DNA of 64,000 bases from Ianthella basta (lineage: Eukaryota; Porifera; Demospongiae; Verongiida; Ianthellidae): the NCBI GenBank assembly GCA_964019415.1, contig OZ025876.1:8060745-8124744 (forward strand). The letters are read 5' to 3'. The notes beneath the pieces are model-generated. The model did no database searches. It had not been told where the DNA came from and worked only from the letters and a program-made list of their open reading frames with translations. Position numbers and translations under genes: made by a program. Positions 1 through 64,000 of the stretch are shown here, piece after piece (position 1 is the first letter of the stretch; each line of letters opens with the position of its first letter).

Positions 1-110
1 GACTGGTGATGTGCTGTGTGCTATGTTGTATGCTGTTTGTGTGCAGGGACTGGTGATGTGCTGTGTGCTATGTTGTATGCTGTTTGTGTGCAGGGACTGG
101 TGATGTGCTG
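1..110 (+). repeat. 47-bp tandem duplication spanning a splice acceptor
   Basis: Bases 1-47 and 48-94 are identical, and a third partial copy starts at 95. Each unit ends in a TTTGTGTGCAG splice acceptor and begins with the first bases of the PSMD2 exon (ACTGGTGATGTGCTG). The third copy leads into the true exon, so two decoy acceptors lie just upstream. Confidence 0.85.
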
Positions 111-1949
111 CGGGTGCAGGCTCTGCTGCACACATGCAGTGAGCACTTTGCAGACAAGGAGGCTAAGTCCCCAGATGAGCCCCCTACCCCTGCCGCTGGG
201 GAGGACAAAGACAAGAAGGAGCAGCCGCCTAAGCCGGAGCCAGGCTCCCTGGCTGAGGTTGGCAGCCACCAGGCCTTTGCTGTCCTGGGACTGGCCCTCA
301 TTGCAATGGGAGAGGGGATCGGCTCTGAAATGGCTCTCAGGACCTTCAACCACCTGGTGAGGGGCACTCACACACTGCACCCATTCTGCATGCATTATGT
401 GAGTTACTGGCTCCACCCACACCCGTCCACCCCAGCTCCAGTATGGGGAGCCTGTGATCAGGCGCTCTGTCCCTTTGGCTCTCTGCCTGGTGTCGGTGTC
501 CCACCCAGACCTCAGCATCATGGACACACTGAGCAAGTTCTCCCACGACAGCGACCCCGAGGTGGCCTACAGCGCTATCCTTGCCATGGGGATCATCGGA
601 GCCGGCACCAACAATGCTCGTTTGGGTGGTCTCCTCCGACAGCTGGCCCAGTTCTACTGCAAGGACCCCAGTGCTCTCTACATGGTCCGACTGGCACAGG
701 TGAGGGGCTGGCACACACACACACTTGTTGTGGGGATGCTGTACTGTGGTCCTGCCTCCTCGTTATGCAGGGGCTGACTCACCTTGGTAAAGGCACGCTC
801 ACGCTGAACCCCTTCCACAGCCACCAGCAGCTCATGTCCCCAGTGGCTGTTGGGGGACTGCTGGCGGTGCTCACGGCCGCACTGGACTGCAAGAACTGTG
901 AGTGGGTGGGGGGCTAAGCTCTGGGTGAATGTTGTGACCGTCCTTCCCCCTGCCTGCCCCGCCCCCAGTGCTCCTGACCGCCTCCCCCCATCTCCTCTAC
1001 TGCCTGGTGCCTGCCATACAGCCGAGGATGTTGGTTACTTTCAATGAGAAACTCGAACCTCTCACAGTTAATGTCAGAGTGGGACAGGTGTGGCCTTGGC
1101 GCATGTGTGTTGTGTCATACAGTCCTGTTATTGCTTCATACAGTCCTGTTATTGCATCATGCTGTCCTGTTATTGCTTCACACAACCCTGTTACTCCCTG
1201 CCCTGCTCACATGTTTAGGCCGTGGACACAGTAGCCCAGGCAGGACAGCAGAAGTCCATCACTGGCTTCCAGACCCACACCACCCCGGTGCTGTTGGCAC
1301 ATGGGGAGCGAGCGGAGCTAGCATCAGATGAATGTATCCTCTTGTGCATGTGTGTACAGTGTGCAGTGTGTGTGTGTGTGCAGTGTGTGTGTGATGTGTG
1401 CAGTGTGTGTGTGTGATGTGTACAGTGTGTGTGTGTGATGTGTGCAGTGTGCAGTGTGTGTGATGTGTGCAGTGTGTGTGTGATGTGTGCAGTGTGTGTG
1501 TGTGATGTGTGCAGTGTGTGTGTGTGATGTGTGCAGTGTGTGTGTGTGATGTGTGTGATGTGTACAGTGTGCGTGTGTGTGATGTGTGCAGTGTGTGTGT
1601 GTGTGTGATGTGTGTGTGTGATGTGTGCAGTGTGTGTGTGTGTGATGTGCGCAGTGTGTGTGTGATGTGTACAGTGTGCAGTGTGTGTGATGTGTGCAGT
1701 GTGTGTGTGATGTGTACGGTGTGCAGTGTGTGTGTGTGATGTGTGCAGTGTGTGTGTAATGTGTACAGTGTGCAGTGTGTGTAATGTGTGCAGTGTGTGT
1801 GTGTGTGTGATGTGTGTGTGTGAAGTGTGCAGTGTGTGTGATGTGTGCAGTGTGTGTGTGGTCCTTGACTGCTTGCAGACATCCCTCTTACTCCCATCTT
1901 GGAAGGGTTTGTGATTCTGAGAAAGAATGCCGACTACGAAGAAAAATGA
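94..1949 (+). CDS. PSMD2: 26S proteasome regulatory subunit 2 (Rpn1), C-terminal part, 5' end outside the window
   Basis: PSMD2/Rpn1 is the non-ATPase scaffold of the proteasome 19S base. It binds ubiquitin-like shuttle factors. I read seven exons: about 94-356, 442-699, 771-897, 969-1087, 1219-1333 and 1879-1949, with the first already in the middle of the protein. They carry the proteasome/cyclosome repeat region ([42 protein letters not shown]) and the family C-terminus ([28 protein letters not shown], ending in an acidic-basic tail after [11 protein letters not shown]). The frame is kept across every GT-AG junction and stops at TGA 1947. An acidic/lysine-rich linker around 160-245 matches the variable charged insert of this family. 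The last intron (1334-1878) is almost wholly GT-rich minisatellite. Family assignment is secure. Only the N-terminal half is missing, cut by the window edge. Confidence 0.96.
1334..1878 (+). repeat. GT-rich minisatellite in last PSMD2 intron
   Basis: An array of GTGTGTGTGATGTGTGCAGT-like units of about 18-24 bp with small variations fills nearly the whole intron. It leaves long spurious open frames of Cys/Val on one strand and His/Thr on the other. Confidence 0.85.
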
Positions 1950-2257
1950 ACATCTTGTGCAATATAATTTAACACTCTAGCACTTGCCCTCTGTCCTCAG
2001 AGGGTCTCTTGTACTGCATGGTACATTGTCTCTGAACTTGTATGGTTGGCATGGCAACATCATTAATCCATTCAGCCACTCTCAATGGGCAGTTGTATGA
2101 GATGACTGTTGTCGACCAATGTGGTTGGAGAAGGGAACAGCTAAAGCTGCTAGCGTTACTGTACACTGCATGCCCTAACTGCCTGTTGTCATTATACCCC
2201 CCACCGAAACCCGACCCTCCGTCCCCCGGCTCCTTTCATTTTTGCTCAGCCAAGTCG

Positions 2258-2263
2258 AATAAA
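2258..2263 (+). terminator. Possible PSMD2 polyadenylation signal AATAAA
   Basis: AATAAA lies about 310 nt after the PSMD2 stop codon and 180 nt before the MRPS25 start, the expected place for the upstream gene's poly(A) site. No transcript evidence. Confidence 0.4.
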
Positions 2264-2442
2264 AATATTTAGGCCTCCTGCAAAAAACACCATGTAAACG
2301 TGCTCCGAAAAAACATGGCCGCCTGAGGCCGATCGAACTTACAGCTGGCTGCAACATCAACTGCCCGCTCTCGACTGGGAGGCCGTGAGCGCGCTCCAGT
2401 TAGAAGACTTGAAGCTCCTGCTCGCCCACTCGCAGGGCAGAG

Positions 2443-3302
2443 ATGCCCAAAGGGCGTTTCCCTTACCGTCGGACACTGGAATACCTCTCCAGCCTTCCCG
2501 TCTACTTGAAGGACTCGGTCAAGGCAGTTGCTGTCTACTACAACTCGCAGGAGCAGGGGAGCAGTGGCGCCAGGCAAGTTCCGGACAGACAGAAGGTGGT
2601 CTCGGGCCGCTGGCAGTCGCCCGAGACTTGCATGCCCTAATCTGGCTCATGCAGGCTAGGCCTATGGCATATTGAGTAGGGTCTCTGTACATGCAGGAAT
2701 TTCGTGGCCGCCAAAGTGCCCCAGCTGCAGTACAAGAACCCAAAGGTTCAGTTCCTGACCTTCAAGAATGTCAAGCCAACTCCATTCGTAAAGATTTTCT
2801 TTGGTGAGCCTCCCCCCCACTGGTGACGTATACTGCTCCAGCCTTTAGCTCGTACAGTGACATGTTGCATGAAGTGAGGTGCCCCCCCCCCCCTCCCATA
2901 GGAGATGGGCAAAAGGTGACACTGGATGTGGAGAGGAAGACTAGCCAAAAGATCATTGAGGAACTAAAGAGTGTGGCAGCCAAGCTTGAGTGAGCTCAAC
3001 CTGCAAATGTTAACTAACCACTTGGTCCTGACATTACCATACCTGGTGTAGCTGTTCCTCTGTTGTGTGGACACACACACACACACACACATTTCCTCTT
3101 TGTGTGTGATTGGTGCAGTTCACAAGTTGCCAGGGAGCAGGCGAAGGAGGCAGTGAACCCAGCCAACTTTGGTGATGCAAGAAAGACTCGTCTGTGTATA
3201 TGTGAAGTTCCAGGCCAGGTCCCCTGTCCGAAGCTTGTCCCCATTCCCAATGTAAAGCACTCATGGCATGAGAAGGGGGACACAACAGAGACACCTGTCT
3301 GA
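2443..3302 (+). CDS. MRPS25: Mitochondrial small ribosomal subunit protein mS25
   Basis: A component of the mitochondrial ribosome small subunit with the thioredoxin-like L51/S25/CI-B8 fold. Four exons: 2443-2573, 2697-2803, 2902-2989, 3119-3302. The protein opens [15 protein letters not shown], continues [13 protein letters not shown] and ends with the family's NPANFG ... [12 protein letters not shown] block, the metal-binding-type Cys pattern seen in animal mS25. The first intron has a GC donor (AG|GCAAGT) and an AG acceptor. With it the frame reads [12 protein letters not shown], exactly as expected, whereas no nearby GT donor does. Length is about 169 residues, normal for the family. Its 3' end faces that of the minus-strand TUBGCP6 gene, with about 140 bp between stop codons. 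Confidence 0.95.
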
Positions 3303-3439
3303 CTAGCTCACACCACTTGCACCACACACACAGCCCAGCCTGTCAGTGAATGCCCACACACATTGTATGTAAATTCACCAACAACTACATGCATGTGTCC
3401 AGTCAGACAGCAGTACACTGCCTGGCACAGCAGAGTGGG

Positions 3440-4184
3440 TCACACTGCTGCATAGAACCCATTGAAGTTGAGCCGAAGGGCAAAGTCCTCGAGATGAGAC
3501 TGGTAACCACGTTGGACCAACTTGGTCACCACTGCAGGGGGGAGGGGGAGGGGGAGGAGAGGGAAAGGGAGGGGAGGGGGATGAGTGCACACCTACAGTT
3601 CGCAGTGGCTTATAGGCTCTCTGGTAGCAACATGGACGCACCAATGAAGAGGAATCGTGTCTTGTCTCTGAAGCTGGAGTGCGTGGCCCGAATGGCGGCC
3701 AGTGCTGCTGTGTCCGACTGCCACCGTCCCGCAGTGACCTGAAGGCGGTACTTGTGAATGCACTGGAAGATCTCTAGGATAATCTTCATCACAGCACTAG
3801 CCTTTTTACTCAGTAAGGACCTATTGGGAAGGGAGGGAGCAGAGGTGGAGGTGCTAGGTGGGAGGGGAGGCGGTGCTAGGTGGGAGGGGAGGTGGTGCTA
3901 GGTGGGAGGGGAGGGAGGTCTTTGTGTACACTCACCGAAAGATTGCCTGATTGATGTATTCGGAGTGACAGTGGCACAGGTCATCCAAAGAGTGCACCTG
4001 AGGGGGGGGTGGGGGGGTGGGGGTGGGGCTGGGCTGGGTGGCAGCTACGAGAGGATGTGCATACCCTGGTCCCTCCCCACCTTTGTCTGCAGTGCTCTCT
4101 GGAACTCATCCCATGTGACCATCAGCACCTGGTGGGACATGTAGCCTTGGAGCACAGTCACAAAGTGTTGCATCTCATGTCTGC

Positions 4185-4218
<34 letters not shown>

Positions 4219-4988
4219 GCCATAGCAGCCAGTTCTACTTCAGTGCATGCATCGTTGTTGATCACCTGACAGTGAGTAGCTCCCTGGTCTCCTCAGGGCT
4301 CCTCGTGTGATGGGGGTCATCACCTGTTGGAGGGGGGAGGGTTGAGGTAGATCACGTTCTGGTGGTGGTGAGGGGGGAGGGGGAGCACACTCACATTTCT
4401 TGAGGTGTGCAAACACGTCCTGGAGGGCCCAGGAGGTCCTCTTAAGTTGGAGGAGGAAGTGGAGGATCTGGTTGGTCTTGGCAATGGCACCAGCAGTGAT
4501 GACCACATTGCAGGGCCACTCCATGGAGTAGTGCAGCTCGAGGAAGTCCAACACATGGACGGCTGGAGGGGGCGGGGAGGGGGAGGGACAGGACCACGGC
4601 CATCACAAGAGCCCACACCTTTGGGTGCCAGACTGACTCACAGTTGGTCTTGATGACAGTGGGCTGGTACTTGAGGGCAAACCCTAGTCGTGAGGAGTGG
4701 GGCGTGTCCCCATAAATGGAACTCTGGAGTGCATTGGTGAGGAGTGGATTGAGGAAGGCGGCAGATGTGAGCCGCACCAAAGCAGTGGGGGAAGAGACGG
4801 CCTCAAAGAGGGCGTTGGCTAAGGCGTGGCCGAACTCCCCGTCCTCCAGCAGTATGAACCTCCTAATGGCCACAAAGTGGTCCTGGATGGCCAGCTCCTC
4901 CAGAAAGTAGCTCACTAGAGCTGAGTTGACCACACTGGCTCTGGAAGGAGGAATGTACATGTATGTCGTGTGTGTGTGCAGTGTGTGC

Positions 4989-5047
<59 letters not shown>

Positions 5048-5067
5048 TGTGTGTGTGTAGTGTGTGC

Positions 5068-5108
<41 letters not shown>

Positions 5109-8100
5109 TGTGTGTGTGTAGTGTGTAGTGTGCAGTGTGTGTGTGTGGTGTGTGTGCAGTGTGTGTGTGTGGTGTGTGTGCAGTGTGTGTGTGCAGTGTG
5201 TGTCTGTGTGTGTGTGTGTGTGTGCAGTGTGTAGTGTGTGTGTGTGTGTGTGCAGTGTGTGTGTGGGCAGCATGTGTGGTGTTGCTCACTGTGTTTTCAG
5301 AGGTAGCACTATACACTTCTCCAGCAGGGTTGGCAGAGGATGTATGGCTTCAGGGGCGGTGTCGTTCTCTTTGAGGTCATGTGACAATGACACTCCGCCC
5401 ACTGCATAGATCTTGTCCATTTGTGGGGGTAGGTCTGCAGACAGAGTGTGCAACCATGTCACCATGGTAACAGGAGGCTGCACAAGGGACCAACCCCTTT
5501 ACACACACAGGTTACTGAACATTAGCACATCACAAGGCAACTAGCAGTGCACTGTGGTCGTCGGGCAGAGCTCACTCCTCAGACACTGGATGTGCACACT
5601 CAGTGGTCACTCACCCAAGTGGTTGTACTCCAGTCGGTATGGCTCAACACTGCAGTCCAACCACACGCCTTCATTTGTGGGCGGGGCTGGACACACCTCA
5701 ACCACATCTGACTCTTCCTGGATAGATCTGATATATCTCATCTCCTTGGGAACATGACTCCACCCCCTCTCGGGGTACAACAAGTACTGTGCCACAGAGG
5801 GGGGTTCTTGACCACGTGAGCTTCTGAACACTTCCAGAGGGACTGCTTTGTGAAGCTCTGGGTAAAGTGTGTGTTGGATGGTGGTAGGGGGTGGGGCTCC
5901 ACGAGTAGACACTGCCCTCCCTTCTGTAGGAGTGTCCTCTTCGGCAGCCATTATTTCAGCTCCTCCTTCAGTAGCAGCAATCTGTTGGGGGGGTGGGGCT
6001 GAGGGGTGGGGCACACTCTTTGAAGATGAGGCTGCTTGATCTACTTCTGTCACAGGCTTCTCTGCTTCAGTTGTCTGAAGAGCAGCTGTCTCATCGAGCA
6101 CTTCAGTTATTGTGGCCCCATCATCCACCTGGAGAACTGCTTCACCATCTGTCTGGAGGGCGGTCCCATCATCTGTCTGGAGGGCGGCCCCATCATCTGT
6201 CTGGAGAGTGGTCCCATCATCTGTCTGGAGAGTGGTCCCATCATCTGTCTGGAGAGCGGCCCCATCATCTGTCTGGAGAGCGGCCCCATCATCTGTCTGG
6301 AGAGTGGTCCCATCATCTGTCTGGAGAGCGGCCCCATCATCTGTCTGGAGAGCGGCCCCATCATCTGTCTGGAGAGCGGTCCCATCATCTGTCTGGAGAG
6401 CGGCCCCATCATCTGTCTGGAGAGCGGCCCCATCATCTGTCTGGAGAGCGGCCCCATCATCTGTCTGGAGATTGGTCCCATCATCTGTCCGGATAGCAGT
6501 CCCATCATCTGTCTGGGAAGCAGTCTGATTGTCCAGCACTGAGACCTGCTCATCCTGAGGGTCGCCACTTGCTGGCTGTACCGTAAGGGCTACCAGGTCA
6601 CCTTCAGAGGGTGGACTAGGTTGGTCAGAAGATTTCCATTTGACTCCAAGGATTTCCCTGCTGTGGTCCCCCTGCTCCAGCTCGTGTCTCAGTCTCTCTC
6701 CCTCCCCCTCCAGGAATGCCTTTCGACGGTCCCCCAGCTCAAGGCGGCACTGCCTCCACAAGGCCCGCTGCTCCCTTAGCTCCGCCTCCTGGGACAGCCT
6801 GCTGTAGTAGTCCACTAGCTCTTGCCGAGCCTCTGCCTTCAGTCGTCGCTCCATCTCTCCCCGCACTCCTTCTTCTGCCAGTGCCACTCGCAGCCGTTCA
6901 CGGTCAGCGGCCTTCTCCCTGTCCACTGCCAGTGCACGGCGCTGGACACCAAAGGGAACTCGTGGCACCAACTGCAGCACTCTCTGGTGAAACCAACATC
7001 AGTACTAGGCCACTCACTTGACGGTCGTACTCCATCTGGAGGCGCAGCCGCTCCAGTTCTGCTCTCTTCCCCTCCGCCTCTTTGGCCTCCTCCTTCTCGC
7101 GCTCTCCTGTACAGAGAGCAGACCCCTTGCGACTGGCTAACACGCCACGAGACACCCAATCACTGCTCACGTTTGGCTTGAGCTGACGCCTCCTTCAACA
7201 TCCTCCTCTCCTCCACTGCACCAGCCAAACGTGCAGCCCTTCTTCTCTCCCTCTCCTCCCTCCGCTGCACCACCCACACAGCATGACGCAGGAACATTGC
7301 AGACTGGTACTCCTGCACACACAGCCATCACACGAACACCCAACACAAGCACAGCACAGAGGGAGGAAGGATGCATGTCTGTCCACTCCCACAGAGGGAG
7401 GGAGGTTGGCTCACTGTGCAGTTCCTCTCAATGTCCTCCAGTGTCTGCTGTGCAAAGACCACTCCAAAGAGGGGGGGCTTGACGTGTGGGTCCAAGATGT
7501 AGTGCTATATGCAGCAGACCACAGTCACATGACCATCACATGATGCCACATGACCATCACATGACCCACCTGTGGTGTGCACAGTTTGAGGAGGTTGAGA
7601 GCTTTCCCGCAAGTGAAGATGTGCTGTGCCAGTGCAGGGGCCACAAAGGCTGGCACACACTGCTCATCACGGGAGAGGGAATAGCCCTCAGACCAGTAGG
7701 TCTTGTCTAGAGGGAGGGGCAGGGGAGGGGCAGGGGAGGGGCAGGGGAGGGGACGCTATGAGAGAGGTGCTCAGCAGCCCCGCCCTGCAGTGTGGTGAGC
7801 ACACCTCGAGCACTGAGGGCAGCTGGGTCCAGCTTGATGGCAAAGTCCTCATTGGGGTCACAGCACACCCCACTGAACACCCAGCGCTGGATGAAGCTGG
7901 AAGGAGAGAAGGAGGAGGCAGAGGATGGGGGGTAAGGGGGATGGGGAGGGTGAGGGAGGACTGATGGAGCACACGACAGTGAAACATGGCCTTCCGGAGA
8001 GCTACACTTGACTGGCTAGACTAAACTCTGTCCATGGCCAGGACACTGTCACATGGCACCGCACTCACATCACAAAGGGTCTGAGGGTGCTCCTTAGCAG

Positions 8101-8565
8101 GGCCAACATCAGAGGTAGGCGGCTGCTCCCCTGCGCCTCCAACGCCTCCGCATACAGCCGGTCCAGCAGGGCCATGCCCTACCACCACACAGACATGCAC
8201 ACACAGACACACAGACATACAGACATGCACACACAGACACACAGACATACAGACATGCACACACAGACACACAGACATACAGACATGCACACACAGACAC
8301 ACAGACATACAGACATGCACACACAGACACACAGACATACAGACATGCACACACAGACACACAGACACCACTCTTGAGCTAACCCCCCTCAAGCTGCACT
8401 GACCTTAGGAAAGCTCGACAGGTCCAGTGGCCACGCTCCATCCACACCACAGAACTGAGCAAGGAACCTGGCAATGCAAGAACAGACAGACTCACACCAC
8501 ACCACACACCACATACACACACACACACGCACGCACACACACACACAGCACACACCACACCACAC

Positions 8566-8606
<41 letters not shown>

Positions 8607-9271
8607 CACACTGCACACAACACTAACTCAAGTGCCTCCAAAACGTCCTTCAGTAGGTGCTTTATGCGCAACACAGTGTTGCACTGGCCTGATGCTGGGG
8701 AGGACAGGGGAGGGTGAGTCGCAATGTTCTGTGCCCCCCATGTGCGGTGCCCCCACCTGCAGCCTGCACCACGCTGCCGTGGTAGAGTTGCAGGAATGCA
8801 CGCAGTGCGGCAGCCAGCCCCCGGGCCACACTCCCGTGGTCCTCCACCAGTCGGGAGAAGTGCATCAAACGGATGTAGAATGTGCCCATCCTCGCAAAGA
8901 AGGTGAGTAGACGAGCAGTAGCTACATGGCCAGCACCCGAGGGATGCAGGCCAACCACCGCCTGCAGCTCAGCAGTCTCCTATGAGAAGGCGTGGAGGAG
9001 AAAGGGAACAACAAGAGTGCAGGGGCGGGGGAGTTTAGCTCCGCCCACAAGAACACACCTCCTTGAGTTCATAGCTGTGAGAGGCGGAGCCCTGCAATGC
9101 GTAGATGGTGTCCCCCACAAGGTCCGCCCTCTCTGTGGTGGGGGGAGGGAGACCAGCAAACTGGTACAGCTTGTTGGTGTAAAGCTTGTGGGCGTGGTCA
9201 AAGGCCTTGGGCCCCGCTTCAGTCAGGTATCGCCTCTCACGACTAAAAGATGAAAAATAAGACCTTGACCA

Positions 9272-9317
<46 letters not shown>

Positions 9318-10591
9318 TTACCACTCAACATCCCAAGTGTGAGGAGCTGGCGGCTGCTTCAGGTCCACCTCCGACCACACCGATAGCTCACCCTCCAACT
9401 CAACCCCACTGTCTTGCTCAGATGTGTACGACACATTCAAGTTAGGTTTGTTACCATGGTAACCCTGCAAAGCAAATAGTATTCTGGTACTCTTAAGTAC
9501 ACTGACTCTGCCCACTAAAGTGGCGAAGGGTCTTACCCTCTCTCCTGCCTTGCCAAGTGGAAGAATGAAGGATGAGTCGCTGGTGAGTGGCGGCAGTGCC
9601 AGGACTGTGTTCAGGGCTGAGGTCTTGGAGTGAGTGAGCCCTCCAAAGAGTGTGCTGGCCACTGGACGGTGCTGCTCCCCTTCGGCCTGCACATTACATC
9701 ACATCACATCACCTCACATTACATCACAACTCATTACATCATCACAATGCCACTAGAGATATGTATCTACAAACATCCCTACTTCCACGACTGCTCCTGT
9801 GGACCAATGTTTTGAGATTTGGCTCTGCACCATCTCACGTTGTGGTGGAATGCTTTCTCCCTCTGTATTCTCCCTCACCTCGGCCAATGCCTACCCCAAC
9901 TCCCCTCAGCCGGAGCCCCACCCCCTCCCCTCACCTCCAGTGAGAAGGCTCCTCTGAACCCTGACCCCGGTTGGCAAGTGAACAGTGAGGACTGGCCCAC
10001 CAGTAAGGCCTCGCTGGCAGACATTGAGTCCAGTGGCAGGTGTTGGGGGAGGACCCTGGACCCTACCCAGGGGGAGTGGTCCAGAGGAGCCGGGCTTCGC
10101 AGCCGCCACAGCACATAGAGTAGCCTGGCGGATGCCTCCTTCAGTAGCTCTGAGGGAGGGAGGGGGAGGAGGCTGGAGATAGCCTGAGGTGTGGGATAGT
10201 GGGATGAAGTTGGAGGGTTGGAGTGCTAACCATTTTCCTCCAGTTGCTTCAGAAGGCAGTCTAGTCTAGTTCCCTCCTCGTGCCGCCCTCCTGCCTTGAG
10301 ACAATAGGCCTCACCGTAGCACCTGCTGGCAGGGCTCACACCCTCCCGCAGCGACTCCCTGTGGCGAGGGTACCATAAAGACCGACGCAGAAGAACCAGG
10401 TCGAAAGCTGTACGTATGCCATTGATGGCGAACTGCCGACACTCGGCCGCATCTGCTCCGAGCAGCGACCGGCGCGGGCAAAGTGCGGCAATGTATCCTT
10501 GCCCCTTCACGCGCTTCGACTGGGCATCCTTACAGATGCTCGAGGCAAGCTCGGCGAACAGGGAACGTACATCATTCTTGTCTAAGTCCAT
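3440..10591 (-). CDS. TUBGCP6: Gamma-tubulin complex component 6 (GCP6)
   Basis: GCP6 is a spoke of the gamma-tubulin ring complex that nucleates microtubules at centrosomes. About 20 exons run right to left. The first, 10591 to about 10231, encodes the N-terminus. Exons at 8757-8979 and 7805-7896 encode the grip1-type region ([32 protein letters not shown]). A coiled, Arg/Glu-rich stretch lies at 7312-6700. A long exon (about 6980-5615) holds 8-residue repeats. The C-terminal grip2 domain follows at 4940-3440: [20 protein letters not shown], then [14 protein letters not shown], then [13 protein letters not shown]. The last exon ends [12 protein letters not shown], matching the end of animal GCP6 closely. 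The central repeat insert is also a feature of GCP6 rather than other GCPs. The start is taken at [12 protein letters not shown]; an in-frame ATG 33 bp upstream is possible. It shares a 127-bp promoter gap with RBSN. Confidence 0.92.
4975..5270. repeat. (GT)n microsatellite in TUBGCP6 intron
   Basis: Long GT runs broken by GTAGTGTGTAGTGTGCA variants fill the intron between the exons at 4642-4940 and 5290-5434. Confidence 0.9.
6120..6525 (-). repeat. Coding 24-nt tandem repeat (8-residue unit GAALQTDD) in TUBGCP6
   Basis: About 16 in-frame copies of a 24-nt unit sit in the large insert exon. On the coding strand they read TDDGAALQ with Ala/Thr swaps (GTALQ, GTTLQ), giving an acidic Thr/Gln-rich tract. 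The array is read in one frame; the other five frames are also open and produce shadow ORFs. Confidence 0.92.
8185..8370. repeat. 30-bp tandem repeat in TUBGCP6 intron
   Basis: About six near-identical copies of a 30-bp ACAGACATACAGACATGCAC-type unit lie between the exons at 8069-8178 and 8404-8467. They are intronic, because both flanking splice sites are intact. Confidence 0.9.
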
Positions 10592-10718
10592 TCCGCCTCG
10601 CCCGATGTACTGAGCTGCATGCATGCAGTGTTGTTCTGCTACGTACTCTTCTAGCCTCCCGCCATTTTCTGCACGTGATCTGACTAAGTTAAATGGCTGC
10701 TACCAAGTAAACCACAGG
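10592..10718. promoter_or_regulatory. Bidirectional promoter between TUBGCP6 and RBSN
   Basis: The 127 bp separate the divergent start codons. The interval is richer in A/T than its surroundings and has no obvious TATA box. A five-codon upstream ORF (10693-10710) precedes the RBSN start if transcription begins before it. A shared promoter is inferred from geometry only. Confidence 0.6.
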
Positions 10719-13799
<3,081 letters not shown>

Positions 13800-14230
13800 G
13801 AAGGGGCGTGTGCGTCAAGCCATGCCAAAGACCGCCAGTTATACCAAATTTGGATATCTTTGTACAGAAGTACTGGAGTGTCTGACCTCCTGATGTGGTG
13901 TGAATGGAATGTGTGTCGGTTTGTGAGTGTGCGTGTGTCTTCTTTCCTTTCTTTCCCTCCCTGTCCCCCAAACTAATATCAATGACCATTTCAATATACA
14001 TTGTGTCGCCATTGACTTGTAGTTCGCAGTGCCAACCGCTGCAGGCATGGTCTCGTCACATGCACTAATTCCTGCAGATCTTTTACACGTGGCCGGTGCA
14101 TGCAGGTCGTCGCGCGCTGTGCCCGCGGGGAGGGGGGCTACAAGAGGGGGCCAGGGACATGCAAAAACTCAGTTTTCATGAGTGTCGTCATCGAACTCGG
14201 AATTGAAGTGGAACACGTTCGTAGCAGGGC
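13800..14230. other. Intergenic gap between RBSN and saccharopine dehydrogenase
   Basis: Tandem (tail-to-head) spacing. I see the RBSN 3' UTR, a C/G-rich stretch near 14110-14150 and no coding potential. No lysine-ketoglutarate reductase domain is present upstream of the dehydrogenase. Confidence 0.6.
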
Positions 14231-17398
<3,168 letters not shown>

Positions 17399-18147
17399 CA
17401 CACACTCCACACCCAACTCTACAGCACTGCCGTCTATCACTACAAAACGTGGCCTACTTTACCATGTTTTACAGAGATGATGGTGATTTAGTGCACCAAT
17501 GTGACAGCATGCATCAGACTTTGTGGGCACCCGATAAATGGAATGGCACGACAGCAAGAACATAGCTTAACATAGTGAAATCACTGTTGACCCAATCCCA
17601 TGTGGTCACATGACATTGAGGATTGTGTAACCACATGGGATTGGGTGAACACAGAGAATCCATTGTTCACTGCTTGCATTAGCGGGAGTGCATAATGAGG
17701 AAAAAGGGGAGGGGTTCTTCCCTTTTCTCATGCACTCCTGCATTAGGAAATTACAGTGAACTGCAGTTTTTAAATTTACCGTTAGTTTTTACACACAATT
17801 GCCATTGGGCAAATGCAATTCAATTGTACATGACATTATTGTTCACATTGGTATGCACACACGTCAGTCCTCGCTGTCCTCCTGGTTGTGTGTTGAATGT
17901 GGGGGATGGGGGACACTTGGGACGGACTGGGGGCAGAGGAAGTGGCGCGGGTGGGGGGACATTAGAATGAAAAACACCAGCTTCCAGCTGCACAAGTGTT
18001 GCCATAGCAACTCACCAAATCTGGCTTATAGTAGTTGTGGACCACAGACGCCCCGGCCAGCATTGACAAAATGGCAGACGCTGCAAAGGCAATGTACCTT
18101 GGCCACGTCAGCCCTCCGGGCATCACTTCCCAGCAAGTGACCGAGTG
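17399..18147. other. Convergent intergenic region with two inverted repeats
   Basis: Lies between the 3' ends of saccharopine dehydrogenase and SMIM4. Arms at 17585-17606 and 17630-17651 pair over 22 bp with one mismatch. A second imperfect hairpin covers about 17676-17746 (arms containing GGGAGTGCAT and ATGCACTCC). No convincing gene is present. Confidence 0.65.
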
Positions 18148-18829
18148 TCAACTTGTCTTGTTGCTCCTAATGCTTCGCCGTTCAGCCTCCTTGCGAAGAG
18201 CAGTCTCATCTACAGGAACACAATCATTGCAGTAGGGACAGTGGGTGTGGCAGTGCGGATGGGACAGTGGGTGTGGCAGTGCAGAAGGGACAGTGGGTGT
18301 GGCAGTGTGGATGGGACAGTGGGTGTGGCAGTGCAGAAGGGACAGTGGGTGTGGCAGTGCAGAAGGGACAGTGGGTGTGGCAGTGCAGAAGGGACAGTGG
18401 GTGTGGCAGTGCAGAAGGGACAGTGGGTGTGGCAGTGCAGAAGGGACAGTGGGTGTGGCAGTGCAGAAGGGACAGTGGGTGTGGCAGTGCAGAAGGGACA
18501 GTGGGTGGGGCAGTGCGGTAGTAGCCATTGCTACACTGTTGGACCCCCAGTGACTGGAGGACCACTGCTCCATGTAGCACAGGCTGGACGTGCACAGTGC
18601 TACGAACTAAAGGCCATGCACCACAGCACTTCACGTCATGGCGGGGTGCAGCTGCCAGGAGGAACCTGTGTGTATGTGCGCAGAGCAACCTTGACGCCCG
18701 CCCTTACTCACAGAAGGTCTCCCTCCCTACCCGCACGTTGATCATGAACCACTCGATCCCAGCTCCAAGGCAAAAGAATAGAGGCAGCGTTCTGTACACT
18801 CCAAGTTTATGCCAGAGTCCAGCGGCCAT
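18148..18829 (-). CDS. SMIM4: Small integral membrane protein 4 (complex III assembly factor UQCC5)
   Basis: A 59-residue protein in two exons, 18829-18712 and 18209-18148, too short for ordinary ORF finding. The spliced frame starts MAAGLWHKLGVYRTLP, continues with a hydrophobic helix (LFFCLGAGIEWFMI) and then NVRVGRETFYE followed by a basic tail. Vertebrate SMIM4 has the same arrangement: a short basic N-terminus, one inner-mitochondrial-membrane helix ending in EW-MI-VRVG-ETFY, and a charged tail. The Tyr codon is split by the intron (T|AT), which supports the splice assignment. In vertebrates the protein assists complex III assembly with the mitochondrial ribosome. The intron holds an 11-copy minisatellite. 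It is divergent from TDG by 67 bp. Confidence 0.88.
18232..18520. repeat. 26-bp minisatellite in SMIM4 intron
   Basis: Eleven copies of a 26-bp unit (GGGACAGTGGGTGTGGCAGT plus six bases), mostly identical, occupy much of the only SMIM4 intron and lie outside both exons. Confidence 0.95.
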
Positions 18830-18896
18830 TTAAGGGGAGGAGGGACCAGGGGAAATTATTTATAAACACGGGGGTTTACTCTCAATCCTAGCCGCA
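18830..18896. promoter_or_regulatory. Bidirectional promoter between SMIM4 and TDG
   Basis: Only 67 bp between start codons. A TATA-like TTATTTATAAA (about 18857-18866) lies 31 bp before the TDG ATG. That is close enough that it either drives a very short TDG leader or acts for SMIM4. Function is inferred. Confidence 0.55.
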
Positions 18897-20072
18897 ATGC
18901 CACGAAAGAGACCGGCCGCGGCGGAGGACGGTGTTGGTGGCCCATCAGACGAGGGAGGGGCCAAGGAGTCCGGACCCAGTAAGAAAAAGGCGCTGGATTC
19001 CAAGTTTGGTGGCATGACGGAAGAGCAGGTCATGGAGCTGCTCCTCCCCGACCACCTGGCCCAGGGACTGGATATCATATTTGTATGTGATGCGTGTACC
19101 GTAGGTGTTTGTATCCGTGCATGGCGCGTGGCGGCGCGTTACGACTCTGTGCATTACCTTCTGGGATAGATCGGGATCAACCCGGGTTTGTACTCTGCCT
19201 ACACTGGCCATCACTATAGCAACAGGAGCAACCACTTCTGTAAGCAGTGTCGCATCTGGCACCACCTCTCCCTTCACTCAGTAAGGTTATGCTTGTATCT
19301 CCCCCTCCCCTCCCCTCCCCTCTCCTCCCCTCCCCTCCCCTCCCCTTCCCCCACCCCTCTAGGGCCGTGTCTGTACCAGTCTGGGCTCATCCCTACGCCC
19401 ATGACGGCCAAGGACGATGCAGCCTGTCTAGCCCATGGCATTGGCTTCACCAACATTGTCCCAAGGACAACACGGAGCAGCAATGACCTCACCAGGTACT
19501 CCTTGTCCTGTCCTGGGTGGTGTAGGCCTTGTGAAGTGAGTGCATGACACTCTGCACATCTCCTTCCACCTACCCGGCTCCAGGCAGGAGGTGAAGGAGT
19601 GGTCCAAGATTATGCTGGAACGGATGGCAGACCTGAAGCCTCTGGTCCTCTGCTTCAATGGGAAGGGCATATATGAAGTGTACTCAGGCAAGAAGTGCCA
19701 AGTGGGCATACAGGATGAGAGGCTGCCTGGAACAGACACTGTATGTTGGTGGGTGGGTGAGGTGAATTCCCTCCCATGCCCTGCCCCATCTCCCACCTCG
19801 CCCACTCTTAGGTTGTGTATGTGATGCCGTCAACATCTGGGAGAGCTGCTTCGCACCCTAGGAGGGAGGATAAGTTGGTTTTCTTCCATGAACTAAAGAA
19901 GTTGGTGGACGGGCTGAAGCAGCGCAGCTCGGAGCAGCCTGGGCCAGTGACACCAAGCCCTGCTGAAACCAGCAAGCAGCCCGCTCCCCCGCCCATTCCA
20001 CCTCCTTCCACCCTCCCCAGCCATCCAGTCTCGGGCGTAGAGGACGAAGTGACTCCAGCCACAATTACGTAA
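18897..20072 (+). CDS. TDG: Thymine/uracil DNA glycosylase of the MUG/TDG family
   Basis: TDG removes T or U mispaired with G and the oxidised derivatives of 5-methylcytosine. Exons: 18897-19082, 19170-19239, 19363-19495, 19584-19740, 19812-20072. The catalytic motif GINPG (Asn at the active site) is in exon 2, followed by GHHYSNRSNHFW (the Trp codon is split across an intron), GIGFTNIVPRTT, LCFNGKGIYEVYSG and the second active-site block VYVMPSTSGRAASHPR. These correspond one-to-one to the TDG catalytic core. A basic, Lys-rich N-terminus (MPRKRP ... PSKKKALDSKFGG) and a Pro-rich C-terminal tail flank it, as in animal TDG, although both tails are short. Nuclear location is inferred from the basic tail. 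Confidence 0.95.
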
Positions 20073-20147
20073 TGGGGGAGCGGAAAGTAAACGGATCATG
20101 AATAATTTTAACATTGTTACATATTTTAATGAATTTCATAGTAGAAA

Positions 20148-20820
20148 ATGGCTGAAATATGCCTCCTCACGGCGAGCGTTAATGAGCTATCGGTTCCCTG
20201 TCCGAGCTACAATGCATCCGCGAGTGAGTTGCGTGGAGAGTGCGTTGGGATGGTGGCAGTGACGTGCTTAGCCGATCCCACCACCCGCGGCGAGCAAGAA
20301 CGGGTCCCGCGCTCGTATTCAATTCTTGCTCGCCTAATCGCATTCCTTCCTACTTGACCTACAGCAGTAGTTCGTCTGCTCAAGCAGTGCATGTGCGTGT
20401 GTGTGTGTTGGGTCGGGCTAGTCCCCCTGGCAATGCGTGTGCATGTGCCCTGGTGTATGATGCAATAGTCAAGTCAATGAGCTAGAGGAGGTGCTGTGTC
20501 TGCTGCTCTGGTCTCCTACTGCAGTCGATGAGCGTCTAGACGCCCCCTTAAGCTTCTTTGTGTATGCAGTCAAGCTGGGACTGGCCCTCACTGCAGGAGT
20601 TGTCATGGTTACTATGTACCATTCGTGAGTGTGCACTTGAGCTAAACCAGCTCAGTAGTCATGTGACAAGTTATGAATCTCATTACCGGCACAGAGGGTT
20701 AATGTCATGTGACATTTGTTATGAATTGTATTTCAGGATTAGGGTCCTCCACAGAGTCATAAGCTGTGTTGCCACTTGTGCTGTGTACTGGGTACTCTAT
20801 TTCACACTCCAGGCCTTCAG

Positions 20821-20856
<36 letters not shown>

Positions 20857-22824
20857 GCACGCACACTAATAGCACATATCCAAGACTGCTGCTGTTCTGT
20901 GTGACAACATTCATTCCTGTAGGTCTTTGGTGTTGATGATATTCATTCCCCTGACATCACCCTCAAACACAAACAGCTTTGATGCCATTGCTACCACCGG
21001 ATTTCTCCTCTCCTCTTTGGTGCAGATTGCAGCTGTGAGTGAAGGACATGCTATCCCTCCCTCCCTCCTTCACTGTACACCGACCCCTCCCTCCCTCCCC
21101 CTTTCACTGTACACCGACCCCTCCCTCCCTCCCTCCCCCCTTCACTGTACACCGACCCCTCCCTCCCTCCCTCCCCCCTTCACTGTACACCGACCCCTCC
21201 CTCCCTCCCTCCCCCTTCACTGTACATTGACCCCTCCCTCCCTCCCTCCCCCCTTCACTGTACACCGATGCCTCCCTCCCTCCCTCCCCGCTTCACTGTA
21301 CACCGACCCCTCCCTCCCTCCCTCCCCCCTTCACTGTACACCGACCCCTCCCTCCCTCCCTCCCCCCTTCACTGTACACCGACCCCTCCCTCCCTCCCTC
21401 CCTTCCTTCCCCTTCACTGTACATTGACCCCTCCCTCCCTCCCTCCCCCCTTCACTGTACACCGATGCCTCCCTCCCTCCCTCCCTCCCTGCTTCACTAT
21501 ACACCGACCCCTCCCCCCTTCACTGTACACCGACCCCTCCCTCCCTCCCTCCCCCCTTCACTGTACACCGACCCCTCCCTCCCTCCCTCCCCCCTTCACT
21601 GTACACTGACCCCTTCCCCCTTCACTGTACACCGACCCCTCCCCCCTTCACTGTACACCGCCCCCTCCCTCCCTCAACCTTATACCCAGTCCTAATTCTC
21701 ATTCTGACTTCTGGAAGTCAGAACGGTAATAGTGACTGGTACATACGAGGCTGCCTCACCCCTCCTCCCCTGCCTGCAGGCTCTCACTTTGTTTGTGTGT
21801 CTGGATCATGAGAGGCGCTACCGTTCAGCAGAGTATGCTGTCTCTCTGGGGTCCTCACGGACTCGCTGTGTGGCTCCTTTGAAGCCATCGTTCAGGGAAC
21901 ATGTGAGGGGTGGGGAGTCAGTGGGTGGGGCGGGAAGCGTGTGAGGGTCACTTTGCCCCTCCCACTGCAGGTGTTCAGTTGGGCTAGACTGGCAGTGGCT
22001 ATGCAGTGTCTGGGCTCTGTTGGTCTCCTAGCAACACTGGAGGTGGTCTTCAAAGAGCAATACAAGTAGGTGTGACCACATTCAGTCTCTGAGCACCCCT
22101 GGGCATGGTGCCCCTCCCTTCCCTCCCTCCCTCCCTCTATCCCGCTAGGACTTCAGAGTGCACTGCGACTGAGGTGATCATGTGGGTCTACGTTGTCTCC
22201 TTGCTCACCACTCGGGCCCTAGTACTGGCTCAGGGGGTGGGGCTCCTGGTCAAAAGGCGGGACCAACTCAAGCCCACTATCCTAGCCAAGGTGTGTGTGT
22301 GCGTCAGTTGGTCAGCCAGTCAGTCTGTCCTCATGCCCCTCCCCCTTCCCCTCCCCCCTAAAGGTGTGGCTTGTTATAGCACTGCTGTTGACAGCCGGTG
22401 AGGACCTGCCCAGCTACGCTTTCACTCACAACCTGCCAGGTGGGCGTGGCTGCAGCAAGTGACTGTACGTGAGTAGCTGTGTCTGTCTCCGCCTCATGGC
22501 TGTGCCCCCATGCACCCCTCCAGACGGCTGTTTGCTCTATGTGGGGACGCTGTATGACCTCTTCCAGCTCCTCTCACTGCTGTCCATTGTGGGCATGGTG
22601 CTGTTTGTTAGGAGCCAGTTCAACAGAGTGGAGCAGGTGGGTGTGTCAGGGGGCGTGGTTGTAGGTGGTGTAGGGCCAGCCCTGCCCTCCCCCCACTGCA
22701 GGAGTGCTGCCATGCCATGGTGTTTGAAGTGGAGCGACTGTTGCAGGTAGGAGAGGGGAACGTAGACAACTCACTCAGCACACCGCAGACTGTCGTGGTG
22801 TCAGTCCCATCTACCCGCAGATAG
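20148..22824 (+). CDS. Multipass membrane protein, family not recognised
   Basis: About ten exons can be joined with good GT-AG sites and kept frame: 20148-20222, about 20568-20626, 20736-20820, 20922-21035, 21780-21902, 21971-22066, 22149-22291, 22365-22440, 22524-22637 and 22702-22824. The protein has seven or eight hydrophobic segments, including LGLALTAGVVMVTMYHS, VISCVATCAVYWVLYFTLQ, GFLLSSLVQIAALTLFVCL, LAVAMQCLGSVGLLATLEVV, VIMWVYVVSLLTTRALVLAQ and LFQLLSLLSIVGMVLFV. The N-terminal segment MAEICLLTASVNELSVPCPS has one NAS glycosylation sequon and could be extracellular. A basic-acidic loop (LDHERRYRSAEYAV) separates segments. A 7-TM receptor-like topology is possible but no family motif is recognised, so I do not name it. 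The final exon assumes read-through to TAG 22822. Confidence 0.7.
21050..21680. repeat. Minisatellite of TTCACTGTACACCGACCCC units
   Basis: About 16 copies of a roughly 38-41-bp unit, TCCCTCC repeats plus TTCACTGTACACCGACCCCT, in an intron of the multipass membrane gene. Unit length varies through the TCCC run. Confidence 0.93.
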
Positions 22825-23494
22825 CCCCTAGCTCCCCTGACCGTCCACTGCTGCCACCAAACCCTCCCCCACTCTCTTATGTCCCTTGTATTTATACAGT
22901 GCATGTGCCAGTTGGTATGTCATGAAATGTATGTCACTCAAGTTGAGAGGTTGTATGATTGACAAGAATAGCTCCCCCCCCCCCCCCCCCCTTGGTGGAC
23001 TCACCGTACTGCAGGGGCTGGACACACACACTAGGGGAGGGTGGAATACATGCAGTGTAAGGTATACCATGGGCAACACAAGACACACACACAAGACATA
23101 TGCACACAACACACATACACATACACAAGACACATACAAGGGATTGGTGATATCCTTTGCAATATGTGGTGGTGTTTAGAAACACCGAAGAAGACAGAAG
23201 AAGACAAGAAAAGAAGACAGGAGAAGATGGGAGAATACAGGAGAAGACAGTAAGGATAGAGGAGGAAGGCCAAGGTGCATAGAGGGGGGAGAAAGAGGAA
23301 GATTGAGAAAGTACAAAAATGAATAAGTGCCCACTGGGTGAGATAAATGATTGTCAGGTAAACAATAAAAACACTGCCTTTGCTGCAGTGCATGTGTGTG
23401 TGGTGTGTGGGGTGAGGTGTGAGGTGTGCTGGGTGAAGAGTGTGACTGACACCAGTTCACACTAGTGTTCTGTTGCCATAGCAACATCTGCATG
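22825..23494. other. Convergent intergenic region, no gene seen
   Basis: Lies between the 3' ends of the membrane-protein gene and DCP1. It contains a C homopolymer (about 22974-22991), an ACACAC/ACACAAG stretch (23080-23140) and a purine-rich AGAAGACAG tract (23185-23260). No frame resembles a protein. Confidence 0.6.
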
Positions 23495-25373
23495 TTATTG
23501 CTGATTAGCTGCTAAAGACTCCCTGTATGCATCATGCAGTTTATCCACAAAACCCTCATCATTCTGTGGGGGAGGGACGGAGGGAGGGAGGGGAGGGTCC
23601 ATTCAACTGCACTACAGTCTGTCCCACCCGTCCCCCCTCCCCCTACTCACCAGCAATAGGTATTTGAGAGCATCCAACATTTGCTGTTTAGACAGTGCAC
23701 ACTGCTCCGGGTGCGGGTGCTCTGTCCCAGAGTGCCGCCTCCCGTCCACTGGACCAGGGGCAGACTTTGGTGTGACAAAGGCCTTGGGAGACATCAACTT
23801 GCTGACACTGGATGTTAGGCTCTGCTGGAGGGAGGGGGCTGTCACTGCAAACACATTCAACTCCTCACGTTACCACCCCTGGGGGCATGCAGCTTCACTC
23901 ACCTGGTCTCCTGTTGGCACACGCTCCCTTCTCAAGTCCACATTGCCCTGACCAATCAACTCACTGTCACTATGGTGACCTGTATTGTGTGTTTGGTTGC
24001 TATGGTGATTAGAGAGAGGAGGAGACTTGCTGGGTGTGTACTGCACACGTCCTGACTTCATTCCAGCCGAGACCATCAGTGGGGGGTTCTCTGGGAAGTC
24101 CTCCGAGGTGCCAATGACAGGACTGGGAAGGGCGGGGCTGGGAGGTGTGGCTGCTGGGGGAGGGGGGTGGTGGCAGGGAGGTGTGGCCACTGGGGGAGGG
24201 GGGTGGTGGCGGGGAGGTGTGGCCACAGGGGGAGGGGGGTGGTGGCGAGGAGGTGAGATCATGCTGAGAATTTCAGCTGCTGCTTTGGACTGGGAAGTGC
24301 AGGGGAGGGGCTGGGTGGGTGGGGCAGCAGCTTCCACAGTGCCACCCGAGGGGCGTGTGTACAGTGTCTTCTCCACCTCCTCCAGTGACAGCATCCCTCT
24401 CTGCGTGGGGGGCTTGGGTCCTGCACACCCCTCCACACCTGAAGCGGTCCCGCCCACCTGCCGGACAGAGCCCTTGTGAGTTCTGCTCCTGCCAGTGCTG
24501 TGGGGGCGTGTTACCTGGTTGCTCACTGCGGCAGCACTGACACTGGACTGCGCTGGTGGCCTGGTCCCATTGTTGTACGGTTTCACTGGGGACTGTGTTG
24601 ATTGCAGGGGTTTCCCCTCAGGTGCAGCAGGTGGTCTGTGTTGTGTGTGAGCTGGTGTGGACGTGTCACTACTTGTCACTTTCTCATCCTTCAACACACT
24701 GGCAGGGGAGGGAGGTGGAAACATGGACAGCATGACAAACCTTGCCACCCACGGTTGTATGGTCACTCACCTCTGCACCTCCTTCCCAGTGGCCTTGGCT
24801 GTCACCTTGTCCACAAAACACACACCATGAATAGCACCTGTGTACATAAACACACACTCAGTTAACCCCCATCCTACTCTGCCTCCAGTCTGAACCCGGC
24901 ATACCTCCTGCCTCCTTGAAGAGCAGAAACCGGTCCTTGACCAAGAACTCCAGCTGTGCTGTGAGTAGCTGGCAGTAGTTCGTGCTCGAGAGGCGGTTCA
25001 GAATGAACACAGCATACCATGGCTGCTGTGACCTGGGGGGGGGGGGGGGGGGGGCGGCAATGATTGAAGTGTAGCGGTACAGACAGTGACAGAATGTGAC
25101 GTTAGCCGGTCGACTAACCTTGAGTACAGAAAGAATGCGCCTTCAACCGAGCCTCTTTCCTACAGGGGTGGAGGGGAGGGAGGTGAGGCGGGGAAGGGGT
25201 GAATAGCGCCCACAGAGGCTTACCCAAGTGCTGGTGTCCACGTCGTAGTGGTACAGGACGACCTGAGGGACTTTGTACAAAATGGCGTCCGCAAAGGTGT
25301 CCTCTTTCTTCACCATTCCCAAGTTGATCTTCCTCTCCGGGTCCAGCCCCTTGTGGTCTAATTCCGTTACCAT
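23495..25373 (-). CDS. DCP1: mRNA-decapping enzyme subunit 1
   Basis: DCP1 activates the DCP2 decapping enzyme in P-bodies. Exons, 5' to 3' on the minus strand: 25373-25224, about 25164-25117, 25032-24905, 24837-24771, about 24724-23910, about 23871-23651 and 23563-23495. The EVH1 domain is clear: FADAILYKVPQVVLYHY, a split Trp-Glu junction, SVEGAFFLYSRSQQPWYAV, FILNRLSS, LEFLVKDRFLLFKEAGG and IHGVCFVDK. A long Pro/Ser/Thr-rich linker contains a short conserved-type motif (MLSLEEVEKTL). The C-terminus ALKYLLL-NDEGFVDKLHDAYRESL is the DCP1 trimerisation helix. One intron near 23872-23910 must be about 39 nt to keep frame, unusually short. Animals other than vertebrates usually carry one DCP1. 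The promoter is shared with SNIP1. Confidence 0.9.
24130..24255 (-). repeat. Coding repeat of Pro/His-rich ATPPRHHPPPPV units in DCP1 linker
   Basis: Three to four 36-nt units encode 12-residue Pro/His blocks in the disordered linker of DCP1. They are in frame with the surrounding exon. Confidence 0.75.
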
Positions 25374-25552
25374 CCTAAACTATAACCTACCAACGTCTTG
25401 AAACAAACAGTAGTGTCCTATTTGGCCGCTAGAGGCCGTTTCTCAGGCAGACGCGCCATTGAGGCTAGCTTCTTCACGGTCTTCGAATATCGCAAATAAA
25501 TGACGTCATGAAATGATGCAACACCAGAAGGGGTTCCCCTGTTGTCGACAAA
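25374..25552. promoter_or_regulatory. Bidirectional promoter between DCP1 and SNIP1 with a CRE
   Basis: The 179-bp divergent gap holds a perfect palindromic cAMP-response-type element, TGACGTCA, at 25501-25508, about 45 bp before the SNIP1 ATG. CREB/ATF-family binding is inferred from the motif. Confidence 0.6.
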
Positions 25553-28205
25553 ATGGCGTCCAGAAAGCGCTCCTTTTCAGAGAGTCCGCCTCCACGTCGA
25601 GGGGCAGCAAGAGAAAGAGGCCAGAGCCCCAAAAGGTGAGCCAATATGTTGCGATTGTAATGTTTTGAAATTGGTGCACATCTCATGGACATTGAGTTAA
25701 AGGCGAAACCTTTCGCTAGGCGACTGTTCATTAGGCATGTGTCGCTGTGATATCAACGGTGCCCCCCCCATTCCCCTGAAAGCGTTTTCCAGGACCGAAT
25801 TTAGAAGCGTATTATTTGCCGTTTTCCATCCCCTCTGTCAATCTTGCTAACGACTTAATTGGCCTTAGGCTGTCCCTGTAACATTGTAACGAGTGCATGA
25901 TGCCACCTGCGAGTATGACTGAGATGGGCGGCACCCGACAGCTGCAGTATGACTGGGATGGGAGGCACTCAACAGCTGCAGTATGACTGAGATGGGCGGC
26001 ACCCGACAGCTGCAGTATGACTGGGATGGGCGGCACCCTACAGCTGCAGTATTCGCTATGAGCGACTGTCCATCCCACTGGGTAGCTGTGGGACAAGGTC
26101 AATAACTGGTAAACACATTCAATTTTGCTGCTGTTTCACCATAAGAACTGAATGTCTCTGTGTCATTGTGTATATGTGTGTACAGGTGTGTGCATGTGTG
26201 TGCATGTGTGTGCATGTCAATGGCACTTGGTCATGACCTTTTCCTGCAGAGAGCGCTATTCCCAGTCTCCTGTGCACCACCGTGGGAAGGAGAGGGAGAG
26301 GTGCACTACAGAGAGAGACCGGCATTATGTGGAGAGAGCTAGAGATAAGCAATCGGGTTTTGGCAGCAGGCATGACAGAGGACGTGACAGCAGGCATGAC
26401 AGAGGAGGTGACAGCAGCCATGACAGAGGAGGTGACAGCAGGCATGACAGAGGACGTGACAGCAGGCATGACAGAGGAGGTGACAGCAGGCATGAGAGAG
26501 GAGGTGACAGCAGCCATGACAGAGGAGGTGACAGCAGGCATGACAGAGGACGTGACAGCAGGCATGAGAGAGGAGGTGACAGCAGGCATGAGAGAGGAGG
26601 TGACAGCAGCCATGACAGAGGAGGTGACAGCAGCCATGACAGAGGAGGTGACAGCAGCCATGACAGAGGAGGTGACAGCAGGCATGACAGAGGAGGTGAC
26701 AGCAGGCATGACAGAGGAGGTGACAGCAGGCATGACAGAGGAGGTGACAGCAGGCGTGACAGAGGAGGTGACAGCAGGCGTGACAGAGGAGGTGACAGCA
26801 GACGTGACAGCAGGAACAGTGCAGATGAGAGAAGAAGTGACAAAAGATATAGCAAAAGGGATGACAGCAGACAAGACAGAGGAGATGATAGTAGGAGTGA
26901 CAGAGCAGATATCAGCCGAGGTGACAACAGACATGACAGAACACGGCAGAGTATGCATGACAAAATTGACAATATGAGTGACAGTAGTGACAGAAACCAT
27001 GACAGACCAGAGAGTTCAGTCAGCAGAAGGCACAACAGATGGGTGGATGGTGAGAGTGAAGGCCAGGGAGGTAGAGAGGCTGAAGGACAAGAGTAAGCCC
27101 CTGCGTTCCGTCTTGTTGCAGTGCCTGCCTGCCCTGTTCTCTCAAGCTGCGTGTGCTAGGCATCGTCTTTCTGTACAGGTTTGGGCAGCCGTCCTCCAGC
27201 TCTGCTGGCAAGGCTGCTGTGAAGGAAGAGCCAACCTTTGCTGTCTCAGGCATGTTGGCTGCAGACACTAACACCTACAAGGTGAGCAGTGCTTGAGGTA
27301 CACTCTCACTGCCTTGTGGCACAGCCCCTCCTCCTCCTCTCCCCTCCACTCCCCCTCCTCCTCCTCTCCCCTCCCCCTCCTCCACTCCCCTCCCTTTCCC
27401 CTCCCCTCTCTCCCTCCCCTCCCCTCCCCTCCCCTCCTCCCTCTCACCTCACCTCCCCCCACTCCCCTCCCCCTTCCCTCCCCTCCTTTCCCTCCCCTCC
27501 CTTCCCCTCCCCTCCCCCCTCCCCCTCCCCCTCCCCCTCCTCCAGGGTGTAGTTATCAAGTACAGTGAGCCAGAAGAGGCGCGTGTCCCTAAAGCACGGT
27601 GGAGACTGTACCCCTTCAAAGGAGAAGAGGCCTTGCGTAAGGATCTGCACTAGTGCACACACAGTGGGTGGGTCCCTGCTACCTGCAGTGGGTGGGTCCC
27701 TGCTACCTGCAGTGGGTGGGTCCATGCCACTACCCTACCCCCTCCCTGCAGCTGTGCTTTACATCCACCGTCAGAGTGCTTATCTCATTGGCAGGGACCG
27801 GCAGGTGTGGCCTGGGGGGGGGGGGGGGGGGGGGGGGTAAGTAGGGGCAGTGGTGACTGCACTCTGTATGTTACAGGTAGCAGACATCCCAGTGGACCAT
27901 CCCTCATGTTCCAAGCAGCACTGTGTCCTGCAGTACCGCCTGGTGGAGCGGGATAAGGAGGATGGCAGAGTGAAGAGGGTCATCAGGTGGGTGTGGTGGG
28001 GTGGTTGTGGTGGGGTGGGCGTGGTGGGGTGGGTGGGGGTGTGCCTGACTCTCCCAGTCCTTCCCATCCGTCAGGCCTTACCTGATAGACCTGGAGTCCA
28101 CTAATGGCACGTACATCAATAACCAGCGCATTGACCCGGCCCGCTATGTTGAGCTCAAGGAGAAGGTATAGTCAGGAACTTAGTTTACCTCTGTCACACA
28201 CACAC

Positions 28206-28250
<45 letters not shown>

Positions 28251-28403
28251 CACACGCATGCATCCTAATATACAGGTCTCTGTTCTGCGCAGGATGTTGT
28301 CAAGTTTGGTTTCAGCAGTCGTGAGTATGTGCTCCTGCATGAGCAGTCTGTGGCGGCCCCGCCGAGCCCTGGGCAGGAGGAAACAGCAAAGGACAACACT
28401 TAG
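25553..28403 (+). CDS. SNIP1: Smad nuclear-interacting protein 1 (FHA-domain spliceosomal protein)
   Basis: SNIP1 is a nuclear FHA protein of the RES/spliceosome and microRNA machinery. Exons: 25553-25635, 26250-27092, 27179-27281, 27546-27636, 27752-27804, 27877-27986, 28075-28165 and 28293-28403. The basic N-terminus (MASRKRSFSESPPPRRG) leads into a very long RD/RS-type repeat exon. The FHA core follows: LIGRDRQ, then CSKQHCVLQYR, then LIDLESTNGTYINNQRI, with the Arg-Ser-His-Asn phosphothreonine pocket. The preceding block (GVVIKYSEPEEARVPKARWR) matches the SNIP1/Pml1 lead-in. The tandem-repeat exon makes the protein longer than usual. The frame closes at TAG 28401. Confidence 0.94.
25905..26055. 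repeat. Tandem repeat (GACAGCTGCAGTATGACTG units) in SNIP1 intron
   Basis: About four copies of a 35-36-bp unit lie in the first SNIP1 intron. Each copy has a CAGCTG palindrome. Confidence 0.88.
26360..26815 (+). repeat. Coding 24-nt tandem repeat (HDRGGDSR unit) in SNIP1
   Basis: About 19 copies of the 24-nt unit GGCATGACAGAGGAGGTGAC plus four bases encode HDRGGDSR/S, an RD-rich low-complexity tract. Variation between copies is mainly Arg/Ser and His/Arg swaps. Other frames are open but show no family features. Confidence 0.94.
27330..27545. repeat. CCCCTCC polypyrimidine tract in SNIP1 intron
   Basis: About 215 bp of C/T with almost no purines before the acceptor at 27545. Confidence 0.9.
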
Positions 28404-28512
28404 AACTCAATACACCCGCCATAGGACGTCGTAGACAATCCCCTACTGCACTGCACATGCACTGACCCCTGTACTATGCGGCTATGAATCTCATTAAACC
28501 GCGCGGTGGAAT

Positions 28513-31500
28513 ATGGCGGAGGCTGTGGTCCCTGATGATCTGCAAAACCATTCCAAAGGTGCAGCACAGTGCGCGCTCGGTCTGCCGTGGCGCCGTGAGA
28601 CGCACTGTCTTCGCAAAAGTGTTGTCGGCCCAGCAGGCTCCGCCTTCTGGTCGTGTTAGCTCCACACGTGCCGGTGCCTTTCGCGCTACCTGCGGTTGCA
28701 CGTGGTGTGGTTACGTGTGTGCGTGTGGTATATGAAGGGGAGTGTGTGTGTGTATTGGTGTAGGTCAGAGCCCTTCCCTCCTTCTAGAGGGTCAATCTGT
28801 GGATCCCGCCTCCCTGGACCCCACCCAGTGGAAGGAGCAGGACCACTATGCTGTCCTGGGCCTCGGTCTCGCCCGCCACACTGCAACGCAAGAGCAGATA
28901 AAGAAGGCCTGTGAGTACTGTGGGGGAGGGGCACATGGACATGCCCCACCCCCACCCCTGTGCTGCCCCACCTCCACCCCTGTAATGCCCCACCCCCACC
29001 CGGGCCTGTACTGCCCCGCCCCCACCCTGCCCTGTACTGCCCCGCCCCCACCCGGCCCTGTACTGCCCCGCCCCCACATGCTGCAGATAGACAACTGGTC
29101 CTCAAGTACCACCCAGACAAGCAGACTGTTGCTGGTGGGGAAATTCCCAACACGGAGAATGCATTTGCCTGCATCAAGATAGGTGGGTGTACAGTGGCAG
29201 TTGGTGATGCTTGTGGTGTGTGACCCCGCCCCCTGCCCCGCCCCGCACAGCATACGACATCCTCAGTGACCCAAAGAAGCGCATGTCATTTGACAGTGTT
29301 GACCCACAAAATGATGACACAGTGCCTCCAAATAATGCACACTCAAAGGAGAATTTCTTTGATGTGTTTTCTCCAGTGTTTGCAAGCAACTCAAGGTTTG
29401 TTGGTTGGTGTGAGTGGCTAAGGGGAGGGGAGGGGGAGGGTGTGTGGTTGGTATGAGTGAAACCGATGGCTAAGGGGAGGGGGAGGGGGTGTGGTTGGTG
29501 TGAGTGAAACCGATGGCTAAGGGGAGGGGGAGGGGGTGTGGTTGGTGTGAGTGAAACCGATGGCTAAGGGGAGGGGGAGGGGGCGTGGTTGGTGTGAGTG
29601 AGGCCAACAGCCCGCCAGTGCAACGCTGGTGCCCTTTGTGCAGATGGTCGTCGCAGCAACCAGTGCCTCAGCTGGGTGCCCCTGGTGATAGCTATGAGCA
29701 AGTGGACCAATTCTACTCCTTTTGGTGAGTGTTTGTGGGGGATTCCCCTCTGTGCCCCCCCCACCACCACCACTGGCGCAGTTTATGTCTGCTCAGGTAC
29801 AACTTTGACTCCTGGCGTGAGTTCTCCTACCTGGACAAGGAGGACTCCAAGAAGGGAGAAGAGTGAGGCAGGCGGGGGAGGGAAGGGAGGGAGAGGGTGC
29901 AGCAAGATGACTGTAGTGTGTTGTTGCTTGGTCCACTTGCCAGCCGTGAGGAGCGGAGGTGGTTGGAGAAGCAGAACAAAGCAGAGAGGCTGCAGCTGAA
30001 GCGCGAGGAGATGGTGCGGATTAGAACGCTTGTTGGTGAGTGCCTGTCCACTCAGCCCTCATGTGGCGAGGACAGTAGTCTAACTCGTGTGTGTGTGTGT
30101 GTGTGTGCAGACAATGCGTACGCTTGTGACCCCCGTGTGAGGGAGTTCAAGTTGGAGGAGAAGCAGCAAAAGGCAGCCCAGCGGCAGGCACGGGAGGAGG
30201 CTGTGCGGCGGAGAGAAGAGGAGAAAGAGAAGGTTGGCGCAGAGTGCTGCGGTGTAGGTGGCTTGTCTGCTGTCTGACTGTTCCTTCCCCTCTATTGCAG
30301 GAGCGCCAGCTGGTTCTGGAGCAGGAGCGTGTTGAGCAGGAGACTGCAGAGCAGGCTGCACGCCTGGAGGTAGGCTTGTGTGCGTGATGTTATGTGATGT
30401 CATATGATGTCAAGTGACTCATGTTTTGTTGTCAATGTAGGCGGAGATGGCCAAGAAGGAGAAGGAGGCGCTGAAACGTGAGCTGCGGAGTCGCAGGAAG
30501 GCACTGCGGGCTCTCTGCAAGGTGGGCGGGGCCTGTCAGAGGGTGGGGTGGGCAAGTTGTACTCCAGACGTCCCTCTGACATAGGAGAGGGAGTACTTCT
30601 GTGTGGAAGGTGACGATATGGCCCAGCACCTGCAAGACCTGGAGCTCCTCTGTGAGGTCTTGGATGCTCAGTGGTGAGTGGAGCCGGACCGTGAAGGACC
30701 CCTCCCCCTCCCCTCCCCCCGCACCACTACTTGTCTACCTCTCCTTGCACATTTGCAGTTTGGACGAGTTGACAGCTCGCCTGAGAGAGCTGCCTTTGGA
30801 AGATGGCAGAGCTGTGTTTGTAGGAGCTGTGTGTGCCGAGCATGAGCGGCTGGAGGAGGAGGCTCGAAGGATGGCTGCCCAGCAAGGTAACCACACCCCC
30901 TCCAATTACACCCCCTCCAACCACACCCCCTCCAACCACACCCCCTCCAATTACACCCCCTCCAACCACACCCCCTCCAACCACACCCTCTCCAACCACT
31001 GCTGCTGTGTGAATGATGTGTTGCCTGTTTCCAGGACAGAGCAAGGGCCCCGCCCCCTCAAAGGAGCCAGAGGCGGGGTGGAGCGAAGAAGAGATGGAAG
31101 TGCTTGTTAAGGCTGTGAACCTGTTTCCCCCGGGAACCACTGACAGGTGACCCTTGTCTGTTGTGTTCCTCTGTCCGTGGCTCACCCCACCCCTTTGGTG
31201 CAGGTGGGTGACCATAGCGGACTATGTCAACCTACATGCCCCCGGGGCGAGTAAGACTGCCAAGCAAGTAACAAAGATTGTCAAGAACCTGCAGCAATCA
31301 GGTAGTGGGCGGGGCCAGTGGGTGTGGCCAGTGGGTGGGGCTAGTGTGGCAGTGACCTCACATGTGGGTGTGATACTGCAGACAACCTCTTGAAGGAGGC
31401 GGAGCAGAAGGTGGTGTATCGGCGGTTTGAGCAGGAGCACCTCGGCAAGCTGCAGGCACCTTCGGACATTACAGAGCGTATAAAAGACTCAGGTATGCAT

Positions 31501-32001
31501 GGGAGTGTGGGGGGTGTGGGGGTGTGTGAGGGGGAGGGGCTGAGGCAGCTGTAATGTGATTTGACCAGCTGTGTCCCCCTTCTACAGGTGTCACCATCAC
31601 CAGAGTGGAGCGGGCATGGACACAGGACGAGCAAAAGGTACCTTCCACAATGAGGCCCCAGTGGGTGGTCACTCGTTACTTCAGTCAGGCTATAGAGTAC
31701 AAGTGATTCGCTGTGCTTGCCAGTAGCTGCTCCTACCCCCTCCCCTCTCATCCCCTCCCCTCCCCAGCAATTGGAGGCAGCTTTGAAGATGTACCCATCG
31801 TCGGACCCTGGGCGTTGGGACAAGATTGCCAATGGAGTGCCCTCACGGACACGCCGGGAGTGCCTAGCTCGGTTCAAGGTGAGTGGGACATTGCATGTGA
31901 AGAGGTTGTGTGTTGTGTACTGCTGGCATGTGTCTCCTGGGCAGGAGCTTGTGGACAGAGCTCGAGTGAGGCTCAAAGAGTTGGAGAAGAATGCTTCCTA
32001 G
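28513..32001 (+). CDS. DNAJC2: DnaJ homolog C2 (zuotin/MPP11/ZRF1), ribosome-associated co-chaperone
   Basis: Zuotin-type J protein of the ribosome-associated complex; its animal forms also bind ubiquitinated H2A through SANT domains. I read about 18 exons, including 28513-28558, 28764-28910, 29087-29182, 29251-29395, 29644-29723, 29797-29862, 29944-30035, 30111-30232, 30301-30369, 30441-30521 and on to 31945-32001. In order: [13 protein letters not shown] ... [10 protein letters not shown] (J domain with HPD), [39 protein letters not shown]-type UBD/ZHD segments, a charged helical middle, and two SANT/Myb domains ([20 protein letters not shown] ... [10 protein letters not shown] and [20 protein letters not shown]). 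The first exon is short and its donor (AAAG|GTGCAG) is weak, so the N-terminus is the least certain part. Confidence 0.93.
29400..29600. repeat. Tandem repeat of about 46 bp in DNAJC2 intron
   Basis: Four copies of a unit containing GTGAGTGAAACCGATGGCTA and a G-rich run, between the exons ending at 29395 and starting at 29644. Confidence 0.9.
30885..31000. repeat. 15-bp tandem repeat (CCTCCAACCACACCC) in DNAJC2 intron
   Basis: Seven to eight copies of a 15-bp unit, some reading AATTAC instead of AACCAC, directly after the donor near 30885. Confidence 0.88.
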
Positions 32002-32720
32002 ACCCAATGACTGTATCATTCAATTACACTATTGTACATTGTATAATTTATTATGCACACATACACCAGTTAAATGTTACAGAGGTCATTGCATGCCGCA
32101 TGTGACATAGCAAACAGGGAACTGCCAATTGAGCATGTGATGTGTATGGAGAGCATACGTACGCACACAGCAGCTGATGAAGGCACCATGGCCAGCTAGT
32201 GAAATGTCCTGTGTTCCTGCATGATCTATGTCACCATGGATACGCCATACAGCTAGGTGTCTGCAATGTAACACATGTACAGACCTTTAATGTTCAACCA
32301 TTACTACATTACTATTACATTACTGCAGTGCAGGGAAGCGTACATCGAACTCATGCTGCCTCCACACATACCCATCAACACACTGCAGTGCATGCAGCAG
32401 TGAACCGCCGTGGGTCCCCTTTGAACCAAGGAGTAATAAGTAACAAATAAATAAACCATGCAATAACCCTAAGTGGCTACCTGATACACCGCACATCACT
32501 ACAGCTCCTGGTCCCATGTGTACTGTGTCTTGTGGTACTACAGCACACTACACTGCACTAACTGCAGTCACTACACCACACTACACTGCACTAACTGCAG
32601 TCACTACACCACACTACACTGCACTAACTGCAGTCACTACACCACACTACGCTGCACTAACTGCAGTCACTACACCACACTACGCTGTACATAGCACTAA
32701 GTGCACTTGCTAGCAGCTAG
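32002..32720. other. Convergent intergenic region between DNAJC2 and PDHB
   Basis: No gene is seen. AATAAA-type signals occur near 32445-32455. A 33-bp tandem repeat (about 32540-32690) has CTGCAGT and TACACCACACTAC blocks, four copies or more. Confidence 0.6.
32540..32690. repeat. 33-bp tandem repeat downstream of PDHB
   Basis: Four copies of a unit with GCACTAACTGCAGTCACTAC plus CACCACACTACAC, in the shared 3' intergenic region. Confidence 0.9.
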
Positions 32721-34234
32721 CTACTGGGACTTGTTGAGGAGTTTGTTCACGGTATTAATGATATTCTCCTTCTGAGGCAGAGCGTCCAGCTCCAGGTTCT
32801 CTGCATAGGGCATGGGGACGTCTGCTCCTGTTATCCTCAGCACAGGGGCATCGAGGTGGAAGAAGGCTTCACCTGTGATGACACAACCCAGTGCAGTGGA
32901 GCGATGCATCACAACACACTCCCCCGCTCAGCAAGGTTGCTCTGAGCAAACTCACTTTCACAGATTCTGGCACAAATCTCAGACCCCACTCCAAACTGAG
33001 GCCAGCCCTGCTCCACCGTCACCAAATGGTGTGTCTTGCCCACAGACCTCACCACCGTGTCCATGTCCAATGGCCGGATGGAACGGAGGTTGATCACCTC
33101 CACACTCACTCCCTGGGCTTGTAGCACATCAGCAGCCGCCAAAGCAAGGCCGACAGGACGAGAGTGGGCTACTATGGTAACGTCATTGCCTGCAACACAA
33201 CGATATAGTTGAGTGTTAGGTGTGCTGACAGTAAGATGTCCCCACTTGTACCTTCTTTCTCCACTTTAGCCTGGCCAAAGGGAATCAGAAAGTCAACATC
33301 AGCTGCCTCAGCCGAGAGATCAAACACATCCCCATACGCAATCTCATTCTCCAGCACCACACAAGGGTTGTCGTCCCGAATGGCAGACTTCAACAGTCCC
33401 CGGCAGTCCTCTGCAGACCAGGGAGACGCCACCTGCAGAGGCAGCACACCTTGAGTAAGCCTCACACTCTCAGTCCTCACACACACCCAATACTGTGTAT
33501 ATAGTCTGTCCAATCACCTACATTTACCATGCAATAACATATGCTGACATCATCACTCAGCAGGAATTCCCGCTGAATGATGATGTCAGCATATATAATT
33601 GAGGTAGGAGTAGAGGTCAGCGTACCTTGAGCCCAGGGCATGAGCCGTACCAGGAGGTGAAGTCCTGGGAGTGCTGGGCAGCCACTCCCTTGGAAGCACC
33701 GTTGGGCCCTCTGAAGGTGATGGGTACCTTCACCTCACCTGCCGACATGTAGTAGGTCTTGGCCGCAGAGTTGACCACCTGGTCAATGGCTTGCATTGAA
33801 AAGTTGAATGTCATGAACTCACACACGGGACGCAGCCCAGCCTGCAGGCAGAAGAGGGTGGCTTGTTTGGCTGGCAGCCAACATCACAACACAGGAAGGA
33901 AGGCCCCTGCCATGCTGTCAGCTTACCATTGCTGCTCCAACTGCCAAACCAGCAAACCCCATCTCTGTGATGGGAGTGTCAACAAGCTGCTTCTCTCCAA
34001 ACTTGCTAAAAAGACCCTTGGTCACCTAGAGTGTGGAGGAGGCGGGGCTGCATGTACCATGCCCCTTTCCCACCCCTTGACCTGCCACAGGCACCCTTTG
34101 CCCTCACCTTGTAGGCACCGTCATACTGGGCCACTTCTTCACCAATTATGAATACATTAGGATCCCTAGTCAGCTCCTCATCCAGTGCAGATTTGATGGC
34201 ATCACGAACAGTTAACTGTACACACACAACATAC

Positions 34235-34296
<62 letters not shown>

Positions 34297-34646
34297 CCTG
34301 AAGCCCAACCAGGTTGCTAGGAGCAACATACGTACCTTCTGTGCGACGGCGCTAGCAGTTGTTCTGAAGTGGCGACAAGAGCTCGAGCTCTGGAGGGAAC
34401 AGAAGTACCCTTCTTCAGGTCAGGTGGTGTACAATGCACTACTGTTCTAGAAATGTCCGGCGCAGCTGCTGCCAGCAGTGACAGGACACTACTTCCTAGC
34501 GCATTCGGAGAGACACTAGCCGAACAAGTGCCATCCACTCCTTAAGAGGCTAATAGCTCACTTGCCAGTCTGTCGAGCGAGCACTAACAACTCACCAGCA
34601 TTGCTCTTCCGATGCGCGCGATGAGCCTCCCACCGAGCAGCGCCAT
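32721..34646 (-). CDS. PDHB: Pyruvate dehydrogenase E1 component subunit beta, mitochondrial
   Basis: Beta chain of the E1 thiamine-diphosphate enzyme that feeds pyruvate carbon to acetyl-CoA. Exons on the minus strand: 34646-34596, 34388-34335, 34215-34109, 34026-33927, 33841-33626, 33432-33252, 33190-32956 and 32872-32721. The leader [17 protein letters not shown] ... [13 protein letters not shown] is Arg-rich and free of acidic residues, fitting mitochondrial import. The mature protein follows the family almost without gaps: [89 protein letters not shown], VIVxSRPVG-type strand, [15 protein letters not shown] and [15 protein letters not shown]. The invariant Glu of the ThDP site lies in [11 protein letters not shown]. 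Start codons of PDHB and IMMP2L are only 22 bp apart. Confidence 0.96.
33539..33594. repeat. 56-bp palindrome in PDHB intron
   Basis: Arms 33539-33564 and 33569-33594 pair over 26 bp (24 matches) around a 4-base AATT spacer. It lies inside an intron, away from the splice sites. Confidence 0.85.
34225..34293. repeat. (CA)n microsatellite in PDHB intron
   Basis: About 34 CA units next to the donor side of the second PDHB intron. Confidence 0.93.
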
Positions 34647-34668
34647 CTTGTAGGCCTTGCGCAATGTG
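34647..34668. promoter_or_regulatory. 22-bp divergent gap between PDHB and IMMP2L start codons
   Basis: The two ATGs are so close that their 5' leaders must overlap or be extremely short. Any core promoter must lie within transcribed or coding sequence of one partner. Geometry is seen directly; regulation is inferred. Confidence 0.65.
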
Positions 34669-36604
34669 ATGGTCCACCTCGCTTACAGGCCGATGCAGAG
34701 TAGCTTGACGTTCTTGCGTGCCATTGCGCGAGCGGTAGCATTGGGTCTGCCCGTGGCAGTGAGCGCGAGGGATGGGCTGGGAACGCCGGCTGTGGTCGAC
34801 GGGTCCTCAATGCAGGTACGAGCTTACAACTAGCTACGTGTGGTGTGGTGTGGTGCAGTAGAGGGGCATAGCATCAGCCTACAGAGAATGGGAATCCCTT
34901 TTGTCTTAATTATTCTGATAACACTGCCATTCCGCCTCAGGCAATCACTTTTTTGCGGTAACCAATTAATTCTGATGTCCATTTAAAATTAATCTACAAA
35001 CAAATGTTTCTTGTTACAGCATTTCCATGACTTCTTTCCCACATCGCACAATACACGTGTATCCCTAGTTATCACTTTACACGTGTCTGCCTCCCGTCTC
35101 AAGTGGGAAGGTGTCCCCTTCTGCCATGTGGGGGGCTAAGGGCAAGTAATGTCAGGTGGATATGTGCATGGCTTGTGATGTGCACTGTACGAGTGGCACT
35201 AGAGCTGGCGACACTTCTGCCAGTGCCCAGTGAGACAACCTGGGCACTGACAGGGTCATGCCATGCTCACTCAAATCACCATTGAGACCTAAACCAGTGC
35301 TATCAGTGGCAACAATGCATGGAAGTGGCAAAGTGGTCCTGTTCTGTGTTCTTGTGCTCCTGCCACAGCCCACCCTGAACCCTGGCTACTCCCTGCACCG
35401 TGATGTGGTGTGGGTGCAGAGGACATGCCGACAAGACCTCCACGCAGGAGCCATTGTTGCCTGCATGTAAGTGTATGTGCGCGCGCGCGCGCGCGCGTGT
35501 GTGTGTTCCAGTCTCTCCTGATTGGGTCATCAGCTGCAGTAAGCCTCACAAGGTTACTAGTGCTCCACATGGATGTATTATTGCTAAGTGATTGAATCTG
35601 TCTGCCTGTCTGCCTATCTGTCTGTCCATCTGTCTACAAAGAAATACATGAAAGGTGATCTAGGGCAATGCACCATGCCATGTGGTTGACTGTTCAACAG
35701 TATCTGTGGAGCTGATTGAGACCACCTTGACCGCTATTGAGGGCAGTTTGTGTTCTTGCTCATTAAGTACCCGCACCATGTCATGCTATCTCAGCATGCA
35801 GTGGCCTCCACATCTCAACAAACACTACTTGGTTAGCCAATAGGTGGATGGTAATGGTAGACACTGCCTTCCTCACCCTGCAGTATCAGTGCAGCCAACT
35901 GTTAGCCTGTGTGTGGGGTGCACTCTTACCTCATGCATTGAGCTGACCCCATCTTGTGCTAGCGGGCAGGTGCGTGTGAGGTGGGTGACCCTGCTCCCCA
36001 TGGCCCTTGCCCTGCAGCTCCCCTGAGGACCCCAGAGAGAGGCTAATCAAAAGAGTGGTGGCAGTGGAGGGTGATGTCATCTGGTGAGCTGTCCCAAGGG
36101 GCATGGGGTTGAGTTACACCTGGGACCTAGGAGGCTGGCAATGATATTCATGGTGTCTGGATGAGTTGTGCTATGGTAACCATGAATGTGGGACCCTGCT
36201 GGCACCCCTCCCACTACTGGCACCTTCCTCTCTGCACAGCAAGCGAGGCAGCCCGGTGTTAGTGGAGGTGCCCAAGGGCCACTGCTGGGTGGAAGGGGAT
36301 GGGAGCAGACACAGCCATGACAGCAATGCATATGGCCCAGTGAGTCCCCAGCCCAGCAGCCAGCTGGAGTGCCTCCACCCTCAGGACATACTGCGGCTTG
36401 CCACTTGCTCAAGGCTGCATGTCTCCATTGTGTTGGTAGGGGACAGTGCCCACCGGCCTTATGTGTTGTGTGCTGCAGATCTCTACAGGGCTGATCTGGG
36501 GGCGTGTGGTGCACGTTGTGTGGCCTCCAGGCCGGATGCAGCGACTGCCACAGAAACTGAGCCAAGAGCAGCAGGAGAGGGTGCTTCAACTGGTTGACCA
36601 CTGA
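34669..36604 (+). CDS. IMMP2L: Mitochondrial inner membrane protease subunit 2
   Basis: A signal-peptidase-type serine protease that cleaves sorting signals of intermembrane-space proteins. Exons: 34669-34815, 35369-35466, 36018-36083, 36240-36339 and 36479-36604. The catalytic Ser is in GSSMQPTLNPG (the codons meet at the first intron) and the catalytic Lys in [11 protein letters not shown]. The box [23 protein letters not shown] is the family's conserved C-box. [17 protein letters not shown] closes the fold. The N-terminal segment [18 protein letters not shown] provides the single membrane anchor. The predicted length of about 178 residues matches IMP2. The two catalytic residues are intact, so it should be active. 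Confidence 0.95.
35479..35497. repeat. (GC)n run in IMMP2L intron
   Basis: An alternating GCGCGCGC tract of about 18 bp followed by GTGTGTG, the kind of purine-pyrimidine alternation able to adopt Z-DNA. Confidence 0.8.
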
Positions 36605-36869
36605 GGGACTGGCCCAGACTGCCCCCATCCCCACCAAGCCTTGTTGTTAGGCAGGGCCAGGAGCAGACCAAAGTGTGTCCAGACAGGACACGTGCACGTG
36701 CCGTAACCCTAACCCTTGCCGCCGCAGATGTTTACTTTAATTTGCGGGGGTTCTTGTTTACTTGAGCGCGTGCAGACAATGGATGGTATGTGTGTATTAT
36801 TCTCTATTCCATTAAACTGCTAACAGTTAGGCGGAGTTGGGCGGCAAACTCAGAGGAAAACTGCGTGCA

Positions 36870-37572
36870 ATGCTCCTTGAACGCTTACTTGCCCTCGTCC
36901 TTGGCGTGGTGGGCGCCGCTTCCCTTCCAATCCAGACTGCGAGTCCAAAGTCGTTGCCGCCTTCAACTATTCCGCCCGTCGTGTGGGCCTTTTACCGGGA
37001 GCGACTGAATGCCACTGACAACTACACGGTCTCCCTTTACACGAACAAGGCCGTGGGATCGGGTGAGTGCTAGCTATCGATGCGCCCGAGCCAGTGTGGT
37101 GCGAGACTGCATGTGTGTGCTGCTTTCTCTTGCACCAACAGAAGCACAATGTGGAGTCCTGCAGTTCAATCCTGAAGTTCCGGATTCCCTGAAGAAGGCC
37201 ATCTTGCGGCTGCACCTTCGTCCCGAAAGTGCAGACGGGTCTGCAGTCCGCAGCAAAGGCTATCAAGTGCGATTGTGCTCCACATGCGACTTGGGCTGGT
37301 GCCACGAGTTCGCCAAGAGAATATTGCGTCCCAGGGCGAAGATGTTAGAGATAGAAGTGCCGGAGGAGGTGCTGAAGACGAAGGAGGGTCTGCATGTGCG
37401 CCTATCCGTCTTCGCCAAAGGAAAGGCGGGTGGAGATACCGCGAGAAAACAACTGCCATGCGATACAGCGGCGGTTCAGTTTGTGACAAATGACACTCAA
37501 TCTGTTCTTGCTCCCGTACTGCTGGTGTACAAGGAGTCGTCCCCTACATATCTCAGGGACCTGCTCGGGTGA
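36870..37572 (+). CDS. Secreted protein resembling a TGF-beta family propeptide without the ligand domain
   Basis: Two exons, 36870-37062 and 37142-37572 (phase 1), give about 207 residues. The start ATG opens a clean signal peptide (MLLERLLALVLGVVGAAS). What follows has the order of blocks seen in TGF-beta/BMP propeptides: IPPVVWAFYRERL, an N-glycosylated NYTVSLY strand, LQFNPEVPDSLKKAILRLHL (the 'F-x-S-I-P-x-x-x-x-L-x-x-A-x-L-R-L' strand), ILRPRAKMLEIEVPEEVL and FVTNDTQSVLAPVLLVYKES. The frame then stops at TGA 37570, where a furin site and cystine-knot ligand would be expected. None follows before the LAP2-like gene starts about 100 bp later. Resemblance is by pattern only; it could be an unrelated secreted beta-sandwich protein. 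Confidence 0.5.
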
Positions 37573-37670
37573 GAGCAGCCGTGCATGCATGTTCGACTGT
37601 GAACGTTTTTATACAGGTTAAATAGGCATTGTTTTTGTACTGAATAATACGGCTCAGTTTGGCGCGCAAA

Positions 37671-40600
37671 ATGTCTGGAGTGAGGAAGACTCGGCCTGAG
37701 AGCCGAACCAAGGAGGAACTGAAGAGAGAACTGAAAAGGTGGGGTGTGGATTTTCACTACCAAGCTACCAAGGACGAGCTGGTGAGACTGTACCGCGAGC
37801 ATCAGAAGGTCGCACGGTCAGCAGTGGAACTGTCTTCGGACGAGGAAGGTTCTCGCAGTCCGGCCCGTCGCCGGAAGGTAAGGCCCGGAGAGCAGTGTGG
37901 GGCGTTCTTGATGGGAGAGAGGTAGGGCGCCCTTGGTAGCACGATGTTCTGTTTGCTATCGTTTCCAAGTCATGCTGTTCAATCGTCGCTGGCCAAGTGA
38001 GTCATTAGTGATGTTGTCGAAAGTTCACTCCTCTTAAAGCTGGGAATGCCAAGAGCACTAGCCACGCCCCTTTTGAGATGTTCTTGTGTTAGTGGGTGAG
38101 GCATTGGGTGCTGGCAGTGATACACTCCACCGCCTCCTGCAGCTGGCGCAGAAGGCTGCGACTGCCAATGCCGAACTGTTCCTCCCGGAGATCAAGCGAC
38201 TGAGTGACGCTGAGCTTGCTGCAGAGCTCAAGGCATATGGCTTCACTGGCCCAGTAGTTGCATCCACCCGCTCTGTTTATGAACGGAAACTGGCCACCTT
38301 CAAAGTAGAGGTGAGCCCTGAGTAGCATGCATGTGTGTGTGTGTGTGTGCGTGTGTGTGCGTGCGTGTGTGGGTGGGCGGGTGGGTATGCGTGTGTGTGT
38401 GTGGGTGGGTGGGTCCAACCAAGAGTAGATAAGAGATGAGAGTATGCAACCGCGTATCCCTGCGTGTATAACAGCATTTTTCGAAAATGACGTAGCAACA
38501 CGTCGCACGTGGGCATGGTAACGCTACTTAATATTCTGATGTAATGGATGAATACCATTAACTCGATTCTCCAGTCTGTACGTATTCAGCATCGATTGCG
38601 CAGCTCTCGGTTTGTTAGTTGGGAGTTTCAACGATGTCCAGGACCAGCTGGTTGATGCTGGTCTCTTCACTGGATAGATTGAGCCTAGAACTTAATGTGT
38701 AGCCACCGTGAAACTCGAAGGACAGCGCTGCGGAGCTGTGGATGGCAGCGCTGTGACCCAAATCCACGCTTGCTGTCCTGGTCCTTCCTCGCCGGCGCTG
38801 CAGAGGTGTCCTGGACATTGTTGCAACTCCTGACTAACAAACCAAAGGGCCCGCAATCGTTGCCGAGTACATACAGCCTGGCAGATCGAGTTAATAGTAT
38901 TCATGAATTACATCAGAATATTAAGTAGCGTTACCATGCCCACGTGTCACGTGTTGCTGCGTCATTTTAGAAAAATGCTGTTACGGGTGCGTATATGCGG
39001 TTGCACACTCTCATCTCTTATCTACTCTTGGTCCAACACATCCTGTCCTAGCTGATATTGATTGAACTGGTTGAGCCACTAGCCCAGGCGCACTGGTAGG
39101 TCATCCAGTGGCAAAGAGCACACCATGCATACAAGTGCAAGGATAATTTGAGTACAATGTGATGAGTGGATTGTAATGTTAACTAGTGTAATAAAATTTG
39201 CCTTCAAAAATTAAAGGGATTAAGGAATGGCCAGCAGAAAAGGCATAGGAACAAGCAACAGTAACTCAACATTGTGATGAACCATGTTTCTTTGGAGTTC
39301 ACTCTGCATTTCTAATTTCACTGTGTGCAGTTACACAGACCAAAGGCGTAGCTACTGTATGATTAACAACCTACTCCTATGCAGCTACGTACAAGGAAAT
39401 TAGGAATGCAGAGTGAACTCCACAGAAACGTGGTTCATCACAGTGTTGAGTTACTGTTGCTTGTTCCTATGCCTTTTGCTGGCTATTCCTAAATCCCTTC
39501 AACTTTTGAAGGAAAATTTTATTTTGCTAGTTTGTTCACTTTTTGCATATTCAAAGGACTATGGCTACATCAGATTAATACTGCGCTGACTAACATCTCA
39601 TCGGTGCAGAGCCTAGAGCAGAGGTATGCCACTGTAGAAGCCGTAATGGTTATGTATGTGAATGCAACAAAATGGCGGTATTGGGATATATTAATACACA
39701 TGGAAGACAAGCTTCATAATCGCTCCAATGCTGTTCTTATTGGATTGCCATCGGTGTTCAGATATTTGCCCTTTATGTCTACACGAATCTTCATACACGA
39801 GTTGGATCCATAGGTGCCCTGTGCCTCGTGCACTAGGAGGAATTTAGTGGGAAGAAGATATAGAAATAGCAAATGTGGTAACAACATCCTGTGGCTCTTT
39901 TCACTTGCATGAACTCCAGGCTGACTGAGGTACTGCCATTTTCAATACGTACGTTGAAAGAAGCCTATCTATGGTCTTCAGTTGTTTTTCACTTCTGTTC
40001 AGTTTCGCCAAAGCACACCAATGTGCAACTGTACAAACTAGTCTATAAAAATACCTTTAGAATTAAAAGGGATTTAGGAATGGCCAGCAGAAACACCATA
40101 GAAACAAGCAACAGTAACTCAACACCATGATAAACCACATTTTCGTGAAGTTTGCTCTGCATTCCTAATTTCCTTGTAGCCGTATGGACCAAAATGTCTA
40201 GCTAGCTAGTCCCATGTAGCTAGCTAGACGTTAAGGTTAAGTGTGCGCTTTGTGTACGCATGTATGTAGTCTTAATGAGGTCCACAGGTGCCCTGTGTCG
40301 TGCACAGGGTACAAGCAGCCTTTGATGCTTGTCTCCAACTTGCACTCCAGGCTGACTCTAGCTGCACTGCCAACTTCAATACATCAAATGAAGTCTATCC
40401 ATGGCCTTCAGTTGCTTTTTTGTGGTCGCCGTTTGGCTAGTTTCGCCGAAGCGTGTTAATACATTAAGATATGACTAGCCATTTTTATTGGGCACATTCC
40501 TAATTAGATGTCACAAGCGTGACGTCTGATAAACAGTTTTGATTAACTAATGAATGAACTATTATGAAAGAAAGCTACTGCTTGTGTTGGCTGCAGGATG

Positions 40601-41345
40601 CAAAGTCCTCCAAAGGCATTCACCAAAAGGAGGAGGTTGATTATGGTGACCTCTCTGACGACAGCGGGAGTGAGCAATCGAGTATTGGTGAGGATGCCAT
40701 ATATGAGGGCAGCAGAAGCACACCCAGTGTGCCCTTGGTGGCTCAGTACCCCAGTGTGTCCCCTCAGTGGCAGCAGCGTGCTGCTCAGCACAGGGAAGGG
40801 CAGCGGGTACCACCGAGACTTCCCAAGGAGGAGGCCGGTGCCCGTCAGAGGGTGCAGCAGCCTGTGACAGTGAGTGGGGGGGGGAGGGGGGGAGGCTCCA
40901 CAGAGTGGCTTAAGGGTGCATTGGAGCATTGGCCTTGTAAGCAGTGACTAGTGGACGGTTGGGTGTGGGGGGTGTAATGCGTGTGAGCGCTACTGCCCGC
41001 AGCACACGGTACCTTTCATGGGCACTGTGCCACGTACAGAGATAAAGAAGGTTCTCAATTTGTGAATAGAGTTTGGCTTAGGGGGATACTTTCATAACAT
41101 GGCTACTGCACACAGCACCACACACGTTGACACTACTTCCCCTGCAGGGTCTGGAGAGGCGGCCAAGGCCTGTTGCTTCCCGCCCCCGTCCACCGTCCAG
41201 CGAGTCCTCCCCAGGGTGGTGCAGCTGTCTCTTGCAGGTGTTCCTCATCATTGTGGCCCTCCTGCTCACAGTCCTAGCCCTCACCTACCTCATCACTGGA
41301 CAGGCCATCCCTGATGGGATTGCAGGCCTCTTGACTGGAAAGTAG
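37671..41345 (+). CDS. LAP2/thymopoietin-like inner nuclear membrane LEM protein
   Basis: Exons: 37671-37877, about 38101-38310, 40597-40869 and about 41148-41345. The N-terminus holds a SAP-like 'LEM-like' helix pair (RTKEELKRELKRWGVDF ... KDELVRLYREHQ) followed by an acidic-Ser stretch (SSDEEGSRSP). Next is a true LEM domain (LSDAELAAELKAYGFTGPVV-ASTRSVYERKL), which in this family binds the BAF chromatin protein. After a Ser/Pro/Gln-rich linker comes one hydrophobic segment near the C-terminus (VFLIIVALLLTVLALTYLI) and a short tail, so it is tail-anchored, presumably in the inner nuclear membrane. The order LEM-like, LEM, linker, membrane anchor is that of vertebrate LAP2 (TMPO). The acceptor of exon 2 is uncertain by a few codons. 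A 2.3-kb intron is filled with foldback elements. Confidence 0.82.
38330..38410. repeat. (GT)n/GGGT microsatellite in LAP2-like intron
   Basis: GT repeats with GC and GGGT interruptions abut the left end of the foldback element that starts near 38418. Confidence 0.85.
38418..39032. mobile_element. Foldback/MITE-like element with inverted arms of about 230 bp
   Basis: The left arm starts ACCAAGAGTAGATAAGAGAT and the right arm ends with its reverse complement near 39032. Pairing continues inward, with about 85-90% identity by eye, through the GTTTGTTAG blocks (38609 and 38845), leaving a loop of about 150 bp. The loop and arms have no transposase frame. Non-autonomous DNA element is the likely class. 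No clear target duplication could be fixed. Confidence 0.8.
39181..39532. mobile_element. Second MITE-like palindromic element
   Basis: Arms of about 140 bp (39181-39320 and 39398-39532) are inverted copies: AACTAG...AATAAAATTT at the left and AAATTTTATT...CTAGTT at the right, with shared blocks GGAATGGCCAGCAG, CATAGGAACAAGCAACAGTA and GAGTTCACTCTGCA. It is a different sequence from the element at 38418. Confidence 0.83.
39812..40025. repeat. Diverged duplicate segment, copy 1
   Basis: Shares blocks GGTGCCCTGTG, ACTCCAGGCTGACT, CTTCAGTTG and AGTTTCGCC(A/G)AAGC with 40285-40460 in the same order. This suggests an older duplicated or inserted sequence of about 180-210 bp. No protein was recognised. 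Confidence 0.65.
40045..40175. mobile_element. Solo arm related to the 39181 element
   Basis: GGATTTAGGAATGGCCAGCA, then a CATAGAAACAAGCAACAGTA block and TGCTCTGCATTCCTAATTTC repeat the arm of the 39181-39532 element with several differences. No opposite arm follows, so it is a partial or decayed copy. Confidence 0.72.
40285..40460. repeat. Diverged duplicate segment, copy 2
   Basis: Direct-orientation partner of 39812-40025 in the same intron; the shared blocks keep their order but spacing differs by small indels. Confidence 0.65.
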
Positions 41346-41642
41346 CTTAGTGCGCACACACACACACACGTGAACACCTCTCTAGTGCTTTGGTAGGACC
41401 ACCTGTTCAGGGCAGCTTGCCCTTAGTTAGGCCACACACTCACCGCATGGTGGTGGCTGAGTAGTTGGCAGGTCCAGGTAGCATTATATAACTCCATTTC
41501 ACAAAAATAATTGCTTAATTATTTGAAACAAAAAAACACTCAACTGTTATGGGCACATGCTAATTACTAGTGGCTCTCCAAAATTACAATTGTATCAATG
41601 TATGTACTGCGAGTGTGCACAGACACACAGTCTGCCTGTAGA

Positions 41643-43054
41643 CTACTTGGACACCTCCAGCTTGGCCTTCTCTCGCAGAGTTGGCTCATTCATTTTGTAC
41701 AGCTCATCCAGGAGGGCAGTGCGCAGTGTGCCAGGGTTTTGACAGGCTGCTGCGTTATCCACTGCCACTGCAAATAGTGCTGCCCCATGGCTAGCATGCT
41801 CCAGTGTGACGTCATCCCCCGTCTCCCTCACCACTCCCACCACCGCTGCAATGACTGCTGCTGACACCTGGGCAATGCTTGCTAGCAGCTCCATGCCCAT
41901 CGTGGGGTTGCCTACCTCAACACTGCCCTCACCGCTTGTGACCAAGCTGAGCTCATGCACGTGCACCAGAGACTTGGAGCGGGCTGCAAGGGACTTTGTC
42001 AGCTCCAATGTCTCAGCCAAGGGCATCTCCAGCTTAGTCCCTTCCCGGTACTGGTAGGAGGCCAGTTTGGGTGTGGGAGAGCGGGTCACAACCCTCTGCA
42101 GGGGGGGGGGGGGGGAGCACAGTGAACACCCCCACTACTCATTCAGCAGCAGCAGCACTTACCGCCTGGGGTGACTTGGAGCGAGATCGGATGTGCCCAG
42201 CAGCCGGCTTGAGGCATGGAGCTGGGGATTTGACCCTTGTTGACTGCTCTACAGCCATTCCTGGGTGAGCACAGGAAACAGTAACACAAGCCCTACCGAA
42301 ACAGGCACTCTGACAATCTACACCGTTGAGTATTTCACACCATGCCGCCTACATGCCTATACCAGGTCATGGCATTCCAGAGCACTGCCGTGTTAATTGT
42401 CAACACACACAAACCGTCCATGCGTGTATAGTATGCATGCCTCAGAGATGCCAACCTGCTCCAATGATGGCCTTGGACAGCGCCACGAGGTCAGGTATCC
42501 TTCCAGTGATTACGGTCGGCTTGCACAGGTTCACGAGCTTCTGAGTCAACGCGCACCTCTTCTCCGACGCAGCGACTTTGCTAGTGCACAAAACCAGTCC
42601 AGGCGATGATCGCGCCAACTCCAGCGCCGTGATCAGCGATCGAATGAGATCTTTGGCCGCTGCGCTGTCCAACAGCACCGCCATGCAGCCCTCCAAGTCA
42701 GACTGGACGTCATCGGGGTCTGCAGGAGGGAATGCCGCTGTGACGCGCCACGCACCCACCCCGGCTCCTCACCACTCCAAAGGGTTAACAAACTAACCTA
42801 GCCACACATCACCTTGCGACTCGTACTCGATGAACAATACAGAGAGTTAGGTGTAGCATTGAGCTAAGCGATGGGCAAAATTAGGTGACGTGTAAGAATG
42901 GCATCGACCTACCTTCAGCGAACACAGGTCGCGCTCCTATTGCGCACAAACTACTCGCCACGAAGTCCTGCGCTGCTCGAGGCAGGATACACAGCACACG
43001 CGGGCGGGTCACTTTGAGCAGCACTATCTCTCCCCACTCCTCGTCCTCAGCCAT
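41643..43054 (-). CDS. Degenerate hydroxyethylthiazole kinase (ThiM)-like protein
   Basis: Four exons (43054-42913, 42719-42456, 42260-42163, 42095-41643) give about 318 residues. The fold order of ThiM, which phosphorylates the thiazole precursor of thiamine, can be followed: an N-terminal helix-strand ending ASSLCAIGARPVFAEDPDDV (ThiM: AN-LLA-GASPVMA-PEEV), EGCMAVLLDS, LELARSSPGLVLCTSKVAAS, KPTVITGRIPDLVAL, TLELTKSLAARS, LVTSGEGSVEVGNPTMGMELLASIAQV and NPGTLRTALLDELYKM. The catalytic and binding motifs are lost: DPVG reads CTSK, the RGN-SE motif reads TGRIPD, and the GTGC anion-hole/catalytic Cys region reads LLASIAQ. A basic RSRSKSPQ insert is encoded by its own exon. It is likely a pseudoenzyme or a protein with a new role. 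Divergent from RFT1 by 43 bp. Confidence 0.75.
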
Positions 43055-43097
43055 CGCAGTTGAGTGATAATTAGGATGTATTACGTCACTCAATGAA
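43055..43097. promoter_or_regulatory. Bidirectional promoter between the ThiM-like gene and RFT1
   Basis: The 43-bp gap contains TTACGTCA (43081-43088), a CRE/ATF-type site reading TGACGTAA on the other strand, close to the RFT1 start. Confidence 0.55.
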
Positions 43098-46000
43098 ATG
43101 GCCGACAAAAGCAAAGGGCAAGCGCAGTTGGATTCTGCGGCACGCGCTGCGACGTACAACGTGGCTCTGCAGGTAGGCGGGGATGCCACGCGCGTGCCGT
43201 TGGTCTGTTGTGTGGGAGCTGTGCTCTGCCGCAGTCTGCACTAGGTACCCTTCCGTGATGGCCATTATTAACAGTTCATGCAACCAGCATGTCCGTCTGT
43301 CTGTTTGTGCAGGTTTGTCTTCGTATAAGTTCTTTTATTTTGAATGCCTTCGTGCTGAGACACATCACAGGAGAGCTCCTGGGAGTAGTCAACATGAGGT
43401 GGGTGTGGTGTTGAGCCCCCCCCCCCCCCCCCCCCCCCACATGCCACCCCTGTCCCACTACAGACTCACCCTACTCTACGACACACTACTGTTTGTGTCA
43501 AGTGAAGCACTGCGGAAGGCATGCCTCAGCCAGACGAAGCAGCCCTCCACATGGCAACAGACAGTCAACCTCACTTGGTGCAGGTCAGTCAGGTGATGCT
43601 CCTCCCTCTCTCCTCCCCTCCCCATCCCTCCCTCTCCCCTCCCCTCCCCCCCCCAACCCCTCCCTTTCCCAGTGTCCCGATATGTGTGGTGGCCTCCATA
43701 CTGCTGTGCACCCTCTGGCTGTCCCCCCTGCTGGAGCAGCCCAACGTGCAGTGGGACCCGACAGCCGTAGTCATTTTTGCACTCTGTGCCCTCCTGGAGT
43801 TGCTGGCAGAACCTCTTTGGGTCCTCGCACAAGCCCACCACCACACTTCACTGAGGGTGTGTGCACTGACTCTGTGTGTGTCGGGGGGGGGGGGGGGGGG
43901 GGGGGGGCTGGTGGTGAATCCCACTCCCTCCTGTACAGGTGATGGCCAAGGGAGCAGGACAGCTGCTGAAGGTTGTGCTGGTGGTCCTTGGCACTGCAAC
44001 ATGGCCCCAGCTGGGTCTGCTGGCATTCTGTGCAGGACAGGTGGGTTGGATGCACCCTAGTCTTGCTCCTAGACCTTCCACTAGATGCACTCAGCATTGC
44101 CTGCCTTGGCCTCTCAGCTGGCACACTACTGTCTCTCCAGGTTGCCTCCTCCGTGGTGTATGTGCTTGTGTATTATGTGTATTTCTGGAGGGTAATGACT
44201 CGCAGAGAAGCTGCCAAAGACCTCCCTGTTACCTCCCTCCGAGGCATGCTGCCACGACTGGCAGAGCAGGTAAGTCCTAGGGGCTCTCCCTTGGGCACCA
44301 CATCTGAGATGCTGTCTGTTGTTTGTCTTAGGACTCCTTCAGCCAAGTGCAGGTGGGTCTGGGATGGAGCTTCTTCAAGCAGTCCTTCCTCAAGCAGCTG
44401 CTGACAGATGGTTAGCCGCCACACCATGCATATGCCACACCCTTGCTGCTATCCCCTCCCCCCTCCCCTCCCCCTTCCTCGCTGCAGGAGAACGCTATGT
44501 GATGACACTCTTTGGAGTGCTTTCATTTGCCCAACAAGGTTAACTCTACAGGGGGCGGAGCCTGGTATTGCTCATCCCCTTTTCAAGGGGTGTGGTCTGC
44601 TACTGCTCCTCCCCCTCCTCTGCAGGCGTGTACGATGTTGTGAACAACCTCAGCTCACTGGTTGCACGGTTCATCTTCCAGCCCATTGAAGAGAGCTTCT
44701 ATGTCTTCTTTGCTCGCACGTTACTCCGGGGAGAGCCGGCCTCGCGGCAGCCTGCAGAGTCTCTCGATGTTGCCGTGACAACTCTGGCTAGACTGCTGAA
44801 GTTGGTGGTTGTGATATCTCTCACAATCCTTGTCTTTGGCTACTCCTACTCGCATGTGGCACTGCGTGTCTACGGTGGTGCACTCCTGGCGGACAGCGAG
44901 GGTGAGCTAGGCAGCCCTCCCCTGTGGTAGCGCCAGAGTACAGCATTGTGCACCTCCTCACTCTAGGACCCACCCTGATGCGCTTCTTCTGTGCATACGT
45001 TCCCCTGCTGGCACTGAATGGGATAACAGAGTGTTTCTTCTTTGCCCTCATGAGCCAAGCAGAAGTGGATCGGTCAGTTAATTCCACCGGCTACAGCAAG
45101 TGACCAATGTTGCACGTCTGCTTACAGCCCCCCTCCACTGTCCACCTGTAGGTACAACCGGAAACTGCTAGCATTCTCTGCTGTCTTCCTTTGTTCTGCA
45201 CTCCTGCTCACACGGGGCTTTGGCAGCATTGGATTTGTCCTGGCCAACTGTGTTAATATGGCCGTCAGAATCTGGCAGAGGTCAGCTGCTGTCCATAATA
45301 GCAACAGCTGTGAGGTGTGCCTGCAGTGATGGTGAGGTGTGCCTGCAGTGTTGGTGAGATGTGCCTGCAGTGATGGTGAGGTGTGCCTGCAGTGTTGGTG
45401 AGGTGTGCCTGCAGTGTTGGTGAGGTGTGCCTGCAGTGATGGTGAGGTGTGCCTGCAGTGATGGTGAGGTGTGCCTGCAGTGTTGGTGAGGTGTGCCTGC
45501 AGTGATGGTGAGGTGTGCTTGCAGTGTTGGTGAGGTGTGCCTGCAGTGATGGTGAGGTGTGCCATACCCTAAGTGAGATGCTCCTTTTCTCTCCCTTTGG
45601 GCAGTTGCCTGTTTATCCAGACTTTCTTTGCGAACACAAATCTCCATCCCTTCTCCTCCGCCGTGCCTGCCCGCTCTCTCCTGGCAGTGTTGGTTGGTTG
45701 TGCTCTCATCACTGCTACCTCTGAGGTGAGTGTGTGTGTGTGAGGTGAGTGTGTGTGTGAGGTGAGTGCATGTGTGAGGTGAGTGTGTGTGAGGTGAGTG
45801 TGTGTGTGAGGTGAGTGTGTGTGAGGTGTGTGTGAGGTGAGTGTGTGTGTGTGTGAGGTGAGTGTGTGTGTGAAGTGAGTGTGTGTGAGGTGAGTGTGTG
45901 AGGTGAGTGCATGTGTGAGGTGTGTGTGAGGTGAGTGTGTGTGTGAGGTGAGTGTGAGGTGAGTGCATGTGTGAGGTGAGTGTGTGTGAGGTGAGTGTGT

Positions 46001-46394
46001 GTGAGGTGTGTGTGTGTGAGGTGTGTGTGTGAGGTGAGTGTGTGTGAGGTGAGTGCATGTGTGAGGTGAGTGTGTGTGTGTGAGGTGAGTGCATGTGTGT
46101 GAGGTGAGTGTGTGTGTGTGAGGTGAGTGCATGTGTGTGAGGTGAGTGTGTGTGCAGTTCAGAGCCTTTACTGCTTCTGTTTCTGACCTGTGGCAGGCCC
46201 TGGTGTATGACCGCACTGCACTTCATGTGTGGCATGCGCTGGGACATGTGCTAGTTGGGGCTTGCTGCATGGTTGCACTGCTGGTTGCCATGGCAATAGC
46301 AGAAGAGGACCTTTGCTACTTCCTTGTGGAGCGACTGCCCTCACGTCTCCAGCCCCTCCCACTTGCCCTCCTCCACAGACTCCATTCTCACTAA
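43098..46394 (+). CDS. RFT1: RFT1 homologue, ER multipass protein of N-glycan assembly
   Basis: RFT1 is required for lipid-linked oligosaccharide (Man5GlcNAc2-PP-dolichol) use in the ER. It has a MOP/flippase fold. About a dozen exons are joined from 43098-43172, 43313-43400 and about 43463-43581 through to about 46197-46394. Diagnostic stretches: [134 protein letters not shown] and [14 protein letters not shown]. Around 12 hydrophobic segments are visible. Introns include a G homopolymer (about 43885-43906) and two minisatellites. Confidence 0.95.
43418..43439. repeat. C homopolymer in RFT1 intron
   Basis: About 21 consecutive C residues in the short intron before the exon beginning near 43463. 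Similar C or G runs occur at 22974, 25036, 27810, 43885, 54377 and 60890. Confidence 0.9.
45310..45562. repeat. 22-bp minisatellite in RFT1 intron
   Basis: About 11 copies of GGTGAGGTGTGCCTGCAGTG plus two bases, alternating GTGATG and GTGTTG. Each copy contains both a GGTGAG donor-like and a CTGCAG acceptor-like string. Confidence 0.93.
45725..46155. repeat. GTGAGGTGAGTGTGTG array in RFT1 intron
   Basis: About 430 bp of GTGAGGTGAGTGTGTGT variants following the exon that ends near 45724. It contains dozens of GGTGAGTG donor-consensus strings. Confidence 0.92.
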
Positions 46395-46579
46395 TTATAA
46401 TTAATTATTGTAATTATATTTCACCTTGCAATGGCATTGTGTTGTATGTAGCACACTTAGTGAAGCCATACACCACATCCAGGGTTGCTAAGGAGTTGCT
46501 AGGGGTCACACCACTTCAGGAGGGTGGCAATTATGTGAAATAGCAGGATGCTTGTGAGCTCATTTGGTAACTGCATACA

Positions 46580-46585
46580 AATAAA
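46580..46585 (+). terminator. Possible RFT1 polyadenylation signal AATAAA
   Basis: AATAAA lies 186 nt after the RFT1 stop and just before the convergent SPAG16 stop codon at 46634-46636. Confidence 0.4.
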
Positions 46586-46633
46586 CAGTGTCACAAACCA
46601 CCACCTTTGCACTAAGGAGTGTACTTTGAGGTG

Positions 46634-49600
46634 TCACTGCCAGGTGAGGACACGCCCTTCTGCACCAGCTGACATGAGGAAGGAGCCGTCCTGGGCAAAG
46701 ACCACCACCTGTACGCGGTCTGCGTGGCCCTTCAGCTCATCCACCTAATTAGCGGAGGAGGAGGTACACAGGCAATGGTTACTTACTAGCATCCAAAATT
46801 AATAATGAAAGTGAGGCGCACGTACTTGGCCAGTGGTGATATTCATGAGCTTAATGCTGCTGTCGTCACTTGCCATAGCAACCACCTCACCTGCACAAGT
46901 TCAAGATGTGAACAAGCCCTGGCTCACATCTCTGCTCCCCCCTCCCCCCCCCCCCCTCCCCCGCTTACCACTGGGATCGAACTGGACTGAGTTGAGTGAG
47001 TGTGGCCCGAGATCTTGGACCAGAAGAGACTTGTTGCCACGGATGTCCCAGAGGAAGAGGTGGCCAAAGCAGTCACAGGAAGCCAACACGTCACCCTGCA
47101 GGGGGGAGGGGGGAGGGGGGAGGGTTAGGGTGGGACTCTGTGGAGGAGGGGAGGGGCCTTGGGTGTGCCTTGACAAACTAATTCCCACCTTGAGTGTGGG
47201 CGAGGTGCTATTGCAGGAGTGGGCGTGGCCAAAGTATGTCTGCACACACAGGCCCTGTGGCAGGAGAGAGGTAGCCAGTGACAGTGTGTTGAGCTAGTGG
47301 CATGCCCAGAGCTCACTGATCTGGCGTCCCAGAGGGATACAGTCTTGTCAGCCGAGCATGTACTGAGGAGGTTGGAGTAGGCCAAGAAGCGGACACTGTT
47401 GACAGAGTCAGCATGGCCCCTGAGGGTCAGACGGCAGACTCCCCTGGCACCAGAAAGGAAAGCACCACCATTGAGTGAACTTCACACAATGTCAGTCCAG
47501 AAGGCCACTCCCTCCTCCCACCTTGTTGCGTCCCAGATCTTGGTGGTATGGTCCAGAGAGCTGGTGGCAAGGAACTCCCCTCCAGAGTGCCAGCTGCAGT
47601 CCCACACTGAATGAGACAAGAATTGCTGTCTCACTGCAACCCTACCCAGTGGTCCACCTGCCCCTTTAACACCCACCAGGCTGCTGGTGATCCATGAGTG
47701 TTGCCACACACTTGCCCTCTCTGAATCGCCACAGTTTAGCCGAGCCATCCCCAGAGGCACTGGCCAACACACTCCCACTGTGCAGCAACAGATAGATATC
47801 CCTAATCCCTGCCTACAGACCCTTAACCCCTGCCCACAGACCCTTAACCCCTGCCTACAGACCCTTAACCCCTGCCTACAGACCCTTAACCCCTGCCCAC
47901 AGACCCTTAACCCCTGCCCACAGACCCTTAACCCCTGCCTACAGACCCTTAACCCCTGTCCACAGACCCTTAACCCCTGCCCACAGACCCTTAACCCCTG
48001 CCCACAGACCCTTAACCCCTGCCTACAGACCCTTAACCCCTGCCCACAGACCCTTAACCCCTGCCTACAGACCCTTAACCCTTGCCCACAGACCCTTAAC
48101 CCCTGCCCATAGACCCTTAACCCCTGTCCACAGACCCTTAACCCCTGTCCACAGACCCTTAACCCCTGCCCACAGACCCTTAACCCCTGCCCACAGACCC
48201 TTAACCCCTGCCCACAGACCCTTAACCCCTGTCCACAGACCCTTAACCCCTGCCCACAGACCCCTAACCCCTGCCCATAGACCCTTAACCCCTGCCCACA
48301 GACCCCTTAACCCCTGCCCACAGACCCCTAACCCCTAACACGGAGCCCATCACTCACTCGGGACTGATGTCCACTCCGCCCACCCAGTCCTTGTGACCAC
48401 ACCCACTCATCAGAATCTCTCCCCTGGAGCAAGTGAGGGTCAAAGTACCATGCAGTCAGAGATCAGAGGTCAGAGTCCCTCACTTGGGTAGGCTCCACAT
48501 CCTCCACTGGTGGTCATCACTGCCTGTCACAAAAGCTGCCTTGCGCGGATGCAGGCAAAGACTGGATGGCAGACAGAGTAAGTAGTGCCATATGGCTGTG
48601 TCACATGACTGTCATGTGACTCACCCAGTAACGGCGTATTCATGGACTGGCATCTCTCGTGCCTTGCCAAAGCCGCCTTCCTTGGTCAGGTGGGCGCACT
48701 GCGGTGCAGACAGGGCTTCGTACGGGTTGGCCAGGTCCACTGGAAGAGACGGGACCTGCACACACCGTGCACAGCAGTAGGAAGACAGACAGACAGACAG
48801 ACACACAGAATGAACGAGCACGCACACACACACACACACAATCACTTCAGACAACAACCTTGGTGCTTGCAGTCATTTCAGTAGTCAGCTTTCCTCCCGC
48901 ACCCCTGGACTCAGGGGGTTGCCGTGATGGCTCCCCCTTGGCTGGCATGACCTGGTTCTTCAGGCAGCCAACTTGCTCTGCTGTTGGCTCCTGTTCCTGG
49001 TTGGGCGTTGGCTCCCGTTCCTGGTTGGGCGTTGGCTCCTGTTCCTGGTCGGGCGTTGGCTCCTGTTCCTGGTCGGGTGCTGGCTCCTTTTCTGCTTGTA
49101 CTGTTGCTTGGGCAGTGGCCTGCACAGGGGAGGGGTGGCCGGGTAGCCAGCAGCCTCAGGGCAGCAGGCGGTCCCATCCCACCTTGCTCTCTGAGGTGCC
49201 GGGCTGCACTGGCCTCCTCTTCTTTGCCCCAATCTGTAGCAGCGTCTTCTCCCGCAGAGTACCCTGCAAGAGCTGACACTCAATCACAGACCCCGCCTCC
49301 CCCCAGACTTCATCTACATACGTACTTCATATCTGGCCTTCATTTTCACCAAGGCATCCTCTCGCTGACCGAGGTGCTCCTGTAGCCGTCTCAGGTCACC
49401 CACCAGCCGCTCCTTCTCCTGCAGTACCCGGCGATGGTTCATGCGGTGGTAGTCCCGCTCCTTCTTCAGGCGCACAAACCGGTCCTTGGCCTGTCTGCAG
49501 TAGAGCAGGCACTTCACATAGACAGGAACACCATAGCAGCCACTGCACAGACATACTTGGTGGCCATCTTGAGTCTGTCTGCCTCTTCCAGCAGGAGCTC

Positions 49601-51081
49601 AATGCGTTTGATCAGTTGGCGGTTCCTTTAGGGAAGGGATACACACAAAGGGTGGTGGTTGGGCTAGGAGACCTGCCCGCCCACAGACTCACTGATGGTA
49701 CACATCTGGGAGGGACTGACTCTCGCCTTCCTTTAACAGACCACATTCCTTCATACGGTACCTGAGTGACAAGTCACATAACATCACATGACATCACACT
49801 CCTTGCAGCCCCACCCACTCTGTCCGGAGCCAACCATTCTACTTGGAAGCAGTCCAGTGTGGTCAGCATACCCATCCGCAGCAGGTAGTTGCGCACAAAG
49901 TCTTCCACCACCTCCGGCCACTGCCACGGGAAGCACAAGCACATCACATGATAGTCACATGCAGGTCACATGCTAGTCACATGCTGGTCACATGCTGGTC
50001 ACAATGAGGTCATTACACTCCAGTTCCTTCTTACTTCAGTGAGCTTGGAGTGGGCAGCACTACTGGTCTTGTCCTGCAACACAAGAAGAGGCTGTCACTG
50101 CTACTCTAACCTCACCCCACCCACACAGAGCGACTCACCCCACCCACAGAGCGACCCACCCCATCCACACAGAGCGACTCACCCCACCCACAGAGTGACC
50201 CACCCCACCCACACAGAGCGACCCACCCCACCCACACGGTGTGACCCACCCACCCACACGGTGTGACCCACCCCGCCCTCCACCTGGGCTGCCACTTGCT
50301 CCTTCACCAATCGCATGACCACCTCAAAGTTCTCCTCTTCATCTGATGACAGTGGGTCTTCTACATCCACCTAGCAGTAGAGTGGGTGCTACCATGATGC
50401 CATGCTAACTTGCACTATTGCTGCTAGTCTAGCCTGGCTAGCCCACGCTGGACAGTCTAGGGGCTAGCCAGGCTAGACTGTAGGCACATCTGCTAGTGAC
50501 AGGTGTTGAGTACGGTGTGCCCCACACTCCAATGACACACACACACACACTAGTGGCACTAAGCACGCTAGCAGCTACTGCATGTGGCGCTTGTTCAGCT
50601 CAGCATGTGATGTCAGAGGGATGGTTCTCTACTGTCAAGCAGTCAACGGCGCTTACTTATTTGTGGACCGTCTGCCGGATGCGTACGCGTACAAAAGGAT
50701 AAGGGCAGATATTTGACAATCACGATGCCCTTGACTTGCCTCGCTTCTGATTTAATAATCTTTTTCAATATGATATCAATCAGATTGACAGGGCGAAAAT
50801 TAGCCACCGCGTTACGAGAGCATGCCCATCCGAAAACACGCTAAGGATGCGCATACTACAGCTGGTGTGGATGGCGAATGGTGGAATGGCTGTGTTGTCG
50901 TTCGGCGGACGATCTCCAAAATAGAATCAGCTGAGATAAAATGAATGTACGTCTTCAGCAATGCACAACAGATGCCATTTACCTCCTCATAGCGGTATTC
51001 GTCTTCATCGCCGGCCTCAATCAACTCGTCTTGAAGACAATACACTTCAGAACAGCTTCCATTGCTCTTGAGTTCAGCCAT
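46634..51081 (-). CDS. SPAG16: SPAG16/PF20, axonemal central-apparatus WD40 protein
   Basis: PF20/SPAG16 bridges the two central microtubules of motile cilia and flagella. Roughly 16-18 exons run from 51081 leftward. The N-terminus MAELKSNGSCSEVY ... EAGDEDEYRYEEV is acidic. It is followed by the LisH-like VVEDFVRNYLLRMGMLTT-type segment (about 49920-49830), a coiled coil (DRFVRLKKERDYHRMNHRRV, LQEKERLVGDLRRLQEHLGQ) that closely matches human SPAG16, a Gln/Glu/Pro repeat linker, and seven C-terminal WD40 repeats. Examples are LCLHPRKAAFVTGSDDHQWR, CSWHSGGEFLATSSLDHTTK, LLSTCSADKTVSLWDAR, DVLASCDCFGHLFLWDIRG and the last, AQDGSFLMSAGAEGRVLTWQ. The gene implies an organism with motile 9+2 cilia. 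The promoter gap to GTF2E2 is about 68 bp. Confidence 0.92.
47795..48345. repeat. 21-bp telomere-like minisatellite in SPAG16 intron
   Basis: About 25 copies of ACCCTTAACCCCTGCCCACA plus G, with C/T exchange (CCTACAG or CCCACAG). The CCCTTAACCCC core looks like, but is not, the TTAGGG telomere repeat. Both edges are intronic. Confidence 0.92.
48975..49090 (-). repeat. Coding 24-nt repeat (QEQEPTPD unit) in SPAG16 linker
   Basis: Four to five copies of a 24-nt unit encode QEQEPTPD/N in the linker between coiled coil and WD40 propeller, in frame with the exon. Confidence 0.85.
50100..50280. repeat. CACCCCACCCACACAGAGCG tandem array in SPAG16 intron
   Basis: About six to seven copies of a 24-26-bp unit with GAGCGACTC/GAGCGACCC variants. 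Confidence 0.85.
50426..50479. repeat. 54-bp perfect-arm palindrome in SPAG16 intron
   Basis: Arms 50426-50444 and 50461-50479 are perfect 19-bp inverted copies (AGTCTAGCCTGGCTAGCCC). The arm resembles that of the hairpin at 60826 (GTCTGGCTTGCTAGA). Confidence 0.88.
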
Positions 51082-51149
51082 TTTGCATGAAGAATGGTTG
51101 GCATAGAAACAGGGAATTCCCCCAGGTGCAGCCCCGCGTGGCTCGGATG
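51082..51149. promoter_or_regulatory. Bidirectional promoter between SPAG16 and GTF2E2
   Basis: About 65-68 bp separate the divergent start codons. A cilium gene and a general transcription factor gene share it. No TATA box was seen. Confidence 0.55.
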
Positions 51150-52270
51150 ATGGATCCGTCGCTGTTGAAGGAAAGAGACGCCTTTCTGAAACATGCTGCC
51201 AAGAATGTCTCCATATCCCCGTCGACGGTCTCGGCGCGGACCAACGAGAAGAAGAAGAAGAAGGCGCACTCTGTGCCCAGTGCGTGACTGTACTAGATGT
51301 AATCCACAGTAATATTGAGTGGTACCATAGATATTCTACACTACGCAACGGTTGCGTAGTGTAGAATATCTATGGTGGTACCTAGTGCAGCCACAGTAGA
51401 AACCAATTAGATTGCAGATATGCTGTGGGATCACACAGCAGCTTGATCGGACCAATCAGGCTGCGGGTTGCTCAGTAAACATGTTACACTTCCGTCTCAC
51501 CTCGCACCAGTTGTTGGTAGCTTCAATGAGGAGTGGGTGTGATCCAACCTAGAGGTCAACCCAAGCATTATTTTAGCAAGTGGACTTATCAGACCTTGAC
51601 GTCAACCTCCCTCCCTCCCTCCCTCCCTCCCTCCCCATGGGGTGCTGCAGGTGATCTGAAACAGCTGAGACAGTCGGCTGCCGCTGCAGGACAGCACCAG
51701 CAAAGGTTCAGAATGATTAAAAGTGTTGTAGACTTCCTGAAGGTGTGTCTGAGAGTCATGTGATGTTACTACTGCAATTGATTGGCTACTTTGTGCCCCA
51801 CCCCCAGACAAAGCACTTGAACAAGGATTATACTGCACTGTCACTAGAGAGCATTCTACACGAGATTGGACTGGACATGTTGGACGTTGACACGAAGGAG
51901 TGGCTGAGAGGGGTGGGTGGGGCCAGAGGGGTGGGTGGGTCTAGACATTGTATTGCCAAATGATGAGAAGATGTGTCTGTCTGTGAAGGCTCTGATGGAC
52001 AACCCAAAGACTGAGTATGACGTTGTCAGTGGAAACTTCTTATACAAGGTACGTATGGTATGAGTTGGTGATGTGTGGGTGTGAAGGAGACAGGTTTGCA
52101 GAGTAGTGTACCTGCACTTGTGTCCAGCCAGCGTTGGGCATCCGAAGCCGTTCTGAGCTTGGCAAGCTGTTGAAGCGCTACGATGACGAGGGACTGGGGG
52201 GCGTGACCATGAGTGACGTCAGAGAGGCTCTCCCCAAGCCAGATAAAGCAGTCAAGGCTAGCAAACATGT

Positions 52271-52337
<67 letters not shown>

Positions 52338-52540
52338 TGTGTGCATGTGTAGTTGTGTGTTCAACGTTCAGCACTTGTTAATATAATCATATCAGTTGGT
52401 AGGTGTGAGAACAAACAGATGTGTGTCTCTACTTCAACATGCATTTAACCCTTTCACAACACAATGTCGCAAGCACACACTTCTCGCACTCAGCCATAGC
52501 ATGCCCACCTTAGGCCGTCTGATGTCTTGCCTGAGGGGGG

Positions 52541-52623
<83 letters not shown>

Positions 52624-53320
52624 TGCGTGCATGCGTGTGTGCGTGTGGTTGTGGGACTGCTGTGGTGACTTCGTTCTTATAGAGGTTGAAGGAGGGTGGC
52701 TCTGCCATGGTAGTTGACCGACCTGACAAGGAACAAGTAATCTTCTATCGCGACCCCAATCTGGACTTACAGGTGGACGAGGGTGAGGGCAGGGGAGGGA
52801 GAGGAGAGGAGGGAAGGTGATCAGAAATGTACTTTCAAGATGGTTCTGTCTTTCTGTTTGTTCAGACTTGCAGGCTCTGTGGCGCAGTGTGAGTGTGGAT
52901 GGTATGACTGAGGCAGATATCTCAGCATATCTACAGAATGGTGGGTTGGGTCTCTCACTGTCGGCTCATCACCTTAATTGCAACCTACCCCACCCACTTT
53001 CCTGACTCACAATGTGCCCCACCCACTTTCCTGACTCACAATGTGCCCCACCCACTTTCCTGACTCACAATGTGCCCCACCCACATTTCTTGCAGTGGGA
53101 ATTGCTGCAATGGAAGGAAGCACTACTAGGAAAAGGAAGGTTAGAGCTGTTTCCTAGCAACCATTGCCCCCACCCACTCACCATCTGTATCCTGTCAATC
53201 CTGTAGCCCCCTGTCCAGCAGTCCAAGGGAAAGCGAGCTAGGAGGGGGACGCACAAGGTCCTTAACGTGCACCTTGAGGAGGGGGTGCTGAGGGAGTACC
53301 CAGAGCCTGAGAATAACTGA
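51150..53320 (+). CDS. GTF2E2: Transcription initiation factor IIE subunit beta
   Basis: TFIIE-beta recruits and regulates TFIIH at RNA polymerase II promoters. The start MDPSLLKERDAFLKHA is nearly the family's usual N-terminus (a preceding ATG at 51147 is possible). Exons: 51150-51279, 51652-51741, 51809-51909, 51990-52049, 52130-52271 (about), 52683-52783, 52866-52940, about 53097-53139 and about 53205-53320. Two winged-helix regions are visible: FRMIKSVVDFLKTKHLNKDY ... LSLESILHEI ... EWLRGALMDNPKTEYD, and RSELGKLLKRYDDEGLGGVT ... REALPKPDKAVK. The blocks VVDRPDKEQVIFYRD, LQALWRSVSVDGM and a basic tail ending THKVLNVHLEEGVLREYPE complete it. An intron holds the permuted repeat element at 52332. 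Confidence 0.94.
51323..51375. repeat. 53-bp perfect palindrome in first GTF2E2 intron
   Basis: Arms 51323-51348 and 51350-51375 are perfect 26-bp inverted copies around a single base, flanked by GGTACC-like bases on both sides. It would form an almost loop-less hairpin or cruciform. Confidence 0.93.
52332..52541. mobile_element. Dispersed repeat, permuted copy (half A then half B, between GT tracts)
   Basis: Half A (52332-52438, ending CTCTACTTCAAC) is followed directly by half B (52439-52541, starting ATGCATTTAACCCTTTCACA). A GT microsatellite lies before A (about 52276-52331) and after B (about 52542-52620). The copy at 62508-62760 has the same halves in order B-(GT)n-A on the opposite strand, about 95% identical by eye. 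Confidence 0.85.
52985..53095. repeat. 29-30-bp tandem repeat in GTF2E2 intron
   Basis: Four copies of CCCCACCCACTTTCCTGACT plus CACAATGTG precede the acceptor near 53096. Confidence 0.9.
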
Positions 53321-53360
53321 CGTCATCACAGTCACTTATCACGTGATTGCAAATTACAAA

Positions 53361-54877
53361 ATGGCTGTTTTGAATTTCTGGCACTTTTTTGTTGTGACTT
53401 TTTGCTTTAGCCGCGTCTGTTGCGCGCACCAGGAATGGAATTCAACCGAAGACTGGTACAAATTTGTTCGATTCACAAAGGATTTCAACAAGGTATATGA
53501 CAACGAGGAAGAGCTGCACGTCAGGTTCGCTGTTTTCCAGGCCAGCTTGCAGCGGCAGTCTATCCTCAATAGACCATACCCACCTGACAAACCAGTCTAT
53601 GGCGTCAACAGTTTCTCCGACCTCACTCAGGACGAGTTTAAAGGTGCTCACGCAATTCCCATGTAACAGGAATGCCGTGTGTCACCCGCCATGGTCACCC
53701 TTTGTTGGCCATTGTCTGCCCTAGAGCGTTTTCTGTCGCCAGTTGCGGCTGAAGGCCGTTCGATCATCCATGAAGCTCTGTCCAGCTCGCCAAAGGATGT
53801 GCCAATGGCGTTTGACTGGTCTGTTCCACTACTTCAAGCATCTACTGTGTGTCTGTCTTCGTGCGACGTTGTGTGCTTCAAGTTGTTCCCATCTCCTCAG
53901 GCGGCAGCATGGCAAAGTCACTCCAGTCAAGAATCAGGGCCAGTGCGGATCTTGCTGGTGCGTCCAGTGGTGCACAGCAATGGGGGGGAGTTAGGATGCT
54001 GGCCATCTTCTGTGTAGGGCATTCAGTGTGGTTGAGGCAGTGGAGAGTAGAGCAGCCATCTTGGGGCACCCACTGACAGCCCTGAGCACCCAGCAGGTCC
54101 TGTCTTGTGACACAGCAGAGCCACAAGAGGGCTGCCAAGGGGGCCTGCCAGAGTTTGCTTTTGGCTGGCTGCAGAAGGTACAAGTGAAGGAGAGGGGAGT
54201 AGTCTAAGAAGCTCTGATGCCATGGAAGTTCTCGACACTCTCTGCAGAATGCCATACCACTGACAACAGAGCAAGACTACCCCTTTGAGAGTGGTGATGG
54301 CCAAACGTACCCTTGCAGACAAAAGAAGTGAGTGTCATGTGATGTCATGTGACAGAATCCACCCCACTGCATGCCCCCCCCCCCCCCCCCCCCCAGGCCT
54401 CCTCATGGCATTGTGGTGGACGACTACAAATCAATGCAAGGCTTGAATGAAACTGCAATGTTGAAATATGTTTACGGCACACCTGTGTCAGTGGCTGTCA
54501 ACGCTATATCTTGGCAGGATTACATCGGTAGGAGCACAGGGTGGGCGGGGCAGTTGTATCTGGTGGGTGGGTCATCAATGTCTGGCACCTATTTCTACAG
54601 GTGGAGTCATCCAGCACCACTGCTCCTCGGCTGTACTAGACCATGCAGTGGTTGCCGTTGGATACAACCTCACAGGTAAGTCTTACTGCTGCCCAGTGGG
54701 CCTAGTAACTCACACCCTCTCTCCCAACAGGAGAGGTACCTTACTGGATCATCCGCAACACTTGGGGGACTGGGTGGGGGATGAATGGCTATGTTTTGCT
54801 CAAATATGGAGAAAACATGTGCGGTAAGCAAGTCATGTCTTCTCCAAGGTGCTGTCTCTATACATGTACAATGCAGT

Positions 54878-54926
<49 letters not shown>

Positions 54927-57118
54927 CACATGCGCACCTCCAGATGTATGCAGCACTGTCTCCACCTTAGTGCATTCCTTTGCTGGTGCAAATTGCTGTT
55001 GTCCTCCACATGTGCTGTCTCCTCCACATGTGCCCTCTCCTCCACATGTGCTGTCTCCTCCACATGTGCTGTCTCCTCCACATGTGCTGTCTCCTCCACA
55101 TGTGCCGTCTCCTCCACATGTGCCGTCTCCTCCACATGTGCCGTCTCCTCCACATGTGCCGTCTCCTCCACATGTGCTGTCTCCTCCACATGTGCCCTCT
55201 CCTCCACATGTGCCGTCTCCTCCACATGTGCCGTCTCCTCCACATGTGCCGTCTCCTCCACATGTGCCGTCTCCTCCACATGTGCCGTCTCCTCCACATG
55301 TGCCGTCTCCTCCACATGTGCCGTCTCCTCCACATGTGCCGTCTCCTCCACATGTGCCGTCTCCTCCACATGTGCCGTCTCCTCCACATGTGCCGTCTCC
55401 TCCACATGTGCCGTCTCCTCCACATGTGCCGTCTCCTCCACATGTGCCGTCTCCTCCACATGTGCCCTCTCCTCCACATGTGCCGTCTCCTCCACATGTG
55501 CCCTCTCCTCCACATGTGCTGTCTCCTCCACATGTGCCCTCTCCTCCACATGTGCCGTCTCCTCCACATGTGCCGTCTCCTCCACATGTGCCGTCTCCTC
55601 CACATGTGCCGTCTCCTCCACATGTGCCGTCTCCTCCACATGTGCCCTCTCCTCCACATGTGCCCTCTCCTCCACATGTGCCCTCTCCTCCACATGTGCC
55701 GTCTCCTCCACATGTGCCGTCTCCTCCACATGTGCCGTCTCCTCCACATGTGCCGTCTCCTCCACATGTGCCGTCTCCTCCACATGTGCCGTCTCCTCCA
55801 TATGTGCCCTCTCCTCCACATGTGCCCTCTCCTCCACATGTGCCCTCTCCTCCACATGTGCCGTCTCCTCCACATGTGCCGTCTCCTCCACATGTGCTGT
55901 CTCCTCCACATGTGCCGTCTCCTCCACATGTGCCCTCTCCTCCACATGTGCCGCCTCCTCCACATGTGCCCTCTCCTCCACATGTGCCCTCTCCTCCACA
56001 TGTGCCGTCTCCTCCACATGTGCTGTCTCCTCCACATGTGCCCTCTCCTCCACATGTGCTGTCTCCTCCACATGTGCCGTCTCCACCACATGTGCCCTCT
56101 CCTCCACATGTGCCCTCTCCTCCACATGTGCCCTCTCCTCCACATGTGCCGTCTCCTCCACATGTGCCCTCTCCTCCACATGTGCCCTCTCCTCCACATG
56201 TGCCCTCTCCTCCACATGTGCCGTCTCCTCCACATGTGCCGTCTCCTCCACATGTGCCGTCTCCTCCACATGTGCCCTCTCCTCCACATGTGCCGTCTCC
56301 TCCACATGTGCTGTCTCCTCCACATGTGCTGTCTCCTCCACATGTGCCCTCTCCTCCACATGTGCTGTCTCCTCCACATGTGCCCTCTCCTCCACATGTG
56401 CTGTCTCCTCCACATGTGCCGTCTCCTCCACATGTGCCCTCTCCTCCACATGTGCCGTCTCCTCCACATGTGCCGTCTCCTCCACATGTGCCCTCTCCTC
56501 CACATGTGCCGTCTCCTCCACATGTGCCCTCTCCTCCACATGTGCCCTCTCCTCCACATGTGCCCTCTCCTCCACATGTGCCGTCTCCTCCACATGTGCC
56601 CTCTCCTCCACATGTGCCCTCTCCTCCACATGTGCTGTCTCCTCCACATGTGCCGTCTCCTCCACATGTGCCCTCTCCTCCACATGTGCTGTCTCCTCCA
56701 CATGTGCTGTCTCCTCCACATGTGCCCTCTCCTCCACATGTGCCGTCTCCTCCACATGTGTCGTCTCCTCCACATGTGCCCTCTCCTCCACATGTGCTGT
56801 CTCCTCCACATGTGCTGTCTCCTCCACATGTGCCCTCTCCTCCACATGTGCCGCCTCCTCCACATGTGTCGTCTCCTCCACATGTGCCGTCTCCTCCACA
56901 TGTGCTGTCTCCTCCACATGTGCTGTCTCCTCCACATGTGCCGTCTCCTCCACATGTGCCCTCTCCTCCACATGTGCTGTCTCCTCCACATGTGCTGTCT
57001 CCTCCACATGTGCTGTCTCCTCCACATGTGCTGTCTCCTCCACATGTGCTGTTGTCCTCTCGCATGTACAGGGGTGGCCGAGAGAGTTGTCTACCCAGTT
57101 GCATTATCCAAGGTCTGA
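53361..57118 (+). CDS. CTSO: Cathepsin O-like papain-family cysteine protease
   Basis: A lysosomal C1A peptidase. The signal peptide is MAVLNFWHFFVVTFCFSRVC, followed by an I29-type prodomain (VRFTKDFNKVYDNEEELHVR ... VNSFSDLTQDEF). Exons: 53361-53643, 53726-53819, 53901-53957, 54018-54177, 54248-54327, about 54397-54524, about 54600-54673, about 54731-54822 and 57072-57118. The catalytic Cys is in NQGQCGSCWAFSVVEA (the Trp codon is split by an intron), His in LDHAVVAVGYNLTG and Asn in WIIRNTWGTGWG. The block SWQDYIGGVIQHHCSS is distinctive for cathepsin O, as is the short end ENMCG-VAE. All three catalytic residues are present. The last intron (about 2.25 kb) is mostly an 18-bp minisatellite. 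Confidence 0.92.
55005..57056. repeat. 18-bp minisatellite, about 114 copies, in last CTSO intron
   Basis: The unit is TCCTCCACATGTGCCGTC with mainly CCG/CCC/CTG exchange at one triplet and a few point variants (e.g. CCACCA at about 56095, TATGTG at 55801). Every unit has the palindrome CACATGTG, an E-box. Since 18 is a multiple of 3 and the unit has no stop, all six frames stay open for about 2 kb and produce the window's longest but meaningless ORFs. Confidence 0.98.
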
Positions 57119-57254
57119 CTTTGGTGTATGATTGACTGAGACTGTTTCCCTAATCATTGCATTAAAAATTTGTATATTAATGCATCTGTTGATGAGTCTC
57201 ACTGGTGGGGGAGGGGGGGAGGGAGAGGGTCTGGTACATCTGGAAGAGTGAGTC

Positions 57255-57545
57255 TGCTGAGTCTGGAAGGGGGGTCTCCGGTGCATCAAGTAGGGGGTCT
57301 CCAGTGCATCAAGTAGGGGGGCTCCGGTGCATCAAGTAGGGGGTCTCCGGTGCATCAAGTAGGGGGTCTCCGGTGCATCAAGTAGGGGGTCTCCGGTGCA
57401 TCAAGTAGGTACATAGTCTCCGGTGCATCAAGCAGGGGGTCTCCGGTGCATCAAGTAGGGGGTCTCTGGTGCATCAAGTAGGGGGTCTCTGGTGCATCAA
57501 GTAGGGGGTCCAATGCGTCAAGTAGGGGGCTTCAATGCATCACTT
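57255..57545. repeat. Tandem repeat with GGGGGTCTCCGGTGCATCAA unit
   Basis: About 12 copies of a 23-bp unit (AGT closes the unit), related in sequence to the 21-bp unit of the array at 63230-64000 (GGGGGTCCAGTGCATCTTGT). Confidence 0.92.
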
Positions 57546-57664
57546 ACGGGGACACAGTGCTTCTGTTTGGGGGTCCAGCTCATTGCAGTGCCTGTCCCTG
57601 TCAGCCCATGTAAACTACTGTCACTACATCCTAAACACTAACCCAAGTCCCTCGTGGTGGGCAG

Positions 57665-57749
57665 GCTGAACTCGACCATCGACCGGTTCTATGGCAATAA
57701 CAGCACTGGGGGACCGTTGACTGTGGCCGAGGACCAAATTCAGCAGCTG
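57665..57749 (+). CDS. Possible orphan exon, family not recognised
   Basis: An 85-bp segment between a GGGCAG acceptor and a CTG|GTATGT donor reads LNSTIDRFYGNNSTGGPLTV then AEDQIQQL without stops. Two N-glycosylation sequons and exon-like composition stand out from the surrounding repeats. No partner exons could be joined. Confidence 0.3.
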
Positions 57750-59060
57750 GTATGTGTGTGGACAGTGTGGGTGGGTGTATGGTTGTGGCAGGTGTTGCCT
57801 TTCTCTGGTAGTCTGACTGCTATATGGCTTGGGCAACAGCTCTGATGCTACAGACTTCTGGAGTGCAGTGAAGTTTTCAGGGTTCCTCCATCTTGTGCCA
57901 CCTTTGTTGCCAACTCGTCTGCAACCAGTTTTTTCATAGTACCAGTTTGATGTGGTGGGTGACCGGGAGGTGGCAGTGTTAGTGGGCTGAGGGAGGCCTT
58001 AGGCAAAGTGGAAGTAGTCAGTCTCACAAGTGTGAGCTGCGGTGTGTGCTGTGCAGTGTGCCAGCTGTTGGAGTGGGAGTAGTGACAGGACTGGGCAGCC
58101 AGCTGTTGGAGTAGTGACAGGACTGGGCAGCCAGCTGTTGGAGTGGCAATGTAGCGGGTCCCAGTTGCTAAAGCTGATAATGTCAGAGGATGTGATGTAG
58201 CTGTGGCTTGTGGTGCGCTGCCTTTCGCTGTGGTGTATCCCTTCAGTGCTGCAACCTGTATTCTCTGGACATGATTACCTCTCTGCAGACCTCAGATGCA
58301 GCAGTCCAACCTTAGCCGGTGTTGTCTTCTCTCACTCTATAAGTCTTGGTGTCCTGATTGCCATCTGCCTGTCTACAGCACAGAGTACTCTTAGTGCCCT
58401 GGCCAGTGGGCGACTGCACTTGACTCAGCTTGCTCCCAACTCGAACCCAATGCACATACACATCTACTTTGCTAGCACCTCCTGAGTGACTATATAGTAT
58501 AGATAACCTAGCCATACATACTGTACAGTCTGAAGTGTAATAGCTGAATATCACCCCAAGCAGCCTACAAGTGATGGTGCACATGGTTAACGTTCAGGGG
58601 TGAGCGCATGTGATCATCACATAGTTTGACTCAAAATGACCAGCTAGGACTGCCCATAACTAACAGGCTCAGCCACATGCATGCAACATACGCTACAGAC
58701 TAGCTGCAGTCTGCCTAAGAGGTGCCGGGTAGGGCCCCTGCAGCTGGTAGATTGTACAACTTATGACAATGTATACTGACTGACACTTCATTCCAGGAAG
58801 GTATCTCTGTAGTGGTGACCACTCCAGTCAGTGTGAACACATGAGCAGCAGTAGCTATACATGTAGGCGTTTCCTGCTTGTGTCAGAACACACACTGTTC
58901 ACTCAATTAGAATACACAGCCACTGTGTGTATTAAGGGGTCAGCCTGTATGGGTCTGCATTGACTGGAGTACTCCTTCAACTATCCACTCATAAATACGT
59001 ACACAGTTCATTGTCTGTTAGGTATCCTTGTCCTTGTCCTCGTCTGTGGGCTGTGGCTGC

Positions 59061-60798
59061 TCAAACAACCCTCAACTCATACTCTGGCTCAGGGTGATCT
59101 GTAGCAGGACACACACCACACACCACCTCATACACCAGCACGTGTGTGCGCGTGCGTGTGTGTGTGCACATCTCACTTAGCTGCTTGCTGAAGACCTCCC
59201 GCACGGACTCGTCCCATGCAGCCTGGAAGAACCTGAAGCTCTCCACTTGAAGGAGGCTGGCACTGTTTGCCTTCAGGCACTGGCGTGTGGAGAAGGACCG
59301 CTGCTCCAGCCTACACAGGGGCAGACAGCGCTCAAGGGGGTTTGCTGTGCTAACACCTCCCCTCCACTTACCAGCTGCCGGTCAAAGGAGGCAGTACACT
59401 CAGCTCCTGCTGGTGGCTCAAGAGGGTGAACACAAAGCGGTGCAGACCAGTCCCTTTTAAGGGCAGAGGCGGGAGGTAAGGGATGACCTCCTGTCCACTG
59501 CTCAAGTTGGAGGTGGGTATGTTTGTGCTGAAGTGTAGAGAGGAAGCAGACATCATAGGGCAGCACGGCACTCACAGGAGGTGAGTGGACTCACACCATC
59601 CAGTGAAGCAGTTCTTGGCCTTTGTCCGCTAGACAGTTGTCTGACAATGTAGCAGCATACAAGGAAGGAAGAAGCCAAGTAAGGTGTGAAGTGACCAGCA
59701 TGTGCTAGTGGAGACAAGACCGCCAACCTGGACTGGTCAGAGTCAGCGTCCAGTACTTGCTTGGCTCAGCCAGACCAACACTGGGCTTCTCCTGGGTCTG
59801 TACACACATACACACACACACATGTGCACATGCTGTTAACCAAGTCAAACCACCTCACTACCTGTCCAGGCTCAAGCACATTCCCAAAATGCACTGGAGA
59901 GGATGCTTCATACACAACTGTCAAAAAAGACTGCTTAGGGGAACCCCCAAACTGCTGAGGAGAGCCCCCAAACACGTCCCTGTTGAGTGCGAAGTGCCTG
60001 GCCACGCCCTGCAGTTGTTGCTGTCCTTTGAAGGAGGACAGCCACTCCTCTTGGACCTCATCCAGAGGAACACACACTGCATGGCAGTAGGGAGGGACAC
60101 AGGGGCAGTATAGGTGGATGTGGGGCAGTAGAGGTGGATGTGGGGCAGTAGGGGTGGATGTGGGGCAGTAGAGGTGGATGTGGGGTAGTAGGGGTGCACG
60201 TGGGGCAGTAGAAGTGGATGTGGGGCAGTAGAGGTGGATGCGGGGCAGTAGGGGTGGATGTGGGGCAGTAGAGGTGGATGTGGGGTAGTAGGGGTGCACG
60301 TGGGGCAGTAGAAGTGGATGTGGGGCAGTAGAGGTAGATGTGGGGTAGTGGAGGTGCACGTGGGGTAGTAGGGGTGGATGCGGGACAGTATACAGGGAGG
60401 GATCCGATGTGAGTTAGCAGCACTCACACAACCACGGCACCACAAAATACACCACCCACCCCAACCCTATCCCTCATCACGTACGTGCACACACCATACG
60501 TATGCACGTACACAGCCGGAGGCACAAACGCTCACACTGCTGTAGTCTCGCTGCCTTCTCAAGGCTGGGGTCTCTTCGGTTTGATCTCAGAACTTGTGTG
60601 CGCTGGAGCCGCGCCCGCCTGGCCGCTGTTGCTAACTCTGGTCCGAGGGAGGGATAACGCGAAACCCACAGGTATATAGGCACGCCTAAACCGTCAAATG
60701 AAGCACTAAATAAACGCACTTGCAACTCGACGCCTTCCGGCTGATCTGAGAAACAGCTGCCTGTGTACACGCAGGAGCATACCACCAGAGGACGCCAT
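59061..60798 (-). CDS. MRPL38: Mitochondrial large ribosomal subunit protein mL38
   Basis: mL38 is a PEBP-fold protein of the mitochondrial large ribosomal subunit. Exons on the minus strand: 60798 to about 60753, about 60640-60536, about 60083-59862, about 59799-59731, about 59638-59595, about 59520-59372, 59308-59177 and about 59101-59061. The leader MASSGGMLLRVHRQLFLRSA ... RRARLQRTQVLRSNRRD is Arg-rich with no acidic residues at first, fitting import. The family blocks are CVPLDEVQEEW, YWTLTLTSPDNCLADKGQEL, HWM, then GQEVIPYLPPLPLKGTGLHR with FVFTLLSHQ, and VESFRFFQAAWDESVREVF. The protein ends NHPEPEYELRVV, matching the E-P-V/E-Y-E lead into the shorter tail. The first splice is inferred. 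Confidence 0.87.
60100..60395. repeat. 20-bp minisatellite in MRPL38 intron
   Basis: About 14 copies of GGTGGATGTGGGGCAGTAGA with GTAGTAGGGGTGCACG variants; some are grouped into a higher-order pattern of several units. Confidence 0.92.
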
Positions 60799-61828
60799 TT
60801 TTCGGAGGAGAACTGGTTGTTACTAGTCTGGCTTGCTAGACCGCCCCGCTTGCGTGGAATAATCTAGCAAGCCAGACAAGGTCTGTTGCAGGGGGGGGGG
60901 GGGTCGGTCAAGGTCACGTGTGTCCGCAAAATGGCCGACGCGGCTGCTCTTTACTGTGTATTTTACCTATACTAGCTAAGAGCAGACATATTTCGAGAAA
61001 CACGTCGCATCGCTTGTTTCTTTGCTTCTGAGCACACAGTTGGACAAGGGCTATCAGAAAATGGACCCTTCCCCGCCCTTCCCCAGCATCTAGGTAGGTT
61101 TTGTGAGCATTTTCCAACACCGGTGTACGAGTGTTCGCTGATGCTGGCTACGAGGCAGATGGAGCCTAATCTGGAGTACTGAGCAAGTGCTCCTGTGAAA
61201 GTGACTCCTTAGAAGCTGGTAGCGAGTCCTCATTAATCACTTCAGGACTGCAAAGCTGATAGGTTGACTGCTTCTGCAATGGGAGTGCAATCGGCAGCCA
61301 CGTCCTTGCAATCGTCTTAGTTCTGTACACGATTTGTCACATTTGATAGCAGGGATGCTAGAAATGGCTTGAGCGTGCTGGCAATCCTCAAGAAACGCTG
61401 CGATAACTTGCAAAACTAAATCGTGAAAGCGGTCAGACAATTAAGCCCAATCCACCGTATGGCTCCTTGGCTACATACGTACAGGTCATACCAGGGGCGC
61501 GAATGCAGTACAAGGCCCTGCCATGGCTCAGGGTATGCACATTCGGCCTTGGAGCACAGTCAGCTAACATATGGAGACGCGATTGGAATGTAAGGAATGC
61601 AATTATTGAGGTGCTGGTATTGCGCAATCCCAGGACCTTGTCCGACCCCCCCTGGGTCTGTTGCACCATAGATGGTTGCGCAATCAATCAGCTGATTACC
61701 AATTAAAATTGATAGTTGGCGGCATTTTGAATCAGAACGGGAAATAAGGGTTTGTGTCCATCTCCATCGGTTAGTATGAGCCAGAAGAAGCTGCCCTTCT
61801 TGCAGTGAAAGGAGAACAGTGCACATCC
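60799..61828. other. Region upstream of MRPL38, nothing firm
   Basis: Holds a hairpin (60826-60877), a G run (about 60890-60903) and otherwise unique sequence without a recognisable frame on either strand. Confidence 0.5.
60826..60877. repeat. 52-bp hairpin upstream of MRPL38
   Basis: Perfect 15-bp arms, 60826-60840 (GTCTGGCTTGCTAGA) and 60863-60877, with a 22-bp loop, 28 bp upstream of the MRPL38 start codon. Confidence 0.85.
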
Positions 61829-62008
61829 ATGATGGAACCAGACGACCGCGCCAAGACCAAGAGCGACAGGTTGTTGTCAGAAACGGTAGATTTCTGGAAG
61901 AAGCGCGTGTCAAAGGAGAGACTACACCTAACGAAATGGTCTCAGAGATACACGATGCGAGTCTCCCATGACGTGCAGGGGTGTGTAGAGAGTCCTTTTC
62001 GGATGTAG
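61829..62008 (+). CDS. Unrecognised coding-like ORF (possible first exon)
   Basis: From ATG 61829 or 61832 the frame reads MMEPDDRAKTKSDRLLSETV, then DFWKKRVSKERLHLTKWSQR. It is charged and probably helical, and it runs to TAG 62006. A GTGTGT donor after GTGCAGGG (about 61981) could end an exon. The composition is protein-like, unlike neighbouring repeats. I do not recognise the family. Confidence 0.35.
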   Translation: MMEPDDRAKTKSDRLLSETVDFWKKRVSKERLHLTKWSQRYTMRVSHDVQGCVESPFRM

Positions 62009-62608
62009 GTGCAGTTGTAGCTTCTTGGGCAAGTGAGTGTGTGTATGCGTGCGTGTAAAGGTCCTATTCACCCACATCCACCTGCACATGCCTGCAGGTG
62101 TCTCCAACACGTCTGCTTGCTCCGTGTCCACCACTCACTTACAATGTGGCTCTGCCAACAGGTCATCTACATTGGTGAGTGTGGTGCTCCACACAGATAC
62201 CTTCCTCTACCCCGAAGAGGAAGACATTGGCCAGCTCTGTGAGTCCCTGGACATTGAGAGATGGTATACTGCAGTTAGGGCCGGAGAGTGTGGGCCAGAG
62301 AGTGGAAACCATCAAGTGAGACCTCTTTCTGTTCTGCATAGTCTTTAATTTGTTTCATTTAGCTAATTGGCTTCAAACCAGCAAAAGTGCTTCTCTCCAA
62401 GTGTGAGCCCATAGACTAGTAGCCATGGTAGACATGCAGCTGCACATACACACATATCATGTAGGAGTCAGCGTTATACACACACAAGCATAATGTTCTT
62501 CTGTACAGTTGAAGTAGAGACACACATCTGTTTGTTCTCACACCTACCAACTGATATGATTATATTAACGAGTGCTGAACGTTGAACACACAACTACACA
62601 TGCACACA

Positions 62609-62657
<49 letters not shown>

Positions 62658-62948
62658 CCCCCCTCAGGCAAGACAATCAGACGGCCTAAGGTGGGCATGC
62701 TATGGCTGGGTGCAAGAAGTGTGTGCTTGCGACATTGTGTTGTGAAAGGGTTAAAAGCATGAGGTCCCGTTTGGACAGACCTACATTGACTGAAGGATCA
62801 CCACTTAGCTCCTTTAGTGCCTTCACTCCCTTGCTGTTTTGCCATACTCCTGACGACGAAACACAGTGATCCCTGTCACATGTTGTTGTTCTCACGTTTG
62901 CATGCTGTTGGCTGTTGGTGGGCGATGAAGGCTGTTTGTGTGCCCCAG
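62009..62948. other. Non-coding stretch with transposon-like copy
   Basis: Contains a short frame with DTFLYPEEEDIGQLCESLDI (62188-62260), which looks coding but could not be joined to anything, and the dispersed repeat at 62508-62760. Confidence 0.45.
62508..62760. mobile_element. Dispersed repeat, intact-order copy (A'-(CA)n-B')
   Basis: Reverse-complement partner of 52332-52541. On the minus strand it reads ATGCTTTTAACCCTTTCACA ... GAGGGGGGAAGT-(GT)n-GTTTGTGTGTGCATGTGTAG ... CTCTACTTCAAC. The element is about 253 bp with an internal GT microsatellite, and it has no coding capacity. Confidence 0.85.
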
Positions 62949-63033
62949 CTCAAATACCACAATCCACATGTCAGAGTGGTGGCGAACACACACATTGCAG
63001 AGGACACAGCACCTACCATCAGATTCAAGACAG
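62949..63033 (+). CDS. Possible exon resembling the L51/S25/CI-B8 domain
   Basis: Between a GTGCCCCAG acceptor and an ACAG|GTACAC donor the frame reads LKYHNPHVRVVANTHIAEDT then APTIRFKT. The block parallels [13 protein letters not shown] ... TPFVKIFF of the MRPS25 gene at 2.7 kb. It may be an exon of another L51/S25-fold protein or a decayed MRPS25 relative. No flanking exons were fixed. Confidence 0.35.
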
Positions 63034-63035
63034 GT

Positions 63036-63066
63036 ACACACACACACACACACACACACACGCACG

Positions 63067-63102
<36 letters not shown>
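63036..63102. repeat. (CA)n microsatellite
   Basis: CA repeats with CGCACGCACG interruption directly after the possible exon at 62949-63033. Confidence 0.9.
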
Positions 63103-63229
63103 CATGATATTGTAGAGGCTCACAGTTGCGTTGATAATACAATGATACGAGATTCTTGAGCAAGACACAACTGATGATGATAAATCAATCAAATGCAGGA
63201 CGTTTCGACCCGAAGGTCTTTGTCAACTC

Positions 63230-64000
63230 ATCCTGTAGGGGATCCAGTGCATCCTGTAGTGGGTCCAGGCCATCCCAAAAGGGGTCCAGTGCAACCTATA
63301 GGGGGTCCACTGCATCCTATTGGGGGTCCAGTACATGTCGTAGGGGGTCCAGTGCAACCTGTAGTGGGTCCAGTGCATCCTTTAGGGGGTCCAGTGCATC
63401 TTGTAGGGGGTACAGTGCAATCCTGTAGGGGGTTCAGTGCAATCCTGTAGGGTGTCCAGTGCATCTTGGTGGGGTTTAGTGCAATCCTCTAGGGGATCCA
63501 GTGCATCTTGTAGGGGATCCAGTGTATCCTGTAGGGGGTCCAGTGCATCTTGTAGGGGGTCCAGTGCAACCCTGTAGTGGGTCCAGTGCATCTTGTAGGG
63601 GGTCCAGTGCATCTTGTAGGGGGTCCAGTGCATCTTGTAGGGGGTCCAGTGCAATCCTGTAGGGGATCCAGTGCATTTTGTAGGGGATCCAGTGTATCCT
63701 GTAGGGGGTCCAGTGCATCTTTTAGGGGGTCCGGTGCATTTTGTTGGAGGTCCAGTGCATCTTGTAGGAGGTCCAGTGCATCCTATAAGGGGTCCTGTTC
63801 AACCTATATGTGGTCCTGTGCGTTCTATAGGGGATACAGTGAATCCTGTAGGGAGTCCAGTGCATCTTGTAGGGGGTCCAGTGCATCTTGTAGGGAGTCC
63901 AGTGTATCCCATAAGGGGTCCAGTGCATTCCATAAGGGGTTTAGTGCAACCTATAGGGGGTCCAGTGCGTTTTATAGGGGGTCCAGTGCATCTCGTAGGG
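63230..64000. repeat. 21-bp satellite (GGGGGTCCAGTGCATCTTGT unit) running off the window
   Basis: About 36 copies of a 21-bp unit with point variants and some 22-bp units, continuing to the last base. Copies are more diverged (CC/CA/TA exchanges) than those of the CTSO array, so it is older or less homogenised. It is related to the 57255 array. Confidence 0.95.

Follow-up and report, generated by a model that had tools for sequence, protein, structure and literature searches.

The window, a 64,000-nucleotide stretch of the genome of the sponge Ianthella basta, carries a gene that sits on an animal chromosome, has introns and is, by its sequence, a true descendant of the hydroxyethylthiazole kinase ThiM without ThiM chemistry. 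The catalytic motifs are replaced, the reading frame is intact, and hydrophobic core and trimer-interface residues are retained. The explanation that we favour, with a probability of roughly 0.7, is a pseudoenzyme that arose from a single-domain hydroxyethylthiazole kinase, would still fold as a trimer and would work as an adaptor with phosphorylatable loops.

Gene model and neighbourhood

On the minus strand, the gene runs from 43054 to 41643, and its four exons join into 318 codons and a stop with the frame kept, as the original prediction had it; all three introns (193, 195 and 67 nt) are GT-AG (Table 1). The exon joins were read from the genome sequence alone, and the exon 2 donor (GTTGGC, second intron) is weak, two points that would fit a gene-model or assembly error in which the true protein takes intact motifs from other exons. 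We rejected such an error as the cause of the motif loss and consider it highly improbable, because each replaced motif sits inside an exon, with alignment to ThiM on both flanks and gaps of no more than a few residues.

Table 1. Features in and around the ThiM-like gene (positions in the window)
Feature	Position	Strand	Remark
Small gene, last two exons	40597-41345	+	Acidic Ser/Pro-rich stretch; C-terminal hydrophobic segment
Exon 4	41643-42095	-	End of insert (first ~18 residues, SPTP) and C-terminal half of ThiM domain, including stop codon
Residues 289-298	41706-41735	-	Retained interface residues P289 (P234), T291 (T236), D298 (D243)
Residues 243-248	41856-41873	-	At ThiM T186, G187 and catalytic C190; here A, Q, A
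Exon 3	42163-42260	-	Bulk of basic Ser-Pro/Arg-Ser-rich insert (KSP, RSRSKSP)
Exon 2	42456-42719	-	ThiM-like gene
Residues 119-124, TGRIPD	42490-42507	-	At ThiM K/R115-G-N117-x-x-E120
Residues 99-102	42556-42567	-	Retained interface residues S99 (S95), R102 (R98)
Residues 92-95, CTSK	42577-42588	-	At ThiM Mg ligand D88 and V90 (DPV)
D51 (E45)	42709-42711	-	Interface residue, partner of S99/R102
Exon 1	42913-43054	-	Start codon 43054-43052; N19 to P, V21 to A, P37 kept as P, M39 to F
Inter-start stretch, 43 bp	43055-43097		Candidate shared promoter
RFT1	43098-46394	+	13 exons joined by eye; end from stop-to-stop frame; Pfam PF04506 (Rft-1), E 1.3e-130

The predicted divergent pairing with RFT1 holds: the Pfam Rft-1 model recognises the neighbour, and the two genes stand head to head with their start codons 43 bp apart. 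On its minus strand, the stretch between them contains TGACGTAA, which is similar to a CRE/ATF site. On its other side, the ThiM-like gene lies tail to tail with the plus-strand gene ending at 41345, at a distance of 297 bp; the two exons read of that gene gave no Pfam match at E <= 0.1. The whole window (1-64000) holds 49 tandem-repeat rows with a score above 150, overlapping rows belonging to the same array. Units of 22 bp occur within RFT1 (45310-45563) and units of 21 bp at 47803-48336 and 63229-64000. An 18-bp minisatellite at 55002-57049 (113.8 copies, 95% matches) is open in all six frames over more than 700 codons, so a coding repeat and chance are both possible.

Homology to ThiM

According to the original prediction, the residue order of the protein follows that of ThiM, and profile, structure-database and custom searches bear out this homology. 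The 318-residue translation matched Pfam HK (PF02110) with 42.4 bits (E 7e-11), above the gathering cut-off of 27. It also matched the two NCBIfam ThiM models, the first of them PRK09355, with 67.5 and 46.5 bits (E 1.2e-18 and 3.3e-12), far below their equivalog cut-offs of 180 (NF006830) and 256.4 bits (TIGR00694). A phmmer search of the PDB returned 8 distinct sequences at E <= 1, all of them ThiM and 5 with E < 1e-4; S. aureus ThiM was the best (E 1.7e-11). Our custom profile of 83 ThiMs (3 PDB sequences and 80 fetched loci, the best 80 of 566 confirmed, all Bacillota by title and 30 of them Staphylococcus) scored 51.8 bits in two stretches, one per protein half, and the best score among the 715 of 1000 shuffles reported was 7.6 bits. 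Identity to the ThiM reference is 23%, a level at which a phylogenetic tree would be of little use.

The C-terminal half is predicted to adopt the ribokinase-like fold. All 26 Foldseek matches of the exon-4 model with E < 1 were ThiM chains, none lying outside the ThiM fold, for a model that spans one half of the domain and whose underlying alignment contained ThiM sequences. For the 87 in-frame residues of exon 2, the prediction was an alternation of helices and strands (pLDDT 81.7).

Active site, trimer interface and core

We mapped 21 positions by three alignments with S. aureus ThiM as reference, taking residue roles from the available text of PMC4785402; the alignments agreed at every position but T160 (gap in one, V in two). 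None of the 12 within-monomer Mg, ATP or thiazole positions is identical (p 0.044 against overall identity), and among the 15 active-site positions only P37 is. The Mg ligands D88, K115 (K/R115 in PMC4785402) and E120 have become C, T and D. The phosphoryl-transfer residues N117, T160 and C190, of which N117 is the gamma-phosphate residue and C190 the proton relay (PMC4785402), are R, V and A, and the within-monomer thiazole contacts N19, V21, G61, V90, T186, G187 and C190 are P, A, S, S, A, Q and A. At the contacts from the neighbouring subunit, P37 is kept, M39 is F and A38 is V, a residue found there in 31 of the 83 ThiMs as well. The motifs DPVG, RGN-SE and GTGC had been called replaced, and this is confirmed: DPV reads CTS, K-G-N-x-x-E reads T-G-R-x-x-D, and T186/G187/C190 read A/Q/A. 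At least 95% of ThiMs agree at 51 columns, of which 16 are kept (1 of 12 in the active site versus 15 of 39 elsewhere, p 0.075). On this residue evidence, the catalytic residues of the enzyme homologue are lost, and because of its residues the protein is not to be classed as a hydroxyethylthiazole kinase.

In an alternative reading, the protein would be an active enzyme with altered chemistry, its ribokinase fold remodelled at the active site to act as a kinase or transferase on a new substrate; the retained P37 and G116 and the acidic D at E120 speak for it. However, two of the three Mg ligands (D88 and K115), the gamma-phosphate residue and the proton relay have all been exchanged, and we hold this reading to be quite unlikely.

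At the trimer-interface residues of S. aureus ThiM given in PMC4785402 (E45, S95, R98, P234, T236 and D243), the sponge protein has D, S, R, P, T and D: five of six are identical and the sixth is conservative, D standing for E45 in 5 of the 83 ThiMs. The positions S95, T236 and D243 are variable among ThiMs themselves. Identity at the interface exceeds both that at the active site (Fisher p 0.0017) and the overall identity (binomial p 0.003). Because alignment by itself attracts matches, we re-aligned 200 shuffles to 30 ThiMs. These gave 0 to 4 interface matches (mean 1.3) against the 5 observed, and a mean of 3.4 active-site matches against the 1 observed, with 1 or fewer in 23 of the 200. 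The hydrophobic core was kept in 66 of 78 columns, compared to 61 in the best re-aligned shuffle (n = 200); when all 83 sequences were aligned, hydrophobicity held at 63 of 72 core columns, and the residue was retained at 2 of 17 polar invariant columns. The retained core and interface therefore exceed the control; taken by itself, the low count at the active site lies within it. Judging from these residues, the protein probably forms a homotrimer.

The same interface could house a small-molecule sensor, its pocket binding a metabolite without turnover: two of the pocket residues have gained in hydrophobicity (M39 to F, N19 to P), and the interface residues that adjoin the pocket are retained. 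Against this, P37 is the sole survivor of the five residues whose hydrogen bonds to thiazole are described for S. aureus ThiM in the available text of PMC4785402 (M39, P37, G61, T186 and C190), and another ligand is without direct evidence; a sensor appears improbable.

Open frame, copy number and proposed role

Neutral decay was simulated in 300 runs on this coding sequence, with point changes only and indels uncounted. Runs without a stop made up 28% at 90% identity and 7% at 80%, and none of the 300 was stop-free at 60%, 40% or 25%; the gene itself stands at 23%. Since 35 of the 51 columns constant in active ThiMs are altered here, much of the divergence probably postdates the loss of catalysis, and a frame that stayed open throughout it suggests selection, an indirect, simulation-based reading. 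A decaying ThiM copy, a unitary pseudogene with its frame open by chance, would agree with the one copy found, the lost catalytic residues and the weak exon 2 donor. We consider it unlikely, as no neutral run was open at or below 60% identity (indels uncounted), the frame and splice sites are kept across four exons, and the core and interface are retained. The original prediction of a retained pseudoenzyme thus stands as to ThiM descent, motif loss and the intact spliced frame, and its retention is approached indirectly, through the simulation, the core and the interface. The protein is probably a retained pseudoenzyme with a non-enzymatic job.

All evidence comes from one genome (209 Mb in 96 contigs), in which we found one ThiM-like copy. 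Searched with the window protein, the genome gave the four exons of the gene and, apart from them, a single chance-like place (E 1.71). E. coli ThiM matched one chance-like place (E 2.57) and missed the window copy itself, so a diverged exon-split paralogue may lie elsewhere in the genome. An exon-wise profile search for the thiamine pathway gave part of one exon for thiamine pyrophosphokinase (29.1 bits, just below the cut-off of 30.7) and no match above cut-off for TMP synthase (TMP-TENI) or ThiD/PdxK-type kinases (Phos_pyr_kin); because this low-sensitivity search also missed the HK copy, the absence of pathway genes is weakly supported. Thi4 gave 27 matches, three above cut-off, that span only about the first, N-terminal quarter of the profile; we took them as generic nucleotide-binding fragments and rejected them as Thi4 genes. 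The ThiM-like protein had no match in a viral contig collection, and among plasmids the matches were a Segatella thiM (E 3e-3) and, at E 0.3, two further places. In the same assembly, the mitochondrial contig (21,233 bp, translation table 4) carries cox1, an open frame that we take, by eye, to be atp9 and, within 19,990 scanned bases, 20 tRNA calls. Mitochondrial DNA that holds atp9 along with many tRNAs is indicative of a sponge.

With ThiM (S. aureus 5CGA, B. subtilis 1EKK, K. pneumoniae 6JYY, P. horikoshii 3HPD), the sponge protein has in common the order of the whole domain, the hydrophobic core, the predicted fold of the C-terminal half and five of six trimer-interface residues. It differs in that the 12 within-monomer ligand positions (Mg, ATP and thiazole) are all replaced, and the gene has a loop insert of about 50 residues, introns and no thiamine operon. 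Candida glabrata THI6 (3NL2 and others) is a bifunctional TMP synthase/hydroxyethylthiazole kinase fusion, whereas the sponge protein is single-domain; THI6 was absent from its phmmer matches at E <= 1. The earlier statement that most animals lack ThiM has to be qualified, since thiM (GROS_g07354) of a cyst nematode, an animal whose genome likewise holds a member of the ThiM family (PF02110), is listed as horizontally acquired in the available text of PMC4901422. There it is accompanied by thiD, thiE, thi4 and tenA (PMC4901422), while in the sponge a search of weak sensitivity detected no comparable set. Among the papers listed in the literature searches, none reports an animal or sponge ThiM pseudoenzyme in its title or at the beginning of its abstract.

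The insert makes residues 130-187 the counterpart of ThiM residues 126-133, a gain of about 50 residues. This stretch abounds in S, A, K, R and P and contains KSP, RSRSKSP and RSPTP; its modelled part is predicted to be disordered. In S. aureus ThiM, a slightly changed fold of loop 126-140 is noted with regard to crystal forms (PMC4785402). The insert had been placed on an exon of its own, which is true of most of it (exon 3), the remainder being the beginning of exon 4. Its Ser-Pro and Arg-Ser sites may be phosphorylated.

We propose that a single-domain, bacterial-type hydroxyethylthiazole kinase was the ancestor and that its ribokinase-like domain would still fold, probably still as a homotrimer. 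The active sites, which lie where subunits meet, would have lost the capacity to engage Mg-ATP and thiazole in phosphoryl transfer, and the basic insert would have been gained at the position of the ThiM loop. In its most likely mode of action, the protein would be a non-catalytic trimeric adaptor whose three phosphorylatable loops are offered to partner proteins; it may be co-expressed with the housekeeping gene RFT1.

Pseudoenzymes are known mostly among protein kinases, phosphatases and proteases, and, to our knowledge, animals as a rule lack thiamine synthesis. As a tentative view, which we consider possible but doubtful, an animal lineage would have made a thiamine-salvage kinase into a three-armed, regulated trimeric scaffold, its ring-forming contacts kept, its active sites erased and the variable loop behind its second Mg motif turned into a phosphorylatable Arg-Ser/Ser-Pro arm. 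If true, a vitamin-salvage kinase that parted with its chemistry but retained the oligomer interface would offer a clean natural experiment on how a fold is used after catalysis, and it would bear on the fate of the thiamine pathway in animals, which would then include reuse and not loss alone.
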